Source: Haladaptatus cibarius D43 (GTDB lineage: Archaea > Halobacteriota > Halobacteria > Halobacteriales > Haladaptataceae). From it: DNA of 64,000 nucleotides. Location of the stretch: the NCBI RefSeq assembly GCF_000710615.1, contig NZ_JDTH01000002.1, positions 1,480,082 to 1,544,081 on the forward strand, given 5' to 3'. Below, one piece after another: positions 1-64,000 of the stretch; within the stretch, counting starts at the first letter, position 1; the number at the start of each line of letters is the position of its first letter. A model generated the notes under the pieces. The model did not search any database, was not told the origin of the DNA, and worked only from the letters and a program-made list of their open reading frames with translations. A program made the translations under genes and the position numbers.

Positions 1-770
1 CGACTGACCAGCCATCGTGGAGCAAGTCGAATCAAAATACCGCGGAGAAAACGAATCGAAAACCGGAACGAAAGTTCCGCGCGGCGACAGAAGCAGAGAC
101 GCTAACCGATGCGCCCGACACATCCGAGTCGGTGGAACGGGAGTTCGACCGACTGCCCCGGATGCGCGTCCTCGGGCAACTGCACGACACCTACGTCGTC
201 GCCGAAACGTCGGACGGACTGGTGCTCGTAGACCAGCACGCCGCCGACGAGCGCGTGAACTACGAACGACTGAGTGAGAAATTTGCGGGCGACACGACGA
301 CGCAGGTGCTCGCTTCGCCGGTCGAACTCGAACTGACGGCGGCGGAGGCCGCACTGTTTGAGGAGTACGACGAGGCGCTGGCACGGTTGGGGTTCCACGC
401 GGCACTCACGGGGGAGCGAACGGTCGAAGTGACGACGGTTCCCGCAGTTCTCAGCGAGACGTTGTCTCCGGAACTCCTCCGGGACGTGTTGGGCGAGTTC
501 GTCTCGGCCGACTCGGACGAACGCGACCGAAATTCCGCGGCGGCGGTCGCCGACGCGCTTATCTCCGATTTGGCGTGCTATCCCTCGATTACCGGCAATA
601 CGTCGCTTCACGAAGGTGACGTGGTGGGTTTGCTGTCCGCGCTGGACGACTGTGACAATCCATACGCGTGTCCGCACGGGCGGCCGGTCGTCATCGAATT
701 TGGCGAGGAGGAAATCGAAAATCGGTTCGAGCGCGACTATCCGGGCCACGCGGGACGGCGCGCGGAGTAG
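1..770 (+). CDS. mutL: DNA mismatch repair protein MutL, C-terminal part (5' end outside window)
   Basis: The reading frame is open from base 3 to the stop at 770, so the N-terminal ATPase domain lies to the left of the window. What remains is a hydrophilic linker (about the first 45 residues) and the MutL C-terminal dimerisation/endonuclease domain. The DQHA(X)2E(X)4E metal-binding motif is intact (DQHAADE then E four residues later), and a CPHGRP motif is present near the end. These mark a MutL that nicks DNA, as in bacteria and eukaryotes lacking MutH. Family knowledge: MutL acts with MutS in mismatch repair and mutL often follows mutS in haloarchaea; the partner cannot be seen here. Confidence 0.93.
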   Translation, partial: TDQPSWSKSNQNTAEKTNRKPERKFRAATEAETLTDAPDTSESVEREFDRLPRMRVLGQLHDTYVVAETSDGLVLVDQHAADERVNYERLSEKFAGDTTTQVLASPVELELTAAEAALFEEYDEALARLGFHAALTGERTVEVTTVPAVLSETLSPELLRDVLGEFVSADSDERDRNSAAAVADALISDLACYPSITGNTSLHEGDVVGLLSALDDCDNPYACPHGRPVVIEFGEEEIENRFERDYPGHAGRRAE

Positions 771-845
771 TCGAGTCCGATTTCCGACCGTTTTCCCGAC
801 TGGTAAGGAGAACCTTCATATCGGCTGGCCGAATCAAATTTCAGT

Positions 846-1589
846 ATGTCACGCGGGACGAGTCAGGGAGGACTTCTCGATGCGATACGGTACGACTTAC
901 AGCAGTTACACACCGGATGGATGTCACTGTTCTTTCCACGACAGCGACAGCAGTCCCATTCGGTGCTCGGGCAGTGGACGCCACAGAGTACGGCGGGGAA
1001 AGTAGCCTATAGAATATGGGGCGTGGTCGGCACGCTCGTCGTCGCCCTCCTGTACCCGTTCGTCCTGTTCGGCTTTGCGACGCGCTATTACACGAGTCGC
1101 ATCGACCGAACCGCTGCGAGTCTCGGCGTGCTGGGCGTTATCCTGCTCTCGGTGCTCATCTGGGGTGGACTGGCGGCGCTGGCCAGAGTGCGCTTTTCCA
1201 CCGAAGGGTTCTACGCCGTCACTGCGGCGGGAGGTGTCGCCACCGTCGCCGCAGTGCTTGCGTACCTCACCAGTCGGTACGGTGGCCGAATTACAACCAT
1301 CCTGTTTGCCTACCCGTTCGGCATGACGGCGTTGTTCCTACCCCCGGTGGTCGCCGCGCTGTACTCGCCGACGCTTTCGGAGGTCATCTTCCCGAACAGC
1401 GAAACGCTGGCGGTGTGGTTGCTGGACAACGTCCTCGACTACCGCGGAATCAACGAAATCCTCCGCGCGCGCTTCGATCTCGAAGGGTTCGCCTACGTCG
1501 GCATGTGGTTCGGCATCGCGGTGCCGTTGGGTTGGAGTATGGGATTCTTGGTTACGCTGGCGAATCTCATGCGGCCGAAATCGGAGTAA
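846..1589 (+). CDS. Polytopic membrane protein of unknown function
   Basis: 247 residues. A soluble N-terminus of about 55 residues is followed by about five hydrophobic segments (near residues 58-80, 90-112, 123-142, 148-172 and 218-242). Around residue 180 there is a polar stretch that probably lies outside the bilayer. The layout resembles Yip1-like or other small haloarchaeal membrane proteins, but no diagnostic motif is visible, so I assign no function. It starts 75 bp after mutL on the same strand and may be cotranscribed with it. Confidence 0.75.
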   Translation: MSRGTSQGGLLDAIRYDLQQLHTGWMSLFFPRQRQQSHSVLGQWTPQSTAGKVAYRIWGVVGTLVVALLYPFVLFGFATRYYTSRIDRTAASLGVLGVILLSVLIWGGLAALARVRFSTEGFYAVTAAGGVATVAAVLAYLTSRYGGRITTILFAYPFGMTALFLPPVVAALYSPTLSEVIFPNSETLAVWLLDNVLDYRGINEILRARFDLEGFAYVGMWFGIAVPLGWSMGFLVTLANLMRPKSE

Positions 1590-1620
1590 CGCTTTTCCTT
1601 CGTTCGGCTAACTGTCCGAT

Positions 1621-1812
1621 ATGGAGTTCAATTTACCCGTGACCGCCGGAGCACTGCTAGCAATCGTCGCTGTCGGTACGGCGGGCCTCATCGGGATGGA
1701 TGTCATGGCGATGGGTACAGTATTGATGATGGTGGCCCCCTCGATGCTGGTGTTCGGCCTGATAGCGCTCTTCCTCGGCATCAAACACGGCGAGTATCGC
1801 GCGACGAGATAG
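1621..1812 (+). CDS. Small two-helix membrane protein
   Basis: 63 residues with two hydrophobic helices (about 6-27 and 30-53) and a short basic tail ending in EYRATR. It lies 31 bp after the preceding membrane protein gene on the same strand, so the two may form an operon. Small conserved membrane proteins of this size and pattern are common in haloarchaea and carry only DUF names. Function unknown. Confidence 0.7.
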   Translation: MEFNLPVTAGALLAIVAVGTAGLIGMDVMAMGTVLMMVAPSMLVFGLIALFLGIKHGEYRATR

Positions 1813-1829
1813 AACAAAACGGCTCGGCT

Positions 1830-2681
1830 TTACTCGACTCGCCCGACAGCGAGAATGTGGTTCGACAAATCCGCAATTGTCGGGTCTTCGCGTAGTTTTC
1901 GAACGATTTCGGCGACGTTTTCCTGTGCATCTGCATCGATTTCTTCCAGCGCGGTTCCGAAGTTCGAGGCTGGGCCTTCGAGTCCGGCGACGATTTCGAC
2001 CGCGAAACCGCGATTTTCCAGCAGGTCGCGCAGTTCCGCGGCGCGGAAGAAGTGGCACTCTACGAACGACGGATCATCACCTTCGTATTTTTCCGCGAGT
2101 TTGGCCGAATACGTCGCAGTCTCCACGAGGTTGGGAAGTTGGCGAACGCCAGCCTCAAAATGTGGTGCGCTCTTTAAGAGGTTCTGGACGACAGCGACGA
2201 ACCCCATCACGGAGACGAAGATAGGGGAATCCGAGGTGGTCACGCGATGGAGTTCGCAGACTGCTTTGCTCCGTTCGTCGTCCGCAACGACGTGCGAGAG
2301 TGGCCCGCCGAGACACAGAGTTGCATCGAACTGATCGGCGGAAAATGGCAAGTCACGGATGTCGCCCTGCTGAACCGTGACCTTCGATTCGAGGTCGCGT
2401 TTCGATATGCGCTCTTTGGCGATGGCGACCTGCTCCGCAGACAGGTCGAGCAAAGTTACGTCGTAACCCTGTTCAACCAGCCAAATCGAATACCTCCCGG
2501 CGGCCCCGCCAGCGTCGAGAATATGGCCCGACTCGGGCAAATGCTGGTCGAGATAATCCGTCGTATTCTCGAACTCCAGTGAGTTTTTGAACGATTCTTC
2601 GAGGCGTTCCCACTCGCCCTCCCCGAGGCTATCGTAGTAGTTCGCCGGGTCGATTTTGGCAAGTGGGTCGTCGTCTGCCAT
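1830..2681 (-). CDS. Class I SAM-dependent methyltransferase
   Basis: 283 residues. The SAM-binding motif I is ILDAGGAAG (about residues 54-62), followed by the acidic end of strand beta2 (TLLDLS, near 77-82) and motif II-III sequences (TLCLGGPLSHV). The C-terminal third ends in the beta hairpin usual for Methyltransf_11/25 proteins. No substrate-specific motif is visible; small molecules are the usual substrates of this type. It is convergent with the small membrane protein gene upstream, with 17 bp between the stops. Confidence 0.85.
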   Translation of the reverse strand: MADDDPLAKIDPANYYDSLGEGEWERLEESFKNSLEFENTTDYLDQHLPESGHILDAGGAAGRYSIWLVEQGYDVTLLDLSAEQVAIAKERISKRDLESKVTVQQGDIRDLPFSADQFDATLCLGGPLSHVVADDERSKAVCELHRVTTSDSPIFVSVMGFVAVVQNLLKSAPHFEAGVRQLPNLVETATYSAKLAEKYEGDDPSFVECHFFRAAELRDLLENRGFAVEIVAGLEGPASNFGTALEEIDADAQENVAEIVRKLREDPTIADLSNHILAVGRVE

Positions 2682-2854
2682 CGTGACACATCTTTTTCAG
2701 GAGTCGGCCCATAGTTCTTTCTTGTGAATATTTGGTATGGGACAACTGGACACAGTTCGGGCACTGACCAGCGACCGAGTGAAACGAGGGCGCAATAGGC
2801 AATCGATATAACCACCAAAAATCAGCAACCGCCACAGCCGCCGGGGGGCTAGCT

Positions 2855-3021
2855 CACTCTCCGGAAAATCGGAGATTTTCCGGGCCGACGACTGAATGGA
2901 GCACGGAAGAGCGAAGCTCTTCCGTGCGAAATGAAGGAGGAGTGCTTTTGGTGAAGGTTTTACAGGGAGCCGTCAGGAACGACGCGGTTGTCGTTCCTGA
3001 CCGCGACCGTCGTAAAAGGTT
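2855..3021 (-). repeat. Modular three-hairpin 3' element, copy A
   Basis: On the + strand it reads: box CACTCT; stem CCGGAAAATC/GATTTTCCGG (2861-2870 with 2874-2883); box CGGGCCGACGA (2881-2891); a perfect 12-bp stem GCACGGAAGAGC (2901-2912 with 2916-2927); box GAGGAGTGCTTTTGGT (2937-2952); GTTTTA; a perfect 12-bp stem GTCAGGAACGAC (2972-2983 with 2990-3001); TAAAAGG; then the stop codon of the minus-strand gene at 3022. Copy B at 63575-63696 has the same boxes in the same order, also directly against a stop codon, but different stem sequences. The position suggests a 3' UTR or transcript-end element of the minus-strand gene. Confidence 0.8.
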
Positions 3022-3993
3022 CTACATGTAGCCGAGGTCGCGCAGACGCTCCATCAGGTCTTCTTTGTCCTGGGCGCGGCCTGCACGCTCGGTCGTGTTC
3101 TCCATGTCCTGCAACCATGCCGGTTCCTGGTCGCTCTTTTGCGTGCTGACTTCGCTTCCGAGCGAGCGGAATCCTTCGAAGTATTTCGGCGAAACGGGAA
3201 TGTCGTCCTGTTCGACGCCCTCTGGGAGGTCGTCGAATCCTTGCGGGACGTAGCCGTCGTCGGGGTACGCTTCGACGGTGTCCGGGACGACGAAGTACCA
3301 GAATGCGTCCCAGACGGCAGGTTCGTCGAAGTGGAGGATGGGCTGAATGCGGTCGTGGGGTGGGTAGATTTCGGGGTCGTGGCGCGGGCTGAAGAACGTC
3401 TCGTCGGCGCGGGCTTCTTGTTCGTCCCAGCGCACGCCGGAGATGACGCCGTCCACGTCGTACTCTTCGAGGGCGTCGTTCAGCGCAACGGTCTTCAACA
3501 GGTGGTTGCCGACGTAGGTGTCGAGCAAGAACGGGAAGGTGTCTTCCTCGTATTCCAGCAGGTCGTGAACGTGGTGCTGGTTGTGGTCGGAGAGTTCACT
3601 GATGTCGATGTCGTCGCCGGGTTCGAGATCGTGTTCGTCAACGTAGCCGCCAACGTCCTCATTGCGGGCGTAGATGACCTCCAAATCCCATTCGTCGGCC
3701 CAATGCTCGACGAAGTCGTGAATGTCTTGGAAGTGCTGGAAGTGGTCGATGAAGACCGCCGGTGGAACCTCCAAATCGTAGCGCTCCGCCACTTCCTTGA
3801 TGAAGTAGAGCGTGAGCGTGGAGTCTTTGCCACCCGTCCACATCACGGCGGGGTTTTCGTACTCTTCGAGACCCTTCTTCGTGACCTCGATGGCTTTCTC
3901 TACTTTGTGTTCGAGCGAGGGGTAATCCTCGGGGTTTTCGCCTTCACCATCGCTGTAGTCTACGTCGAGATAGTCTGGAAACTCGTCTGCCAT
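3022..3993 (-). CDS. PAPS-reductase-like ATP-pyrophosphatase (COG0175 type)
   Basis: 323 residues. The PP-motif TGGKDST lies at about residues 53-59, followed by the helix and FIDHFQHFQD strand typical of the PAPS reductase/FAD synthetase superfamily. The protein is longer than bacterial CysH and has no C-terminal Cys-Gly-Leu-His-like redox signature, so sulfonucleotide reduction is not shown. Related archaeal proteins act as sulfotransferase-like or adenylating enzymes, and substrate identity stays open. A hairpin element directly abuts the stop codon, giving this gene an unusually structured 3' end. Confidence 0.8.
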   Translation of the reverse strand: MADEFPDYLDVDYSDGEGENPEDYPSLEHKVEKAIEVTKKGLEEYENPAVMWTGGKDSTLTLYFIKEVAERYDLEVPPAVFIDHFQHFQDIHDFVEHWADEWDLEVIYARNEDVGGYVDEHDLEPGDDIDISELSDHNQHHVHDLLEYEEDTFPFLLDTYVGNHLLKTVALNDALEEYDVDGVISGVRWDEQEARADETFFSPRHDPEIYPPHDRIQPILHFDEPAVWDAFWYFVVPDTVEAYPDDGYVPQGFDDLPEGVEQDDIPVSPKYFEGFRSLGSEVSTQKSDQEPAWLQDMENTTERAGRAQDKEDLMERLRDLGYM

Positions 3994-4155
3994 GACTCGT
4001 AATTAGATATAATTACCTGGCTAAAGTGCTTTTCGGCTCCGCATGAAGAACCGTTTAGGTTAGTGAAGAATTGCGTTCGAATTTTACGGTAGGCAAGAAA
4101 AATCACGAGGCAGTGGCTCACCGCTTTCGACCGAATGCGAACCCAGAACGCGAGA

Positions 4156-4734
4156 TTACGAGATGAACTTGTTGTCGCGCCAGTTCACGCCGCTGGACGA
4201 GGAATTTTCGTTGCTTGGACCTTCCACCACTTCGATGGAGGCCGGTCGGTCGTCGCCGTCCACGATGCGGGTCGCTTCCAAATCGCCGTCAACTTCCGAA
4301 ATCGCGGTGAGCGTTCCCTTTTCGGCCTGTCGGGCGAGAGTGCATAGCACCTCGAACATCGGATACTGAACCGCGCTGTTCTGAAGCACGGTTTCCCGGT
4401 CACCTTTGAACGCGGCCATCTCGATGAGTTCGCCCGTCGGCTCTTCTTCCTCTTCGTCCTCTGCGTCCGCACCCCACCGCGGCGCATTGCGTCGTGCCTC
4501 TTCCTCTTCGGTAAAGACCCGTGTTTCCGAGACGCTGGCTTTCAGTTGCGCCGTCGGTGTGTATTTGCTGATAGATTCGTCCGTCGAGACAGCACTGATG
4601 ATAAGCGTGTTGTTCCGGCGGGTGATATCGACGCTGTCGATTCCATCCGGTAGCGGGGGTTCGCTTTCAAAGTGGTCGTAGACGGTTTCAAGCGGCAGTT
4701 CGAGCGTCGAATGTAGTCGGTATACCTGGCTCAT
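4156..4734 (-). CDS. Conserved haloarchaeal protein of unknown function
   Basis: 192 residues, soluble and acidic, with a run of glutamates at about residues 93-98. No signal peptide, membrane segment or metal motif is visible. The first 70 residues (YRLHSTLELPLETVYDHFES) read like an alpha/beta domain with alternating hydrophobic strands. I believe relatives exist in most haloarchaea under a DUF name, but I cannot name it with certainty. It is flanked by two unrelated minus-strand genes with gaps over 100 bp, so it is probably transcribed alone. Confidence 0.75.
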   Translation of the reverse strand: MSQVYRLHSTLELPLETVYDHFESEPPLPDGIDSVDITRRNNTLIISAVSTDESISKYTPTAQLKASVSETRVFTEEEEARRNAPRWGADAEDEEEEEPTGELIEMAAFKGDRETVLQNSAVQYPMFEVLCTLARQAEKGTLTAISEVDGDLEATRIVDGDDRPASIEVVEGPSNENSSSSGVNWRDNKFIS

Positions 4735-4839
4735 TTGTAGTCGTGAGTTCCGTCTCCCGTCGGCTGTACGTTTGTCACTACGTGCCCCGAACTTATAGGG
4801 GCTACCCTTTCGGTTGCGTATGCAACCATCGAAATGACG

Positions 4840-5187
4840 TTAGTTAGTTCGAAGCGTTTCGCCGAGTTCGTCTCGTTCTTCCATCTCCGCGAGGATGTCG
4901 CTGCCGCCGATGAACTCGCCATCGACGTACGTCTGTGGAATCGTCTCCCACCCGCTGTGGTCGGATAGTTCCTCGCGGTAGGCGTCCAAGTTGTCGAGGA
5001 CGTCTACCGTCTCGAACTCGTCGCCGCGATGCTTGCCGATGAGTTCGAGCGCGCGCTGTGAGAAACCACATTGTGGCATCATCCGTGTTCCCTTCATGAA
5101 CAGGACGACCTCCTCGTTTTCGAGCGTCGAATCGACTCGTTCTTCCACCTCTTCGGCGGAAAGCTGTTCTCCGGGTGTGAACGTCAT
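4840..5187 (-). CDS. CGFS-type monothiol glutaredoxin
   Basis: 115 residues when started at the ATG at 5187; a start 27 bp further up would add a basic tail unlike the family. The active site is PQCGFSQ with Cys40, preceded by MKGT, and the glutathione-binding loop is TIPQTYV then GEFIGGSDI. This is the CGFS (Grx4/GrxD) class, which binds a bridging [2Fe-2S] cluster with glutathione or another thiol and passes it on, rather than acting as a thiol reductant. Haloarchaea use gamma-glutamylcysteine in place of glutathione, so that is the likely ligand here (inference). Confidence 0.9.
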   Translation of the reverse strand: MTFTPGEQLSAEEVEERVDSTLENEEVVLFMKGTRMMPQCGFSQRALELIGKHRGDEFETVDVLDNLDAYREELSDHSGWETIPQTYVDGEFIGGSDILAEMEERDELGETLRTN

Positions 5188-5244
5188 ACCGTTGCGTAGG
5201 CACCCCCGGCGCAAAGAAGTTGCGACCGAGGTATCGTGTTCGCA

Positions 5245-5871
5245 TCACTCGTCGCTGCCGACGCCGATGACCTGCACGAGCGAGTAGACCGGGACACCGT
5301 TCAGTTCCTCGATTCCCTGCTTGTCCGCGAGGACGATACAGGCGACCGGTTCACCGCCGCGGTCTTCGATGGCCTCGATGGTTTCCCCCATCGTCGTCCC
5401 GCTGGTGATGGTGTCGTCCACGATGTAGCACTCGCGGTTTCGAATCTGCGCGAAGTTGCGCGAGAAACTGCCGCCGTACTCGTCGATGTCGCCCTCCTCC
5501 CATTGGTGTTTGCGAGGGGCGTAGGTTCCGAGGTCGGTGTCGAGTTCGCGCGCGACCACGGTTGCGAGGGGCGCGCCAGCCTTCTCGATGCCGATGGTCA
5601 AATCGACTTCTTCGCCGTGTTTCGACAGCAAGTCGGCCATCGCCGCGCCGATATGGCTGAGTCGAGTGCTGTCGCGGCCGATTGCACTCCAATCGACGTG
5701 GATGTCCTGCGTGCCGCCCGTCGGTTCCGGGCTTGGCGTGCTGCCACTCCGCTCGACTAACCAACTGGCAGTCTCGCGCGACACGTTCAGTTCGTCAGCG
5801 ATTTCGCCCTTCGAGAGGCCACGCTCCGCCAGTTCTGCCGCACTCTCTATCAAGTCGTCTACGTTCTTCAT
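5245..5871 (-). CDS. gfcR: Sugar-catabolism regulator GfcR (HTH plus phosphoribosyltransferase-like domain)
   Basis: 208 residues. A helix-turn-helix lies at about residues 19-43 (LSKGEIADELNVSRETASWL), and a PyrE-like domain carries the PRPP-binding motif VDDTITSGTT at 151-160. In Haloferax volcanii GfcR activates genes of glucose and fructose breakdown, and its PRTase fold is thought to sense a ligand rather than make OMP. Here the ATG overlaps the TGA of gdh by 4 bp (ATGA), so the regulator is translated from the same mRNA as glucose dehydrogenase. That supports the regulatory assignment over orotate phosphoribosyltransferase. Confidence 0.88.
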   Translation of the reverse strand: MKNVDDLIESAAELAERGLSKGEIADELNVSRETASWLVERSGSTPSPEPTGGTQDIHVDWSAIGRDSTRLSHIGAAMADLLSKHGEEVDLTIGIEKAGAPLATVVARELDTDLGTYAPRKHQWEEGDIDEYGGSFSRNFAQIRNRECYIVDDTITSGTTMGETIEAIEDRGGEPVACIVLADKQGIEELNGVPVYSLVQVIGVGSDE

Positions 5872-6932
5872 TGGGTATCAAATTTAACCGCGGTCTTTAT
5901 TGTCGTTTCGTCGTCCGCAAATGCCGACTCGAAATTCGAAACGTCATAGACGCCTGTCACGAGGTCGTCTAACAGCCACTCCGGCATTGCCGCGAGCGTC
6001 TCGACTGCGGATTCGAAATGCCGATAGTTGGAGTTGACGCTTCCGACGAGCGCCTTGTTGTTCATCACGAGTTCCCGGTGCAAATTCCCGCCGTCGATTT
6101 CGAACGGCCACGAATCCGGGACGCCGAGCAGTGCCGAAACGCCGTTCGGGGCGAGTGCCTCGATGGATTCGAAGGCGTGTTTCGCGTAGCCGGTTGCTTC
6201 GTAGATGAAATCCATGGGTTCGTGCGCGTCGGGAATTTGGCCAACCGGCGTCACGCGCGAATCGACATACGTCGCGCCCAACTTCTCGATGATGTCGATA
6301 GTCGGGTCAGGGCGGTCACGCCGCCCGAGGCAGTACACTCGGTCGAACTCCGAATCGAGCATCGCCACCGTGAGCAGGCCGAGACTCCCGTTCCCGAGAA
6401 CGAGCGCGCTCTCCGGTTGCCAGTTGAACGCCGACCGAGAGGCGCGGGCGTGTTCGATTGCCTTCTCGGAGATGCTGATAGGTTCGACCAGAAATCCCCA
6501 GTCGGCCAGTTCGCCGGGAACCGGAACGAGGTTCTCTGCGGGGCTGGTGAAATACTCGCTCATGAAGCCGTGTTCGCCGGAGATTCCGCGTTCGGTCGTT
6601 TCGTCCGGCGGAGCCATGTCGGGTTCGCCGCGCTCGAAGTACTCCGTCGGGCCATCGAGAAGCGGCCTTCGAACCGTCGGGACGACCACGTCTCCTTCCG
6701 CAAATGCGGTTCCGTTCGGGTCTGCCACGACGCCGACCGCTTCGTGGCCGAGGACGAGGTGGTCGTCGTCCGCCGGAAATTCGCCGTGGTGTCCGGCGAG
6801 GATTTCGTGGTCAGTGCCATCGACACCGACCGTGAGGGTTCGCACCAGCGCTTCACCCGGTTCGGGTTCAGGCCGCGGTTTCTCGATGACTTCGGGGCTG
6901 TGTTTCCCGCGTCGGAGTGCGACTGCGTGCAT
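5868..6932 (-). CDS. gdh: Glucose 1-dehydrogenase, zinc-dependent MDR family
   Basis: 354 residues from the ATG at 6932; an upstream in-frame start at 6959 would add nine residues. Residues D38, H63, E64 and E150 stand exactly where the catalytic zinc ligands or zinc-site residues of Haloferax mediterranei glucose dehydrogenase lie. The nucleotide-binding loop is GNGSLG (about 180-185). The enzyme oxidises glucose to gluconolactone with NADP, the first step of the semi-phosphorylative Entner-Doudoroff pathway. It is the promoter-proximal gene of a two-gene operon with gfcR. Confidence 0.92.
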   Translation of the reverse strand: MHAVALRRGKHSPEVIEKPRPEPEPGEALVRTLTVGVDGTDHEILAGHHGEFPADDDHLVLGHEAVGVVADPNGTAFAEGDVVVPTVRRPLLDGPTEYFERGEPDMAPPDETTERGISGEHGFMSEYFTSPAENLVPVPGELADWGFLVEPISISEKAIEHARASRSAFNWQPESALVLGNGSLGLLTVAMLDSEFDRVYCLGRRDRPDPTIDIIEKLGATYVDSRVTPVGQIPDAHEPMDFIYEATGYAKHAFESIEALAPNGVSALLGVPDSWPFEIDGGNLHRELVMNNKALVGSVNSNYRHFESAVETLAAMPEWLLDDLVTGVYDVSNFESAFADDETTIKTAVKFDTQ

Positions 6933-6942
6933 ACGCGTCTCT

Positions 6943-6971
6943 TGTTCCCACGTGTTCAAAAGATTTATTCT
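6943..6971 (-). promoter_or_regulatory. Putative gdh-gfcR promoter with CACGTG-centred palindrome
   Basis: On the minus strand a GAATAAATCT TATA-like box (6962-6971) precedes the gdh ATG (6932) by about 30 bp, which fits a nearly leaderless transcript. Between box and start lies GTTCCCACGTGTTC (+ strand 6943-6956), an imperfect palindrome around CACGTG. A site between TATA box and transcription start is where a repressor would act. Binding by GfcR is a guess. Confidence 0.45.
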
Positions 6972-7201
6972 TTGGCGAGTAAATTTGTCTAGAACAGATG
7001 GTCGTTATCGCCGCGGTGAGAACCACTATCCGACATGCATTCACCACGTCCGAACACCTGTCAAACATGAGATACCGGCCGCCTCTTTTGACCCCATGTG
7101 GAAGCACGAATCAGACCTCGTGTACAACTCTTCGTTCGCAACTCCTTGTCCACAACTGATTCGCCACAACACCTGTATTCTTTCAGGTCGTCAACGGTTC
7201 C

Positions 7202-8242
7202 ATGCAAGCCGCGCGACTCCACGAATACACCGACGAGATGGGCGATGCGCTCTCGATTGACGACGTCGACCGACCCGAAGTAACCGAGGAAAACCACGTC
7301 GTGGTGGAAATCGAAGGCGCTGGCTGGTGTCAAACCGACAACCACGTCATCGAAGGAATGTGGGAAGAACAGATGGGTCAGTCGCTTCCCATGACGCTCG
7401 GCCACGAGAACGCCGGAATCGTGGCCGAGGTGGGAGAAGACGTAACGCTCGTTTCGGAGGGTGACGCCGTGGTCTGTCACCCGGCGCGAACCTGCGGCAT
7501 CTGTCGGGCCTGCCGACTCGGACAGGACATGCACTGCGAGAACCTCGTCTTCCCCGGACTTTCCACTGACGGCGGGTTCGCGGAATATCTGCTGACGAGC
7601 GAACGCGCCGTGATTCCGCTTCCTGACGGGGTTGACCCGGCGGAAATCGCGCCCCACGCGGACGCCGGAATCACGGCCTATCACGCGGTGAAAAAGGCGG
7701 CCCGCGAACTGAACCCCGGCGAACACGCAGTCGTCGTTGGCGTCGGGGGACTGGGCCATATCGGACTCCAAGCCCTCCGAACCATGAGTGCGGCGGAGAT
7801 TACCGCCGTCGAAGTGAAAGACGAGGCGCTCTCCCTCGCGGACGATTTGGGTGCCGACTACACCGTCAACTCGCGGGATTCGGACGTATCGAAAGAAGTG
7901 GACGCGATTACCGACGGCGAGGGCGTCCAGCAAATCCTCGATTTCGTGGGTGGCGACGAAACCCTCGATTACGCTCCCGCCCTGCTATCCGGGGGCGGCG
8001 ACCACCACGTCGTCGGCTACGGTGGCCACGTCCACGAACCGGCCCAAGCACTCGTAAACGGCGATTTCGACTACCGGGGAACCCTCGTCGGAACCTACCC
8101 TGAGCTACAGGAACTCATGGCGCTCGTCGCGCGCGGCGACGTGGAACTGCGAACCTCGCGGTACGATTTGGCCGAAATCAACGACGTGGCCGAGAAACTG
8201 GAACACGGCGAAATCGAAGGGCGGGCGGTCATCACGCCGTAA
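7202..8242 (+). CDS. Zinc-dependent alcohol/sugar dehydrogenase, MDR family
   Basis: 346 residues. Catalytic zinc ligands C43, H68 and E69 are present, as are the four structural zinc cysteines C98, C101, C104 and C112. The NAD(P) loop is GVGGLG (180-185). This is a full two-zinc medium-chain dehydrogenase of the AdhP or arabinose dehydrogenase-like type. Its substrate cannot be read from sequence. It lies divergent from gdh and next to a sugar-dehydrogenase-like gene, which hints at sugar or sugar-alcohol oxidation. Confidence 0.87.
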   Translation: MQAARLHEYTDEMGDALSIDDVDRPEVTEENHVVVEIEGAGWCQTDNHVIEGMWEEQMGQSLPMTLGHENAGIVAEVGEDVTLVSEGDAVVCHPARTCGICRACRLGQDMHCENLVFPGLSTDGGFAEYLLTSERAVIPLPDGVDPAEIAPHADAGITAYHAVKKAARELNPGEHAVVVGVGGLGHIGLQALRTMSAAEITAVEVKDEALSLADDLGADYTVNSRDSDVSKEVDAITDGEGVQQILDFVGGDETLDYAPALLSGGGDHHVVGYGGHVHEPAQALVNGDFDYRGTLVGTYPELQELMALVARGDVELRTSRYDLAEINDVAEKLEHGEIEGRAVITP

Positions 8243-8284
8243 TCGAGATTCGTTTTCTACGTCACGTTTCGACCGGTTTCCGCG

Positions 8285-9361
8285 TTACACTTCGACCGAT
8301 TCCCGTCTTCCGCGCTCTGCGGACTCGTAAATCGCCTCGATAGTTCGCATGTCTACCAGCGCGTGCTCGCCGCCCGGTTCCGGGTCGCGCCCCGAAAGCA
8401 GACAGTCCGCGAAGTAGTCGAACTCCGCTACCTCCTCGTTCACCGGTTCGACCGAAAAATCGGCTTTCGCCCCATCTCGCTCCGCCGTCAACTGCGCTTC
8501 GCCGAAAAACGCCGGTTCGAGGCGCAGGCTCCCTTCGGTGCCGATAACCGAGAACTGACTTCGCTGTTGGGCGTACTGACTGGCGACACAAGCCGCCGTG
8601 ACGCCATTTTCGAACTCGACTTCGAACGAGACATGCTGGTCAACCTCAGAAAAATGTTCGTGCGGGCTTTTCGTCGTTCCCTGTGCGCTCACGGGATTCG
8701 AATCCAGCACGAACCGGGCGGTGTTGAGCGGGTAGATTCCGAGGTCGATGAGCGCCGACCCGCCCGCGAGGTCGGCGTCGAGTCGCCACTGGTTCGGGTC
8801 GGGCGAAATCATCTCGAAGACGTTCTGGCACATCGCTCCCTCGACCAGCACGGGGTCGCCGACGAACCCCTCGCGGACGAGTTCGTGCATCCGTCGAACC
8901 GCCGGATTAGTGTGCATCCGGTAGCCGACCATCAGCGTTATTCCGGCGTTTCCACAGGTTTTGACGACTTTTTCTGCGCGCGCCGTCGTCGCCTCTAACG
9001 GTTTTTCACAGAGGACGGCTTTGCCGAAGTCGGCGGCGCTCTCCACGAAATTGAGATGTGTCGCGTTCGGCGTGGCGATGTACACCGCGTCGTAACGTTC
9101 GTTGGCTTCGCCAGCGTGGAACTCGTCGTAGCCGAGTCGGTACTCCGCGCCCGCCTCGTCGCCGACCTTATCGGCTTTTTCGGAACTGCCGCTGACGACC
9201 GTGCTAACCTCGCAGAGGTCGCTTTTCTGGATAGCAGGGATGACTCGTTCCGTCGTGAACCACCCGAGTCCAATCAGGGCGAATCGGATTTTCTCGTCCG
9301 GGTCGGAGACGGTTTGCCAGTCGCGCCGGGTGAACTCCGTGAGGTGGTTTGTGAGTTGCAT
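8285..9361 (-). CDS. Gfo/Idh/MocA oxidoreductase, probably D-xylose 1-dehydrogenase-like (Gfo6)
   Basis: 358 residues. The N-terminal Rossmann loop is GLGWFT (31-36), and the family catalytic motif EKP lies at 119-121. The opening segment before the Rossmann fold (EFTRRDWQT) matches the haloarchaeal Gfo6 group, which includes the NADP-dependent D-xylose 1-dehydrogenase of the oxidative pentose pathway. Xylose is the most likely substrate, but other aldoses are possible. It is convergent with the alcohol dehydrogenase gene (42 bp apart). Confidence 0.8.
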   Translation of the reverse strand: MQLTNHLTEFTRRDWQTVSDPDEKIRFALIGLGWFTTERVIPAIQKSDLCEVSTVVSGSSEKADKVGDEAGAEYRLGYDEFHAGEANERYDAVYIATPNATHLNFVESAADFGKAVLCEKPLEATTARAEKVVKTCGNAGITLMVGYRMHTNPAVRRMHELVREGFVGDPVLVEGAMCQNVFEMISPDPNQWRLDADLAGGSALIDLGIYPLNTARFVLDSNPVSAQGTTKSPHEHFSEVDQHVSFEVEFENGVTAACVASQYAQQRSQFSVIGTEGSLRLEPAFFGEAQLTAERDGAKADFSVEPVNEEVAEFDYFADCLLSGRDPEPGGEHALVDMRTIEAIYESAERGRRESVEV

Positions 9362-9519
9362 TTGGATAGTTGATGATGGCGATTTGGTTATCGTTTTGGG
9401 CTTCGTTCGCGCTTGGAGACTGTGGATTGGTGGTTGTTTTGGCGTGGGGAACTAGCTATTATGGACGCAATTTCCGGTTGCGCTACTTGCTGTCTCTACA
9501 AAAAGCGACAATCGGTGAC

Positions 9520-9886
9520 GCTAGCTGTTGCCGACTCCAATGAAACCGCAACCGCACCGCGACAGCCACACGCCTCCCCAACCGATTCCTTCGCTTGCTT
9601 CGTTCGCTCAGTCATCCCTCGCGTGATAGTTGGCAGGACTTCGGTTCCCTCAGCCCTGCCAACGCACGCGCCACAGCAAATTACTGAACAGTTGCATGGT
9701 TGTTACTGAACAGCCGCATGGTTGCGCCAGCGCGTTCGCATGAGCGCCGAGCGAAGTGAGGCGCGAGTGCAATCCCGCGCTGGCGGGGAGGTGTGGGGAG
9801 ACTGGCGGTTGCGGTGGCTGACCTCGGTGGATGAAGGGCGAGCGAAGCGAGGGCTTCGTTTGTTGTCGGGACTTGCAAACAGGTCG
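9520..9886. repeat. Interrupted palindromic element, copy P1
   Basis: It lies in the 625-bp divergent gap between the Gfo6 and mutase genes, which has no credible gene. Left arm GCTAGCTGTTGCCGACTCC is followed by CGCCTCCCCAACCGATTCC; right arm has GGGGAGGTGTGGGGAGACT, CGGTTGCGG and a degenerate terminus (GTTGTCGGGACTTGCAAAC). The inner box CACGCGCCAC and a nested hairpin GTTGGCAGG/CCTGCCAAC are visible. Inside it CTGAACAGTTGCATGGTTG is followed by the near-copy CTGAACAGCCGCATGGTTG. It is the most diverged of three copies (others at 29836 and 37544). No protein is encoded. Confidence 0.65.
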
Positions 9887-9986
9887 TTAAAAGAAATCGC
9901 GGTTGCTCGAAATGCTTCAAAAAACCGTGGTTCTACTCATCGTCGTCCGTCAACTCTTAAGAGTCGCCCCCACGACTGTCAAGACA

Positions 9987-11669
9987 ATGTTCGACGCGGA
10001 CGACCTCGAAGAAATCCGCCGGGGGAAAGACGACTGGGAAGAAGAGACGCTCTCCCCGACGCTCGACCGATTCGGGGAGCGACAGGAGGAGTTTACGACC
10101 GATACGGACGGGCAGTCGGTAGACCGCCTTTACACGCCGAACGACGTGGAAGGGACGGATTACGAGGACGACCTCGGTTACCCGGGCGAAGACCCCTACA
10201 CGCGCGGAGTGTACCCCACGATGTACCGCGGGCGACTGTGGACGATGCGCCAGTACGCCGGGTTCGGGACGGCCGACGAAACCAACGAACGCTATCATTA
10301 CCTGCTCGACAACGGCCAGAGCGGCCTGTCCATGGCCTTCGACCTACCAACCCAGATGGGCTACACCTCCGACGACGCGATGTCTGCGGGCGAAGTCGGG
10401 AAATCCGGCGTAGCTATCGACACGCTGGCCGACATGGAAACCGTCTTCGACGGCATTCCGCTGGACGAAGTGAGCACGTCGATGACTATCAACGCGCCCG
10501 CGTCGGTTCTGTTGGCGATGTACATCGCGGTCGGCGACGAGCAAGGCGTCCCCCGCGAGCAACTCCGGGGAACCATCCAGAACGACCTGTTGAAGGAGTA
10601 CATCGCGCGGAACACGTACATCTACCCGCCGGAACCCTCGATGCGGGTCATCACGGACATTTTCGAGTTCTGTGCGGAAGAGACGCCGAAGTTCAACACG
10701 ATCTCGATTTCGGGCTATCACGTCCGCGAAGCGGGCGCGACGGCGGCGCAGGAACTCGCGTTCACGCTCGGCGACGGAATCGCCTACGTCGAGGCCGCAC
10801 TCGACGCCGGACTGGACGTGGACGAGTTCGCGCCTCAGCTTTCCTTCTTCTTCAACGCGCACAACAACATTCTGGAAGAAGTTTCGAAGTTCCGCGCGGC
10901 CCGGCGAATGTGGGCCACTATCATGGAAGAGCGATTCGGCGCGGAAAACCCGAAATCGAAACAGCTCAAGTTCCACACGCAAACCGCGGGTTCGACCCTG
11001 ACAGCCCAGCAAATCGACAACAACGTGGTTCGGGTGGCGTATCAAGCCCTCGCCGCGGTTCTCGGCGGGACCCAGAGCCTTCACACGAACGGCAAGGACG
11101 AGGCGCTCGCGCTTCCGACCGAAAAGAGCGTTCGAACCGCGCTCCGCACCCAGCAAATCCTCGCGCACGAAAGCGGGGCCGCGGACACCATCGACCCGCT
11201 GGCAGGGAGTTACTACGTCGAAGCACTCACGGACGACCTCGAAGCGGAGGCCTTCGACCTGCTCGATACCATCGACGAGAAGGGCGGGATGCCCTCGGCC
11301 ATCGAGAGCCAGTGGGTGCAGCGCCAGATTCAGGACGTGGCATATGACCGCCAGCAGGAAGTCGAGGCGGGCGAGCGAACCATCGTCGGCGTCAACGAGT
11401 TCGAGGTGGACGAAGAACCCGAGATGGATATCCAAGAGGTTACGGAAGAGGACGAACGCCGCCAAATCGAGAGCCTGAACGAAGTTCGGGCGGAGCGCGA
11501 CGACGAGGAAGTCGAAGAAACGCTGGCCGCACTCCGCGGTGCTGCGGAGGGCGACGACAACCTGATGCCGTACATCATCGACGCGGTGAAAGCCTACGCC
11601 ACGGTCGGCGAAATCTGTAACGTCCTTCGGGACGTGTTCGGTGAGTACCGCCCCGGAACTGCGGTCTGA
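9987..11669 (+). CDS. mcmA1: Methylmalonyl-CoA mutase, large (catalytic TIM-barrel) subunit
   Basis: 560 residues from the ATG at 9987; an upstream in-frame start would add a hydrophobic stretch foreign to the family. The signature [17 protein letters not shown] and [10 protein letters not shown] follow a short N-terminal region, then [16 protein letters not shown] and [16 protein letters not shown]. At about 560 residues it lacks the cobalamin-binding domain, which in archaea is a separate small subunit (not in this window). It interconverts methylmalonyl-CoA and succinyl-CoA, and the matching epimerase gene lies 1.9 kb downstream. Roles in haloarchaea include propionate breakdown and the methylaspartate cycle. 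Confidence 0.93.
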
Positions 11670-11738
11670 GGGTTCGACTACGGTTCAATTTTTCACCCGG
11701 CGAAAAGCCTCACCCGTCTCCAGTGCAACGATTAGGTA

Positions 11739-12971
11739 ATGACCGCTGTCTCCCCCTCCCGCCGCGGATTCGTTCCGTTCTATCGACAGTACACGAAATC
11801 GTGGATACACGCGTTGGCGACGGCAGGATTGACCGCGTTCGGAATGCTCACCTTCGTTCATCGAGGCTTCGCCATCGTCGCGGTTGCTGTCTACGTTCTC
11901 CCGCCAATCATTCTCTACTTCCGCGGGGCAGACGTTCAGTCCGCCGAATCGAGTTCCGAAGCGAGTGCGAATCAGACCACACCTAGCGATGCGACCGACG
12001 CGGAAAGTTCGAACGAAAGTGTCGAAACGGCTGAAGCGAGCGAGTCAACCGAATCGACAGAAGCGAATCATGGAAAAAAGCCGCAGTGGACGACAGCCGA
12101 TACGCCCACCGAAAACACGCTGTTCGATACCGTGGCCACGAGTAATGGTTCCTACGCAGTCGGTGAGGATGGCGTCGTTCTCGCGTGCGACGAAAACGCC
12201 GGTTCCGAGTGGCAGGTTTGCCTCTCTGACGGGGCGGGCGCTGACGGACGAACCCTCCGCGGCGTGGACGCGACGGAAGACGGGGAGAGCGTCTGGTTCG
12301 CTGGCGACGGCGGTTCCCTCGGCCGTCTCGATACGGAAACGGGCCGACACGTAGATTACTCGTCCCCGTCAGGAATCAGCGACAACTGGACTGACATTGC
12401 CGTCTCGGGAACGAGCGACGACGCGACAATACTACTGGTTAACGGTTCCGGAGAAGTGCTCCGCGGCCGGTATCGTGACGGCGACCTCGCGTGGGACGAC
12501 CCGACCAAACCCGGAAGCGGGTCGAGTCTCTGCGCTGTGACGCTCGTTGGCGAATCGGTCGGCTACTGCTGTGACACGAACGATTCCGTGTTCGAGACGA
12601 CGGACGGCGGGGAGTCGTTCCGCAAAATCGGCGTCGATGGGGTTGACGGAATGCTCACTGATATTTCAGCGACTTCGCAGGGCGACTGTGCGGTGACTAC
12701 CGACGACGGCGTTCTGCATCGTTACGCCGATGGAAACTGGACGCCGAATCGACTCGGCGAGGAGGAACTTCGAGCGCTTGCGCTGAGTCGTGATGTATCC
12801 GTGGTTTGTTGCAAAGGCGGACTCCTCTACGAGCGCACAGGAGAGGATTCGGCGACCGAATGGGAGCGAATCGTGACCAGTGCGGATGAACTCAGAGGGG
12901 TCGCAGTCGGTTCCAGTCGCGGGGTTGCGGTCGGCGATGGCGGTTCGATAGTCGAGCGCGCGATGAGATAG
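11739..12971 (+). CDS. Membrane-anchored beta-propeller protein (Ycf48/BNR-like repeats)
   Basis: 410 residues. Two membrane helices (about 24-40 and 43-62) are followed by a Ser/Glu/Thr-rich linker (about 67-112), then a repeat domain in which blades end in phrases like GEDGVVL, GDGGSLGRLD, TTDGGESF and GDGGSIVER. Such GxxGxxxxTxDGGxxW-like blades define the Ycf48/BNR propeller. In photosynthetic organisms Ycf48 assists photosystem II assembly, which cannot apply here. The domain likely faces outside or the cytoplasm as a scaffold; its partner is unknown. Confidence 0.75.
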   Translation: MTAVSPSRRGFVPFYRQYTKSWIHALATAGLTAFGMLTFVHRGFAIVAVAVYVLPPIILYFRGADVQSAESSSEASANQTTPSDATDAESSNESVETAEASESTESTEANHGKKPQWTTADTPTENTLFDTVATSNGSYAVGEDGVVLACDENAGSEWQVCLSDGAGADGRTLRGVDATEDGESVWFAGDGGSLGRLDTETGRHVDYSSPSGISDNWTDIAVSGTSDDATILLVNGSGEVLRGRYRDGDLAWDDPTKPGSGSSLCAVTLVGESVGYCCDTNDSVFETTDGGESFRKIGVDGVDGMLTDISATSQGDCAVTTDDGVLHRYADGNWTPNRLGEEELRALALSRDVSVVCCKGGLLYERTGEDSATEWERIVTSADELRGVAVGSSRGVAVGDGGSIVERAMR

Positions 12972-12991
12972 TCGGAGGGGAATCCCCGTGG

Positions 12992-13384
12992 TCAGCACCC
13001 AGAACCGGAGTACGTGATAATCGTGTACGTCGTGTTGTTCCGTCGAATTCTGTAATTTGTTCTCGTGTCGCTGTAGTCGAACTCGGGTGGATTTCTGCTC
13101 TCGTTTTTGGTCATGTACCCATGGTTTTCGACCGTCTTCTCGAAGAGATATTTGGCATTAGGGGAGAGATTTTGATACGTTAGATTCTCCCACTCGTATC
13201 CTCTCGAATCGTCGTCCACCAGTTCGTGACGCAACGCACAGTTGCTCGGTCGATTTGGTTTCGTCGCTGTTTCCGAACTTTCTGAACTATCCGCCGCTCT
13301 CTTTCGGTCGTCTACTGTCGTACACCCTGCTAACAGGGCCGTCACCACAGCAGACACGGTGGTGCGTCTGTTTGTATCGACCAT
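12992..13384 (-). CDS. Short secreted lipoprotein
   Basis: 130 residues. A short signal ends in the lipobox LLAGC with Cys21 as the expected lipidation site. After it comes a Ser/Glu/Thr-rich spacer, then a domain rich in Tyr and Asn (YEWENLTYQNLSPNAKYLF). No enzymatic motif is visible. The C-terminal part resembles small haloarchaeal surface lipoproteins of unknown role. It lies antisense and downstream of the propeller gene with only 20 bp between the stops. Confidence 0.75.
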   Translation of the reverse strand: MVDTNRRTTVSAVVTALLAGCTTVDDRKRAADSSESSETATKPNRPSNCALRHELVDDDSRGYEWENLTYQNLSPNAKYLFEKTVENHGYMTKNESRNPPEFDYSDTRTNYRIRRNNTTYTIITYSGSGC

Positions 13385-13530
13385 TTCGTCTACGTAGTTG
13401 AAGAACAGTAATATGTCATTCGAATTTTAACACATATTTTATAATCGGCTGGCCAACGCGCTCGACAACTGTCAGATCCATATCGAGGCGTATCACGGAA
13501 CCTTTACTCTATTCGGACGAACACAAACCT

Positions 13531-13914
13531 ATGCACGTAGACCATCTCGGTATCGCAACCGACGAAGCGAGCGAACTGGCAGAACTGTACGCAGACCTCT
13601 TCGACGCTCCGATCGTCCACGAAGAGGAATTCGACGGCCTGCGCGTCATTTTCCTCGAATTCGATGACAGCTACTTCGAACTGCTGGAACCGATAGAGGA
13701 GGGAACCATTTCCCGCTATTTAGACAATCGCGGGGCAGGGATTCACCACGTCGCGCTCGAAACGGACGACATCGAGGGTGCGCTCGAAACCGCTCGCGGG
13801 CACGGCGTCGAACTGATTGACGAGGAACCACGACTCGGCGCGTGGGGACACGACGTGGCCTTTTTGCATCCGAAATCGACGGGCGGCGTGCTCATCGAGT
13901 TCGTAGAACACTGA
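13531..13914 (+). CDS. mce: Methylmalonyl-CoA epimerase
   Basis: 127 residues of the vicinal oxygen chelate fold, with duplicated beta-alpha-beta-beta-beta modules. It opens with HVDHLGIAT (metal-binding His near residue 4), has GAGIHHVALETDDIE in the middle, and ends in GVLIEFVEH (metal-binding Glu). It converts (S)- to (R)-methylmalonyl-CoA, feeding the mutase encoded upstream. The two genes are separated by two unrelated genes, so they are neighbours but not an operon. Confidence 0.92.
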   Translation: MHVDHLGIATDEASELAELYADLFDAPIVHEEEFDGLRVIFLEFDDSYFELLEPIEEGTISRYLDNRGAGIHHVALETDDIEGALETARGHGVELIDEEPRLGAWGHDVAFLHPKSTGGVLIEFVEH

Positions 13915-13980
13915 AAAGCGAGACGAATCGGTACCGAGTTCGACCGGCGAGCGAAGCGCGTCAGCGCCGAGCGAGCGCGC

Positions 13981-15897
13981 TCATTTGAAACGGAACGTTT
14001 CCAAGTTCTTCGGCGCGAAGGTTCGGATGTTGAACTCGTGATAGAGCGACGAGGAGAGGTCTTGGGTCGAACTCTCGTCGCCGTGGACACAGAGCACCTT
14101 CTCGGGGCGCGGGTTCATCGTTTTGACGAAGTTCATCAATCCGGCGCGGTCTGCGTGGCCGGAGAAACCATCCACCGTCTCCACGTCCATTTTCAGGCTA
14201 AGCGTCTTGCTCCGATTGCCGCGTCCGTTGAGCGGGATTTCGTCCCAACCGGTCTGGATGCGCCGACCGAGCGTTCCCTGTGCCTGATAGCCGACGAAGA
14301 CCATCGTATTGTCCGGGTCGCCGCCGAGGTGTTCGAGCCACGACATGATTGGGCCGCCGGTGACCATCCCCGAAGTCGAGAGGATGATTGCCGGGTCGCC
14401 GTCCGCAACGTCCTGTCGTTCGTCCTCGCCGCCGTCGATGTGATTGAACTGTGGCGCGAGGAACGGATTCTCGTCCTCGTGGAAGATTCTGTCGCGGAGG
14501 TCGTCGCGGAGGTATTCGGGATACGTGGTGTGGATGGCCGTCGCCTCCCAAATCATTCCGTCCAGATGCACCGGCATTGTCGGAATGTCGCCGTTTCGCA
14601 TCGCCTCTTCGATGACGAGCATCATCTCCTGCGAGCGACCCACGGCGAACGCAGGAATGACGACTTTGCCACCCTTCTCGTAGGTTTCGTTGATGACCTC
14701 TTTGAGTCGCTCTTCCGAGTCGGCTTGGTCGGTCTGGTAGTCGTTTCGACCGCCGTAGGTGGATTCGAGGACGAGGGTTTCCACGCGCGGGAAGTCGTTG
14801 ACCGCGCCGTTGAACAGGCGGGTGTCCTCGTAATGAATGTCGCCCGAGAACGCGACGTTGTAGAGGCCGTCGCCGATGTGGAAGTGGGAGACGGAGGAGC
14901 CGAGGATGTGTCCCGCGTTGTGGAACGTGAGTTTCACGTCGGGCGCGATGTCGGTCACGTCGCCGTATTCGAGCGGGATGGTGTGTTTGATGGCTTCTCG
15001 CACCATTTCGCTCTCGTATGGTGGGACGCGGCCTTCCTTTGCGGCCACGTCGAGGTAGTCCAGTTGGAGCAATCCCATCAAATCCCTGCTCGGTTCCGTC
15101 GTGTAAATTGGGCCGTCGTAGCCGTATTTGAAGAGGAGCGGAACGAGCGCGCTGTGGTCTAAGTGAGCGTGCGTGAGTACCACTGCGTCGATGGTGCTCG
15201 CACCCGCGCCGAGCGCTTCCTCCACTTGGAGGTACGGCACGTCCTCGGAACCGGGTTTGTCGCCGCAGTCGATGAGAATTCGGGTTTCCGGCGTTGCGAG
15301 GATGAAACTCGCGCGACCGACTTCGCGGCAACAGCCGAGGGTGGTGATGCGAACCCACTCTTCGTTGCTCATCTCCTCGCGGTGAATCTGCCGACCGACC
15401 TTCTCTAAAATATCGCGTCTATCTTCGCGTTCCTGTTTCAGGAAGTTTCGAACGTTCGACACCGTCGAAGATTCGATTGGCGGCGTGCGAACGACTTCCG
15501 GCGTCCAGCCCACTTCCTGTGTAATCTGTCGGAGCGTACTCCCGTGTTTGCCGATAACCATTCCGGGCTTTTCGGCTTCGATGACGACTTCTCCCGTATC
15601 CACGTGGAAATCGAGGTCGGTGACGCCCGCCTCGTCTGGAATGACTTCGAGGATATCCTTTCGCGCCCTATCCGGCCGCGAGAGGACGTCGGGGTCGGGC
15701 CGAACAGTGATTCGCTTTCGAAGTTGGCTCGCCAGTTTTCGAATCAAGTCGCCGTTCTGCGCGAATTTCTTTGGGTCGCGCGTGTAGACGACGAGTTCGG
15801 GGCCTTCGTATTTGACGTCAGACACCGAAATGTCGCTCGGCAGTTCGCTCGTGATCGTTGCTTTGAGGTCTTCGAGTTGTTGCTCTACTTTACTCAT
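13981..15897 (-). CDS. aCPSF1/FttA: KH plus metallo-beta-lactamase/beta-CASP ribonuclease, transcription termination factor
   Basis: 638 residues from the ATG at 15897 (MSKVEQQ). Two KH-like domains fill roughly residues 1-140, with a GxxG loop at VIGKHGS (114-120). The metallo-beta-lactamase motif HAHLDH lies at 243-248, and the beta-CASP region includes SGDIHYED, STYGG and the late GFSGHADR. aCPSF1 is the archaeal homologue of CPSF73. It cleaves nascent RNA at U-rich sites and triggers termination. Its presence matters here because T-rich tracts abut the hairpin elements in this window. Confidence 0.95.
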   Translation of the reverse strand: MSKVEQQLEDLKATITSELPSDISVSDVKYEGPELVVYTRDPKKFAQNGDLIRKLASQLRKRITVRPDPDVLSRPDRARKDILEVIPDEAGVTDLDFHVDTGEVVIEAEKPGMVIGKHGSTLRQITQEVGWTPEVVRTPPIESSTVSNVRNFLKQEREDRRDILEKVGRQIHREEMSNEEWVRITTLGCCREVGRASFILATPETRILIDCGDKPGSEDVPYLQVEEALGAGASTIDAVVLTHAHLDHSALVPLLFKYGYDGPIYTTEPSRDLMGLLQLDYLDVAAKEGRVPPYESEMVREAIKHTIPLEYGDVTDIAPDVKLTFHNAGHILGSSVSHFHIGDGLYNVAFSGDIHYEDTRLFNGAVNDFPRVETLVLESTYGGRNDYQTDQADSEERLKEVINETYEKGGKVVIPAFAVGRSQEMMLVIEEAMRNGDIPTMPVHLDGMIWEATAIHTTYPEYLRDDLRDRIFHEDENPFLAPQFNHIDGGEDERQDVADGDPAIILSTSGMVTGGPIMSWLEHLGGDPDNTMVFVGYQAQGTLGRRIQTGWDEIPLNGRGNRSKTLSLKMDVETVDGFSGHADRAGLMNFVKTMNPRPEKVLCVHGDESSTQDLSSSLYHEFNIRTFAPKNLETFRFK

Positions 15898-16258
15898 GGT
15901 GAAAACAGTCTGCTTCGTCCGTCGAGAGAGCAAATGCTGGTTGTCCGATGTCTCGAATGATGTCGCAAATGGTGTGTTCGAACACCGTAATCACTACGAC
16001 TTAGACAGCACAGCATAGATTGTCTCGCTTATTTTTTGCGGGATTGTAATGTCGCGCACTGATGCGCATAGTGTGGTCCCGGCCTCCGAAAGCCAACTGC
16101 TCATGGGGGACACAGGAAAACCCGCTTATCACACAGTAGTTCACGAGGTTATAAAAGCCTTCTCAATATTCGTGAACTTGTTACGTTACCACCGTAGCAG
16201 TCCGCTCGAAGGGAAATTACACAGCCGACGGTACAACTAAACCGGTTCTCGACAAGAT
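15898..16258. other. 361-bp intergenic gap between aCPSF1 and an unknown gene
   Basis: I see no convincing gene here. A 63-codon frame at 16049-16240 has no family features and weak codon bias. The gap holds a T-tract (CTTATTTTTTGCG near 16028) and a strong TATA box flanked by an inverted repeat (described separately). It also holds the upstream region of aCPSF1 on the minus strand, where no clear TATA box is visible. Confidence 0.6.
16138..16178 (+). promoter_or_regulatory. TATA box inside a 9-bp inverted repeat (operator-like)
   Basis: A perfect inverted repeat, AGTTCACGA (16138-16146) and TCGTGAACT (16170-16178), brackets a consensus-like TATA box TTATAAAAG (16149-16157). Transcription would start near 16183, leaving a leader of about 75 bases before the GTG at 16259. 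A dimeric regulator bound to both arms would block or straddle the promoter. Confidence 0.5.
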
Positions 16259-16741
16259 GTGTTCGTGCATCTCTCACCCTCCCGCGTCGCCGCCGAACAC
16301 GAATGGGTGCGCGACCGAACCGAAGTCGTTGCGCTCATCAACCGCGTCCGCGCCGAACTCGGTGACGCCTTCGAGACGACAGTTGCAGAAATCACGGAAT
16401 CGCAGTACCAAACCGAAGTAGACGCCGTATTCGCCGACGGCGACCTCGCGGTGAACGTCGCCGGACTGGTCATCATTCTCCGTGAATTGGACGTAGACGG
16501 CGACTACCCCGGATTCGTCGTGGACGAACTCCTCGGCCGGGAACTCGCCGGAATGATTGCGGGCAATCAACCACTTCGGCTGCTCGGTGAGGCGACGTTC
16601 CACTACGCGGACGTACTGCATCACGAAGACGACGAAGTCGCCGGAGTGGACGATTTGGAGGCCGCACTCGCCGCGGGATTTCAGACGCGATTGCCGGGCT
16701 GGAAATGGACGGAAACAGAAAGTCCGTTTTCGGTGGAGTAA
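16259..16741 (+). CDS. Conserved haloarchaeal protein of unknown function
   Basis: 160 residues from a GTG; the start is uncertain because no ATG occurs in frame near the conserved-looking opening (HLSPSRVAAEHEWVRDR). The protein is acidic and soluble, with no signal or membrane segment. It reads as mostly alpha-helical with a middle segment VNVAGLVIILRELDVDGDYPGFVVDELLGRELAGM. No motif allows a functional call. The TATA box with flanking inverted repeat about 100 bp upstream is its likely promoter. Confidence 0.65.
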   Translation: MFVHLSPSRVAAEHEWVRDRTEVVALINRVRAELGDAFETTVAEITESQYQTEVDAVFADGDLAVNVAGLVIILRELDVDGDYPGFVVDELLGRELAGMIAGNQPLRLLGEATFHYADVLHHEDDEVAGVDDLEAALAAGFQTRLPGWKWTETESPFSVE

Positions 16742-16756
16742 GCTTTAGAAACGGAA

Positions 16757-17155
16757 TCAGGCGTCTACGTCGATGTTGAAGTGACGCCCGCCGCGCGCGA
16801 TGTCGAAGCCGATGAACGCCAACGAGAGCGCGCTGATAACCGTGATGGCGACCCACCAGAGTTCGTCTTGGGCGAGGAGGTTTCCGAACAGGTACGACGA
16901 CGCGATACAGAGGTAGCCAACTCCCGCCAGTCGGTGTGCCTTGACGTTCCACGAGAGGTCAACGGTCGCACCGATGAGAAGCAAACCGCCGAGAATGCCG
17001 AAGACGACCTGCACGAAATGGCTCGCGTCGGTCAGCACGTCAAAGCCAAAGACGAACAGAAGGCCGCAGTTGATGAGGAGGATGAATAGTCCAAGGAATC
17101 GGAGTCCTCGGCGACCCATTCCGCCGGTCGGTGCCGAGATGGTCGGCGCTTTCAT
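16757..17155 (-). CDS. Four-helix membrane protein of unknown function
   Basis: 132 residues from the ATG at 17155; an upstream in-frame start would add a basic 17-residue tail. Four hydrophobic helices lie at about 19-38, 45-65, 73-92 and 98-116, ending in a short polar tail. The size and spacing resemble small haloarchaeal four-TM proteins. It is convergent with the preceding gene. Confidence 0.7.
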   Translation of the reverse strand: MKAPTISAPTGGMGRRGLRFLGLFILLINCGLLFVFGFDVLTDASHFVQVVFGILGGLLLIGATVDLSWNVKAHRLAGVGYLCIASSYLFGNLLAQDELWWVAITVISALSLAFIGFDIARGGRHFNIDVDA

Positions 17156-17345
17156 AGCTATCTGTTGTCGAACTAAACGTAAATAGCTTGTCGCTTTGGC
17201 GTTCAAGAAGCGGAAACGAAGACAGCAGAATGGAGCTCAGTTCAACAGTTTGAAACCAAATCAAAATAACCACCCCTGCCCCATAATAAATTCATATTTA
17301 TTCCGTCAAAACGACTTTAACACAATATTTCTTGTCTGCATTTGT

Positions 17346-19091
17346 ATGTCCGAGAGAAAGCGAGATGCTGAAACGAGTCGTCACGGACTGTTGAATCGAC
17401 GTGACTACCTGAAGGCGAGTACGATGGCGACAGTTGGCGTCGGCGCGCTCACCACGATGGACGAGTTCGTCGGCGAAGCGGCGGCCGTCTCGACTGCCGA
17501 CCCATCGCCTTCGGATTCGAAAATCGGTGGCGGTTCGGAGTACGAAAACGACATCACCCGAAGCGATGCGACGGTCACCGTTAGCACGAAATCTGGACTG
17601 AAAACCGAACTGAGCAATGTGGGTTCCGGGGACGTGGTCTGGGTCGAGAACTCGGCGGAAATCGACATGACCGGTGAATCGAACATCGAAATTCCGTCCG
17701 GCGTGACCTTGGCAAGCGGACGCGGGATTGACGGTTCACGGGGCGCGCTCCTCCACGTAGACCAACCGACGAGCGACAGGGATACCCACGCGCTGTTCAA
17801 ATCGCCATACGAAAAGGGAGTTCGCGTTACCGGAATCCAACTTCGTGGTCCCTATCCCGGTGGCTACTTCGACCCGCCTGTTTCCTCCGATAGCGACGAG
17901 TTCAAAGGGTATTGGTCGACGGCGGTTCAGTTCTACAATACGGAATCAGCCAGAAACATCGAAATCGACAACTGTCATCTGTGGGGGTGGAGCGTTGCGG
18001 CAGTCCGCGTCGGAGCGAACGCAAATGCGGACGAGAACGAGACGACCTATCCGACCGGAACGCACGTTCACCACTGCTCCATCCACACCAACGCGATGGA
18101 GCATCTCGGCTACGGTATCGACCTCCTGAACGGCGACGAACATCTCATCGAATACTGTTACTTCGACCTCAACCGTCACTGCATCGACGGTTTCGGCAAC
18201 CCGGACAACGGCTACGAAGCCCGGTACAACATCGTGGACGACCGAACCGTCAGTCACGCCTTCGACATGCACAACTGGCAGTCGAACAAGGGCGACCGCG
18301 ATGTTGCGGGAAGTACCATCCACATCCACCACAACACGTTCCGGTACGACAACGAGGTGCAGGGCGATTCGGACGACTACCGCGACGGCAGTCCACAGGA
18401 GTACATCAAAATACGGGGTGCACCCGACAACCGCTGTGACATGGACAACAACTGGTTCCAGCAGAAAGAGAAACCACCAGCAGGAACCACTGGCGGCGAC
18501 GACTACGCGTACACCCAAACAGGCGTCTCCTCGTGGACGAACATGTACGAGTCGAACAACGCATTCGGCCCGGAAGAACCCGCCGCGAACATCGGCGCAC
18601 CGCGGAGCAGTGCTAACTTCGAGTACAACGACGACGTAACTGCCGTCGATGCCTCCGTGGATTCGAACGGCAAGCAGTCCGCGCTGAAGCTCAGCGTCAC
18701 GAACAACTTCGGTTCGAAACTGAACATCACGGACGTAACCATTTCCCCGTCCAATTCGGCCATCAACGAACTCTCCGACCACACGATGGAGGAAGGTAAA
18801 TGGAAGAGCGAACTGTACGTCGATGCTGACATTCAGGACAGCGCGGCGGACGTAAACGACGGCCTCACCCTGCCGGGTTCCATCGACCTCAGAAACGACG
18901 GGCATTCGGAGAGCGACAAACGTTGGGCCGTGTTCTCACCCGGTTCGACCGGGTGGATTTATCTCTACCAGTTCGAAGACGACGGTGTTGCCGTGAATAT
19001 GGTCGGTGAAACGGTCGATTTGACCGTCGATTACTACCTCGATGATGGCAACGGGACGACTGGGTCGGAGACGTTCACGCTCTCGCTGTAG
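17346..19091 (+). CDS. Tat-exported right-handed parallel beta-helix protein (pectate-lyase-like)
   Basis: 581 residues from the ATG at 17346 (MSERKRD), just before a twin-arginine motif (LNRRDYLKAST) and a hydrophobic stretch, so it is folded inside and exported by Tat. The central part (about residues 70-390) has the pattern of pectate lyase-like helices: ASGRGIDGSRGALL, IEIDNCHLWGWSVAAVRV, THVHHCSIHTN and IEYCYFDLNRHCIDGFG. The last third looks like a beta-sandwich. Polysaccharide lyase or glycan-binding activity is likely, but the substrate is not evident. An AT-rich leader with CATATTTATTCC (near 17291) may hold the promoter. Confidence 0.8.
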   Translation: MSERKRDAETSRHGLLNRRDYLKASTMATVGVGALTTMDEFVGEAAAVSTADPSPSDSKIGGGSEYENDITRSDATVTVSTKSGLKTELSNVGSGDVVWVENSAEIDMTGESNIEIPSGVTLASGRGIDGSRGALLHVDQPTSDRDTHALFKSPYEKGVRVTGIQLRGPYPGGYFDPPVSSDSDEFKGYWSTAVQFYNTESARNIEIDNCHLWGWSVAAVRVGANANADENETTYPTGTHVHHCSIHTNAMEHLGYGIDLLNGDEHLIEYCYFDLNRHCIDGFGNPDNGYEARYNIVDDRTVSHAFDMHNWQSNKGDRDVAGSTIHIHHNTFRYDNEVQGDSDDYRDGSPQEYIKIRGAPDNRCDMDNNWFQQKEKPPAGTTGGDDYAYTQTGVSSWTNMYESNNAFGPEEPAANIGAPRSSANFEYNDDVTAVDASVDSNGKQSALKLSVTNNFGSKLNITDVTISPSNSAINELSDHTMEEGKWKSELYVDADIQDSAADVNDGLTLPGSIDLRNDGHSESDKRWAVFSPGSTGWIYLYQFEDDGVAVNMVGETVDLTVDYYLDDGNGTTGSETFTLSL

Positions 19092-19162
19092 TCGAGACTT
19101 TTGTCGTGATCGCTCGATAACCGGAATTGTGACGAACAAGCCCCCGCGACGAACACCGCGGG

Positions 19163-19170
19163 TTTATTAT
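19163..19170 (+). promoter_or_regulatory. TATA box of proS
   Basis: TTTATTAT lies 29 bp before the proS ATG, as expected for a nearly leaderless haloarchaeal transcript. Immediately upstream is a CCCGCG/CGCGGG hairpin (19143-19148 with 19157-19162), which followed by TTTATT could also end the beta-helix transcript. Confidence 0.5.
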
Positions 19171-19191
19171 TCTCGTGGCTGACCTCCGAGT

Positions 19192-20646
19192 ATGAGCAAC
19201 GACCAGGAACTCGGTATCACCGAGTCCAAATCACACAGTCCAGGCGACTGGTACGCCGAAGTGGTTCTGAAGGCTGGCCTCGCGGATTACGCCCCAATGG
19301 GCGGGTTCATCGTCACCCGCCCACGCGGGTACGCCCTTTGGGAGGGCCTGCAAAACCATCTCGATTCGTGGTTCAAAGACACCGGCGCACAGAACGCCTA
19401 CTTCCCCGCGCTCATCCCCGAGAGCTACCTCGAACGGGAAAGCGACATCGTGGAAGGCTTTGACCCGGAAGTGGCGTGGGTCACCCACGGCGGCCACGAC
19501 GAACTCGAAGAGCGACTCGCCTTCCGCCCGACCAGCGAGAGCATCATCACGCCGTTCATGAGCCAGTGGGTGCGAAGCCACCGCGACCTGCCCCTGCGAC
19601 TCAACCAGTGGTGTAGCGTGATTCGATGGGAGGCGACCGACACCAAGCCGTTTTTCCGAACCAAGGAGTTCCTCTGGCAGGAGGGTCACACCGCCCACGA
19701 AACCGAGGGCGAGGCGTGGGACGAGACGATGACCCGACTCGGCCAGTACGAACGACTGTACGAGGACGTGCTGGGAATCCCCGTCATGCGCGGTCGAAAA
19801 CCGGAACACGACAAGTTCCCCGGCGCGCACACCACGACCACTGTCGAGGCACTGATGCCCGACGGAAAATCGGTGCAGGGCGGGACGAGCCACTACCTCG
19901 GACAGGGCTTCGCGGAAGCCTACGACCTCTTTTTCACCGACGAGAACGAGGACGAGCGCCCGGCACACACCACATCGTGGGGACTGTCGTGGCGTGCAAT
20001 CGGCGCGCTCATCATGACCCACAGCGACGAACAGGGATTCGTCTGCCCACCCGAACTCGCACCCGAGCAGGTCGTCATCGTCCCGATTTGGCAGGAAGAG
20101 AACCGCGAAGAAGTCCTCTCCTACGCGGAAGGCATCGCGGACGACCTCGAAGCCAAGGGCATCCGCGTCGAACTGGACGACCGCGACGAGCGCAACCCCG
20201 GCTTCAAATTCAACGAGTGGGAACTCAAAGGCGTCCCAGTTAGATTCGAAATCGGCCCCCACGAAGTCGAGGACGACGAAATCACGGTCGTTCACCGACC
20301 CGACGGCGAGTCGGTCGTGGAAGACCGCGCCGAAATCGCCGATGCGATGGAAGACCACTTCGACGTGGTCTACGACAAGATGTACGAATCGGCGGCGGAA
20401 ACCCTCGAAAACAACGTCCGCGAGGCGGATTCGCGCGATGAAATCCTCGGCACCATCGGCCAGCACGGCGGCTACGTGAAAGCGCCGTGGTGTGGCGACG
20501 AGGCGTGTGAGGAAGAAATCAAGGAGCCGATTTCGGCGGAAATCGTGATGGTTCCCCTCGACCGCGACGAGGAACCGTGCGGCGATGAGTGTGCGATGTG
20601 TGGCGACGAAGCAGCGGAGACGGCGTACTTCGCCAAATCGTACTGA
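19192..20646 (+). CDS. proS: Prolyl-tRNA synthetase, archaeal/eukaryotic type
   Basis: 484 residues, the usual length of the archaeal form without an inserted editing domain. Class II motif 2 is RWEATDTKPFFRTKEFLWQEGHT (near residues 145-167), and motif 3 lies at SWGLSWRAIGALIMTHSDE. The anticodon-binding domain follows from about 285. The C-terminal zinc-binding domain has four cysteines (CGDE...CGDECAMCG), and the chain ends in Tyr as is typical. It charges tRNA-Pro in the cytoplasm. A T-rich stretch right after the stop probably ends transcription. Confidence 0.97.
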   Translation: MSNDQELGITESKSHSPGDWYAEVVLKAGLADYAPMGGFIVTRPRGYALWEGLQNHLDSWFKDTGAQNAYFPALIPESYLERESDIVEGFDPEVAWVTHGGHDELEERLAFRPTSESIITPFMSQWVRSHRDLPLRLNQWCSVIRWEATDTKPFFRTKEFLWQEGHTAHETEGEAWDETMTRLGQYERLYEDVLGIPVMRGRKPEHDKFPGAHTTTTVEALMPDGKSVQGGTSHYLGQGFAEAYDLFFTDENEDERPAHTTSWGLSWRAIGALIMTHSDEQGFVCPPELAPEQVVIVPIWQEENREEVLSYAEGIADDLEAKGIRVELDDRDERNPGFKFNEWELKGVPVRFEIGPHEVEDDEITVVHRPDGESVVEDRAEIADAMEDHFDVVYDKMYESAAETLENNVREADSRDEILGTIGQHGGYVKAPWCGDEACEEEIKEPISAEIVMVPLDRDEEPCGDECAMCGDEAAETAYFAKSY

Positions 20647-20830
20647 ATTGGATTTCTTCTTTTATTATTCCACAGCCGAAGTGAATACTTTGTGCCGATA
20701 TTTCGGATATGTTCGTCTCAATATCTCTCTCCTGCAATACTGGCAGAAATTATAAATAGTTTATACTGTTCCACGACTCTCTTGCACCGACGATGCCGTT
20801 TCCCGGCTACACACGGCTTCAGCACGAACA

Positions 20831-21518
20831 ATGGATTCGAACCCGACATTTGCCGACGAGGTGGCACGCCGACGCATCGACGCCGACGAGTGGGATGATA
20901 TCTACGTCGTTGGCGATGTTCACGGTTGTTTGACCGAACTCGAATCACTTCTCGAAACGCTCGGCGTGAACGACGACGACGACCTCGTGGTGTTCGTCGG
21001 CGACCTGATTCGAAAAGGACCGGACAGCCTCGGCGTCCTCGAACTGGTACAGGCTAATGACAACCTGCTCTCAGTTCGCGGGAACAACGAAGTTCCTGCG
21101 CGCGGACGCAATCCTTTCCGACTTCGGGCCAGCAGAACGAGAGTACGTAGCGTCACTCCCAGTGGCGATTTCGTGGGAGGACATCCTCGTCGTTCACGGC
21201 GGTGTTGACCCCCGGAAACCACTATCAGAGCACTCGGTCGATGACCTCCAAACGACGCGTTCTTTGCAACCTGATGGAAGCTACGACCGTCCGTTCTGGT
21301 TCGAGCAGTACGACGAATCTCGTCGTGTGTTCTTCGGTTACACGGTACTCGACCATCCCGTCGAGCGGAAGTCGGCAGTCGGTCTGGATACCGGATGCGT
21401 CTACGGTGGGTCGCTTACCGCCGACGACTATCGACGGGACGAGTTCGTCGTCCAACCCGCTGTTGGAAACGGAAAGGAACGAAGCGACGATTCCATCGTG
21501 ACGCCCCAGTCCTCGTGA
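20831..21518 (+). pseudogene. Metallophosphoesterase (ApaH/PrpE-like), frameshifted
   Basis: The first part (from 20831) reads VVGDVHGC, FVGDLIRKGPDS and SVRGNNE, the metal-binding blocks of calcineurin-like phosphoesterases. The frame is then lost at about 21089-21092. The rest continues one base over as KFLRADAILSDF, WEDILVVHGG and GLDTGCVYGG to the stop at 21518. One extra base (or two missing) at GAACAACGAAGTTCC explains it, and rejoining the frames gives one full-length protein of normal size. Unless this is a base error in the assembly, the protein would be cut off after about 90 family residues. The stop lies 20 bp before the broken ppk gene. Confidence 0.8.
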
Positions 21519-21538
21519 GTTCGCCCTTCCAAAGAACC

Positions 21539-22361
21539 ATGTCAGAGCACGATTTGCCAACAGATGACGAGCATAGCGAGAGTCAACAGGAACGCGGCGA
21601 CGAGAAGCAAACTGCGAACGGCGGGAAGGAAACGAAACCGGAACCCGAGGTTGACTTCTCCGACCCCGAATACTATCTGAATCGTGAACTCAGCCAGTTG
21701 AAATTTCAGAAACGGGTGCTACACGAGGCACTCGACGAGCGAAATCCGCTGTTGGAACGCGTGAAGTTCCTCTCCATCTTCACGACAAACATGGACGAGT
21801 TCTTCCGCAAGCGCGTTGGCGGCCTGAAACAGCAGATGGCCGCGAACGTCACCGAGCGGACGCCAAACGGCAGAACTCCGACGGAGCAGTGGGACGCGAT
21901 TCTCGACATCGCCCGCGAGATGTTCAGCCAGCCGTCGGCGTGTTACCACAACGTGATTCACGACGCGCTCGCAGACGCCGGTATTCACATCATTTCGTAC
22001 ACCGACTGCTCTCCATCGGAACGACGAGAACCGCGAGAGTATTTTCAGAGTTCCATTTTACCGACGCTCACGCCGCTCACGTTCGACCCGGCCCATCCGT
22101 TTCCGTTCATTTCCAATCTGAGTCTGTCGCTCGCGGTGTTGACGCAGGAGAACGAGGACGAAGAGTCGACATTCTCGCGGGTGAAGATTCCCGGCAACCG
22201 CCCTCGATTGGTGCAGGTCGGTGACGGTCCGACCTTCGTCCTGCTGGAGGATGTCGTCGCGGCAAATCTCGATTTGTTCTTTCCGAACACCGAAATGCTC
22301 GAATATGCTCATTCCGGAAGCTTCGACATTTCGGGTGACGCGGAACGCAGAGGATAGTTGA
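21539..22361 (+). pseudogene. ppk: Polyphosphate kinase 1 remnant (N and head domains only)
   Basis: From the ATG at 21539 the product has an acidic tail then YYLNRELSQLKFQKRVL, the start of the PPK1 N domain, followed by FLSIFTTNMDEFF and the head domain. The frame closes after 272 residues, while PPK1 is about 700. Near 22329 a shift of one base uncovers FRVTRNAED, a PPK1 head-domain motif, followed at once by a stop. Nothing resembling the two C-terminal catalytic domains follows before the next gene at 22571. So the gene has both a frameshift and a 3' deletion, and cannot make polyphosphate. Confidence 0.85.
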
Positions 22362-22570
22362 ACGGTTGTTCGACTCGTCCGATGCCAGTGCTCCCGATAG
22401 AATTGAAAAATAAAGATATAAACCGTTCTGTGTATAATTTTCAAACACATTTATGGGACAGTTTCGAACAATCTGTTACTCCGACAGATGTTGGAATCTA
22501 TAGAAGCCAAATTTATCCAACCCACGAATTCTTAGCAAAGTTTTAGAAACCCGACTACGATTGGTTAGAT

Positions 22571-23071
22571 ATGCCCGACGTTAATCTCGACGAAAAGGAC
22601 TTCAAAATCCTTCGCTGGCTCGACCGGGAGGGTGACATCGACGTGGACGAGGTAAGCGACGAACTCGGAATCAGCACCTCGACCGTCTACTACCGACTCG
22701 ACAAGTATCGAAAACAAGGCATTCTTTCGGGAACCGTCTCGAAATTGGACGCCAAAAAGCTCGGACTCGAACTCACTGCAATAACGCAGATTCGAAGCGA
22801 TTACGGGCCGGGATACGAGGAAATCGGCGACGACCTTCGAGACATTTCCGGTGTTCAGACCGTTTACTTCATGTTGGGGGACAAGTCGTTCACGATAATC
22901 GCTCATCTGCGCGACCACGACCACCTACAGGAGTACATCGACAACATCATCCACACCGAGGGAGTCGAACATTCCTCGACGCAGGTCGTGTTGGAAACGT
23001 TCAAGGACGAATCGAGGCTGTTGATAAACTACGACGACGACGATTTGCAGGAACTCATCGAAGGCGAGTAA
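22571..23071 (+). CDS. Lrp/AsnC-family transcriptional regulator
   Basis: 166 residues. An N-terminal winged helix (LDEKDFKILRWLDREGDID, then VSDELGISTSTVYYRLDKYR) is followed by a RAM/ligand domain (about 70-145). Lrp proteins form dimers or octamers that often sense amino acids. It sits 218 bp before the giant gltB on the same strand, so regulation of glutamate synthesis is a natural guess. The gap between carries a terminator-like hairpin, so the two are probably separate transcripts. Confidence 0.9.
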   Translation: MPDVNLDEKDFKILRWLDREGDIDVDEVSDELGISTSTVYYRLDKYRKQGILSGTVSKLDAKKLGLELTAITQIRSDYGPGYEEIGDDLRDISGVQTVYFMLGDKSFTIIAHLRDHDHLQEYIDNIIHTEGVEHSSTQVVLETFKDESRLLINYDDDDLQELIEGE

Positions 23072-23094
23072 CGAAAACTCCTATCGGCTACACA

Positions 23095-23131
23095 GAACGA
23101 ACGATATCGAGTGGCCGTTCGTTCGTATTTT
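23095..23131 (+). terminator. Hairpin plus T-tract after the Lrp gene
   Basis: GAACGAACG (23095-23103) pairs perfectly with CGTTCGTTC (23116-23124), followed by GTATTTTTCG. It lies 24 bp after the Lrp stop, and stem plus T-run fit an intrinsic-type terminator. Confidence 0.55.
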
Positions 23132-23289
23132 TCGCCGATTCGATAATATGCGCTGGATAGTGCATCGTTAGAGACATTATTATCGTATTATACCCGAGAT
23201 GAATAGCCATTTGACCACAATATAAGGTTCATGCATTGACAATGAGGCACCCTTAGTCCTTCAGGGAAACCCTCTTATTCATCTTTGCC

Positions 23290-26200
23290 ATGCGGTCGCA
23301 TATGACGACGCACCTCGCCGACCCAACCGACCAACGGTCGAACTGTGGTGTCGGGGTTGTCCAAAACCTCGACGCCGACGCCAGTGCCGACCACGAAACC
23401 GTCTCCGACGGGCTTTCGCTCCTCGCCAACCTCGAACACCGCGGGACGACGGGTGCGGAACCGAACACCGGAGACGGGGCCGGAATCCTCGTCCAGCGAC
23501 CGGACGCTTTTTTCGCACCGGAACTCGACCGCGAACTCCCCAAATCCTACGCAGTCGGCCAGTTGTTCCTGCCGCAAAATGACGACGCTCGCCACGCACT
23601 CGAAGAACGGGTCGAAACCGTTCTCGAATCGGAAGGACTGTCCGTGTTCCACTGGCGGACGGTTCCTACCGACAACAGTGACCTCGGCAAAACCGCGCTC
23701 GATTCGGAACCCGCCGTGGTACAGTGTTTCGTGGAATCGAAGGGCGACCAGTCGCAGGCGGGGTTCGACCGAACCCTCTACGTCGCCCGTCGCGTTCTCG
23801 AACAGGAAATCGGAAGTCCGGAAACCGACGACGGCGAACGATTCTACGTCTGCTCGCTCGACCGCAAAACGGTCGTCTACAAGGGTCTGCTGACGGGGGA
23901 ACAACTCTCTGCATACTACCCCGACCTCTCTGACGACCGATTCAAATCGTCCATCGCCATGGTTCACGCACGATTCTCGACCAACACGCTCGGTGCGTGG
24001 CACCTCGCGCATCCGTACCGAAGAACCATCCACAACGGTGAAATCAACACCATCCAAGGCAACGTCAACTGGATGGCCGCCCGCGAAACCGACCTCGAAA
24101 GCGAGCGACTTGGCGAGGATATCGACCGAATTGCGCCCGTTACTCGGGGCGACCAGAGCGATACGGCCAGCCTCGACAACGTCCTCGAACTGCTCCTGCA
24201 GGACGGACGAAGCCTCCCGCACGCACTCAGAATGCTCCTTCCGGAAGCGTGGCGGTCGAGAACCGACGGCAACCGACAAACGTGGTACGACTTCCACGCT
24301 TCGCTGGTCGAACCGTGGGATGGCCCCGCGCTCGTCGCAGCGACCGATGGAGATCGCGTCGGCGCGGTGCTCGACCGCAACGGACTTCGACCCTGTCGCT
24401 ACGACGTGACGAAAGACGACCGACTTATCATGGCCAGCGAAGCGGGCGCGCTGGACACGCCCGAGGAGAAAATCGTCGAACGCGGCCGTCTCCAACCCGG
24501 ACAGTTGTTCCTTGCCGACCCGGAGGCTGGCGGCGTCGTCTCCGACGAGGAGGTTTTCGAAGACCTGACCGACCAAAAGTACGGAGAGTGGGTCGAAAAA
24601 GAGCAAGTTCAGCTTTCGGAAACCGACTCCACGGAGTCGGTTTCCGCCGATTTGGGAACGGTAGCGGACACCACAGCACCCCTCCGCGCGCGACAGGCAG
24701 TTTGGGGCTACACCGACGACGAACTGACCGAACTCATCGAACCGATGGCCCGGCAGGCGAAAGACCCGGTCGATTCGATGGGCGACGACACGCCGCTCTC
24801 GGTGCTATCCGACTTTGACCGCCCGCTGTTCTCGTACTTCAAGCAGTTGTTCGCGCAGGTGACGAACCCGCCGATAGATTACATCCGGGAGGAACTGGTG
24901 ACGAGTCTGGAAACTCGACTCGGACGCCAGCGAAACCTCCTCGGTGAATCGCCGAACCACGCCCGGCAACTCGTCCTCGAATCGCCCGTGTTGACCGATT
25001 CGGAACTCTCTGCGGTGACGGACACCAACCTCGAAACGGAGGCGGTGGACATCACGTTCGACGCCGAAGGCGACCTCCAATCGGCCATCGAGCGCGTGCG
25101 TACAGAAGCAGAAAGCGCGGTCGAATCGGGTGCGGAAATCGTCGTTCTCTCCGACCGCGAGATGGGTGAGAATCGGGTGCCGATTCCGTCGCTGCTGGCG
25201 ACCGGCGCGGTTCACCACCACCTCGTCCGTGAGGGTCTGCGAACTCGAACCGGGCTCGTGGTCGAATCCGGCGACCCCCGAACGGTTCACCACCTCGCAA
25301 CGCTCGTCGGCTACGGCGCGGGCGCGGTCAACCCGTACCTCGCTTACGAGACCATCGCGGATTTGGTCGCCGGGCCGGAAGGTGCGGACGAATCCCAGGC
25401 TATCGACGCCTACGTCTCTGCGCTCGAAACGGGACTGCTGAAGACAATGGCGAAGATGGGAATCTCGACCGTCGAAAGCTACCGCGGTGCTCAGATTTTC
25501 GAGGCCGTCGGCCTGAACGGCGAGGTCGTGGACGAATACTTTACCGGAACCGAAAACCGCACCGAAGGAATTGGTATCGAAGAAATCGAGGCCGACGTAC
25601 TCGACAGGCATGAAACGGCGTTCGATGGAAACGACGAGGACGACGCAAAACTCGTCCGACAGGGTGAGTACGAACACCGCTCGAACGGGATTCGCCACCA
25701 GTGGAATCCCAAGAGCGTCGGCGCGCTTCAGCGCGCCGTCAGGCAGGGAGACGAAGCGGAGTACGAAACATTCGCCAGCGAAATCAACGACCAGAGTGAG
25801 CGACTCCAGACGCTCCGCGGTCTGCTCGATTTCGATACAAACGGGCGCGAGTCGATTCCAATCGAGGAAGTCGAACCAGTCTCGAAAATCGTCGAACGAT
25901 TTTCCACCGCCGCGATGAGCCTCGGGTCGCTGTCCCCCGAAGCGCACGAGAACAACGCGATTGCGATGAACCGTATCGGCGGGAAATCGAACACTGGCGA
26001 GGGCGGCGAACCGCCGGAGCGGTTCGACACCGAGCGCGAGTGCACTATCAAGCAGGTCGCCAGCGGTCGGTTCGGCGTCACGAGCAGATACCTTCAGTCC
26101 GCCGACGAACTACAAATCAAGATGGCACAGGGGTCGAAGCCCGGCGAGGGCGGTCACCTCCCCGGCGGCAAGGTGAACGAAGCGATAGCGCACGTCCGCC

Positions 26201-27822
26201 ACGCGACTCCCGGTGTCGGCCTCATCTCGCCGCCGCCACAGCACGACATCTACAGCATCGAGGACTTGAAACAGCTCATCTACGACCTGAAGACGGCGAG
26301 CGACGGGTCGGACATCAACGTGAAATTGGTGTCTGAAGCCGGAATCGGGACGATTGCCGCGGGTGTCGCCAAGGCGAACGCCGACGTGGTTCACATCTCG
26401 GGCCATTCCGGTGGAACCGGCGCGAGTCCGCGAACGTCCATCAAGAACGCCGGACTACCGTGGGAACTCGGCTTGGCCGAGGCGAACCAGATGCTCCGAC
26501 GGACTGGTCTGCGCTCCCGCATCAAAGTCACGGTCGATGGCGGTATGAAGACGGGTAGGGACGTTGCTGTCGCGGCCCTGTTGGGCGCAGAGGAGTTCTC
26601 CTTCGGAACCGCAAGCCTCGTGACCAGCGGTTGCGTGATGGCCCGGCAGTGTCACAAAAACACCTGTCCGGTCGGTATCGCCACGCAGGACGAAGACCTG
26701 CGCGCGCGCTTCCCCGGCGAACCCGACCACGTCATCAACTACATGACGTTCATCGCGGAGGAACTGCGCGAAATCATGGCCGAACTCGGTGTGAAAACTG
26801 TCGAGGAGATGGTCGGTCGCGTCGATTTACTTCGCCAGCGCGAGACGACGCATCCGAAAGCCCGCCGTCTCGACCTCTCCGCCGTGCTGGCCGAACCAGT
26901 CGATGGCGGTGAGAGCGACGACAACCGAACGAAGACCAGAGAACAAGACCACGAACTGGACGACCATCTCGACCGCACTCTGCTGACCGCCGCCCAATCC
27001 GCAATCGAGTGCGACGAGTCCGTCGAAATCGAGGGCACGATTTCGAATCCAGACCGGGCAGTCGGCGCGATGCTCTCCGGTCGAGTGTCGGCAGTCCACG
27101 GCGAATCCGGCCTGCCCGATGGAACGATTACGTGCCGGTTCGAGGGAACCGCCGGACAGAGTTTCGGCGCGTTCGCTCAGTCGGGTGTTGACCTGTTCCT
27201 GACGGGTGCCGCGAACGACTACCTCGGCAAGGGACTTTCCGGCGGTCGAATCGCCGTGAAAACTCCCGAAGACGCCGGATACGATGCCGAGAACGTCGTC
27301 GTCGGCAACGTCGCGCTCTATGGCGCGACGGAGGGCGAAGCCTACGTCAACGGTGTCGCTGGCGAGCGATTCGGCGTCCGCAACAGCGGCGCGAAAGCCG
27401 TCGTTGAGGGCGTCGGCGACCATGGCTGTGAGTACATGACCGGCGGCGTCGTGGCGGTGCTGGGCGACGTCGGCGAGAACTTCGCCGCCGGGATGACCGG
27501 CGGCGTGGCCTACGTCTATCAGGGTAGTGAAATTGCAGAACGGGTTAACGGCGACACCGTCTCGCTTTCGACCGAACTGGAACCCTGCGACGAGGCGGTG
27601 CTTCGTCGCTTGGTCGAAAACCACGCCACGGCAACCGACAGCAAGGTTGCGCGGGAACTGCTCGAAGAGTGGGAGTCCGCGAAAGAAAACTTCATGAAGG
27701 TCATGCCCGACGCCTACCAGCAGGCCATCGAGGCCGGGCAAAAAGACGTTCGGACGACGCCGCCGAGTGCGGTTCCAAGGTCGGGACAGTCGTCGCGGGT
27801 GGAAGTCGTTTCGGACGACTGA
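23290..27822 (+). CDS. gltB: Glutamate synthase, large subunit (GltB)
   Basis: 1510 residues. After a short propeptide, Cys19 in SNCGVGVV is the nucleophile of the class II (Ntn) glutaminase domain (about 19-400). Then come the central domain, the FMN-binding synthase domain (about 790-1160) with its [3Fe-4S] ligands C1116, C1122 and C1127 (GCVMARQCHKNTCPVG), and the GXGXG beta-helix (about 1240-1480). It makes two glutamates from glutamine and 2-oxoglutarate. No small subunit (gltD) is nearby, so it may use ferredoxin or a distant partner. A possible alternative start is the ATG at 23302. Confidence 0.96.
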   Translation: MRSHMTTHLADPTDQRSNCGVGVVQNLDADASADHETVSDGLSLLANLEHRGTTGAEPNTGDGAGILVQRPDAFFAPELDRELPKSYAVGQLFLPQNDDARHALEERVETVLESEGLSVFHWRTVPTDNSDLGKTALDSEPAVVQCFVESKGDQSQAGFDRTLYVARRVLEQEIGSPETDDGERFYVCSLDRKTVVYKGLLTGEQLSAYYPDLSDDRFKSSIAMVHARFSTNTLGAWHLAHPYRRTIHNGEINTIQGNVNWMAARETDLESERLGEDIDRIAPVTRGDQSDTASLDNVLELLLQDGRSLPHALRMLLPEAWRSRTDGNRQTWYDFHASLVEPWDGPALVAATDGDRVGAVLDRNGLRPCRYDVTKDDRLIMASEAGALDTPEEKIVERGRLQPGQLFLADPEAGGVVSDEEVFEDLTDQKYGEWVEKEQVQLSETDSTESVSADLGTVADTTAPLRARQAVWGYTDDELTELIEPMARQAKDPVDSMGDDTPLSVLSDFDRPLFSYFKQLFAQVTNPPIDYIREELVTSLETRLGRQRNLLGESPNHARQLVLESPVLTDSELSAVTDTNLETEAVDITFDAEGDLQSAIERVRTEAESAVESGAEIVVLSDREMGENRVPIPSLLATGAVHHHLVREGLRTRTGLVVESGDPRTVHHLATLVGYGAGAVNPYLAYETIADLVAGPEGADESQAIDAYVSALETGLLKTMAKMGISTVESYRGAQIFEAVGLNGEVVDEYFTGTENRTEGIGIEEIEADVLDRHETAFDGNDEDDAKLVRQGEYEHRSNGIRHQWNPKSVGALQRAVRQGDEAEYETFASEINDQSERLQTLRGLLDFDTNGRESIPIEEVEPVSKIVERFSTAAMSLGSLSPEAHENNAIAMNRIGGKSNTGEGGEPPERFDTERECTIKQVASGRFGVTSRYLQSADELQIKMAQGSKPGEGGHLPGGKVNEAIAHVRHATPGVGLISPPPQHDIYSIEDLKQLIYDLKTASDGSDINVKLVSEAGIGTIAAGVAKANADVVHISGHSGGTGASPRTSIKNAGLPWELGLAEANQMLRRTGLRSRIKVTVDGGMKTGRDVAVAALLGAEEFSFGTASLVTSGCVMARQCHKNTCPVGIATQDEDLRARFPGEPDHVINYMTFIAEELREIMAELGVKTVEEMVGRVDLLRQRETTHPKARRLDLSAVLAEPVDGGESDDNRTKTREQDHELDDHLDRTLLTAAQSAIECDESVEIEGTISNPDRAVGAMLSGRVSAVHGESGLPDGTITCRFEGTAGQSFGAFAQSGVDLFLTGAANDYLGKGLSGGRIAVKTPEDAGYDAENVVVGNVALYGATEGEAYVNGVAGERFGVRNSGAKAVVEGVGDHGCEYMTGGVVAVLGDVGENFAAGMTGGVAYVYQGSEIAERVNGDTVSLSTELEPCDEAVLRRLVENHATATDSKVARELLEEWESAKENFMKVMPDAYQQAIEAGQKDVRTTPPSAVPRSGQSSRVEVVSDD

Positions 27823-27869
27823 GTCGTAAATACCTCAAACTAAACCGACCGATTCCTACGAAATCGCGC

Positions 27870-28604
27870 TTAGAGATACGCCGAGTCCCACCGCGCCGCC
27901 TTTCGCTTGTTGTCACAATCGTTGCACTGGATTCGCTCCATGCTGTCCATCGAGTTGTCGAACGATTCGCAGTTTGCACAGAAGTAGCCGTGGCGGTTTT
28001 CGGCATCTCCGTCGGTGAAGACGGCGAAAAACGGCGCTTTCGACCCGCGACTGCTCTCGGCGCGATTGATGTAGAGCGTTTGGCCCTCGTACTCTTTAGG
28101 TTCCAACACCGCATCTTCGGTTTCGGCGTAGACGTTCTCGGTGTACGTTTGTTCGCCGATTTCTGCGGTACGCTCGCTAACTTTGGTAAAGCCGTGGTCT
28201 TCGTAGAACTGATTTCCTTCTTCGTTGTCGGCGAGCACTAGCCCAATCTGGGATTCGACGCCTTTCTCTCTGAGTTCCTCTTGCGTTCTACCGAGGAGTG
28301 CCGTGCCGACGCCTTCCCCACGGTAGTCGGGGTGGACGTGTAACCAGAGGATGTTCCCCTCGGGCACGTCGGGGAGCATATCACTTTGAGAGAAGCCGAC
28401 CACGTCGCCGCCTTCGAGCGCGACGAGGAACAGCATGCCGCGACTCTGGAACTCGGATTCGAGAGACTCGTCGGAGTACCACTCCGAAACCGCGTGTTCG
28501 ATTGCCTCTTCGTCCACAAAATGTGAGTAGGAGGCCGAAAGCGACCGCTCGGCAACGTCTTGCATTCCGGCAATGTCCTCCGTTCTGGCTTCGCGTACCT
28601 GCAT
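27870..28604 (-). CDS. GNAT acetyltransferase with C-terminal zinc ribbon
   Basis: 244 residues. Residues 1-165 are a GNAT domain with the acetyl-CoA loop in VHPDYRGEGVGTALLGR and a typical NEEGNQFYEDHGF segment. The C-terminal part has two CxxC pairs (FCANC and QCNDC) separated by 16 residues, a likely zinc ribbon. This suggests a protein or nucleic-acid-bound substrate rather than a free metabolite. It is convergent with gltB, 48 bp after its stop. Confidence 0.8.
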   Translation of the reverse strand: MQVREARTEDIAGMQDVAERSLSASYSHFVDEEAIEHAVSEWYSDESLESEFQSRGMLFLVALEGGDVVGFSQSDMLPDVPEGNILWLHVHPDYRGEGVGTALLGRTQEELREKGVESQIGLVLADNEEGNQFYEDHGFTKVSERTAEIGEQTYTENVYAETEDAVLEPKEYEGQTLYINRAESSRGSKAPFFAVFTDGDAENRHGYFCANCESFDNSMDSMERIQCNDCDNKRKAARWDSAYL

Positions 28605-28737
28605 ACTTGGACTACTGTGGCATGAGAGATAAACATTCTACCGGCCAGTGGGATTTCTTCGCTGTTCGATCTTCGACAATCGCCCCACTTCTCCGCCTTC
28701 GGTAGCGTTTTGCGCCATCACCCGAAACCTCCCCGGC

Positions 28738-29727
28738 ATGGATAGCGCACTCGTCATCGGCGGCACTCGATTCATCGGTCGCCACCTCGTAAACGACCTG
28801 CTCGACAACGACTACGACGTGACGATTTTCAATCGCGGCAACCACGACAATCCTTTCGCGGATACCGAGGGCGTCACCCACTTCGAAGGCGACCGAACCA
28901 ACGACTCCGCGCTCGAAGCGGCCAAGGCGGAGGTTGCCCCGGACATCGTCATCGACTGCGTGGCGTACAAACCCCGCGAAGTTCGCGCCGCCATGGAAAT
29001 CTTTGCCGACGTATCGGGCTACGTCTACATCTCCAGCGGAAGCGCCTACGGCGAGGAAATCATCCCCAAGCGCGAAAACGAGACGGAACTGTGTGACTGC
29101 ACGCCCGAACAGGCCACCGACGAATCCGGGGATTCCTACGGCCCACGAAAGGCGGAGGGCGACCGCGCCATCTTCGAGGCCGCAGAGCGGAGTGTGAACG
29201 CGATGAGCCTCCGTCCCTGCATCGTCTACGGCCCGCACGATTACACCGAGCGCCTCGATTTCTGGCTCGACCGGGTGAACCACTACGACCGACTGCTCGT
29301 GCCGGGCGACGGCCAAAATCTCTGGCACCGCGCCTACGTCGAAGACGTGGCCAGCGCCCTGCGAATCGTTGCCGAGGAGGGCGAAGCGGGAGAATCGTAC
29401 AACGTCGGCGACGAGCAACTCGTTACGATGGACGAAATGCTGGGACTCATCGCGGACGCCTTCGAAACCGACGTGGAACTCGTCCACGCCAGCGACCGCG
29501 AACTCTCGACCGCCGACCTTTCGGTGGACGACTACATTCTCTACCGGGAGTACCCGCACGTCCTCGATACGAACAAGCTTGCGAGTCTCGGGTGGGAATC
29601 GACGCCCGTGGAAGAGGCCATGGAGCGGACGGTTGCGGAGCATCTGGAAAGTGACCGTGACGGAAGCGAGTACGAACCCGGTCGTGAGGAAGAGGAGAAG
29701 GTGCTCGGCGTTCTGGACACGATATAA
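28738..29727 (+). CDS. NAD-dependent epimerase/dehydratase (extended SDR)
   Basis: 329 residues from the ATG at 28738 directly before the Rossmann motif (VIGGTRFIGRHLV). Later blocks are YISSGSAYGE and, near residue 137, YGPRKAEGD, where Y and K of the YxxxK active site stand as expected; RPCIVYGP and RAYVEDVA also match extended SDR enzymes. Substrates in this family are usually nucleotide sugars, though the NAD loop here (GGTRFIG) is common in haloarchaeal and plant chloroplast RNA-binding-type members too. Function not settled. Confidence 0.83.
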   Translation: MDSALVIGGTRFIGRHLVNDLLDNDYDVTIFNRGNHDNPFADTEGVTHFEGDRTNDSALEAAKAEVAPDIVIDCVAYKPREVRAAMEIFADVSGYVYISSGSAYGEEIIPKRENETELCDCTPEQATDESGDSYGPRKAEGDRAIFEAAERSVNAMSLRPCIVYGPHDYTERLDFWLDRVNHYDRLLVPGDGQNLWHRAYVEDVASALRIVAEEGEAGESYNVGDEQLVTMDEMLGLIADAFETDVELVHASDRELSTADLSVDDYILYREYPHVLDTNKLASLGWESTPVEEAMERTVAEHLESDRDGSEYEPGREEEEKVLGVLDTI

Positions 29728-29835
29728 GCGACGAGACGCGAGAGGCGTAATGAGAAGGAGTTTGGTTTGATTGGCTCGATAACCGATGTTTCGATTATTT
29801 TTCATTCTTTGTGCCAATCGAGTTGGGATAGATTT

Positions 29836-30204
29836 GCCGTTAGCAACTGCCGACTCCAATGAGACCGCACCGCCACCGCATCCGTCCACGAACCTCCCCA
29901 ACCGACTCCCTCAACTCACTGGCGCTCGTTTCGGTCGTCCCTCGCGCGAACTCGGGCAGACCCTCGGCGGTACACGCCTCGGGTCTACTGACGCACGCGC
30001 CACTGTGGTTTGTGACAATCCACGAAATCCGAATTGTACCATCTGGCGCGCGCTGGCACACCCCCTGAGGATTTTACGTTCGAGGGGGTGTGCTGAAGTC
30101 GCGCGAGGGATGAGTATCGCAACGCAGTGAGAAACGCAGTCGGTTGGGGAGGGTGTGGCCTGCGGTAGCGGTTGCGGTATTTGTTGTCGTGACTTGCCAA
30201 CGAC
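29836..30204. repeat. Interrupted palindromic element, copy P2
   Basis: It occupies most of the 690-bp gap before egsA. Left terminus GCCGTTAGCAACTGCCGAC and right terminus GTCGTGACTTGCCAACGAC (30186-30204) are partly complementary. Inner boxes: CCTCCCCAACCGACTCC and GTCGGTTGGGGAGGGTGTGG; CACGCGCCACTGTGGTTTGTGA and TGGCGCGCG; GCGCGAGGGATGA. Nested hairpins AGACCC/GGGTCT and GCACACCCCCT/AGGGGGTGTGC are private to this copy. It encodes no credible protein. Confidence 0.75.
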
Positions 30205-30244
30205 AGAATCTCAGCATGTTAGAACGTGCAATCTTACTTTTCTT

Positions 30245-30279
30245 GTTGCGGTATGTAGAGTCGTGATTTGCTGACGACA
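30245..30279. repeat. Duplicated terminus of element P2
   Basis: GTTGCGGTATGTAGAGTCGTGATTTGCTGACGAC repeats the end of P2 (30171-30204: GTTGCGGTATTTGTTGTCGTGACTTGCCAACGAC) about 40 bp further on. Its last 19 bases match the P3 right terminus with one change. It may be the relic of another copy. Confidence 0.55.
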
Positions 30280-30417
30280 TTCATCGAAGATTTGAGAGTG
30301 TGCAGTCCGACTTTCGTCGTTGCGATTGAGATGCGTCCAAAACCGTCCGTTCCTGCATCCGCGTCTACGTTCCGCGAGAGAGTAAACTGTTTCACGGACC
30401 CATACCGAATGGATGGT

Positions 30418-31467
30418 ATGTTCGATAAATCTACGTGGATTCGCCTGCCCCGGAACGTGGTGGTAGGCCACGGCGTCCTCTCCGAGACGGTGGACGCCAT
30501 TTCTGAACTCCATCTCCACGGCGTACCATTAATCGTCACGAGTCCGACGCCGAACGACGTGGCGGGCAGGCGAGTCGTCGCGCAGTTCGAGGAGGAAGGA
30601 ATCGCCGTCGAAACGGTGGTCATCGAGGAGGCGAGTTTCGCGTCCGTCCAGCAAGTTATCGAAGTTGCGCGCGAAGTGGATGCAGGATACCTCGTCGGCG
30701 TCGGTGGCGGGAAAGCCATCGACATTGCCAAAATGGCGAGCGACGAAATCAAACGCGGCTTCGTCTCGATTCCGACGGCGGCGAGTCACGACGGCATCGT
30801 CAGCGGGCGAGGGTCGGTACCCGAGAAGGACACTCGACATAGCGTGGCCGCGGAACCGCCACTGGCGGTCATCGCGGACACGGAAATCCTCGCAGACGCA
30901 CCGTGGCAACTCACGACGGCGGGGTGTGCGGACATCATCAGCAACTACACCGCGGTCAAGGATTGGCGGCTGGCCAACCGCCTCCAAAACGTCGAATATT
31001 CGGGCTACTCGGCCGCGCTGGCGGAGATGACCGCCGAAATGCTGGTGGACAACGCGGAGTCCATCAAGCCCGGCTTGGAGGAATCGGCGTGGGTCGTCAC
31101 CAAAGCACTGGTTTCCTCCGGCGTGGCGATGAGCATCGCCGACTCGTCGCGTCCGGCCAGCGGAGCAGAACACCTCTTCTCACATCAACTCGACCGCATC
31201 GCGCCGGGGGCGGCCCTCCACGGTCATCAGGTCGGTGTCGGTTCCATCATCACCGAATATCTGCACGGCGGAAATTGGCAGGGAATCAGAGACGCGCTAG
31301 CGACTATCGGTGCGCCGACAACTTCGGACGACCTCGGAATCGACGGCGAAACGGTCGTCGAAGCACTCACCACAGCCCACGAAATCCGCGATAGATACAC
31401 CATTCTCGGCAATGGGATGAACGAGGCCGCGGCCATCGAAGCGGTGACGGCGACGAACGTCATATAA
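30418..31467 (+). CDS. egsA: sn-glycerol-1-phosphate dehydrogenase
   Basis: 349 residues from the ATG at 30418; an in-frame extension further upstream runs into the repeat and is not family-like. Motifs include VGVGGGKAIDIAK (NAD(P) binding), PTAASHDGIVSG and SGAEHLFSHQLD, with the zinc-binding histidines in SHQLD and LHGHQVGVG. The enzyme reduces dihydroxyacetone phosphate to sn-glycerol-1-phosphate, which sets the stereochemistry of archaeal ether lipids. It is the strongest single marker that this is archaeal DNA. Confidence 0.96.
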   Translation: MFDKSTWIRLPRNVVVGHGVLSETVDAISELHLHGVPLIVTSPTPNDVAGRRVVAQFEEEGIAVETVVIEEASFASVQQVIEVAREVDAGYLVGVGGGKAIDIAKMASDEIKRGFVSIPTAASHDGIVSGRGSVPEKDTRHSVAAEPPLAVIADTEILADAPWQLTTAGCADIISNYTAVKDWRLANRLQNVEYSGYSAALAEMTAEMLVDNAESIKPGLEESAWVVTKALVSSGVAMSIADSSRPASGAEHLFSHQLDRIAPGAALHGHQVGVGSIITEYLHGGNWQGIRDALATIGAPTTSDDLGIDGETVVEALTTAHEIRDRYTILGNGMNEAAAIEAVTATNVI

Positions 31468-31540
31468 AATATCATAACTTTACCGCGGCAACAACTTTCA
31501 AGGCACTCCCGCGAAAGTGTCCGGGTGTGGCGCTAATTAT

Positions 31541-32188
31541 ATGAGTACCATCGTGGAGATTTCGATACCCGCCGACGAGTTCGCGCTCGGTCGTGCACTG
31601 CAATCGGATTCGCAGTTGCAAATCGAACTGGAGCGCATCGTTCCGACGGGGACTGCCGTGTTTCCTTTCTTCTGGGCGTGGGGAGACTCGGTCGGCCAGT
31701 TCGAGGCCGCGGTGCGTGCTGAACCGGCGATACAAGACCTCACGAAACTCGATTCCTTTTCGGATGGGACGCTGTTCCGAGCGGTTTGGAACGAAGAGAT
31801 TACCGGGTTCGTGCAAGGAATCGAAGAGGCCAACGTGACCGTGATGGAGGCAAACGGCACGTCGGATGGCTGGACGTTTCACCTTCGATTCCCGGCACAA
31901 GAACAGATGTCCGAATTTCAAGCCTTCTGCCAGCAGGAAGGCATAACCGTAGAGGTTCATCGCGTCTACTCCCTACAGGAGATGACGGCACAGCAGTTGG
32001 GAACGCTCACGCCCGCACAGCAAGAAACGCTCGTCACCGCCTACGAAGAGGGCTATTTCGAGCGCCCGCGAAACATCACATTGGAGGAGTTGGCCGACGA
32101 ACTGAAAATCTCGCCGCAGGCGGTCGGCGGTCGGTTACGGCGCGGCTACGCGAACCTCATCTCGGGGTCATTTCGTTCAATACAATAG
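31541..32188 (+). CDS. Bacterio-opsin-activator-like HTH regulator (HTH_10)
   Basis: 215 residues from the ATG at 31541. Residues 1-145 form the ligand/GAF-less N-terminal module common to haloarchaeal Bat-like proteins. The C-terminal HTH_10 domain (about 155-210) reads LTPAQQETLVTAYEEGYFERPRNITLEE, then the recognition helix SPQAVGGRLRRG. These are DNA-binding regulators; targets vary and are not visible here. It starts 73 bp after egsA on the same strand and may be read from the same transcript or its own promoter. Confidence 0.85.
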   Translation: MSTIVEISIPADEFALGRALQSDSQLQIELERIVPTGTAVFPFFWAWGDSVGQFEAAVRAEPAIQDLTKLDSFSDGTLFRAVWNEEITGFVQGIEEANVTVMEANGTSDGWTFHLRFPAQEQMSEFQAFCQQEGITVEVHRVYSLQEMTAQQLGTLTPAQQETLVTAYEEGYFERPRNITLEELADELKISPQAVGGRLRRGYANLISGSFRSIQ

Positions 32189-32500
32189 TAAGCGCATAAA
32201 TACGAATATCGAGCAGTACTTAAGTGTGTTTCGTGGGAAACATGTGGCCTCAACTGGTTTCGCCCGCTATCTTTTGTCGTGATTCCCTAGACGGAGATGG
32301 ATGCGTTCCATCCAGTTTGCCAGTGGACGTTGTCTCTTCGCTGTAACTGAACGCTCCGTCTATCGTCCTGAATACGCCCCGACCTGCAAAATCAGCAGAC
32401 CCAGACCGATGGATATACAACCGACTCAGCGAGGGTGCCGCTCGCATGGATTCGAACTGCCGACCGCCGGACCACCACCCGACGAGGGGAGCGTGGTTTC
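32189..32500. other. 312-bp intergenic gap before the response regulator
   Basis: I see no gene. Short frames here lack family features. An 8-bp inverted repeat AGACGGAG (near 32290) and CTCCGTCT (near 32352) and a GGATG/CATCC motif are present. They could be structural or part of a leader, but are too short to call. Confidence 0.5.
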
Positions 32501-33073
32501 GTGACCGACTACAGCGTTCTCGTCGCCGACGATGAGCGTTCGATTGCAGATCTATACTCCCGATGGCTCGGCGAGGAGTACGACGTGTACACCGCATACG
32601 ACGGCGCAGAAGCGATGGAGTATGCGGACGACACCATCGACATCGCACTCCTCGACCGAGATATGCCGCGAGCAAGCGGTGACGACGTTCTTGAGACGAT
32701 TCGTGAGCGACAGCTGGACTGCCGCGTCGGCATGATTACCGCAGTAGAGCCGGACTTCGACGTGCTCGAACTCGGCTACGATGACTACGTCGTCAAACCG
32801 ATACGCTCCCCAGAACAGTTACACGACATCGTCACGACGCTGACACAGCGCGCAACGTACTCCACCGACATTCAGCGACTGCTCACGCTGTCTTCGAAGC
32901 AGGCCGCACTCGAAACCCGAATGAGTCCGGACGAACTCGAAAATCGTGACGAGTATCAGGAACTCATACAGAAGATTCAGTCGCTGAAAGCGTCGCTTTC
33001 GAACACGTTGGACGGATTAGGAGACGACGATTTGCAAGGGGAACTGATGCAGAGCCACGTCGCTTCAGAATAA
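32501..33073 (+). CDS. Response regulator with HalX domain
   Basis: 190 residues from the GTG at 32501 (VTDYSVLVADDE); a longer upstream reading is not family-like. The receiver domain has the acidic pair D10-D11, phosphoacceptor D52 (LLDRDMP) and K99 (VVKP). Residues 110-175 form the HalX domain, a haloarchaea-specific helical module after receivers. HalX regulators take phosphate from histidine kinases; none is encoded nearby. The HalX part ends in QSLKASLSNTLDGLG. No DNA-binding domain is seen. Confidence 0.9.
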   Translation: MTDYSVLVADDERSIADLYSRWLGEEYDVYTAYDGAEAMEYADDTIDIALLDRDMPRASGDDVLETIRERQLDCRVGMITAVEPDFDVLELGYDDYVVKPIRSPEQLHDIVTTLTQRATYSTDIQRLLTLSSKQAALETRMSPDELENRDEYQELIQKIQSLKASLSNTLDGLGDDDLQGELMQSHVASE

Positions 33074-33155
33074 TACGAAACGCTATTTTTCGCGGAAATC
33101 GCTCGATGGGGTTGCATTCGTGAAAAATACGTTTGATGTCCGTTCGACGACGAGA

Positions 33156-33989
33156 CTATCCCAAGTCGGCGCGCTCGAACGAGAGGTAGCCAATCGCCAC
33201 GGGGACGACGAACCACACCGCGAGGATGACCACTGCGAACCACCCTTCGAGGTAGAACGGTGCATCTCCGGTAACCATGGTTTGGTATATCGTCTGTCCG
33301 TCCGGATTCGTCAGGAAGTCGGCCACAACTGCGTACGCGTTCACGGGATTGAGTAGCTGAAGCAGGAAGTACCAGGCTGGAAGCCCTTCTACAGGGTTTG
33401 GAATCCCGCCTTCGAGCAGATAGTAGGCGCCCAGTGGAATGACGCTCCAGACGAGCTGGAAGAGGAAATACAGGCCAATCGCACCAGCCATCGCCCGCGA
33501 GCGGGTGGCGGTCATGGACGAAAAGCCGACGGCGATACCGACGAACACCAGTCCGAAGAGGAGCGTGACGACTCCCTGCACGAGGAACTCGGTTAGCGGG
33601 AATGAACCGTACTGGACGGCGAGAACGATTGCACCCGCGATAAACGCGACAACGGTCGCAACCGAAACGACGACAGTTCGTCCGATCAGTTTGCCGAACA
33701 GAACATCTCGGCGACTGTGGGGCAAGCCGAGCAGGAGTTTGATGCTCCCCGATTCACGTTCTCCCGCGATAGCGAGATACGCGACGACGAGCGCCGCAAG
33801 CGGGACGATGAGGGTCGCTGGAGTGCTAAGGAATGCAACCGTCTGGTTTGCGGTAAAATCATCGTTGAACGAACCTATCGCGTACATTCCACCGGCAGTC
33901 GCCAGCACGAACAGGGCCGTGATGGCCCAGAGCATCTTCGAGCGCGCGGCATCCTCGAAGTCCTTGCGGGCGACGACGGCGACACTCAT
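33156..33989 (-). CDS. ABC-2 type transporter permease (operon 1)
   Basis: 277 residues with about six membrane helices. It opens with a cytoplasmic stretch containing KDFEDAARSK, then helices at about 20-38, 53-75, 101-125, 137-157, 163-190 and 235-262. The motif GERESGSIKLLLGLPHSRRDVLFGKL between helices 2 and 3 is the coupling region. It ends in IGYLSFERADLG, as does the permease of operon 2. Its ATG overlaps the stop of the upstream ATPase gene by 4 bp. Confidence 0.88.
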   Translation of the reverse strand: MSVAVVARKDFEDAARSKMLWAITALFVLATAGGMYAIGSFNDDFTANQTVAFLSTPATLIVPLAALVVAYLAIAGERESGSIKLLLGLPHSRRDVLFGKLIGRTVVVSVATVVAFIAGAIVLAVQYGSFPLTEFLVQGVVTLLFGLVFVGIAVGFSSMTATRSRAMAGAIGLYFLFQLVWSVIPLGAYYLLEGGIPNPVEGLPAWYFLLQLLNPVNAYAVVADFLTNPDGQTIYQTMVTGDAPFYLEGWFAVVILAVWFVVPVAIGYLSFERADLG

Positions 33990-34921
33990 GCTTCTACCTC
34001 CGATTTGACTCCGCGGTCATCCGACTCTGTCGTGTACGCCGTAAACAGGTCTTCGAGCGAAGATTCCTTCGTCGCGATGTCGGTGACGGTCGCACCCGCC
34101 TCTTCGACTGCGTTGATGACTTTCGCCTTCGCACTCGATTCGGTGTAGGTCACCGTGATTTTGTTTCCATCGACCGTGACATCCGTAACGCCTGCTATCG
34201 TCGTCAAGTCGATGTCCGGGATGATGTTGACCGACAGTTCCATCGCCGAACCGGTGTCGCTCGTCTCGCGCAGTCCTTCGATGGTGTCCACGGTGACGAG
34301 TTCGCCTTGGTTCATGATTGCGACGCGGTCACAGATTGCTTCGACTTGGTCTAAGATGTGACTGGAGAAAAACACGGCCGTGCCGCGGTTTGCCTCCGCA
34401 CGGATGATTTCGCGCATTTCGCGGACACCGTGTGGGTCGAGTCCGGAGGAGGGTTCGTCCAGAATGAGCAGGTCGGGGTCGCCCACGAGCGCCATTCCGA
34501 GGGTAACGCGCTGGCGCATTCCTTTCGAGTAGTCGCCCGCAGGGCGGTCTGCGTCCTCTTGGGAGAGTCCGACTCGGTCGAGGATGTCGTCAGCATCGTC
34601 GCCAGTTTTCTTCGAGTCGATGGCGAACTGGATGTGCTTTCGACCCGAGAGTCGTCCGTAGAGGTCGAACGCATCGGGGAGGATACCGATTTGTTCGTGA
34701 ATCGTCTGGGTGTCTTCCTGTGCGTCGTAGCCGAGGACGTTCGCCGACCCCGTGGTCGGACGAATGTAGTCCATCAGCATGTTGATGGTCGTCGATTTAC
34801 CCGAACCGTTCGGGCCGAGGAAACCGAAGATTTCGCCCTCTTCGACAGTCAAGTCGAGGTTGGAAACCGCAACCACCTCGCCGAACTGTTTCGTGAGACC
34901 GTTTGTCTGAATGGCGGCCAT
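33986..34921 (-). CDS. ABC transporter ATP-binding protein (operon 1)
   Basis: 311 residues. Walker A GPNGSGKST (about 33-41), signature YSKGMRQR, Walker B LLILDEPSSGLDP and the switch His in SSHIL are intact. After about residue 215 comes a DUF4162-like C-terminal domain. With the permease it should form an ABC-2 exporter for an unknown substrate, possibly a drug, lipid or copper (NosF-like) function. The operon 2 homologue is clearly a duplicate. Confidence 0.92.
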   Translation of the reverse strand: MAAIQTNGLTKQFGEVVAVSNLDLTVEEGEIFGFLGPNGSGKSTTINMLMDYIRPTTGSANVLGYDAQEDTQTIHEQIGILPDAFDLYGRLSGRKHIQFAIDSKKTGDDADDILDRVGLSQEDADRPAGDYSKGMRQRVTLGMALVGDPDLLILDEPSSGLDPHGVREMREIIRAEANRGTAVFFSSHILDQVEAICDRVAIMNQGELVTVDTIEGLRETSDTGSAMELSVNIIPDIDLTTIAGVTDVTVDGNKITVTYTESSAKAKVINAVEEAGATVTDIATKESSLEDLFTAYTTESDDRGVKSEVEA

Positions 34922-34945
34922 AGCTATCGATTGATTTACTGGCCA

Positions 34946-34953
34946 TTTAAATC
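34946..34953 (-). promoter_or_regulatory. TATA box for ABC operon 1
   Basis: On the minus strand GATTTAAATGG places a TTTAAA box 25-30 bp upstream of the ATPase ATG (34921), as expected for a leaderless haloarchaeal mRNA. Confidence 0.5.
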
Positions 34954-35049
34954 TTCACTGGCATGATAAATCAAGACACGGGATGTCGAGTTTACTGCAC
35001 GATTCGTCGAAATCTATCCGTATTCTCGCGAATTGATTCGTATGCTCAC

Positions 35050-35889
35050 TTATCCCAAGTCAGCGCGCTCGAAGGCAAGGTAGCCGATTGCCAGTGGAGC
35101 GACGAGCCACGCGCCGAGGATGACGAGCATGAACCACTCTTCCAAGTAGAACGGAATATTCATCTGGGGAGTGATGTATCGAGGGAAGTAGATGCTCTGC
35201 TCGGTGAAGACGAGTCCGGCGGCGCGCTGGAACGCATAGGGTGGACTGATGAGGAAGACGAGTTCGTAGATTTCGGGGCCGAGCGTCATTCCGAGTTTGT
35301 CGTCCGCGACGTACCGGAGTGCTGCGGCGGGCGAAATCGTCGGAACCGTCCAGAGGACGTTGAACACGAAGAATACGCCGACGGAACTCGCCATCGCGCG
35401 CGAACGCGAGGCACAGAGCGCCGACAGACCGACTGCGATGCCGATGTACGTCAGGGTAAAGAACAGCATCAACAGGAAGAACTTGGCGAACACGACAAAG
35501 TCAACGCTGTCGAGCATGACAACGCCCAGCACGCCAGCGACGCCGAACGCCAACAGCAGACCGACCGTGATAACCATCGAGCGACCGACGAACTTCCCGA
35601 CGACGAGGTCGAATCGCGTATTCGGCAGTCCGAGCAGATATTTGATGCTCCCCGATTCACGCTCGCCAGCGATGGAGAGGTAGGCGACGATGAGCGCGCT
35701 CAGCGGAATGATGAAGATGCCAATGAGCGACATTAGCGCGAGCACGTCCGTCATCGCGCTCTGAGGGCTGTCGCCCGCGAAGTAGACGATGAGCGCCAAC
35801 AGCAGGACGTACAGCGAGATGAGGCCCAACAACCCTTTCGAGCGTCGGGAATCGATGAAGTCCTTTTTCGCCACGGAAAGCCAGCTCAT
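35050..35889 (-). CDS. ABC-2 type transporter permease (operon 2)
   Basis: 279 residues with about six membrane helices and the same layout as the operon 1 permease: KKDFIDSRRSKG near the start, GERESGSIKYLLGLPNTRFDLVVGK between helices, and the ending IGYLAFERADLG. The middle region differs more (LRYVADDKLG and VFTEQSIYFPR), so the two transporters may carry different substrates. Its ATG overlaps the upstream ATPase stop by 4 bp. Confidence 0.88.
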   Translation of the reverse strand: MSWLSVAKKDFIDSRRSKGLLGLISLYVLLLALIVYFAGDSPQSAMTDVLALMSLIGIFIIPLSALIVAYLSIAGERESGSIKYLLGLPNTRFDLVVGKFVGRSMVITVGLLLAFGVAGVLGVVMLDSVDFVVFAKFFLLMLFFTLTYIGIAVGLSALCASRSRAMASSVGVFFVFNVLWTVPTISPAAALRYVADDKLGMTLGPEIYELVFLISPPYAFQRAAGLVFTEQSIYFPRYITPQMNIPFYLEEWFMLVILGAWLVAPLAIGYLAFERADLG

Positions 35890-36833
35890 GCCGACACCTC
35901 CGCGGGAGATTCGGCTTTCTGGTCGGTCGATTCCTCGCCCCTCGTGTAGCTGTCGAACAGCTCTTCGAGCGAGGCCTGTTCGGATTCGATGTCCGCAATA
36001 TTCGTCGCGGCGTCCACGCGCTTTACCACCTGTGCCTTCTTGCCGGGGTCGGAGAAGGATACGCGAAGCGTGGCGTCATCGACGGAAACGCTGGAGACGC
36101 CATCGATGCTTGACAAGTCGAGTTCGGTCGGGACGCGCGACACTTTCAGGATCAACTGTGAACTCGCACCGGTCAGTTCGCGGAGGCCTTCGACGGTGTT
36201 TTCAGCGACGAGTTGTCCGTTGTTCATGATTCCGACGCGGTCACAGGCCGCCTCGACTTCCGAGAGGATGTGGCTGGAGAAGAACACGGACGTACCGCGA
36301 TCTGCCTCCGCGCGGATGAGTTCGCGCATTTCGCGGATTCCGTGGGGGTCGAGTCCGGAAGAGGGTTCGTCCAGAATGAGCAGGTCGGGGTCGCCGACCA
36401 GCGCGGAAGCCAGCGCGAGTCGCTGTGCCATTCCTTTCGAGTAGCCGCCGACTTTTCGGTCGGCGTCCTTTTGGGAGAGGCCGACTCGGTCGATGAGTTC
36501 CGGCGGACTTTCGTTCGCGCTTTTCGCGTCGATAGCGAAGTCAAGATGCTCGCGTGCAGTAAGTCGGTCGTAGAGGTCGTAGCCCTCCGGGAGGATGCCG
36601 ATTCGATTGCGGATTGCTCGCGGTTCGTTCTGTGCGTCGTGTCCGAGAACCTCCGCGGTGCCCTCGCTCGGGCGCATGAAATCCAACAGCATGTTGATGG
36701 TCGTGGATTTCCCTGCCCCGTTGGGACCGAGGAAGCCGAAGATTTCGCCCTCTTCGACCGTGAGGTTCACGTCGCGGACTGCGACGACGTCGCCGAATCG
36801 CTTCGTGAGGGAGTTCGTTCTGATGGCGGCCAT
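35886..36833 (-). CDS. ABC transporter ATP-binding protein (operon 2)
   Basis: 315 residues. Walker A GPNGAGKST, signature YSKGMAQR, Walker B LLILDEPSSGLDP and SSHIL are intact. It is near-identical over the first 60 residues and around the nucleotide-binding motifs to the operon 1 ATPase. The C-terminal domain differs in detail and ends in a charged tail. It is divergent from the acetyltransferase gene at 36940. Confidence 0.92.
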   Translation of the reverse strand: MAAIRTNSLTKRFGDVVAVRDVNLTVEEGEIFGFLGPNGAGKSTTINMLLDFMRPSEGTAEVLGHDAQNEPRAIRNRIGILPEGYDLYDRLTAREHLDFAIDAKSANESPPELIDRVGLSQKDADRKVGGYSKGMAQRLALASALVGDPDLLILDEPSSGLDPHGIREMRELIRAEADRGTSVFFSSHILSEVEAACDRVGIMNNGQLVAENTVEGLRELTGASSQLILKVSRVPTELDLSSIDGVSSVSVDDATLRVSFSDPGKKAQVVKRVDAATNIADIESEQASLEELFDSYTRGEESTDQKAESPAEVSA

Positions 36834-36939
36834 GTCGGGGGTTTCACAGGCGACCTACATGTGCTTTCTGTTCATTGACACGTCGTACCAATGGCACAGT
36901 TCGAGCAATACTTTTGACAACACGTCACGAGAACTCTGC

Positions 36940-37443
36940 ATGACTGGCTTTGCTGTCCGACCTGCGGAGTCGGACGACGCCCCCGCCATCCGCCGCGTCG
37001 CCCGAGAGTCGTGGCACGCCGCCTACGACGACATCATCGGGGCCGATACGGTGGACGAAACCATCGACCAGTGGTACGATATCGAACGCCTCCGCGAGAG
37101 CGCGACCAACTCAGACCACGAGTTTTTCGTCGCGGAGCGCGAAGAAGGCGAGGAAATCGTCGGAATCGTTCATGCCGCACCGAGTTCGGACGAAAATGGA
37201 GTCTTCCAACTGCTTCGGATTTACGTCGTTTCCGACGAGTGGGGTTCGGGAATGGGCAGTCGGTTGTTAAGTCGTGTGGAGGAGCGACTGCGTGAGCGTG
37301 GCGGTGAGACGCTTCGGTTGACCGTGTTGGCGGACAACGACGTTGGCGTGGGATTTTACGAATCGCGCGATTTCGAGCGCGTGGAGGAGGGCGAAGCTAC
37401 AGGGTTCGGTGTCGGAGAATACGTGTACGAAAAGACGTTGTAG
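36940..37443 (+). CDS. GNAT acetyltransferase
   Basis: 167 residues from the ATG at 36940. RPAESDDAPAIRRVARESW opens the fold, the acetyl-CoA-binding region is RIYVVSDEWGSGMGSRLLSRV, and NDVGVGFYESRDFERV is the typical last strand-helix. Substrate unknown. An AATACTTTTGAC box about 30 bp upstream may be its TATA element. Confidence 0.82.
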   Translation: MTGFAVRPAESDDAPAIRRVARESWHAAYDDIIGADTVDETIDQWYDIERLRESATNSDHEFFVAEREEGEEIVGIVHAAPSSDENGVFQLLRIYVVSDEWGSGMGSRLLSRVEERLRERGGETLRLTVLADNDVGVGFYESRDFERVEEGEATGFGVGEYVYEKTL

Positions 37444-37543
37444 TGGGGGTATGGATATTATAAGTAGGATGTGGGCGGGATGGTTTCGTCACAGATTTGA
37501 GTGAGTGTCGTTGGTGATATGCACCTTCAAATCTCGAATAGAT

Positions 37544-37922
37544 GTCGTCAACAAGTCACGACAACACATGACCGCCACCGCAGGCCACAATCCTCCCCAA
37601 CCGATTCCCGCCACTCGCTGCGCTCGTTCTGGTCATCCACTGTCAGAGCAAGTTCTGACAAGCCATTCGCTCGCTCCTCTGTCGCTCACGAAGACCTCGC
37701 GCGCTATCACTACAGGCCTTCGGAGGTGAGCTCCTCAGGCCTGTACCAGCACGCGCCACCGTGGTTTGTGAAAACTTTTGAAATATGAATTTCCACATGG
37801 CGCGTGGAGGCGCACCTCCGGTGCGCCCGCGCGAGGGACGACTGAACGAAGTGAGGGAGTCGGCTGGGGAGGGTGTGGCCGGGTGCGGGGCGGTTTCAGT
37901 GGAGTCGTGACTTGCTGACGAC
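37544..37922. repeat. Interrupted palindromic element, copy P3 (best preserved)
   Basis: It fills most of the 565-bp gap between two convergent genes. The termini GTCGTCAACAAGTCACGAC (37544-37562) and GTCGTGACTTGCTGACGAC (37904-37922) are inverted repeats with one mismatch in 19. Inside are CCTCCCCAACCGATTCC (37592-37608) and GAGTCGGCTGGGGAGG (37857-37872), then CACGCGCCACCGTGGTTTGTGA facing CCACATGGCGCGTGG. Private hairpins: GTCAGA/TCTGAC, CAGGCCT/AGGCCTG and GGCGCAC/GTGCGCC. No protein is encoded; size and termini suggest a non-autonomous, MITE-like element. Confidence 0.8.
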
Positions 37923-38008
37923 AAATTCGAATCGACAGACTTGACTCCGCTCCGAACACCATTCTGTTCGTTTCATCGCGTCTGTTGTCTGGAACCGAAA
38001 TCACTGCG

Positions 38009-39814
38009 CTACACGTACTTTTCCAAAAACTCGGCAGTCTTCGTGTACGCCTCGATTCGATTGTCCAGTTTCGAGAAACCGTGGCCTTCGTCGGGGAAAA
38101 TCAGCTTCTCGACCGGGATGCCCTGTTCCTTCGCTTCCTCCGCGATTTGTTCGGCCTCGCCCACCGGCACGCGCGGGTCGTTCGCGCCGTGAAGCACCAA
38201 CAACGGCGCCTCGATGTTCCGAATGTTGTTGATGGGACTGATGGATTCCAAAAACTCCCGGTCGTCGGCAAGCGACCCGTACTCCGCCTCGCGGAGTTCG
38301 CGCCGCCAGTCGCCCGTGTTTTCGAGGAACGTGACGAAGTTGGCGATGCCGACGATGTCCACCCCGGCGGCCCAGAGGTCGGGATATTCGGTCAGCGCGG
38401 CGAGCACCATGAACCCGCCGTAGGAACCGCCCATGGCGACGATTCGGTCGGGGTCAACGACGCGCTGGTCGTGCAACCACTCGACTCCGGCTTTGATGTC
38501 CGCGACGGAATCCATCCGCTTTTCCACGTCGTCCAGATGGGTGTACTCCTTGCCGTAGCCCGACGACCCGCGGACGTTCGGTTCGAGGTAGGCGTAGCCG
38601 CGATTCAGGAAGTACTGCTTTGTCGGACTGAAGGAGGGCCGTCGCTGGGACTCCGGCCCGCCGTGGATGTCCACGATAACCGGGGTGTCGCCGACTTCCG
38701 CAGCCTCGGGAACCGAGAAGAAAGCCGGAATCGTTCTGCCATCGAAGCTCTCGAAACGGACGAGTTTGGGTGGGACGAACGTCTCCGGCGGGATTCCGCC
38801 GGCGGACGCTTCCGTCCAGCGTTCGGCCTCGCCCGTCTCTGTTTCCACGACGTAGACGTTCGTGTTATCCGTGCTCTCCGTGACGGTGAGGGTGAACCGC
38901 GCCGCATCGGGGTCGAAACTCACGCCGCCTGCGACTCCACGGGGAAGGTTCGGCGTCGGGAACTCGCGGATGGTCGTCTCGTCGGTCAGCCTGCCGACCG
39001 TGAGTTCGGTGTAACCGTCCTCGTTGCGCGAGTAGACGAGTCGGCCGGAATCCTCGTCGAGGGCGACGCCATCCACGTTCCAGTCGCCGCCTTCCTCCAC
39101 GACTTCGAGTTCGGCCGAACCGAGGTCGAGGCGCGCGAGATACATCGTGTCGCTCCCCTCGTCCGTGACGAGGTAGAGCGCGTCGCCGTTCGGCCCCCAG
39201 TTGCTGCTGCGATAGCGAACGTGTCCTTCGTGCGGCGTTACGTGTTCGAGCTCGCCGGATTCGATGTCGAGGACGTGCAGGTCTTGGTCGAACGAGGAGT
39301 GGGCTTCGACGACCACCAACCGGTCGTCGTCGGGACTCCACCCAGCGAGGGAAAGCCAGCCGTCGCCTTCGTACACCAGTTCGGCGTCCTCGCCGACCGC
39401 ATCTCGGTCTTGCACGTACACGTCGAAAACGGCGTTTTCACGCCGGTTCGACGTGAACGCGAACTGCGACCCGTCGGAGTTCCACCCACCCCAGCGATGT
39501 TTCGCCTCCGGCATATCCGTGAGTGGAGTGATGGTTTCGCCGGTTCCGCCGAGGCGAAACAACTGTTCGCGCTCGTTTCCGCCGTCGTCCATGCCGAAGA
39601 TGAGTTCGTCGCGTTCCGGCGACCACGAGGCGAACGAAATTGGTTCGTCGTAAAACGTGAGCTGTTCGGGCCACGTTTCCGGTTCGTCCAGCCGCCACAC
39701 TTGCGGAACGCCCGTCGTGTTCAGCAGAAAGCTCAGTCGTTCGCCATCTGGGCCGAAGGATGCAGTATGTGCGCTTCGGACGTTCAGATACCGCTCGAAA
39801 TCATACGTCGTCAT
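38009..39814 (-). CDS. S9-family serine peptidase (acylaminoacyl/prolyl oligopeptidase type)
   Basis: 601 residues. The first 340 or so form a beta-propeller with repeated WSPDDDRLV-like and SPERDEL phrases. The C-terminal alpha/beta-hydrolase has the triad S464 (GGSYGG), D546 (GANDPRV) and H578 (DEGHGF). No signal peptide is seen, so it should work in the cytoplasm on short peptides. It is transcribed toward palindromic element P3. Confidence 0.92.
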   Translation of the reverse strand: MTTYDFERYLNVRSAHTASFGPDGERLSFLLNTTGVPQVWRLDEPETWPEQLTFYDEPISFASWSPERDELIFGMDDGGNEREQLFRLGGTGETITPLTDMPEAKHRWGGWNSDGSQFAFTSNRRENAVFDVYVQDRDAVGEDAELVYEGDGWLSLAGWSPDDDRLVVVEAHSSFDQDLHVLDIESGELEHVTPHEGHVRYRSSNWGPNGDALYLVTDEGSDTMYLARLDLGSAELEVVEEGGDWNVDGVALDEDSGRLVYSRNEDGYTELTVGRLTDETTIREFPTPNLPRGVAGGVSFDPDAARFTLTVTESTDNTNVYVVETETGEAERWTEASAGGIPPETFVPPKLVRFESFDGRTIPAFFSVPEAAEVGDTPVIVDIHGGPESQRRPSFSPTKQYFLNRGYAYLEPNVRGSSGYGKEYTHLDDVEKRMDSVADIKAGVEWLHDQRVVDPDRIVAMGGSYGGFMVLAALTEYPDLWAAGVDIVGIANFVTFLENTGDWRRELREAEYGSLADDREFLESISPINNIRNIEAPLLVLHGANDPRVPVGEAEQIAEEAKEQGIPVEKLIFPDEGHGFSKLDNRIEAYTKTAEFLEKYV

Positions 39815-40017
39815 TGATACTTCGTTTCGATACGGGTGACAAAGTAGTTTGGCAAGCGGTAGCTATCGCGGGGCGGTGTTACCATCGGTTGGCGGGAAAT
39901 GCCACTAGCCGAACTAGTCTAATACTTTACCCCTCACTATACTTAAAGAATGGAGATACAAAGGCACAGGTTTTGTAGAATCGGTAGCTTGATTTGATAT
40001 ACGATAAGTGATATAAT

Positions 40018-40350
40018 ATGGAGGCGACATCTACGGACGCAGGCAATAACACGGATTTGATACATCAGTTTTCGTTCGACGAGGACGAAACTGATAGTAT
40101 CGTCGTCACCGTCAGCAAGGCAGTTTCTCAGGTAACTGACACACCTATCGAGGAGATGCCACCCCTGCAGGAGACGATAGATTGCGACGCGCTCGAAGTC
40201 CTCTTCTCATCGTTCAGCATCGAAGACGATCCCGGTATCGGGCAGGTACAGTTCCCGTTCTACGACTGTACGGTTCGAATCGACACCACGGGGACGGTAC
40301 AAGTGTACGACGAGGGACAGAGGTACTCTCCCGATGGCTCCGGGTGCTAG
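40018..40350 (+). CDS. HalOD1 output-domain protein
   Basis: 110 residues. After a short polar tail it carries DSIVVTVSKAVSQVTDTP and LQETIDCDALEVLFSS, the pattern of the HalOD1 domain, then strands ending in VQFPFYDCTVRIDTTGTVQVY. HalOD1 proteins are small haloarchaeal units often linked to two-component signalling; their mechanism is not well understood. The 3' end overlaps the start of the next gene by 17 bp. Confidence 0.8.
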   Translation: MEATSTDAGNNTDLIHQFSFDEDETDSIVVTVSKAVSQVTDTPIEEMPPLQETIDCDALEVLFSSFSIEDDPGIGQVQFPFYDCTVRIDTTGTVQVYDEGQRYSPDGSGC

Positions 40351-40549
40351 CCAAGTGACTCGTGACGTGGAACTGCTCTCGTTGGACGAGTTCGAACAGC
40401 AGTTAGGGGAACTGGTCGAAGTCAGTGCGCAAAACGGAATCGGGTTCGACCGCTCGTGGACGTTCCGTGGACAAGAGGAGGACGTTCCGGACGTGATGGT
40501 CGAAATCACTCGTTTACAGAAGCGCGGCGGAGACGCCGAGAAGCGGTAA
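40334..40549 (+). CDS. Small haloarchaeal protein overlapping the HalOD1 gene
   Basis: 71 residues, soluble and acidic, with no recognisable motif. The overlap of 17 bp with the HalOD1 gene and the same strand suggest translational coupling. Its start could be later, but no better ATG lies close by. Confidence 0.55.
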   Translation: MAPGASQVTRDVELLSLDEFEQQLGELVEVSAQNGIGFDRSWTFRGQEEDVPDVMVEITRLQKRGGDAEKR

Positions 40550-40632
40550 CGACAGCATTCGTATTCTATCGTTCCATTACCGGGCCATATACGGCACATA
40601 ACAAAAACCCCTGCGTGTGACGGCCAGTCGCC

Positions 40633-41082
40633 ATGCAGGTCACAACAGACACGCGGCGAGTAATCGTGGTTGCCTTCGTCTGCTTGCTCGTCGCCGAAAG
40701 CGGCGTCGGTACCGGCGCACAAACCGACACGAACAGCGTCAACGGGGATTCGAGAACTGCAACCGCCGACACCGCGGCGACCGACCTCCACGTCGAGTTC
40801 GTCAACTGTTCCGCCGTCCGAATCAACGGGTCGGCGGAGCGTGTCGCCGTCGGAACGACGTGGTACGCCCCGGACGGCGTTGCGACATCGTACTTCGAGT
40901 ACGGCCCGGTCAACGACACGACGCTCGTTACGCCACCAAATCAGGGTGAAACTGGAACGGCAGTCGCCTACGTTACCGTGTACGACGACGAGCGGGCCAC
41001 TCCGGTTTTGAGTCGTCAGCATCCCGCTACGACCGCCTGTGAGGAGCGCATCGGTTCCGACGACGCGAATCGCTCTGGTTGA
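40633..41082 (+). CDS. Small secreted protein of unknown function
   Basis: 149 residues. A basic start and hydrophobic core (VIVVAFVCLLVAESG) followed by GTGAQ look like a Sec signal cleaved near residue 29. The mature part is Thr/Ser/Asp-rich with several NxS/T sites (NCS, NGS, NDT, NRS) that could be N-glycosylated. Two cysteines in the mature part may pair. No family recognised. Confidence 0.65.
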   Translation: MQVTTDTRRVIVVAFVCLLVAESGVGTGAQTDTNSVNGDSRTATADTAATDLHVEFVNCSAVRINGSAERVAVGTTWYAPDGVATSYFEYGPVNDTTLVTPPNQGETGTAVAYVTVYDDERATPVLSRQHPATTACEERIGSDDANRSG

Positions 41083-41371
41083 CACAAATTCCATCCCGAA
41101 GACCGCGAGCGACTGATTTCGACGGGTATGAACGGTGGAATCGACACGATAACGCCGACGTTTTTTCGAACGATGGAGCTGGTAATCGGTGGTTGAATCG
41201 CCAGCGCGCGCCACCCTATCGCGTCATCGTCGTGTCCTCACGACGAGGATGTAATTCACGATTTGCTCGGTACGGAATCGTTCACGTGAAACGGACATCA
41301 CGGGATACGAACTGAACGGAGTCGCTGATTTATGCGGCTCGTTGGCGTGTGCAGAGTACTACGGGGGAGGT

Positions 41372-41971
41372 ATGACTACGACACGAACCCGAGAGCGCGC
41401 CGACCGGACACGGTCGGCCGCGTTCTCAGAGCAGGAGGTGTACGACGCAGTAAAAAATCTTCGTCGGCGGTACGTGCTGTACTATCTCAATCGGGAGCGA
41501 AAACCGGTCGAACTGGGGGAACTCGCGGAACAAATCGCGGCGTGGGAGAACAACATCGACGTGGAGATGGTGTCACCGGAACAGAGAAAATCGGTGTACA
41601 GCGCGCTGTATCAAACCCATCTCCCGAAGCTAGAAGCCATCGGAATCGTTACCTACGACCGTAACTCCAAGCGAGTATCGTTTACCGAGGGTGCACAGAA
41701 TTTCGAACTGTATCTGGCGACCGATTCGCAGACGACAATTCCGTGGCACAAACTGTACATGTCCCTCTCGGGAATCAGTACGGTGTTGGTCATCTTCGGC
41801 TGGGTCGGTTTCATCTCGTTTTCCGGGTTTCAACTCGCGGCGTTCGTGCTGTTTCTGTTCGGAATGACCGCCATCGGTCATTTTTACGACCGACACGTCT
41901 GGCAGCGGCGATTTCAGGGTGCGACGCCCGACCTCGCGTTGGAGTTCGACGACAGTCGTTGGTTCCAGTGA
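41372..41971 (+). CDS. Winged-helix membrane protein (DUF7344-like)
   Basis: 199 residues from the ATG at 41372. The N-terminal 110 residues form a winged-helix module (LRRRYVLYYLNRE, then SVYSALYQTHLPKLEAIGIVTYD) of the kind named DUF7344 in haloarchaea. Two membrane helices (about 128-148 and 151-170) follow, then a cytoplasmic tail. A DNA-binding-like domain tethered to the membrane suggests a sensor-regulator, but this is unproven. Confidence 0.75.
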   Translation: MTTTRTRERADRTRSAAFSEQEVYDAVKNLRRRYVLYYLNRERKPVELGELAEQIAAWENNIDVEMVSPEQRKSVYSALYQTHLPKLEAIGIVTYDRNSKRVSFTEGAQNFELYLATDSQTTIPWHKLYMSLSGISTVLVIFGWVGFISFSGFQLAAFVLFLFGMTAIGHFYDRHVWQRRFQGATPDLALEFDDSRWFQ

Positions 41972-42022
41972 GCGGGTTTCAATGAAAGAAGACTTTTACT
42001 TTCTCGTTTCGTGGCCGCAGGT

Positions 42023-43099
42023 ATGCGAGTCGCGTTCGTCGCCGAAGTGACGGCCCAACACGAGGAAACGGGTGCAACCCGTCGGCTTCGTCGCACTGCG
42101 GAACTCCTCGCTAGCCGCGGTCACGAAATCACTATTTTCTGCGCCCAGTGGTGGGACGGTGACCACGAGTCGTTCGAACAGGAGAACGTGACGTACTACG
42201 CCGTGACGACCGAACCGCCCGGAGAGACACCGTCGCGTCGATTTGCACTCTCGCTTCCCAGTGCGCTCCGACGCGCGAAACCGGACGTGATTCACGCAAC
42301 AGCGGTTCCAAAGCACGTTTTAGCCGCGAAAACGGCGAGCAAATTTGCGCGCGCGCCACTCGTCGTGGACTGGTACGAAGCGCCGCCCGCCGGGACGGGA
42401 ACCGCGTCGAAATCACTTCGAATGGCCGCGCGCGCGCCGGATGAGGTTATCACTCCATCCGAGACGGTCAAAACGCGCGTCCGGGAACTCGGTGCAAGTG
42501 GCGACGACGTGCGCGTCGTCCCGAACAGCATCGGCATGGACGCCATCCGCGAGGCGCAGGTGGTCGATGGCGCAGACATCGTCTACTCGCGGCGACTCGA
42601 CGAGGACGCAAATCTGGAAAGCCTCCTGCTCGCGCTGGCCGAACTACGGGACAAGGGCTGGCACGCGGTGGTCATTGGCGACGGCCCCGCTCGTGGGCAG
42701 TACGAACGACAAACCGCAGACCTCAGAATCGACGACCGCGTCGAATTTACCGGAGCGCAACCGGCGGAAAAACGGATTCCCGTATTCCGCGGCGCGAGCG
42801 TCTACGTCCAGACGGCTAGAAAGGAAGCCTTCCCGACAGACCTCCTTCGCGCGCTTGCCTGCGGATGTGCCGGCGTCGTGGAGTATCACGTCGAATCGAG
42901 CGCGCACGAACTGGTCGAACGGGAGGAACGCACGTTCAGAACGACGAGCGAACAGGAACTCACCGACGCACTGCGGGAGGCCGCAACCTTGCCCGAGATG
43001 ACGGAAAACGACGCGTTCGAAAAATACGACCACCGACCCGTGTTGGAGCAGTATCTCGATTGCTACCGGGATGTGCAGGATTCGTTCGGATTTTTCTGA
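42023..43099 (+). CDS. GT4-like glycosyltransferase
   Basis: 358 residues from the ATG at 42023. The N-terminal Rossmann-like half has VTAQHEETGATRRLRRTAELLASRGHEI. The C-terminal half carries the GT-B nucleotide-sugar region with VIGDGPARGQYE, RVEFTGAQPAEK and KEAFPTDLLRALACGC. It resembles family GT4 enzymes but the E-X7-E motif is only partly kept (KEAFPTDLLRAL in place of E.FG...LEAM). Substrate unknown; glycosylation of lipids or proteins is plausible. Confidence 0.82.
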   Translation: MRVAFVAEVTAQHEETGATRRLRRTAELLASRGHEITIFCAQWWDGDHESFEQENVTYYAVTTEPPGETPSRRFALSLPSALRRAKPDVIHATAVPKHVLAAKTASKFARAPLVVDWYEAPPAGTGTASKSLRMAARAPDEVITPSETVKTRVRELGASGDDVRVVPNSIGMDAIREAQVVDGADIVYSRRLDEDANLESLLLALAELRDKGWHAVVIGDGPARGQYERQTADLRIDDRVEFTGAQPAEKRIPVFRGASVYVQTARKEAFPTDLLRALACGCAGVVEYHVESSAHELVEREERTFRTTSEQELTDALREAATLPEMTENDAFEKYDHRPVLEQYLDCYRDVQDSFGFF

Positions 43100-43218
43100 C
43101 AGATTTTCGTGATGTCGGCACCGGAACCGAAAGCGCGAGGATATCGACTATCGGAGTGATAGCGCGTCGTATATTGTAACCGATTTGGAAGTGATGGTTC
43201 TGACCGGCGATACGGTGA

Positions 43219-43226
43219 TTTATAAA
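43219..43226 (+). promoter_or_regulatory. TATA box TTTATAAA in the 43.1-43.5 kb gap
   Basis: TTTATAAA matches the haloarchaeal consensus. Transcription from it would start near 43250, within a few bases of the ATG at 43256, pointing to a short transcript in a gap otherwise without genes. Confidence 0.5.
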
Positions 43227-43255
43227 CCCTAACAAAATCAGTTTTTGTGTTGAAC

Positions 43256-43387
43256 ATGGGACGTTCGACCGATTCGAGTGTCGTTCGTCCTCTTGGAGGG
43301 ATTCAAACGAAGATTCTCGGAGCTACCCAAACAGCGTCTCTGCAACTTCGACGCGTGTGGTTCTACCGATGTTCTGGAGCAGTTTGA
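43256..43387 (+). CDS. Possible 43-residue small protein or small RNA
   Basis: An ATG 30 bp after a TTTATAAA box opens a 43-codon frame ending in TGA. The predicted peptide has mixed composition (basic residues near the end, RRVWFYR) and no family features. Third-position GC is near half, which is weak for this genome. It may instead be a non-coding RNA or chance. Confidence 0.3.
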   Translation: MGRSTDSSVVRPLGGIQTKILGATQTASLQLRRVWFYRCSGAV

Positions 43388-43529
43388 GATGCTGTGAATT
43401 ACAGAAACGATACTTCTACGTCGGCTGTTTTGATTATATTATTTCAATTATTTTTGCTATATTGCAACTATTTATCAGTATTAGAAAAACTTTTTAACAA
43501 CCAATTCGTCCAATAAGTTGCGTTCAAAA

Positions 43530-44483
43530 ATGGCTAACAAAAACACACGGCGAAATTTCCTTCGAACCGTCGGAGCGACTGCACTCACGATTCCAGCACT
43601 CTCCGCAACCGCCACCGCGGCGTCGGATGATTTCTACTGGCCAACCACGGGTCAAGTCACATCCGGATATTACGACGACCGAGACGGTGGAACGCGAACC
43701 CACCGCGGCGTGGACATCGACTGGGAAACCGGCCAGCCGATTTACGCGGCTCAGTCCGGAACGGTCACGGCATCGGGTTACAACGGCGGATACGGCTATC
43801 GAGTGAACATCGAACACGAAGGCGGCTATCGGACGCGATATGCGCACTGTCAGTCCGACCTCAGAGTGGATGTCGGTGACTACGTCAGTCGCGGCGAGCA
43901 CATCGCCGACCTCGGCGGCAGTGGCGGCTACGAACCGCACCTTCACTTCGACATCAAACGGAACGGAAGCTACGTTTACGTCCCCGGAAGTCCCGGCGAC
44001 TGGGTGGACACGAGCAATCCGATTCCGGAAGACTACCCCGGCCTCGGCGACGGCGGAAGCGGCGGCTACAGTTGGCCGGTGTACTCGCGCGGCGACAACG
44101 GTGAAGCCGTCTACTCGATTCAGTTCCTGCTCGAACACCACGGTTACAACCTCGCGCACGACGGGAGCTACGGCCCGGAAACCGAAAGTACGGTGCAGAA
44201 CTTCCAGTCCGCACAGGGACTCACGGTTGACGGCGTCGTCGGCCCGAACACGTGGAGTAACCTCGTCGTCTACGTCACGAGTTCGAGCGACGACCCGTAC
44301 TGGCCGACCTACGCCGTGCAGCACCAACTGAACTACGACGAAGGCTACAACATCTCCGTGGACGGCTACTACGGCCCCGAAACCGAGGGAGCCATTGAGA
44401 GCTTCCAGTCAAGCGCCGGACTCACCGTTGACGGCATGGCTGGCCCGAACACGTGGCAGGCGCTCGTTGACATCGGCAACTAA
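43530..44483 (+). CDS. Tat-exported M23 (LytM-like) peptidase with two peptidoglycan-binding domains
   Basis: 317 residues. A twin-arginine signal (NTRRNFLRTVGA, cleaved near residue 31) is followed by an M23 domain (about 35-160) with the zinc ligands H58 and D62 (HRGVD) and H137/H139 (HLHF), and the conserved H106 (YAH). Two PG_binding_1 repeats follow (about 170-240 and 245-316), each with the DGxYGPxTExxVxxFQ pattern. In bacteria such proteins cut and bind peptidoglycan, which haloarchaea lack. The role here must involve another glycan or peptide, or another organism's cell wall. Confidence 0.88.
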   Translation: MANKNTRRNFLRTVGATALTIPALSATATAASDDFYWPTTGQVTSGYYDDRDGGTRTHRGVDIDWETGQPIYAAQSGTVTASGYNGGYGYRVNIEHEGGYRTRYAHCQSDLRVDVGDYVSRGEHIADLGGSGGYEPHLHFDIKRNGSYVYVPGSPGDWVDTSNPIPEDYPGLGDGGSGGYSWPVYSRGDNGEAVYSIQFLLEHHGYNLAHDGSYGPETESTVQNFQSAQGLTVDGVVGPNTWSNLVVYVTSSSDDPYWPTYAVQHQLNYDEGYNISVDGYYGPETEGAIESFQSSAGLTVDGMAGPNTWQALVDIGN

Positions 44484-44611
44484 CCGAAATCAGCAGTTTA
44501 CGACGAGGTCTTGCGAGCGGTTCGACTCTTGCTTTTTGGAGTGAACTGCTGTTTTTTGCAATCTAAATCCGTCTCGCGCAAATCCACGGGTCGAATTGCT
44601 ACGAGTCGTCC

Positions 44612-47056
44612 CTACGATTCATCCAGCGTTTTCGGCGCTTCTACGGCCTCGACGGCGCGAACTGCGGCGACGTTCGCCTCCACGTCGTGAACGCGGACGA
44701 TGTCGGCCCCGCGCTCCGCGGCGATGGTCGTTCCGGCAACCGTCGCCGGGCCGCGCTCGCCTGCCTCGCTTCCGATGTGGCCGAACATGGATTTGTGTGA
44801 ATGGCCGATGAGGACGGGACAGTCGAGGCCGTGGAACTCGCCAGTTCGCCCGAGCAGTTCGAAGTTTTCCGCGGCGCGTTTGCCGAAGCCGAGTCCGGGG
44901 TCGACGATGATTTTGTTCCGGTCGAGTCCGGCCTTTTCCGCGAGCAGGACGCGTTCTTCCAGTTCCGCGATAACGTCCTCGACCACGTCGTCGTACTCAA
45001 CGACGTGCTCCGGAACCACGGGCGCATCTAAGCTGTGTATCACCACGAGGGGCGCGTCGTACTCCGCCGCGACGAACCGCATTTCCGGGTCGGCTAATCC
45101 GGACACGTCGTTTACGATGTCCGCGCCAGCGTCGAGGGCGGCGCGGGCGACTTCGGCCTTTCGCGTGTCCACCGAAATCATCGCGTCCAAATCGCTGATT
45201 TCCTCGATGACCGGGGCGATTCGCTCGATTTCCTCCTCGTTCGAGATTTCGTCGGCTCCCGGTCTGGTGCTTTCGCCGCCCACGTCAATGATGTCGGCAC
45301 CCGATTCGACCATCTCTTTCGCGCGCTCGATTGCGTCCTCGTGTGCCTCGTACTGCCCGCCGTCGTGGAAACTGTCCGGCGTAACGTTGAGGATGCCCAT
45401 CACCGCAGTTCTTCCCTCCCACGGGTAGCCGTGTTCGCTCTCCGCTCGTTGGATTCCCAGCGTGTCACGGAGTTCGTCGGCGAACACCGACAGGCCGTAG
45501 GGTTGTCCGTCTAGTTTGTCGGCGAGTCGTTTGAACTGCGCCAAGGTACCCATCAACAGCACGTCGATGTTCTCATCGTCGCGGTCGTTCAGGCCGGATT
45601 GGGCGCATTCGCCGCCGAGACTCAACATCTCCTCTTTTAGGTACTGGGCTTGTCGAACCTGCACGCGCGTTTTCAGCACGCGATGAACTGCTTTTCCTCG
45701 CATTCTCCAGACTCCGGGTTCCGTGACGTGAGTTCCTGCAAGCGCTTCTCGTGCCTCTTCCAGATTCCCGATTCGTTTCGGAATTTCGGCCCGAGTCCAG
45801 CGGGTTCGTGCTTCCGCCACCGCGAACAGCGATCCCGTGACGAGAACCAAATCATCTTTCCCTGCCGCATCGAGCGCGTTTTCCAACGCGCTCTCGACCG
45901 AACTCACTCGCGCGACTTCGCTCGCACCGCGTTTTTCGAACGCGCGTGCGAGCACTTCTTCGTCCTCCGCACGGTCGATGTTCGGATGGCAGGCGACGGC
46001 GCGGTCGGGCGTCGGCAGTCCCTCGGCCATCGACTGAATGTCCTTGTCGTGCATCGCGCCGAAGACGAGGTGGAACTCGTCGTAGTCGAACTCCGAGATG
46101 GTTTCCGCGAGTGCTTCGCAGGCACCGGGGTTGTGTGCTCCGTCGAGGACGACCAGTGGGTCGGTTCCCATCACTTCGAACCGACCCGGCCAGAATCCTT
46201 TCCGGAGGCCGTTTGCGAGTTCGTCTTCGCTCACGTCGGCGACCTGACGGGCCAGCACCGCCGCGATTCCGGCGTTTTGGGCCTGATACTCCCCGAGCAG
46301 TGGTATCGACGTTTCGACCTCCCAATCCGGCCCGGACAGCGAAATCGCGGCCTCGGTGTGGTTCGTCCGCCCGTTGTAAGTGGTCTGCACATCTGCATCG
46401 GATGTTTCGCCGACCAAGACGACATCGCCCGCCTGCTCCCGAATCGCGTCGAGAGCGTCCCCGGTTGCACCGGTGACCAGCAGAGCGTCGTCGGGCGCGA
46501 CGTGTGCCTTGTCGGTGGCGATTTCCTCGACCGTTTCGCCGATGATGCCGGTGTGTTCGAGCGTCACGCTCGTCACCGCCGAAGCAATCGGGGAGACGAC
46601 GCTCGTCGCGTCGTAGCGCCCGCCGATACCGACTTCCAGGATGGCGACATCGACCGCTTCGCGGCCGAAATACCAGAGCGCCATCGCGGTCATCGTCTCG
46701 AAAAACGTCGGCGATTCGCCGTCCACTGCCCGGTCGGTGATGTACTCGTGTGCGTCTTCCACGAACTCGCCCATCGCGGCTTTCGTTATTTTCCGGCCGT
46801 CAACCGTGATTCGCTCGCGAACGTCGTCGAAATGTGGCGACGTGTACAGCCCGACAGTGAGGCCCGATTCGCGGAGCACCTGCTCCGTCATTCGGGCCGT
46901 GCTTCCCTTGCCGTTCGACCCAGCTACCTGCACGAACTGCACGCCGTCGTGGGGGTCGCCGAGGTGTGCGAGAAGGTCCGCGGTGGAGTCCGTCCCCGGT
47001 TTGGGACGGAATCGCCGCAGGTCGAAAAGAAAGTTCGCCGCCTCGTGGTAGTCCAT
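44612..47056 (-). CDS. folCP: FolC-FolP fusion: folylpolyglutamate synthase and dihydropteroate synthase
   Basis: 814 residues. Residues 1-430 are FolC, with the ATP loop AGSNGKGST (about 45-53) and the Mur-ligase-like core. From about 545 comes dihydropteroate synthase: GILNVTPDSFHDGG, DVGGESTRPGADE, VNDVSGL and DPGLGFGKR. The fusion is known in haloarchaea and joins making dihydropteroate with adding glutamate. Its two reactions are not consecutive unless dihydrofolate synthase activity sits in the FolC part, as it does in some bacteria. FolC-type and FolP-type residues look intact. Confidence 0.94.
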   Translation of the reverse strand: MDYHEAANFLFDLRRFRPKPGTDSTADLLAHLGDPHDGVQFVQVAGSNGKGSTARMTEQVLRESGLTVGLYTSPHFDDVRERITVDGRKITKAAMGEFVEDAHEYITDRAVDGESPTFFETMTAMALWYFGREAVDVAILEVGIGGRYDATSVVSPIASAVTSVTLEHTGIIGETVEEIATDKAHVAPDDALLVTGATGDALDAIREQAGDVVLVGETSDADVQTTYNGRTNHTEAAISLSGPDWEVETSIPLLGEYQAQNAGIAAVLARQVADVSEDELANGLRKGFWPGRFEVMGTDPLVVLDGAHNPGACEALAETISEFDYDEFHLVFGAMHDKDIQSMAEGLPTPDRAVACHPNIDRAEDEEVLARAFEKRGASEVARVSSVESALENALDAAGKDDLVLVTGSLFAVAEARTRWTRAEIPKRIGNLEEAREALAGTHVTEPGVWRMRGKAVHRVLKTRVQVRQAQYLKEEMLSLGGECAQSGLNDRDDENIDVLLMGTLAQFKRLADKLDGQPYGLSVFADELRDTLGIQRAESEHGYPWEGRTAVMGILNVTPDSFHDGGQYEAHEDAIERAKEMVESGADIIDVGGESTRPGADEISNEEEIERIAPVIEEISDLDAMISVDTRKAEVARAALDAGADIVNDVSGLADPEMRFVAAEYDAPLVVIHSLDAPVVPEHVVEYDDVVEDVIAELEERVLLAEKAGLDRNKIIVDPGLGFGKRAAENFELLGRTGEFHGLDCPVLIGHSHKSMFGHIGSEAGERGPATVAGTTIAAERGADIVRVHDVEANVAAVRAVEAVEAPKTLDES

Positions 47057-47121
47057 AGCTGAGACGACAGAAGCAGTCCGCTTTAGATTGTCGAAGTCGG
47101 AAAACCAGCGATTGCTGTCTT

Positions 47122-47637
47122 TCAGTACTCGTACTCGCGTTCGGTTCGCCTGCGCTCTCGTCTTACTTCCTCGTCGCCCACGTCGTCGTCCACGAGCCGT
47201 TTCATCCGGCGCTCGAACTCGGCTTCGCCGATTTCTCCCGCCACGTACTGTTCTTTCAACTCGTCCATCCGGTCTTGCGTCGTCGGTTCGACGCGTTCCG
47301 ACAGGCCGAGCGAACTGGCGTGTGGATGCAGTCGCTCCGCCCGTCGGACGAGTCCCGCGAGTTGGTCGTTTCGCGGCATGGACGCGTTTCGGACTGCGGC
47401 GACGACCAACCCGACGAACAGCAGTCCCGCAAACAGCGCGTCGAGCAGAAACGCCACGATGTACAGCGCGGCGGAGTCGAGAAAAATGATGAGCAGGGGC
47501 GTGTTAGCGTACTCCGGATTGCCGAGCGCCGACAGCGCGGCTAACAGTCCGAGCGCGGCAATACCGACGAGTAAGACTAACGAGAGGATAAACCCGGCAA
47601 GCAGGGTCTTGACCTTGGAATCTCCGAGCAGTCCCAT
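47122..47637 (-). CDS. Membrane protein with SHOCT domain
   Basis: 171 residues. Two or three membrane helices lie in the first 85 residues, and a SHOCT motif follows (RMDELKEQYVAGEIGEAEF, residues about 123-141), then a charged tail. SHOCT modules are short oligomerisation or interaction units. Function of the whole is unknown. It lies 65 bp after the folCP start, on the same strand. Confidence 0.8.
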   Translation of the reverse strand: MGLLGDSKVKTLLAGFILSLVLLVGIAALGLLAALSALGNPEYANTPLLIIFLDSAALYIVAFLLDALFAGLLFVGLVVAAVRNASMPRNDQLAGLVRRAERLHPHASSLGLSERVEPTTQDRMDELKEQYVAGEIGEAEFERRMKRLVDDDVGDEEVRRERRRTEREYEY

Positions 47638-47746
47638 CGTTCGGATGTTGGTCGGGGTCGTACTTTAAGCCATTCTCCGCGTGACCGATTCCACGCAAAG
47701 TTGCTTGGCCGCGATAGCTTTGCCCGTGCGAGTTGAGAAGAGTTCG

Positions 47747-48546
47747 ATGCTCGACGAACAGTGCAACGGAGCAACGCTCTATTTCGAAGAACAGAGTGAG
47801 GGAACGACAATCGTTTTCCTTCCGGGGATCACGACTGGAATTCGATTTTTCATGCCGTAGATGGCCGACCTTTCGGACGACTTCCGGACGATTGCGCTCG
47901 ACTACCGGGGCCACGGTCGGTCGGAGAAAACCGAGACGGGACACACAGTTCCGCAGTACGCCCGCGATTTGCGGGTGTTCCTCGACAAGCGAAATCTGGA
48001 CGACGTGGTTCTCGTCGGGTGGTCGATGGCGCGCTGGTCGCGTGGGAGTACGCAGACCAGTTCGGAACCGGCGAGATTCGCGGCCTCGTCGTCGTTGATA
48101 TGTCCGCCTCGCCGTTTCAGTGGGACGGTTTCGAACACGGCAATACCGACCTCAACGGACTGACCGAGACGCTCGAACTGGTGCAAACCGACCACTTGGC
48201 CCTCGTCGATGGCCTCGTTCAGCAGACGTTCAAGGAACCGCCGTCGGAAGACGTTCGGCGGTTGGTTTTCGACGAAGTGTCGCGCTCACCCCCGTCGGAA
48301 AAGAGCGCGATTCTGTTCGATTACGCGATGCGCGACTACCGGAACGACCTTCCTGACATCGACGTTCCGACACTCGTCTGCGCTGGCGCGGACGAGAAAT
48401 GGCGAACCGTCGCCGCCGTGGAGGACGTGGCAGACCGCATTCCGAACACCGAGTTCGAACTGTTCGAGGAGAGCGGCCACGTTCCCACGTTGGAACAACC
48501 GGACGAGTTCAATCGCGCGATTGGGGAGTTCGTGAAGGGATTGTAG
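47747..48546 (+). pseudogene. Alpha/beta hydrolase, broken by a stop codon and a frameshift
   Basis: The first 37 codons (from 47747) read as the N-terminus with VFLPGI, then hit TAG at 47858, where CAG in the same frame would give the expected Q before MADL. The frame continues open from 47861 with LDYRGHGRS, then at about 48031 GWSM is followed by out-of-frame codons. Adding one G restores GWSMGALVAWEYAD (the nucleophile elbow) and the remainder to 48546, including FEESGHVP with the catalytic His. Two independent lesions make simple error less likely, though assembly error is possible. Confidence 0.85.
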
Positions 48547-48637
48547 CGGAGCGGACGAAAATCCGTCGTGTCGAACTGCTCATTCCTTTCAATCGGCAAC
48601 AAAGATTAACCACACTTCGGCCGACGATTGGGACGTA

Positions 48638-48970
48638 ATGCCGGAGTACACGCTACACGTTCCCTCGATTCGCGGCGCGACGAAGGAATCGCCAGATACG
48701 CCCTACAGCGAGGAGGATTTCCCGATGGACGACATGGCGGACATTGACGACTACTTCCTCCTCTCGACATCCGAAATCCCGCCGGAGTCGTTCGAAGACC
48801 TCCACCTACCTGTCGCCCACTTAGACCAGCGACTGAGTCTCCCACTGCTTCAGGACGCGTTGGACGAAATCAAAACGCTGGACGACTTGGACGACGAGAC
48901 GAAGGCCGAAACCATCGACATGATTCACGACCTCGGCGAGTGTTTCCCGAACGACGGTCTCGACGGTTAA
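48638..48970 (+). CDS. Conserved small acidic protein
   Basis: 110 residues, strongly acidic, rich in Asp, Glu and Leu, no signal or membrane part. It reads as two helical stretches separated by a Pro-rich linker. No family named with confidence. Confidence 0.65.
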   Translation: MPEYTLHVPSIRGATKESPDTPYSEEDFPMDDMADIDDYFLLSTSEIPPESFEDLHLPVAHLDQRLSLPLLQDALDEIKTLDDLDDETKAETIDMIHDLGECFPNDGLDG

Positions 48971-49103
48971 TTGAGTTTTCGAACAGTGCCGATTTTTACG
49001 GTGAATCCTCGGCAGTTTAAACAGACAGTACAGATGACCACATAATTACCCACATATAGCCTAACGAATACATTATATTGAATCAAATGCCGAAAGCAAC
49101 AGC

Positions 49104-49289
49104 ATGAACGTAGACGAACTCTCCCCAACCCAGAAACATTATCTCTCACTCGCATACTACATTTTTGCAGTCACGCTGTTGGTCGCCTACGCCCTTGGTT
49201 TCGTGAACGAAATCGCACTTGGCCTTTTTCTCATTCTGGTCATCGGTCGGGCGGTGTGGATACGGAAGTTTTGGGTTCCGGAGCGATAG
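49104..49289 (+). CDS. Small membrane protein
   Basis: 61 residues. Two closely spaced hydrophobic stretches (about 13-32 and 34-50) end in a basic tail (RKFWVPER). Seen alone it has no known function. Confidence 0.6.
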   Translation: MNVDELSPTQKHYLSLAYYIFAVTLLVAYALGFVNEIALGLFLILVIGRAVWIRKFWVPER

Positions 49290-49355
49290 TGGGTCACGCG
49301 GGAATCGGAGAGGTTGTCAGATGTGCGTTCGCGTCACTCTGCATTTGATACTTCT

Positions 49356-49519
49356 CAACCGTGGCGGAAACACACGAGACGGTCACCCTTCGGGCGCTGC
49401 GTCTAGCTGGCTTTCGACACGATTTCACTTCGCTCAATCGTGCCGAAAACACCGTCAGAGCAAGCTCTGACGAGCTTCCACCACTTCTTCACTATCGTTC
49501 AGTCGTGGCGGAAACACCG
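49356..49519 (-). repeat. Three degenerate copies of the purN-purH 3' end
   Basis: On the + strand CAACCGTGGCGGAAACACAC (from 49356), CAATCGTGCCGAAAACACCG (from 49434) and CAGTCGTGGCGGAAACACCG (from 49500) recur at about 65-78 bp. The last one contains the stop and final codons of the fusion gene. The segments before the second and third also match (TTCACTTCGCTCAATCGTG and TTCACTATCGTTCAGTCGTG). A GTCAGAGC/GCTCTGAC hairpin lies between them (49454-49471). Confidence 0.6.
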
Positions 49520-51115
49520 ACTCCCCGTAAACACCATCGCCATCTCGTGTTCGTTCGCGGCCTCAATTACATCGTCGTCGTTCACCGAGCCGCCGGGTTG
49601 GATGACGGCCTCAATTCCGGCCGCTGCGGCCTCCTCGATAGCGTCCGGGAATGGGAAGAATGCGTCACTCGCCATCACCGCACCCTCGGCGTCCTTGCCC
49701 TCCGCATCGCGCTCGGCCTTCATCTTCGCAATCTCGACCGCATCCACGCGACTGACTTGTCCCGCGCCGACGCCGACGGTTTCGGTTCCTTTGGCGAACA
49801 GAATAGCGTTGGATTTGACGTGTTTGATGGTCTGCCACGCAAAGAGCATGGAATCGAGTTGTTCATCGGTCGGCTCGCGGTCGGTGACGATTTCGAGGTC
49901 GTCGCGGGACGGGGCCTGCATGTCGCGCTCCTGCACGAGTCGGCCACCCACGAGGTCTTTTTCGGTGTGGGTTTCGGTAACCTCGCCGAGGTCGCCGACT
50001 TCGAGGATTCGCAGATTTTTCTTCTCGCGGAGCGTTTCCAGCGCGTCGTCGGTGTAGCCCGGTGCGACGACGACTTCCTTGAACGAGTCCACGATTTGTA
50101 TCGCCGTTTCGTCGTCGCATTCTCGGTTGAGGGCGACGATGCCGCCGAACGCGCTTTTCGCGTCGGTTCGAAGTGCGCGGTCGTAGGCTTCCGCGAGTGA
50201 ATCAGCAGTCGCACAACCTGCGGGATTGGTGTGTTTGATGACCGCACAGGCGGGGCGGTCGAACTCCTTTATCAGGTTCAGCGCGCCGTCGGCGTCGTTG
50301 TAGTTGTTGTACGAAAGCGCCTTCGCGCCCTCGTTCAACTGATCTGCGTGAACGACGTTGGCCTCCCCGCAGGTCGTGTCGGCGTACAGCGCGGCGTCCT
50401 GATGCGGATTTTCGCCGTATCGCAAGTCGGCGGCGCGGTCTGCGGTGTCCACTTTCCGGGCCGGAAGGGCGTCGTCCTCGTCGCCTTCGACGTGAACTGC
50501 GTTCGCGTCGAAATCGACTTCTGCCTGTCCGTCCACAAACCAGCGCACTGCGCGGGGATAGGCTTTGAACTCGCCCTGATAGAGAACGCGCTCTTTCAGC
50601 GACTCCTTCGTATCTCCCTCGTAGATGGGAATCGGTTCCTGTGTGACGATTGGGCCGTTATCGACCTTTTTCGGGTCTACTTTGCCCTCCTCGTCTGCCG
50701 CCTCCGTGACGACGTGAACCGTGCATCCGGTGAGACTCACGCCCGCGTCGAGTGCATCGCCCCACGCGTCCATACCGGGGAAGGAGGGAAGCAAGGATGG
50801 ATGAACGTTCAGCGTCGTCGGCGTTTCGTCCAAAAACTCGCCGGTCAAAATTCGCATGTAGCCGTCGAGACAGACGAGGTCGAACTCGTAGGAAGAGAGC
50901 GCGTCGAGCACTCTTTTTTCGTGTGCTTCGCGGGATTCGTCGTCATCCAGTTCGACGACCTCTGTCGGGATACCGCGCTTTTCGGCTTCCGCTAAAACCG
51001 GCGTGTCCGCACTGTTCGTCAGGACGACCGCCAGTTCCGTCCCGCCCGGTGCGAGGTCGGCGATGTGCATCAGGTTTCGACCACGGTTCCCGGCCATACC
51101 CGCAATTTGTGTCAT
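49499..51115 (-). CDS. purH: PurN-PurH fusion: GAR transformylase-like plus AICAR transformylase
   Basis: 538 residues from the ATG at 51115. Residues 1-185 are a PurN-type formyltransferase with MAGNRGRNL, NVHPSLLPSFPG and GCTVHVV. Residues 200-538 are the AICAR transformylase half of PurH (ENPHQDAALY, KHTNPAGC, SAFGGIVALNR). The MGS-like IMP cyclohydrolase half of bacterial PurH is absent; haloarchaea use PurO elsewhere. The fusion joins two folate-dependent steps of purine synthesis and lies divergent from purB. Confidence 0.92.
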   Translation of the reverse strand: MTQIAGMAGNRGRNLMHIADLAPGGTELAVVLTNSADTPVLAEAEKRGIPTEVVELDDDESREAHEKRVLDALSSYEFDLVCLDGYMRILTGEFLDETPTTLNVHPSLLPSFPGMDAWGDALDAGVSLTGCTVHVVTEAADEEGKVDPKKVDNGPIVTQEPIPIYEGDTKESLKERVLYQGEFKAYPRAVRWFVDGQAEVDFDANAVHVEGDEDDALPARKVDTADRAADLRYGENPHQDAALYADTTCGEANVVHADQLNEGAKALSYNNYNDADGALNLIKEFDRPACAVIKHTNPAGCATADSLAEAYDRALRTDAKSAFGGIVALNRECDDETAIQIVDSFKEVVVAPGYTDDALETLREKKNLRILEVGDLGEVTETHTEKDLVGGRLVQERDMQAPSRDDLEIVTDREPTDEQLDSMLFAWQTIKHVKSNAILFAKGTETVGVGAGQVSRVDAVEIAKMKAERDAEGKDAEGAVMASDAFFPFPDAIEEAAAAGIEAVIQPGGSVNDDDVIEAANEHEMAMVFTGSRCFRHD

Positions 51116-51282
51116 GGTGAGAAGACCGACCGGCGTCGGCAAAGTAGTTGCGGTCTATTGCCGAGATGTATACGAGTTCATGAATATTTTCAGCATAGAA
51201 AGCACGATTACTACCTGTTGTATGCACGTCTGTGCGTCACCGTACCGACACGCTTTTGCCGAACGCCCCGGCAGGCACAGGT

Positions 51283-52659
51283 ATGGATTCCCTGTACGCC
51301 GTCTCGCCGCTGGACGGGCGATACGCCGGACGAACCGCACCGCTCCGCGAGTACGCGAGCGAGGCCGCGCTCATGCGTGGCCGCGTGCAAGTCGAAGTCG
51401 AATATCTCATCGCCCTGGCCGACCTCGACGTGACCCCGTTCGAAATCGCGGCCGACGACCGCAATTTCCTCCGAAATCTGTACGAGGAATTTGACGAGGA
51501 AGATGCAGAAATCGTCAAAGCGCTCGAAACCGAGGGATACGCCGGATACTCCGCGACGAGGCACGACGTGAAGGCCGTGGAGTATTTCGTCCGTCTCTCG
51601 CTTCCCGACGAGTTGTCGGACCTCTCCTCGTGGATTCACTTCGCGCTGACGAGCGAGGACGTGAACAACCTCGCCCACCGACTGCTGATCAAACCCGCAG
51701 TTGAGAACGTTCTCCTCCCGGAACTCGCCACCGTCCGCGACGAACTCGCGGAGATGGCCCGCGAGCATCGGGACGTCCCGATGCTCGCCCGAACCCACGG
51801 CCAACCCGCGACCCCCACCACGTTCGGTAAGGAGATGGCCGTCTACGCGGCCCGTCTCGGTCGGGCGATGGGACGAATCGAGGAGGCAACCGACTCGGTT
51901 TCGGGCAAACTCGCGGGGGCCAGCGGCACCTACGCCGCGCACGTCGCCGCCTATCCCGACGTGGAATGGCGCGAATTTTCCCGCGAGTTCGTGGCGAATC
52001 TCGGACTCGAACACACCGCGCTCGCCACGCAGGTCAACCCCTGCGACGACCTCGCGGAACTGTTCGACGCGCTACGCGGGGCGAACAACGTCCTACTGGA
52101 TTTAGACCGCGACGCGTGGCTCTACGTCAGCGACCGGTATCTCGGACAGGTCGCAACCGAGGGCGAAACCGGCAGTTCGACCATGCCGCACAAGGTCAAC
52201 CCAATCGACTTCGAGAACAGCGAAGGCAACCTCTCGAAGGCCAACTCGGATTTGACGTTCTTGGGTGACTACATCACCACCTCGCGCCTCCAGCGTGACC
52301 TCTCCGATTCGACCGTCAAGCGAAACATCGGGGCCGCATTTGCCTACTGCCACCTCGGCTACACGAAAGCGCAGGACGGCCTCGGCAAAGTCGTGCCCAA
52401 CGAGGAGGTCATGCGCGAAGATCTTGAATCGACGCCGGAAATCATCGGCGAGGCGGTACAGACGATTCTGCGCCGGGAGGGCCACGAGGACGCCTACGAG
52501 CGCGTCAAAGCCCTGACCCGCGGAAAACGCGTCACGTTGGCCGATTTCCGCGACCTCTTCGATGAGTTAGACGTGGACGAATCCGTGCGCGAGGAACTGC
52601 ACGCACTGACGCCAGCAGGCTATACAGGCATCGCTGGCGAACTCGTGGACGATTGCTGA
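51283..52659 (+). CDS. purB: Adenylosuccinate lyase
   Basis: 458 residues from the ATG at 51283. It opens with the PurB tag YAVSPLDGRY, later carries MLARTHGQPATPTTFGKE, and has the superfamily signature SSTMPHKVNPIDFEN with the catalytic Ser loop. It acts twice in purine synthesis, releasing fumarate from SAICAR and adenylosuccinate. It is divergent from purN-purH, with a 167-bp shared promoter region. A T-rich stretch after the stop may end transcription. Confidence 0.96.
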   Translation: MDSLYAVSPLDGRYAGRTAPLREYASEAALMRGRVQVEVEYLIALADLDVTPFEIAADDRNFLRNLYEEFDEEDAEIVKALETEGYAGYSATRHDVKAVEYFVRLSLPDELSDLSSWIHFALTSEDVNNLAHRLLIKPAVENVLLPELATVRDELAEMAREHRDVPMLARTHGQPATPTTFGKEMAVYAARLGRAMGRIEEATDSVSGKLAGASGTYAAHVAAYPDVEWREFSREFVANLGLEHTALATQVNPCDDLAELFDALRGANNVLLDLDRDAWLYVSDRYLGQVATEGETGSSTMPHKVNPIDFENSEGNLSKANSDLTFLGDYITTSRLQRDLSDSTVKRNIGAAFAYCHLGYTKAQDGLGKVVPNEEVMREDLESTPEIIGEAVQTILRREGHEDAYERVKALTRGKRVTLADFRDLFDELDVDESVREELHALTPAGYTGIAGELVDDC

Positions 52660-52683
52660 AAGGATACAATCCGCGCTTTCCTT

Positions 52684-53043
52684 TTATTCGTAGTAGTCGT
52701 GCTTGCTGTAGACGTAGGCCAACAGGAGACCACCGACGATGATGCTGACGATAGCGAAGATATTTCCGGCCAGCAGGCTCAGAACGTCGAAGAGGAGGCC
52801 GATTCCGTACACGACGATGGTGAGCATCCACGCCCACGACTGAAGCGTCCAGAGTCCCCAAACGACGACGAGTTTGGCGAGCGAGAAACCGATAGCGAGG
52901 GTGCCGACGACGATGCCGACTGGGGACGAAAACAGCGTTCCCAAACCGCCGAAGATGCCGAGAATCCCCGAAATCGCGCCGAGCATGCAGAGGATTTTGA
53001 TGCCGAGCGGAGCGGACTGTTTGCGTGAATAGGAGGAACTCAT
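52684..53043 (-). CDS. Membrane protein of unknown function
   Basis: 119 residues from the ATG at 53043; an upstream in-frame start is unlikely. Four hydrophobic stretches lie at about 14-34, 41-60, 65-84 and 89-111. No motif. It is convergent with purB. Confidence 0.7.
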   Translation of the reverse strand: MSSSYSRKQSAPLGIKILCMLGAISGILGIFGGLGTLFSSPVGIVVGTLAIGFSLAKLVVVWGLWTLQSWAWMLTIVVYGIGLLFDVLSLLAGNIFAIVSIIVGGLLLAYVYSKHDYYE

Positions 53044-53129
53044 ATCCCCCAGTTCGAAGCGAGTCGTAATAAATTCCGCCCACATGTCGAACACGAAGTA
53101 TTTACCACTGCGTCACACAGGGGCGCATC

Positions 53130-53342
53130 ATGAACCCTGATGACTCCTCTGGATGTCCGAAATGCAGTCATACCCAAGCCTCCACGGATTCGATTTCGAC
53201 CACTGGCGGCGGATTGAGCAAGATGTTCGACATTCAGACGAAGAAGTTCACCGTCGTCTCCTGCGAGAACTGCGGCTACTCCGAACTGTACAAGGACGTC
53301 GGGAATCGGGGAAGCGACGTCGTTGACGTGTTCTTCGGATAG
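53130..53342 (+). CDS. Small zinc-ribbon protein
   Basis: 70 residues with two CxxC pairs (CPKC at about 9-12 and CENC near 45-48), plus GYSELYKDVG. This is the pattern of small zinc-ribbon proteins (DUF2082 type). It probably binds zinc; a nucleic acid role is only a guess. Confidence 0.78.
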   Translation: MNPDDSSGCPKCSHTQASTDSISTTGGGLSKMFDIQTKKFTVVSCENCGYSELYKDVGNRGSDVVDVFFG

Positions 53343-53387
53343 AAGTCCCGAGAAACGTTATCCCCTCGAAACACCAATAAATACATC

Positions 53388-53753
53388 ATGAACACAGACA
53401 ACACATTCGTCAACGCACTTATCGGCGCAGTCGTAACCCTCGTCACCTCCTTCATTCCGTTTTCGCCGATTCTCGGCGGTGCCGTCGCGGCCTACCTGAG
53501 CGAGGCTGACACCGATTCCGGCGTCCGAATCGGGGCGATTTCCGGCGTCATCGCAACGATTCCGATGGCTCTATTCAGCTTCTTCGTCATGAGCATCCTC
53601 TTCTTCGGGAACGCGGCAGGCGGATCCGTCGTATTCCTCTTGCTGTTTGGCGTGCTGTCGCTCATCTACACGGCCGGACTGAGCGCGCTTGGCGGTTTCC
53701 TCGCCGTGTACACGACCAATACTAATCGAGGAATCGACGTAACGTCTCAGTGA
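53388..53753 (+). CDS. DUF5518-like membrane protein
   Basis: 121 residues with about three to four helices, including a Gly-rich FSPILGGAVAAYLSE loop near the front, as in haloarchaeal DUF5518 proteins. Function unknown. Its 3' end overlaps the 3' end of the convergent dapE gene by 32 bp. Confidence 0.75.
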   Translation: MNTDNTFVNALIGAVVTLVTSFIPFSPILGGAVAAYLSEADTDSGVRIGAISGVIATIPMALFSFFVMSILFFGNAAGGSVVFLLLFGVLSLIYTAGLSALGGFLAVYTTNTNRGIDVTSQ

Positions 53754-54789
53754 CGGCGTCTCCCGCCGCCGTCACCTCGTTTTCGTTCACGTACTCTCGC
53801 GGGCCGTGGGCGACTGCACCCTCTTCGTCGGAGAGGACTCCCGGTCCAAACACAACCGTTGGCGCGATTTGCGCAAAATAGGACGCTTCGGTTGCCGCGC
53901 CGAACGGTCGCACCTCGCCGCCGCTCGCTTTCTGTAGCGTTTCCACGAGTTCGGAATCCCCGGGCGTGGAGAACGCTTCCAAAAACGGCGTATCACGCTC
54001 GGCGAGCGAAACGTCAACCTCGATTCCCTTGGGCGCAGAATCTCGCAGATGCGTTTCGAGTGACGCTCGAAACGCATCCGCACCTTCCGGGGGAACGCTC
54101 CGCCGGTCGATGACGAACGAAGATTGCGCGGGAATCTGGTTGGTCGCGGTTCCACCTTCTATCGTCGTCGGGGTGAGCGTCGGCGACCCGAGTTCCGGAT
54201 GCGGGTCGCGCGTGTCGAACGTCGAAAGAGCCGAAAGGATGGGTGACAGACCCGAAATAGCATTGACACCCGCCTCGGGGTGGGCGGCGTGGGCGTTTTC
54301 GCCGTGAAGCGTCACCCTGCCTTGGAATCTCCCTCTCCCGGCGTTGCACACGTCGAGGCCGGTCGGTTCGCCGACGATGACGGCATCCGCGTCGATGGAA
54401 AGTGCCGCCGCACCCGCGGAGTCGGTTTCCTCGTCCGGCGTGATTGCAAACGTTAGTTGTCCGCGGTCGGGTTCCACGGCGAGGAAGGCCGCGAGAAACG
54501 CCGCGAGTGGCCCTTTCGCGTCACAGGAGCCACGTCCACAGATTCGGTCACCCTCTCGCGAAAACGGGACGTGCGGCGGAACCGTGTCGATGTGCGTGTT
54601 CAACACGACGCGGGGGCCGTCTTCCGGCCCAACTCGCTCCGCGAGAACGTTTCCGGCGTCGTCTACGGTCGCCTCCACGCCTGCCGATTCGAGCGTCCCA
54701 ACGAGCAGGGCACGCATCTCGGAGACGGATTCGTGCGACGAGGTCTGTACTGCGCGTTCCAGAAACACGATTGGGTCGAACTCGCTCAT
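53722..54789 (-). CDS. dapE: M20 peptidase, probable succinyl-diaminopimelate desuccinylase
   Basis: 355 residues. Metal-binding and catalytic residues follow the M20 scheme: H66 and D68 (HIDTV), D90 (RGSCDAKG), E120/E121 (TPDEETD). The dimerisation domain lies in the middle. It removes succinate to give LL-diaminopimelate. Its place as last gene in the dap operon supports dapE over an unrelated M20 peptidase. Start overlaps the dapF stop by 4 bp. Confidence 0.9.
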   Translation of the reverse strand: MSEFDPIVFLERAVQTSSHESVSEMRALLVGTLESAGVEATVDDAGNVLAERVGPEDGPRVVLNTHIDTVPPHVPFSREGDRICGRGSCDAKGPLAAFLAAFLAVEPDRGQLTFAITPDEETDSAGAAALSIDADAVIVGEPTGLDVCNAGRGRFQGRVTLHGENAHAAHPEAGVNAISGLSPILSALSTFDTRDPHPELGSPTLTPTTIEGGTATNQIPAQSSFVIDRRSVPPEGADAFRASLETHLRDSAPKGIEVDVSLAERDTPFLEAFSTPGDSELVETLQKASGGEVRPFGAATEASYFAQIAPTVVFGPGVLSDEEGAVAHGPREYVNENEVTAAGDAVTETLRRFLD

Positions 54790-55622
54790 GCTTCCAAGTC
54801 GAGTCGGCCCGCTGTGGAGATTCGAACCCGTCCCTCGAACTCGGTTTCGACCGGGCCGGACAGCGTGGCGTATCGTTCGCCGAGCGCGACTTCGAGGGTA
54901 CCGCCGGGCGGCGACACCGAAATCAGTTCCTCATCGGTCATCCCGAGTCGCCGAGCAACCGCCCCGATTGCGACCGCGCCGGTTCCGCAGGATTGGGTTT
55001 CGCCCTCGACGCCGCGCTCGAACGTTCGCTGGTCGAATCCGCCTTCGCGGGGCGATGCGAAGGTGACGTTCGCACCCTCCGGGAACAGTTCGTGGTTGCG
55101 AATCGGCGGCGCGTCCTGCTCGATATCGACCGCATCTACGTCATCCACGAAGACGACTGCGTGGGGGACGCCCGTGTTTACGGCCGTCACTTCGTAGCCG
55201 CCGATTTCTTCCTGTACGATCGGTTCGTCCTGCGCGAGCGGAACGCCACTCGGCGAGAAGTCCGGCGCGCCCATCTCGATGGTTGCACCCTCGTCGTGAA
55301 TCCTCGCGTATCGGGTTCCGGCGAGAGTATCTATCATGACTTCGTCGGCGTCCGCCCGTTCCGCGGCCCACATCGCGGCACAGCGCGCGCCGTTGCCGCA
55401 CATCTCCGCCGTGCTTCCGTCGGGTTGAACGAGCGTCATGATAACCCTCGGCGGACGGTAATCCGGTTCGAGGGCGAGGAAGAGGACGCCGTCTGCACCG
55501 ATTCCGTCGGCCCGGTCGCAGGCTTCGCGCGCGAAGCCTGCACGATCGGGAACACAGACGCTCGCGTCCACGATGACGAAATCGTTGCCGGTTCCGTGGA
55601 ACTTCTCGAACGAGACGTTCAT
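54786..55622 (-). CDS. dapF: Diaminopimelate epimerase
   Basis: 278 residues. Both catalytic cysteines are present: C75 in MCGNGARC and C212 in SCGTGAVA. It opens with FEKFHGTGNDFV. It converts LL- to meso-diaminopimelate, the substrate of LysA. Overlaps lysA upstream by 4 bp. Confidence 0.96.
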   Translation of the reverse strand: MNVSFEKFHGTGNDFVIVDASVCVPDRAGFAREACDRADGIGADGVLFLALEPDYRPPRVIMTLVQPDGSTAEMCGNGARCAAMWAAERADADEVMIDTLAGTRYARIHDEGATIEMGAPDFSPSGVPLAQDEPIVQEEIGGYEVTAVNTGVPHAVVFVDDVDAVDIEQDAPPIRNHELFPEGANVTFASPREGGFDQRTFERGVEGETQSCGTGAVAIGAVARRLGMTDEELISVSPPGGTLEVALGERYATLSGPVETEFEGRVRISTAGRLDLEA

Positions 55623-56896
55623 TGCCAGTTCACCTCCTGCTCAGTCGCGGTTACGTCGGCCAGCGCTTCGCGTTGATGCGCGACCGCAGTGCGGTCGCCA
55701 TCGACCACGACGACCGCGGGCCGCGGACGCGAATTGTACTGACTGGCCATTTCGTAGCCGTAAGCACCGGCGTTGCCGATTGCCAGCAGATTCCCGCGTT
55801 CGGGGGTGGAAATTTGATGCTCGCCGAAGGTGTCCGAACTCTCGCAAATCGGCCCGGCGATGGTCGTCTCGACCGAATCGCCATCTCCTGAAAGATTTCG
55901 GACGTGGTGATACGCGTCGTACAGTGCAGGTCGGGCGAGCGTCGTCATCCCGGCATCGACGCCGAGAACGGTGGTTTCGGGCGTTTCCTTGACCGTGTTG
56001 ATTCGCGTGAGGAGGACGCCAGCATCGGCAACGAGATACCGACCCGGTTCCACGACGAGCGTTGCGTCGATGTCGCCGAGTGCATCCCGAGTCGCCTCCG
56101 CGACCGAATCGAGGTCGAGCGGCGATTCGTCGGGATGGTACGGGACGCCGAAACCGCCGCCGACATCCACGAATTCGAGGGAGATATCGAGACTTCGCGC
56201 CAGTTCTCCCATCCGCGAGACGAGTTCGCGGTGGTTGCTCAGGTCGTCGCCGGAAATCCCGCTTCCCGCGTGGGCGTGGATTCCCACGACATCGAAATCG
56301 TCCGCGGCGGATTCGAGCAGTTCCGCGGCGCGCTCGTATGGCACGCCGAACTTCGCGTCCGCACCGGTTCGCACCTTCTCGTGGTGTCCGGCACCGACGC
56401 CGGGGTTGACCCGCAGACAGAGCCGTCCGTCGTAGCCACGTTCTGCGAGTCGGTCGATGGTGTCCTGTGCACCGACCGTAATCGTCAGGCCGGGATTTTC
56501 GTCGGCGAGTTCGACCGCCCTGTCGAGGTCTTCAGCGGGTGGGTTGACTGCCGTGTAGTGGACGCGCTCGCCCTCGAATCCGGCCATGAACGCGCGCTCG
56601 GTTTCCCCGGCGGAGGCACATTCGACGCTCGACCCCTCGGTTTCCAGCGTTTCGAGAACCGCCCGCGAGGTGTTCGCCTTCGCAGCGTAGTGAACGTCCG
56701 CGTTCGGGAACGCCGCGGAAAATCGTCGGTAGTTTTCGCGCACACGTCCGAGGTCGGTGACGTACAGCGGTGTTCCGTGCTCCTCCGCGAGCGATTCGAG
56801 GCGCGCTCCCGACCAATCTGCGAGTCGCCGTACACCGGGATTGTCGGGGTCGTTCGCTTCGTCGCTTGATTCGCTCGACGCGCTCGTCTCGCTCAT
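55619..56896 (-). CDS. lysA: Diaminopimelate decarboxylase
   Basis: 425 residues, PLP fold type III. The PLP lysine is K73 (YAAKANT), followed by HAHAGSGI, VDVGGGFGVPY and EPGRYLV. It makes lysine from meso-diaminopimelate. An acidic Ser/Glu tail of about 20 residues precedes the core, as in other haloarchaeal forms. Overlaps dapD by 4 bp. Confidence 0.95.
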   Translation of the reverse strand: MSETSASSESSDEANDPDNPGVRRLADWSGARLESLAEEHGTPLYVTDLGRVRENYRRFSAAFPNADVHYAAKANTSRAVLETLETEGSSVECASAGETERAFMAGFEGERVHYTAVNPPAEDLDRAVELADENPGLTITVGAQDTIDRLAERGYDGRLCLRVNPGVGAGHHEKVRTGADAKFGVPYERAAELLESAADDFDVVGIHAHAGSGISGDDLSNHRELVSRMGELARSLDISLEFVDVGGGFGVPYHPDESPLDLDSVAEATRDALGDIDATLVVEPGRYLVADAGVLLTRINTVKETPETTVLGVDAGMTTLARPALYDAYHHVRNLSGDGDSVETTIAGPICESSDTFGEHQISTPERGNLLAIGNAGAYGYEMASQYNSRPRPAVVVVDGDRTAVAHQREALADVTATEQEVNWQ

Positions 56897-57717
56897 CGCA
56901 GGGCCTCCTCGCGTTCAACTTGTTCTAACGTATCGTTTTCCACGTCGAGGGCGACGACGGCGGGCTTGAACGCCCCGCCGTCGAAGAGGTCGTGGTCGCC
57001 GATTCCGGACTCCACGAACCGGGTGAAAGCACGCCGGTTCGCGGGCAGATGACCGTATAGAATTTCTTCGTCCACGAGGTCGTAGACGGGGATTCGCGGC
57101 GTGAGAAGCGTGTTCTCGCCGACGATGCTTCCCCCGCCGACGACGAATCCGGAGGTGACGCGACAGCCAGCGCCGAGGGTCACGTCGTCCTCCACAATGA
57201 CGGGGGTGCTTTCGACCGGTTCGAGGACGCCGCCGATGAGGGTGTTCGCGCCCAACTTCACGTTCGCGCCGATTTGTGCGCAGGAGCCAACCGTGTTGCA
57301 GGAATCGACCAGCGTCCCGTCGCCGACGGACGCGCCGATGTTGACGAAACTCGGACTCATCATGATGCCGTTCGACCCGATGTGCGCCCCCCGCCGGAGG
57401 ACGGTTCCGTCGGGCGTGTTGCGGGTTCCGCGCTCCGGCAGGTCGTTGGTTTCCTGCAGCGGAAGCACGTCGTAGTAGGTCACGCCGCCGTACTCTCGGC
57501 CCTCCGTATTTCGAAGACCGAAGTTCAGCAGAATGCCCTGCTTCACCCATTCGTTCGCTTCCCACGCGCCGTCGTGCTTTTCGGCGGCGCGAATGTCGCC
57601 CGCCTCCAGCGCGTCGAGGAACATTTCGAGAATTTCGTACTCGTCCTCTCCGGCGTTTTCCGCGTCCAATTCGTCCGATTCGTATCGCCGCCACAGCTCT
57701 TCTATGTCGTTTCTCAT
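56893..57717 (-). CDS. dapD: Tetrahydrodipicolinate N-succinyltransferase
   Basis: 274 residues from the ATG at 57717, which overlaps the dapB stop as ATGA; an upstream extension would be basic and not family-like. The left-handed beta helix repeats (IGSNGIMMSPSFVNIGASVG, then IGANVKLGANTLIGG) fill the middle. It uses succinyl-CoA, so the pathway is the succinylase type rather than acetylase or dehydrogenase. Confidence 0.93.
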   Translation of the reverse strand: MRNDIEELWRRYESDELDAENAGEDEYEILEMFLDALEAGDIRAAEKHDGAWEANEWVKQGILLNFGLRNTEGREYGGVTYYDVLPLQETNDLPERGTRNTPDGTVLRRGAHIGSNGIMMSPSFVNIGASVGDGTLVDSCNTVGSCAQIGANVKLGANTLIGGVLEPVESTPVIVEDDVTLGAGCRVTSGFVVGGGSIVGENTLLTPRIPVYDLVDEEILYGHLPANRRAFTRFVESGIGDHDLFDGGAFKPAVVALDVENDTLEQVEREEALR

Positions 57718-58526
57718 TCTGCTACTACCTCGCTGAAATCGTATTGTCCTGCACCTCGTCCGGCAAGCCACACCGCCGCGTCGAGTGCTCCGTCGGCGAA
57801 CACCGCCCTGCTTCCTGCCCGATGGGTCAATCGCAGTTCCTCGTGGGCGTTCGCCAGCAGGATTTCGTGCTCGCCCCTGATTCCACCTGCACGTCGCGAA
57901 TGGACGCCGAGTTCACCGGGTTCGCGCAGAGAATCTCCTTCGCGGCCATGCACTCGTCTATCGAACTCCCCTGCGGATTCGATTCGGTCGAGAATCGAGT
58001 TCGCGGTTCCGCTGGGAGCATCGCGCTTGTGTCGGTGATGGGATTCCGTGACTTCCACGTCGTATCCGGGCAAATCGCGGACTGCGCCTTCGACTGCGCG
58101 AAGCAACGCCTGAATCCCCCGCGAGAAGTTGCTCGCGCGCAGGACGGGCACCTGTTCGCTCGCTTCGCGGAGGGCGGCGAGGCCGCCCTCCGCGAACTCG
58201 TCTTCCGTAGATTCGATTCCCGAAAATCCGGTCGTTCCCACGACGCAGGCGACGTCCGCCTCGGCGCAGTCGGTGACGAACTCCCGACTGGCTTCCGGAA
58301 CCGAAAAGTCAACCAGCACGTCGGGTTCGTACTCGGCGAGTACGAACCTGAACTCCTCGGCCGGTTCGACGGGGGTTCCGTCGATTTCCACCGACAGGTC
58401 ACGGCTCACGCCCGCGACGACGCGGACGTCGTCGCGGGCGGCCGCCTCCCCGATGACGCGGCGTCCCATTCTCCCGGTCGCGCCGGAGACGAGGACGCGC
58501 GTTTCGGCGTCCGAAACGCGCGTCAC
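57714..58526 (-). CDS. dapB: 4-Hydroxy-tetrahydrodipicolinate reductase
   Basis: 270 residues. NAD(P) loop SGATGRMGR (about 14-22), then VVGTTGF and the catalytic block ESHHRHKRDAPSGTA. It reduces dihydrodipicolinate in the second step of the pathway. Start overlaps the dapA stop by 4 bp. Confidence 0.95.
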   Translation of the reverse strand: MTRVSDAETRVLVSGATGRMGRRVIGEAAARDDVRVVAGVSRDLSVEIDGTPVEPAEEFRFVLAEYEPDVLVDFSVPEASREFVTDCAEADVACVVGTTGFSGIESTEDEFAEGGLAALREASEQVPVLRASNFSRGIQALLRAVEGAVRDLPGYDVEVTESHHRHKRDAPSGTANSILDRIESAGEFDRRVHGREGDSLREPGELGVHSRRAGGIRGEHEILLANAHEELRLTHRAGSRAVFADGALDAAVWLAGRGAGQYDFSEVVAE

Positions 58527-59413
58527 GCAGACCCCTCCAACCTATCGAGAATCCCGGTGAGTTCCTCGCGGTTTTCCTCGGAAAGGGCCGAGAGGGGTGG
58601 ACGCAGTTCGCCCGGACCGTACTCTCTGATTTCCATCGCCGTCTTCACCGGAATCGGATTCGTTTCGGAAAACAGGCCGCGGAACAGCGGGCCGAGTTCG
58701 TGCTGGAGTTCCTGTGCGCGGTCATAACCGCCATCAAGCGCCGATTCGACCAACTCGCAGGTGCGCTCGGGTTCGACGTTCGCCGACACGCTGATGGTTC
58801 CAGTCGCGCCGAGCGACAGCATCGGAAGCGTCAGCGCGTCGTCGCCCGATAATACGGAAAACTCTTCGTTCAGGGTTCGCTCGATGATTTCGCCGATCTG
58901 TCCCAAGTCGCCGCTCGCGGCCTTGTAGCCCGAAATATTCTCGTGTTCCGCCAGCGAAACCGTCGTCTCTACGTCGATGTTTCGGCCCGTCCGAGACGGA
59001 ACGTTGTAGACGATTTGTGGCAGATCCACCTCGTCGGCGATGGTTCGGAAGTGGCGCTCCATCCCCGCCGGTTCGGGCTTGTTGTAGTACGGCGAGATGA
59101 GAAGGAGTGCGTCGGCCCCGGCCTCTTCAGCCCGCCGGGACAGTTCCAGTGCTTCGTGTGTGGCGTTGCTTCCGGTTCCGGCGATAACCGGAATATCGAC
59201 GGCCTCTACCACTTCCTCCACGACTTCCGCGTGTTCGTCGTGGGTCAGGGTCGCGCTCTCGCCGGTCGAACCGACGGGAACGAGGCCGTGGACGCCAGCA
59301 CGTTCGAGACGTTGGGCGTCGCTACGGAGTTGGTCGTAATCGATGCGGTCGTGGTCGCCCGCGAAGGGCGTAGTCATCGCGGGGTAGACCCCGCGGAATG
59401 GTGTGTTCGTCAT
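58523..59413 (-). CDS. dapA: 4-Hydroxy-tetrahydrodipicolinate synthase
   Basis: 296 residues from the ATG at 59413; a longer in-frame reading upstream is not family-like. Catalytic residues: GSTGES (48-53), Y136 (YNVPSRTGR) and the Schiff-base lysine K164 (GYKAASGD). It condenses pyruvate with aspartate semialdehyde. It is the first gene of the six-gene operon. Confidence 0.96.
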   Translation of the reverse strand: MTNTPFRGVYPAMTTPFAGDHDRIDYDQLRSDAQRLERAGVHGLVPVGSTGESATLTHDEHAEVVEEVVEAVDIPVIAGTGSNATHEALELSRRAEEAGADALLLISPYYNKPEPAGMERHFRTIADEVDLPQIVYNVPSRTGRNIDVETTVSLAEHENISGYKAASGDLGQIGEIIERTLNEEFSVLSGDDALTLPMLSLGATGTISVSANVEPERTCELVESALDGGYDRAQELQHELGPLFRGLFSETNPIPVKTAMEIREYGPGELRPPLSALSEENREELTGILDRLEGSA

Positions 59414-59757
59414 TGGTTTTGAGTCGGAAATCGGTGGTCGCGCGGTGCAAAACGAAGATGGCAAACGACGGGTGTGCCAGTCCCGCCGAGAACCGTTCAG
59501 TTCGCGCGTTTTTTGCGTTTTCCGACTGTGCCGTCGCTTGTCCCAAACGCGAACAGGGAGTGAGCGACTGCACATGGCATATACAACAGGGCTATTTCCG
59601 TGGGAACTTATGCCTTACGCCGCAGGCAGATTGTGTCGCTGTCACTGGGGCTGTCGTTCCCGTTGCTCCCGTCGCTTCGTCCCTGCTGGCAACGGCAGTC
59701 CGTGATTCGTTTCGACTTGAGGATATATTTATCTACGATGTAATCGATACTCGAGAT
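59414..59757. other. 344-bp divergent gap between dapA and a membrane protein gene
   Basis: It should hold the dap operon promoter on the minus strand, but no consensus TATA box stands out there. On the + strand a TATATTTAT box (59724-59732) precedes the next gene. A 43-codon Cys-rich frame at 59577 was considered and set aside. No other gene is supported. Confidence 0.55.
59724..59732 (+). promoter_or_regulatory. TATA box for the gene at 59758
   Basis: TATATTTAT lies 26-34 bp before the ATG at 59758, giving a leaderless transcript. Confidence 0.55.
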
Positions 59758-60090
59758 ATGAATTGGAACCTCGTCGGACGGTGTGGTGTTCGATACACGC
59801 TCGTCTACGCTGGTTTGACAGTGGCCCTTACCTACATCATAACTCAGTCCGGAATGGTTCTCCTCTGTCTGTTCGGACTCGGATTGGTGGCACTGCTGTT
59901 TGCGCTCGGCGGAACTGGAACCGTCAGAATGGGTACCGCGATGACCAACGCCGATTCGATGGGAATTTCGAGTACCATCGTTGACCCGGCCGACACGCAG
60001 ACGAAAGCGATGGACGGCGACATCAAAGTCCTCTTTTATGGCATCGGGGTGCTGGGGTTCGCCGCCGTCGCACTCGTTCTCTTCGGGTGA
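59758..60090 (+). CDS. Small membrane protein of unknown function
   Basis: 110 residues from the ATG at 59758. Hydrophobic helices lie at about 15-28, 33-50 and 91-109, with a polar loop between (RMGTAMTNADSMGISS). No family named with confidence. The next gene starts 47 bp on, same strand. Confidence 0.65.
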   Translation: MNWNLVGRCGVRYTLVYAGLTVALTYIITQSGMVLLCLFGLGLVALLFALGGTGTVRMGTAMTNADSMGISSTIVDPADTQTKAMDGDIKVLFYGIGVLGFAAVALVLFG

Positions 60091-60136
60091 ACTGAATCCG
60101 GCGGTATTATCATGTCTCCGGAAAAAATCACGGTCG

Positions 60137-60778
60137 ATGCTCGTCCTCGGAGATGCTCACGCCGCCACCGCGGAAAAACGGCGCGCGCTCTTTGCGGCCT
60201 ACCGCGAAGCGAACCAAGACGTCACTCTGCAACTCGGCGACTTGATGTACTACGACTTGCCGAAACCGACGTGGTTCATCGCGGGCAACAACGAGGACTT
60301 CGATACGATTTCTGCACTCCGGAACGGACTGGTTTCCAACTCGGACGTGCGGAACGCCACCCTGCTGGCCAGCAGCATGGTCGAACTGAATGGGCTTCGA
60401 ATCGCCGGACTGTCGGGAAATTACGCGCCGACGCAGTACGACCGACCACGCGCGAACCTCGTCGGTGAGCGAAGACGACATTTCACGCACGAAGACATAG
60501 AGCGCGCGATGACGCTGGAATCGGTGGACGTGCTGATGACACACGAAGCACCGCACGGACTGCCCGTATCCGAGGAGTACGAAGTCGGCTGTCCGTACAT
60601 CGACGATTTGCTTTCCGTACTTGACCCGGAACTCTGTCTCATCGGCCACCATCACCAGCACACGGAGACAACGATAAACGGTACCCGTGTCATCAGCGTG
60701 GCACCGACGTGGGAGCGATATTACATACTCGACCCCGACACCCTCTCGCTGACGTGGCACGAAACCCCAGAAAGCTGA
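60137..60778 (+). CDS. Metallophosphoesterase
   Basis: 213 residues. Calcineurin-like metal ligands: D6 and H8 (LGDAHAA), LQLGDLMYY, GNNED, THEAPHG and IGHHHQHTET. It is a small soluble member of the YfcE/MJ0936-like group that hydrolyses phosphodiesters or mononucleotides. Unlike the MPE at 20831 it is intact. The DUF-like membrane gene upstream and the NYN gene downstream lie on the same strand. Confidence 0.9.
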   Translation: MLVLGDAHAATAEKRRALFAAYREANQDVTLQLGDLMYYDLPKPTWFIAGNNEDFDTISALRNGLVSNSDVRNATLLASSMVELNGLRIAGLSGNYAPTQYDRPRANLVGERRRHFTHEDIERAMTLESVDVLMTHEAPHGLPVSEEYEVGCPYIDDLLSVLDPELCLIGHHHQHTETTINGTRVISVAPTWERYYILDPDTLSLTWHETPES

Positions 60779-60799
60779 TGGGGGCAAAGCAGGAACCTC

Positions 60800-60805
60800 T
60801 TTATG
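60800..60805 (+). promoter_or_regulatory. TATA-like box before the NYN gene
   Basis: TTTATG lies 23-28 bp before the ATG at 60828, within the 50-bp gap after the phosphoesterase gene. Confidence 0.4.
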
Positions 60806-60827
60806 CGAGTAGTTATCACACCAAAGT

Positions 60828-61325
60828 ATGACTGAGATTCATCCGGCCCAGCGCGTCACGGTGTTGGCCGACGCGCAAAACCTCTACCATACGGCGCAAA
60901 GTGTTTACAGCCGGAACATCGACTACTCATCTCTCCTCTCGAAGGCGACGCAGGAACGCGATTTGACACGCGCAATCGCCTACGTTATTCAGGCCGACAG
61001 CCCCGACGAAGACCGCTTTTTCGATGCCCTCACCGACATCGGATTCGAGACGAAAATAAAGGCGATAAAGACGTTCGGGGACGGGTCGAAGAAGGCCGAC
61101 TGGGACGTCGGCATCTGTCTCGACGCGATTACCCTCGCACCGAAAGTAGACACCGTCGTCCTCTGCACCGGAGACGGGGATTTCGCTCGACTTGCGACAC
61201 ACCTTCGCCATGAAGGGGTGCGCGTGGAAGTGATGGGGTTCCAAGAATCATCCGCGGAAGAACTCATCGACGCCGCCGACACGTTCGTCGATTTGAGCGA
61301 ACGAACTGATACGTTTCTGCTTTAA
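60828..61325 (+). CDS. NYN-domain protein (LabA-like), probable RNase
   Basis: 165 residues. Acidic and Asn residues of a PIN-like fold are present: D15 and N18 (VLADAQNLY), a central DWDVGICLDA and CTGDGDFARL, then a short helical end. NYN proteins are PIN-fold nucleases, often on RNA, of the LabA/DUF88 kind. Its stop overlaps the stop of the convergent small gene by 3 bp (TTTAA). Confidence 0.85.
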   Translation: MTEIHPAQRVTVLADAQNLYHTAQSVYSRNIDYSSLLSKATQERDLTRAIAYVIQADSPDEDRFFDALTDIGFETKIKAIKTFGDGSKKADWDVGICLDAITLAPKVDTVVLCTGDGDFARLATHLRHEGVRVEVMGFQESSAEELIDAADTFVDLSERTDTFLL

Positions 61326-61498
61326 ACCGGGCGACCGTCTTCTGCCGTTCCGTACATCAGCGCGCCCGCCGCGAGCGCGACCGTGGCGACACCGGCGAAG
61401 ATATTGCCGACGAGCGACCCCGCCATCGACGTAATGGTGAAAATCACAACGCTTCCGATGATGAGAAGCGCGATTCCCAGTAGTTCTTTCGAGTTCAT
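61322..61498 (-). CDS. 58-residue two-helix membrane protein
   Basis: Read from the ATG at 61498 to the TAA at 61322-61324. Two hydrophobic helices (about 5-23 and 29-50) flank a short loop, ending in GTAEDGRPV. The codon choice matches the neighbourhood. The convergent stop overlaps the NYN stop. Confidence 0.65.
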   Translation of the reverse strand: MNSKELLGIALLIIGSVVIFTITSMAGSLVGNIFAGVATVALAAGALMYGTAEDGRPV

Positions 61499-61649
61499 AC
61501 GTGTCTTTCGGACTCATTCCTAATAAATCACTCTCAAATCGATAGACTGAGCCATGGTTCCAAATAACAATGTTATGCTATAACATGACATTGGATGCGA
61601 CCGGTGGGATGTCGAAGGGCTTTCACTCCGCCACGACAAAGCCGGGTCA

Positions 61650-62192
61650 ATGACCGAAACCGACCCCGAGAGCGTGGAAATAGAGCGAACAGCAGCCACC
61701 GAACCTGCGGACGAAAACGAGAGTACGGAGGCAGACGACCTGCCGTCGCTCCGCACCACGGCAGAGTATCAGTTCGGGGCCGGTGCTGGCTCCGCCCTGT
61801 TCCCGCGGGACGAGGAGCTAGAAATCCGCCGGTCGTCCTCCGGACGCCCACAGCAAGTTCACGCGGACGGAACCAGACTGGTCACCTACGCGACCGACGG
61901 TCGATTTACGCTCGGACTCGCGGGCGGCGCTCGACTCGCAGACACCCTCGACTCCCCGGCGGGCAGGGTCGTCGTCGGTGACGAAAGCGAACCGTTCGTC
62001 CGCGACGGCAAGAACGTCTTCGCCAAATTCGTGGACGAGGCTGACGGCGACATTCGCGCTGGCGACGAAGTGCTCGTGACCCACAAAAACGGCGACCTAC
62101 TCGCGGTCGGCCGCGCCGAACTCGACGCGGACGCCATCCTCGATTTCACGACCGGAATGGCGGTCAAAGTGCGGGACAGCGCGGGCAAGTAA
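61650..62192 (+). CDS. PUA-domain protein
   Basis: 180 residues. An acidic N-terminal half is followed by a PUA domain (about 95-175) with [24 protein letters not shown] and [26 protein letters not shown] domains bind RNA, and this one stands directly before nac and trmI, as in other archaea. It may guide rRNA or tRNA modification. Confidence 0.88.
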
Positions 62193-62277
62193 GTTCGGCG
62201 AGGTCGCCCGAAGAAAACGGTCGATATCCCGCCGCGTTTGCGTCACGTTTTTTGCCCTCCGTTCCGACGATTCAGGT

Positions 62278-62670
62278 ATGTTTGGAGGAGGCGGTGGCGG
62301 ACTCAACCCACGAAAGATGCAACAGATGATGAAGCAAATGGGTATCGACGTAGACGACGTCGATGCCGAAGAAGTGGTCATCCGCACCGCTGACGGCGAG
62401 GAACTCGTCTTCAGCGACCCGGAAGTCACCCGGATGGATGCCCGCGGTCAGCAGACCTATCAAATCGTCGGCGACGCCGAGTCGCGCGAAGCGACCGGCG
62501 GCGCAAGCGGTGCGGTCGAGGCGGGCGATGCAGATTCGTCCGCGGGCGCAATTCCGGATGCAGACGTCGAAATCGTCGCCCAGCGAACGGGTGCAAGCGA
62601 GGACAAAGCCCGTGAGGCGCTCGAAGCGGTCGATGGCGACCTTGCGGCGGCGGTCGAGCGACTGGAGTGA
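62278..62670 (+). CDS. nac: Nascent polypeptide-associated complex protein
   Basis: 130 residues. NAC domain (about 20-65) begins [19 protein letters not shown], and a UBA domain fills about 90-130 ([31 protein letters not shown]). Archaeal NAC is a homodimer at the ribosomal exit tunnel. Its stop overlaps the GTG start of trmI as GTGA. Confidence 0.95.
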
Positions 62671-63389
62671 CGATACTGCTCACGCACGGCGACCGGGAAT
62701 ACCTGCGCGACCCCGGCGAGGAACTGCAAACCGACCTCGGTGTCCTCACCGTTCCGGAAGACGTGGAACCGGGAGACATCCTGTCTACGCATTTGGACGA
62801 GGAGTTTACGGTTCGCAGACTTCGCGGCCCCGACCTGTTTCACCATTTCGACCGAACCGGCGCGCCGATGCTCCCGCGCGACATCGGACTCGTGGTTGGC
62901 GAAACGGGCGTATCTGCGGGCGACCGCGTCCTCGATGCCGGAACCGGAACCGGCGTTCTCGCGGGCTATCTCGGTCGAATCGGCGCGGACGTCGTCACGT
63001 TCGAGCGCAAAGCCGACTTCGCGGAGGTCGCCCGTGAGAACATCGAGATGGCCGACGTGGCCGACCGAGTCGATGTCAGAACTGGCGATATAACCGAGGA
63101 AGTGGACGAACTCGGCGAGTTCGACGTACTCACGCTGGACACGCCGGATGCCCCGGATGTCGTCGCACACACGCCAGAGTTGCTCGCAGACGGCGGGTCG
63201 CTCGGGGTGTACGCCCCGTTCGTGGAGAGCGCGCGCGATGTCGAGATGGCCGCGAGAGAGGCCAATCTGAACAACATTCGAACCATGGAAACCATCCAGC
63301 GCGAGATGGATTTCGACGACAGAGGCACGCGCCCCACGACGACCGGTGTCGGTCACACCGGCTATCTGACGTTCGCGCGAAAAGTGTAA
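62667..63389 (+). CDS. trmI: tRNA (adenine-N1)-methyltransferase TrmI
   Basis: 240 residues from a GTG overlapping the nac stop. Residues 1-65 form the N-terminal beta domain, and the Rossmann core has DAGTGTG (90-96) plus [18 protein letters not shown]. It methylates A57/A58 in the T loop of tRNA as a tetramer. The overlap with nac supports cotranscription with the PUA-nac pair. Confidence 0.92.
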
Positions 63390-63696
63390 CTCCGCGTTTT
63401 CGACTCTCTTTTGTGGTCTTTCAGCCAGCGAGCGCAGTAAGCGATAGGCAGCGACGCAACCGCCAAGTCTGCAGGCTACACAGTCATTAGTTTCGTGGAT
63501 ATTCACAACCGCCAGAAACAGCAACCAGAACCACTACTCAACTTAGCACTCTACACATCCACTTGCGACCAGCACACTCTCCGCGAACGAAGTGAGCGGG
63601 CCGACGAGCGACCGTCAGGAGCGAGGAGTGCTTTTGGTCGAGCTTTTTATCGAACAGGTCGGCACCGCCGACCTGTTCGCAATAAAAAGGTCGTGG
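63390..63696. other. 307-bp gap containing hairpin element B
   Basis: The right half holds element B (described separately), which abuts the stop of the TFS gene. The left half (63390-63574) has no supported gene; CAGCCAGCGAGCGCAG and an AT-richer stretch near 63482-63560 may be the trmI 3' end. Confidence 0.6.
63575..63696 (-). repeat. Modular hairpin 3' element, copy B
   Basis: On the + strand: CACTCTCCG (63575-63583); a weaker stem CCGC/GCGG; CGGGCCGACGA (63597-63607); GAGGAGTGCTTTTGGT (63623-63638), all 16 bases identical to copy A; CTTTTTAT (63643-63650); a perfect 12-bp stem GAACAGGTCGGC (63652-63663 with 63667-63678); ATAAAAAG (63682-63689); then the stop of the minus-strand TFS gene at 63697. 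CTTTTTAT and ATAAAAAG also pair, so the stem is continued by an A/T base. Confidence 0.8.
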
Positions 63697-64000
63697 TTAA
63701 TGATCGTCTTCGCGCCACTTGTGTTCGCACTCGGTACAGACGAAGAACCGGGTTTCGCTCTCGTCGGCGGAGCGAATCTGTTGCATGTACCAGTAGGCTT
63801 GGTCGTTGTCACAGTTCGGACACTGCGCGCTGGTGGTCGGTAGGCCGTTGGTGCCGCCGCCGCTTTCGATTATCTCGCTAACCTCTTGGTCTTCGGTGAT
63901 GGTGTAGTCGCTGGCGTCGCCTTTGGGCTTTTCGTAGCCACAGCTTCCGCAGACCCAAAGACCATCGTCGGCTTTCATCATGGAACCGCACTCGTCACAG
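63697..64000 (-). CDS. tfs: Transcription factor S (TFS), partial (N-terminus outside window)
   Basis: The gene runs off the right end; the last bases read on the minus strand as the start of CDECGS, so the first residues lie outside. The visible part has the first zinc ribbon CGSCGYEK and the C-terminal ribbon CPNCDND, SADESETRFFVCTECEHKW with the acidic DE pair that TFS/TFIIS inserts into the RNA polymerase active site to promote cleavage. Its 3' end abuts element B. Confidence 0.93.
   Translation of the reverse strand, partial: CDECGSMMKADDGLWVCGSCGYEKPKGDASDYTITEDQEVSEIIESGGGTNGLPTTSAQCPNCDNDQAYWYMQQIRSADESETRFFVCTECEHKWREDDH

Follow-up and report, generated by a model that had tools for sequence, protein, structure and literature searches.

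Two genes within a 64,000-nucleotide stretch of Haladaptatus cibarius D43 DNA (the window) adjoin copies of an element that lies at transcription-unit borders across Halobacteria and that we read, on balance, as a polar two-way terminator/insulator made of U-tracts and a palindrome. Its core consists of a variable, perfectly paired stem enclosed by two conserved boxes, GGAGTGCTTTTGGTCCAGCTTTT on the left and AAAAGGTGG on the right.

Identity and occurrence of the element

The original prediction that two modular copies (A and B) share CACTCT, CGGGCCGACGA and an identical 16-base block around unrelated stems was borne out: both copies contain CACTCT (at 2855 and 63575) and CGGGCCGACGA, the block GAGGAGTGCTTTTGGT is exact at 2937-2952 (copy A) and 63623-63638 (copy B), and the stems are unrelated in sequence and each perfectly paired. 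Both copies belong to one modular family, with the following features (window positions).

Copy A
2861-2883, plus strand: left hairpin 1, CCGGAAAAT-CGGAG-ATTTTCCGG, after CACTCT at 2855
2901-2927, plus strand: left hairpin 2, GCACGGAAGAGCGAAGCTCTTCCGTGC, a variable module
2937-2961, plus strand: conserved box GAGGAGTGCTTTTGGTGAAGGTTTT, with two T4 tracts (2946-2949 and 2958-2961) 12 bp apart
2972-3001, plus strand: variable perfect stem GTCAGGAACGAC/GTCGTTCCTGAC (arms 2972-2983 and 2990-3001), inside the margins ACAGGGAG and CGACCGTCGT
3012-3022, plus strand: right box GTAAAAGGTTC; on the minus strand GAACCTTTTAC, a T4 tract after the stop
3022-3993, minus strand: adjoining gene for a PAPS-reductase-domain protein (323 aa), stop at 3022
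Copy B
63581-63600, plus strand: left hairpin 1, short form, after CACTCT at 63575 and followed by CCGACGA
63623-63648, plus strand: conserved box GAGGAGTGCTTTTGGTCGAGCTTTTT, with T tracts (63632-63635 and 63644-63648) 12 bp apart
63651-63679, plus strand: variable perfect stem CGAACAGGTCGGC-ACC-GCCGACCTGTTCG (arms 63651-63663 and 63667-63679), subtype III
63683-63693, plus strand: right box TAAAAAGGTCG; on the minus strand CGACCTTTTTA, directly after the stop
63697-63981, minus strand: adjoining gene for transcription factor S (TFS; TFIIS zinc ribbon, 94 aa), stop at 63697

At up to three mismatches, GAGGAGTGCTTTTGGT has three matches in the window against 0.33 expected, a count reached by none of 100 shuffles, and the folding z-scores relative to shuffled sequence are -3.1 for copy A and -5.2 for copy B. 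A CACAACCGC motif to the left of the copies also seemed repeated; its count in the window is at chance level (1 versus 0.86 expected).

Throughout the source genome, GGAGTGCTTTTGGT occurs in 8 exact and 4 one-mismatch copies; these 12 align as a single element with a conserved outer helix and double-sided changes, and a covariance model was built from their alignment. The covariance-model search proposed with the original prediction uncovered many more copies, both in this genome (29 at E<1e-3) and in other Halobacteria. All nine Haladaptatus genomes carry between 11 and 37 copies, and matches were found in at least 220 of 294 genomes and at least 69 of 78 genera of the class, lower bounds that reflect the scoring of 13 candidates per genome. 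When 84,980 species genomes were scanned with GTGCTTTTGGTCNAGNTTTT, the matches fell mainly in Halobacteria (Haladaptatus, Haloprofundus, Natrinema, Halopiger, Haloferax, Halobellus, Halorussus, Halobacterium, Halomarina, Halorubrum, Halapricum, Halogranum and Halarchaeum), non-halobacterial matches scoring at most 22.7 bits versus 25-93 bits for nearly all haloarchaeal copies. The element recurs far beyond chance. Rfam gave no match above the gathering score in the window and nothing for the element, and no published description was found in the literature searched, whose coverage leaves out most subscription journals.

Anatomy

Anatomy and position were analysed on 231 unique copies collected with our own finder, 205 of which carry the box; since the finder returned 10 matches when run on a quarter of the data in reversed sequence, some of the 231 may be false. 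The consensus order is GGAGTGCTTTTGGTCCAGCTTTT, a subtype margin, the variable perfect stem, the matching margin and AAAAGGTGG, with left margins such as ACAGGGAG, GCCGAG and TATCGA, right margins CGACCGTCGT, GCAGCGC and CGCAATA, and one or two further variable hairpins to the left of the core. In a longer form, three hairpins in a row (GCGAGATAGC..., TTCACGGGCGACGCCCGTGAA and the variable stem) stand between the same boxes (loci L035, L037, L038, L048, L061, L115 and L158), and at L015, L026, L032, L035 and L037 a second AAAAGGTGG-like right end, resembling the remnant of an older copy, lies about 14-18 bp past the first.

The two T tracts of the box are spaced 12 bp apart in 207 copies. Because T-tract counts over the 231 copies are partly built into the finder, we rely for this feature on the independent set found by the covariance model in the source genome, where two T4 tracts are present in 28 of 29 copies versus 4 of 116 flanking windows; an A4 run at the right end is likewise found in 28 of the 29. 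The doublet immediately outside the second T tract pairs with a doublet of the right box, its two positions matching in 214 and 207 of 221 copies versus 105 and 137 expected; all four pair types (C-G, G-C, A-T and T-A) occur, and the outer doublets at one site change in concert. In copy A, the GAA/TTC of the right box pairs with 2953-2955.

This arrangement places T tracts before the hairpin on both strands, and, as had been predicted, a T tract directly follows the stop when the element is read in gene sense. In bacterial intrinsic terminators, the GC hairpin comes first and a T run follows it on the transcribed strand; their bidirectional versions resemble the element in being palindromes with T and A runs between convergent genes, but in the element the order on each strand is the reverse, T-hairpin-A, so that it is not a terminator of the bacterial type.

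Position at transcription-unit edges

The element had been predicted to belong to gene ends, which describes most copies and leaves out a substantial minority. With gene calls made by our own codon-based script, as the genomes were unannotated, the right end faces a stop codon in 160 copies (median distance 8 bp, 0-10 bp in 123 of them) and the 3' end of a tRNA in 4 (at 6-7 bp in 3), whereas 65 of 229 adjoin a promoter instead and face a gene start, with the ATG at a median of 50 bp. These start-facing copies show an AT peak at -30 and TATA-like motifs in 34 of 44 cases versus 11 of 164 control windows, indicating that the element ends just before the promoter. Its right end thus marks the edges of transcription units and not gene ends alone. 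The left end typically lies 260-300 bp from the next gene, and convergent contexts outnumber divergent ones (98 versus 19, p=5e-14). In the source genome, one 148-aa gene is flanked by the element on each side, both right ends pointing inward.

Back-to-back doublets whose right ends point outward, with spacings from a few hundred to about 1200 bp, were seen, mostly between convergent genes, at L107, L139, L157, L164 and L175, and in the source genome at C2:83942-84412 and C1:782707-783243. To the right of the element at L057, L113, L147, L153, L182 and L205, in several genera, lies a conserved stretch (GTGTACGCCCGGAACACTAACGACCGACCTCATCCC...) that has no Rfam match and is possibly an unannotated RNA gene.

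Stem turnover

Contrary to the original prediction, the stems do not simply drift. In the Haladaptatus litoreus orthologue of copy A, about 100 bp to the left is nearly the same, the boxes are the same and the gene is 97% identical, yet the stem is wholly different and again perfect, which means that it has been replaced as a block; the loop of left hairpin 1, CGGAG in copy A, is inverted to CTCCG. Beside the TFS gene, several Haladaptatus species carry the element at the same place with differing stems: the copy in this genome is of subtype III, whereas two close relatives have subtype I. Among 142 orthologous pairs with well-conserved gene sides, median stem identity is 0.57 versus 0.40 for random pairs, so that some stems have been kept and others replaced. 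Turnover is mainly block replacement rather than slow drift, and may proceed by exchange between copies.

A possible two-way terminator

The right end (AAAAGG) faces the unit and abuts a stop, the BRE/TATA edge of a promoter or the 3' end of a tRNA. In the reading we favour, the two T4-T5 tracts, spaced at 12 bp on the strand that enters the unit, would form a strong archaeal U-tract terminator and stop polymerase arriving from outside by read-through or antisense transcription; on the strand that leaves the unit, the single T4-T6 tract after the stop or tRNA end would terminate the unit's own transcript. The palindrome, perfect on both strands, probably acts as DNA, as a cruciform or structured roadblock that would pause polymerase at the flanking T tracts; alternatively, it may fold as a hairpin when read-through makes RNA from either strand. 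The sequence of the stem is free, and one copy may pass its stem to another as a block by way of the conserved margins. A two-way terminator shielding the unit would explain placement at both stops and promoters.

In most descriptions, termination in archaea relies on U-tracts and requires no hairpin. The element resembles archaeal U-tract terminators, whether intrinsic or dependent on aCPSF1/FttA, in having a tract of T4 or longer downstream of the gene end on the coding strand, T4-T6 tracts right after stops and tRNA 3' ends, and two U4 tracts on one of its strands; to these it adds the fixed 12-bp spacing, the extended conserved box, the palindrome after the tract and the placement upstream of promoters. 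Its parts resemble known kinds, and it is probably archaeal-terminator-like, with defining features beyond those of such terminators. Binding by aCPSF1 and termination are best at two or more U4 tracts, two surpassing a single one in both respects (PMC8716108); in a Haloferax reporter, T stretches gave 95% termination, and a hairpin can bring about 59% (PMC7237163). The U4 tracts make a link to aCPSF1 plausible; termination, its reading by aCPSF1/FttA and the role of the palindrome are inferences.

Several points weigh against a terminator. The two-T4 strand has no annotated transcript to terminate at the 62 copies in (-start, -stop) contexts or at the 19 that separate divergent genes, so that antisense transcription must be assumed there. 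Conservation of the box extends past the T tracts (GTGC, GGTCCAG) and so exceeds what a U-tract terminator would need, and a palindrome after the T tract is not known to have a role in archaeal termination. A structure-based DNA border element, whose palindrome between T-tract boxes would insulate in both directions and be renewed by block exchange and hairpin inversion, structure rather than sequence persisting, is a possibility that we entertain tentatively.

Distribution and mobility

We consider it unlikely that the element is a selfish or domesticated interspersed palindromic repeat of the REP/BOX kind, inserting at gene edges and spreading by copying. Such an origin would suit the modular copies, whose left hairpins and stems are common to several, and the old right-end remnants (AAAACGTTC, AAAAGGTGG) that persist beside newer copies. 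It would also suit a Haloferax site that is filled in three species and element-free in others, from which it follows that gains and losses occur; there, the element has the stop of a gene on one side and, on the other, a second copy of the 3' tail of the same gene. This duplicate spans 47-70 bp (L352 at about 1450-1700 on the minus strand, L355 and L358), and the C-terminus of the gene product, in our own reading, resembles SufS.

The copies are not distributed like those of an active mobile element carried on plasmids: every listed copy in five Haladaptatus genomes lies on the main replicon (an even spread would give this with a joint probability of ~10^-15), and the same sites are kept across species. 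BLAST against phages and plasmids gave no match, a weak test given that stems vary. REP/RAYT repeats combine a conserved palindrome bearing a GTAG or CGTC foot with a linked Y1 transposase. Like REP/BIME and pneumococcal BOX repeats, the element is intergenic and interspersed, with modular hairpins and inverted doublets; unlike them, it has a free stem and conserved boxes, is fixed at unit edges class-wide and needs no linked Y1 transposase. The latter (PF01797) is missing from four of nine copy-bearing genomes, these four having 17-32 copies, so that no consistent link to RAYT/Y1-driven mobility emerges across the nine and the element does not belong with REP/RAYT repeats. MITEs have terminal inverted repeats, a short target duplication and polymorphic insertion; here, the outer boxes pair and one Haloferax site has flanking repeats of 47 bp and longer, and no uniform target duplication was seen. 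The PATEs and small repeats of Haloquadratum are likewise short haloarchaeal elements with palindromes, but they are mobile, with IS605-type ends or terminal repeats (PMC3119063), whereas this element is chromosomal and kept at the same gene edges.

Pairing without strand bias

A hairpin kept for its function as a one-strand RNA should tolerate G.U. Among 5259 Watson-Crick stem pairs, isolated mismatches comprise 28 G.T and 25 A.C, whereas tRNAs from the same loci have 11 G.U and 0 A.C in 161 pairs; G.T is rarer in element stems than in tRNA (p=2e-8), and the G.T:A.C ratio also differs (p=0.004). The stem hence bears no sign of working as a one-strand RNA, no selection on a gene-sense RNA hairpin is evident, and the element does not qualify as a cis-acting structured RNA. 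The same stems occur with loops inverted (for example AACCGC/GCGGTT and AAACCGC/GCGGTTT). Together with the equal mismatches, this points to three options that the data do not separate: the pairing may be maintained on both strands, maintained as a feature of the DNA, or made perfect through template switching.

Strict Watson-Crick pairing lacking strand bias fits a DNA-level role. This pairing, the class-wide conservation of the box beyond the T tracts and the identical right-end placement at stops and promoters could reflect recognition of GTGCTTTTGGTCCAGCTTTT and the palindromic arms by a sequence-specific DNA-binding protein, of the nucleoid or roadblock kind, that insulates units, the U-tracts being incidental. 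As stem sequence is free, this protein could read only the boxes or a cruciform, and the T4 tracts vary least of all parts (in part an effect of how the finder was built), which makes us doubt this explanation. That the element is a 3'-UTR RNA hairpin protecting or processing the mRNA of the adjoining gene seems quite improbable: most copies do begin within 10 bp of a stop and fold more stably than shuffles, but 65 lie upstream of promoters, the mismatches lack the asymmetry seen in tRNAs and loops are inverted between copies.

Integron attC sites have GTTRRRY cores and lie in cassette arrays with an integrase. A recombination junction for gene-cassette exchange of the attC kind, or for deletion-coupled insertions, is very improbable, for although conserved outer and inner boxes pair around a variable hairpin beside stops and blocks are replaced at identical places, like the deletion-coupled insertions of Haloquadratum (PMC3119063), the genes at these sites are unchanged while the hairpins alone differ, no GTTRRRY core was seen by eye in the boxes, and the sites are single and dispersed in both orientations to genes, no arrays having been seen.

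Implications

If the two-way terminator/insulator reading is correct, a class-wide element combining U-tracts with a palindrome would add a type of insulator to archaeal gene regulation, with an order reversed relative to bacterial terminators and with placement before promoters as well. The element offers defined sites for work on aCPSF1 and on how a palindrome is maintained while its sequence turns over.
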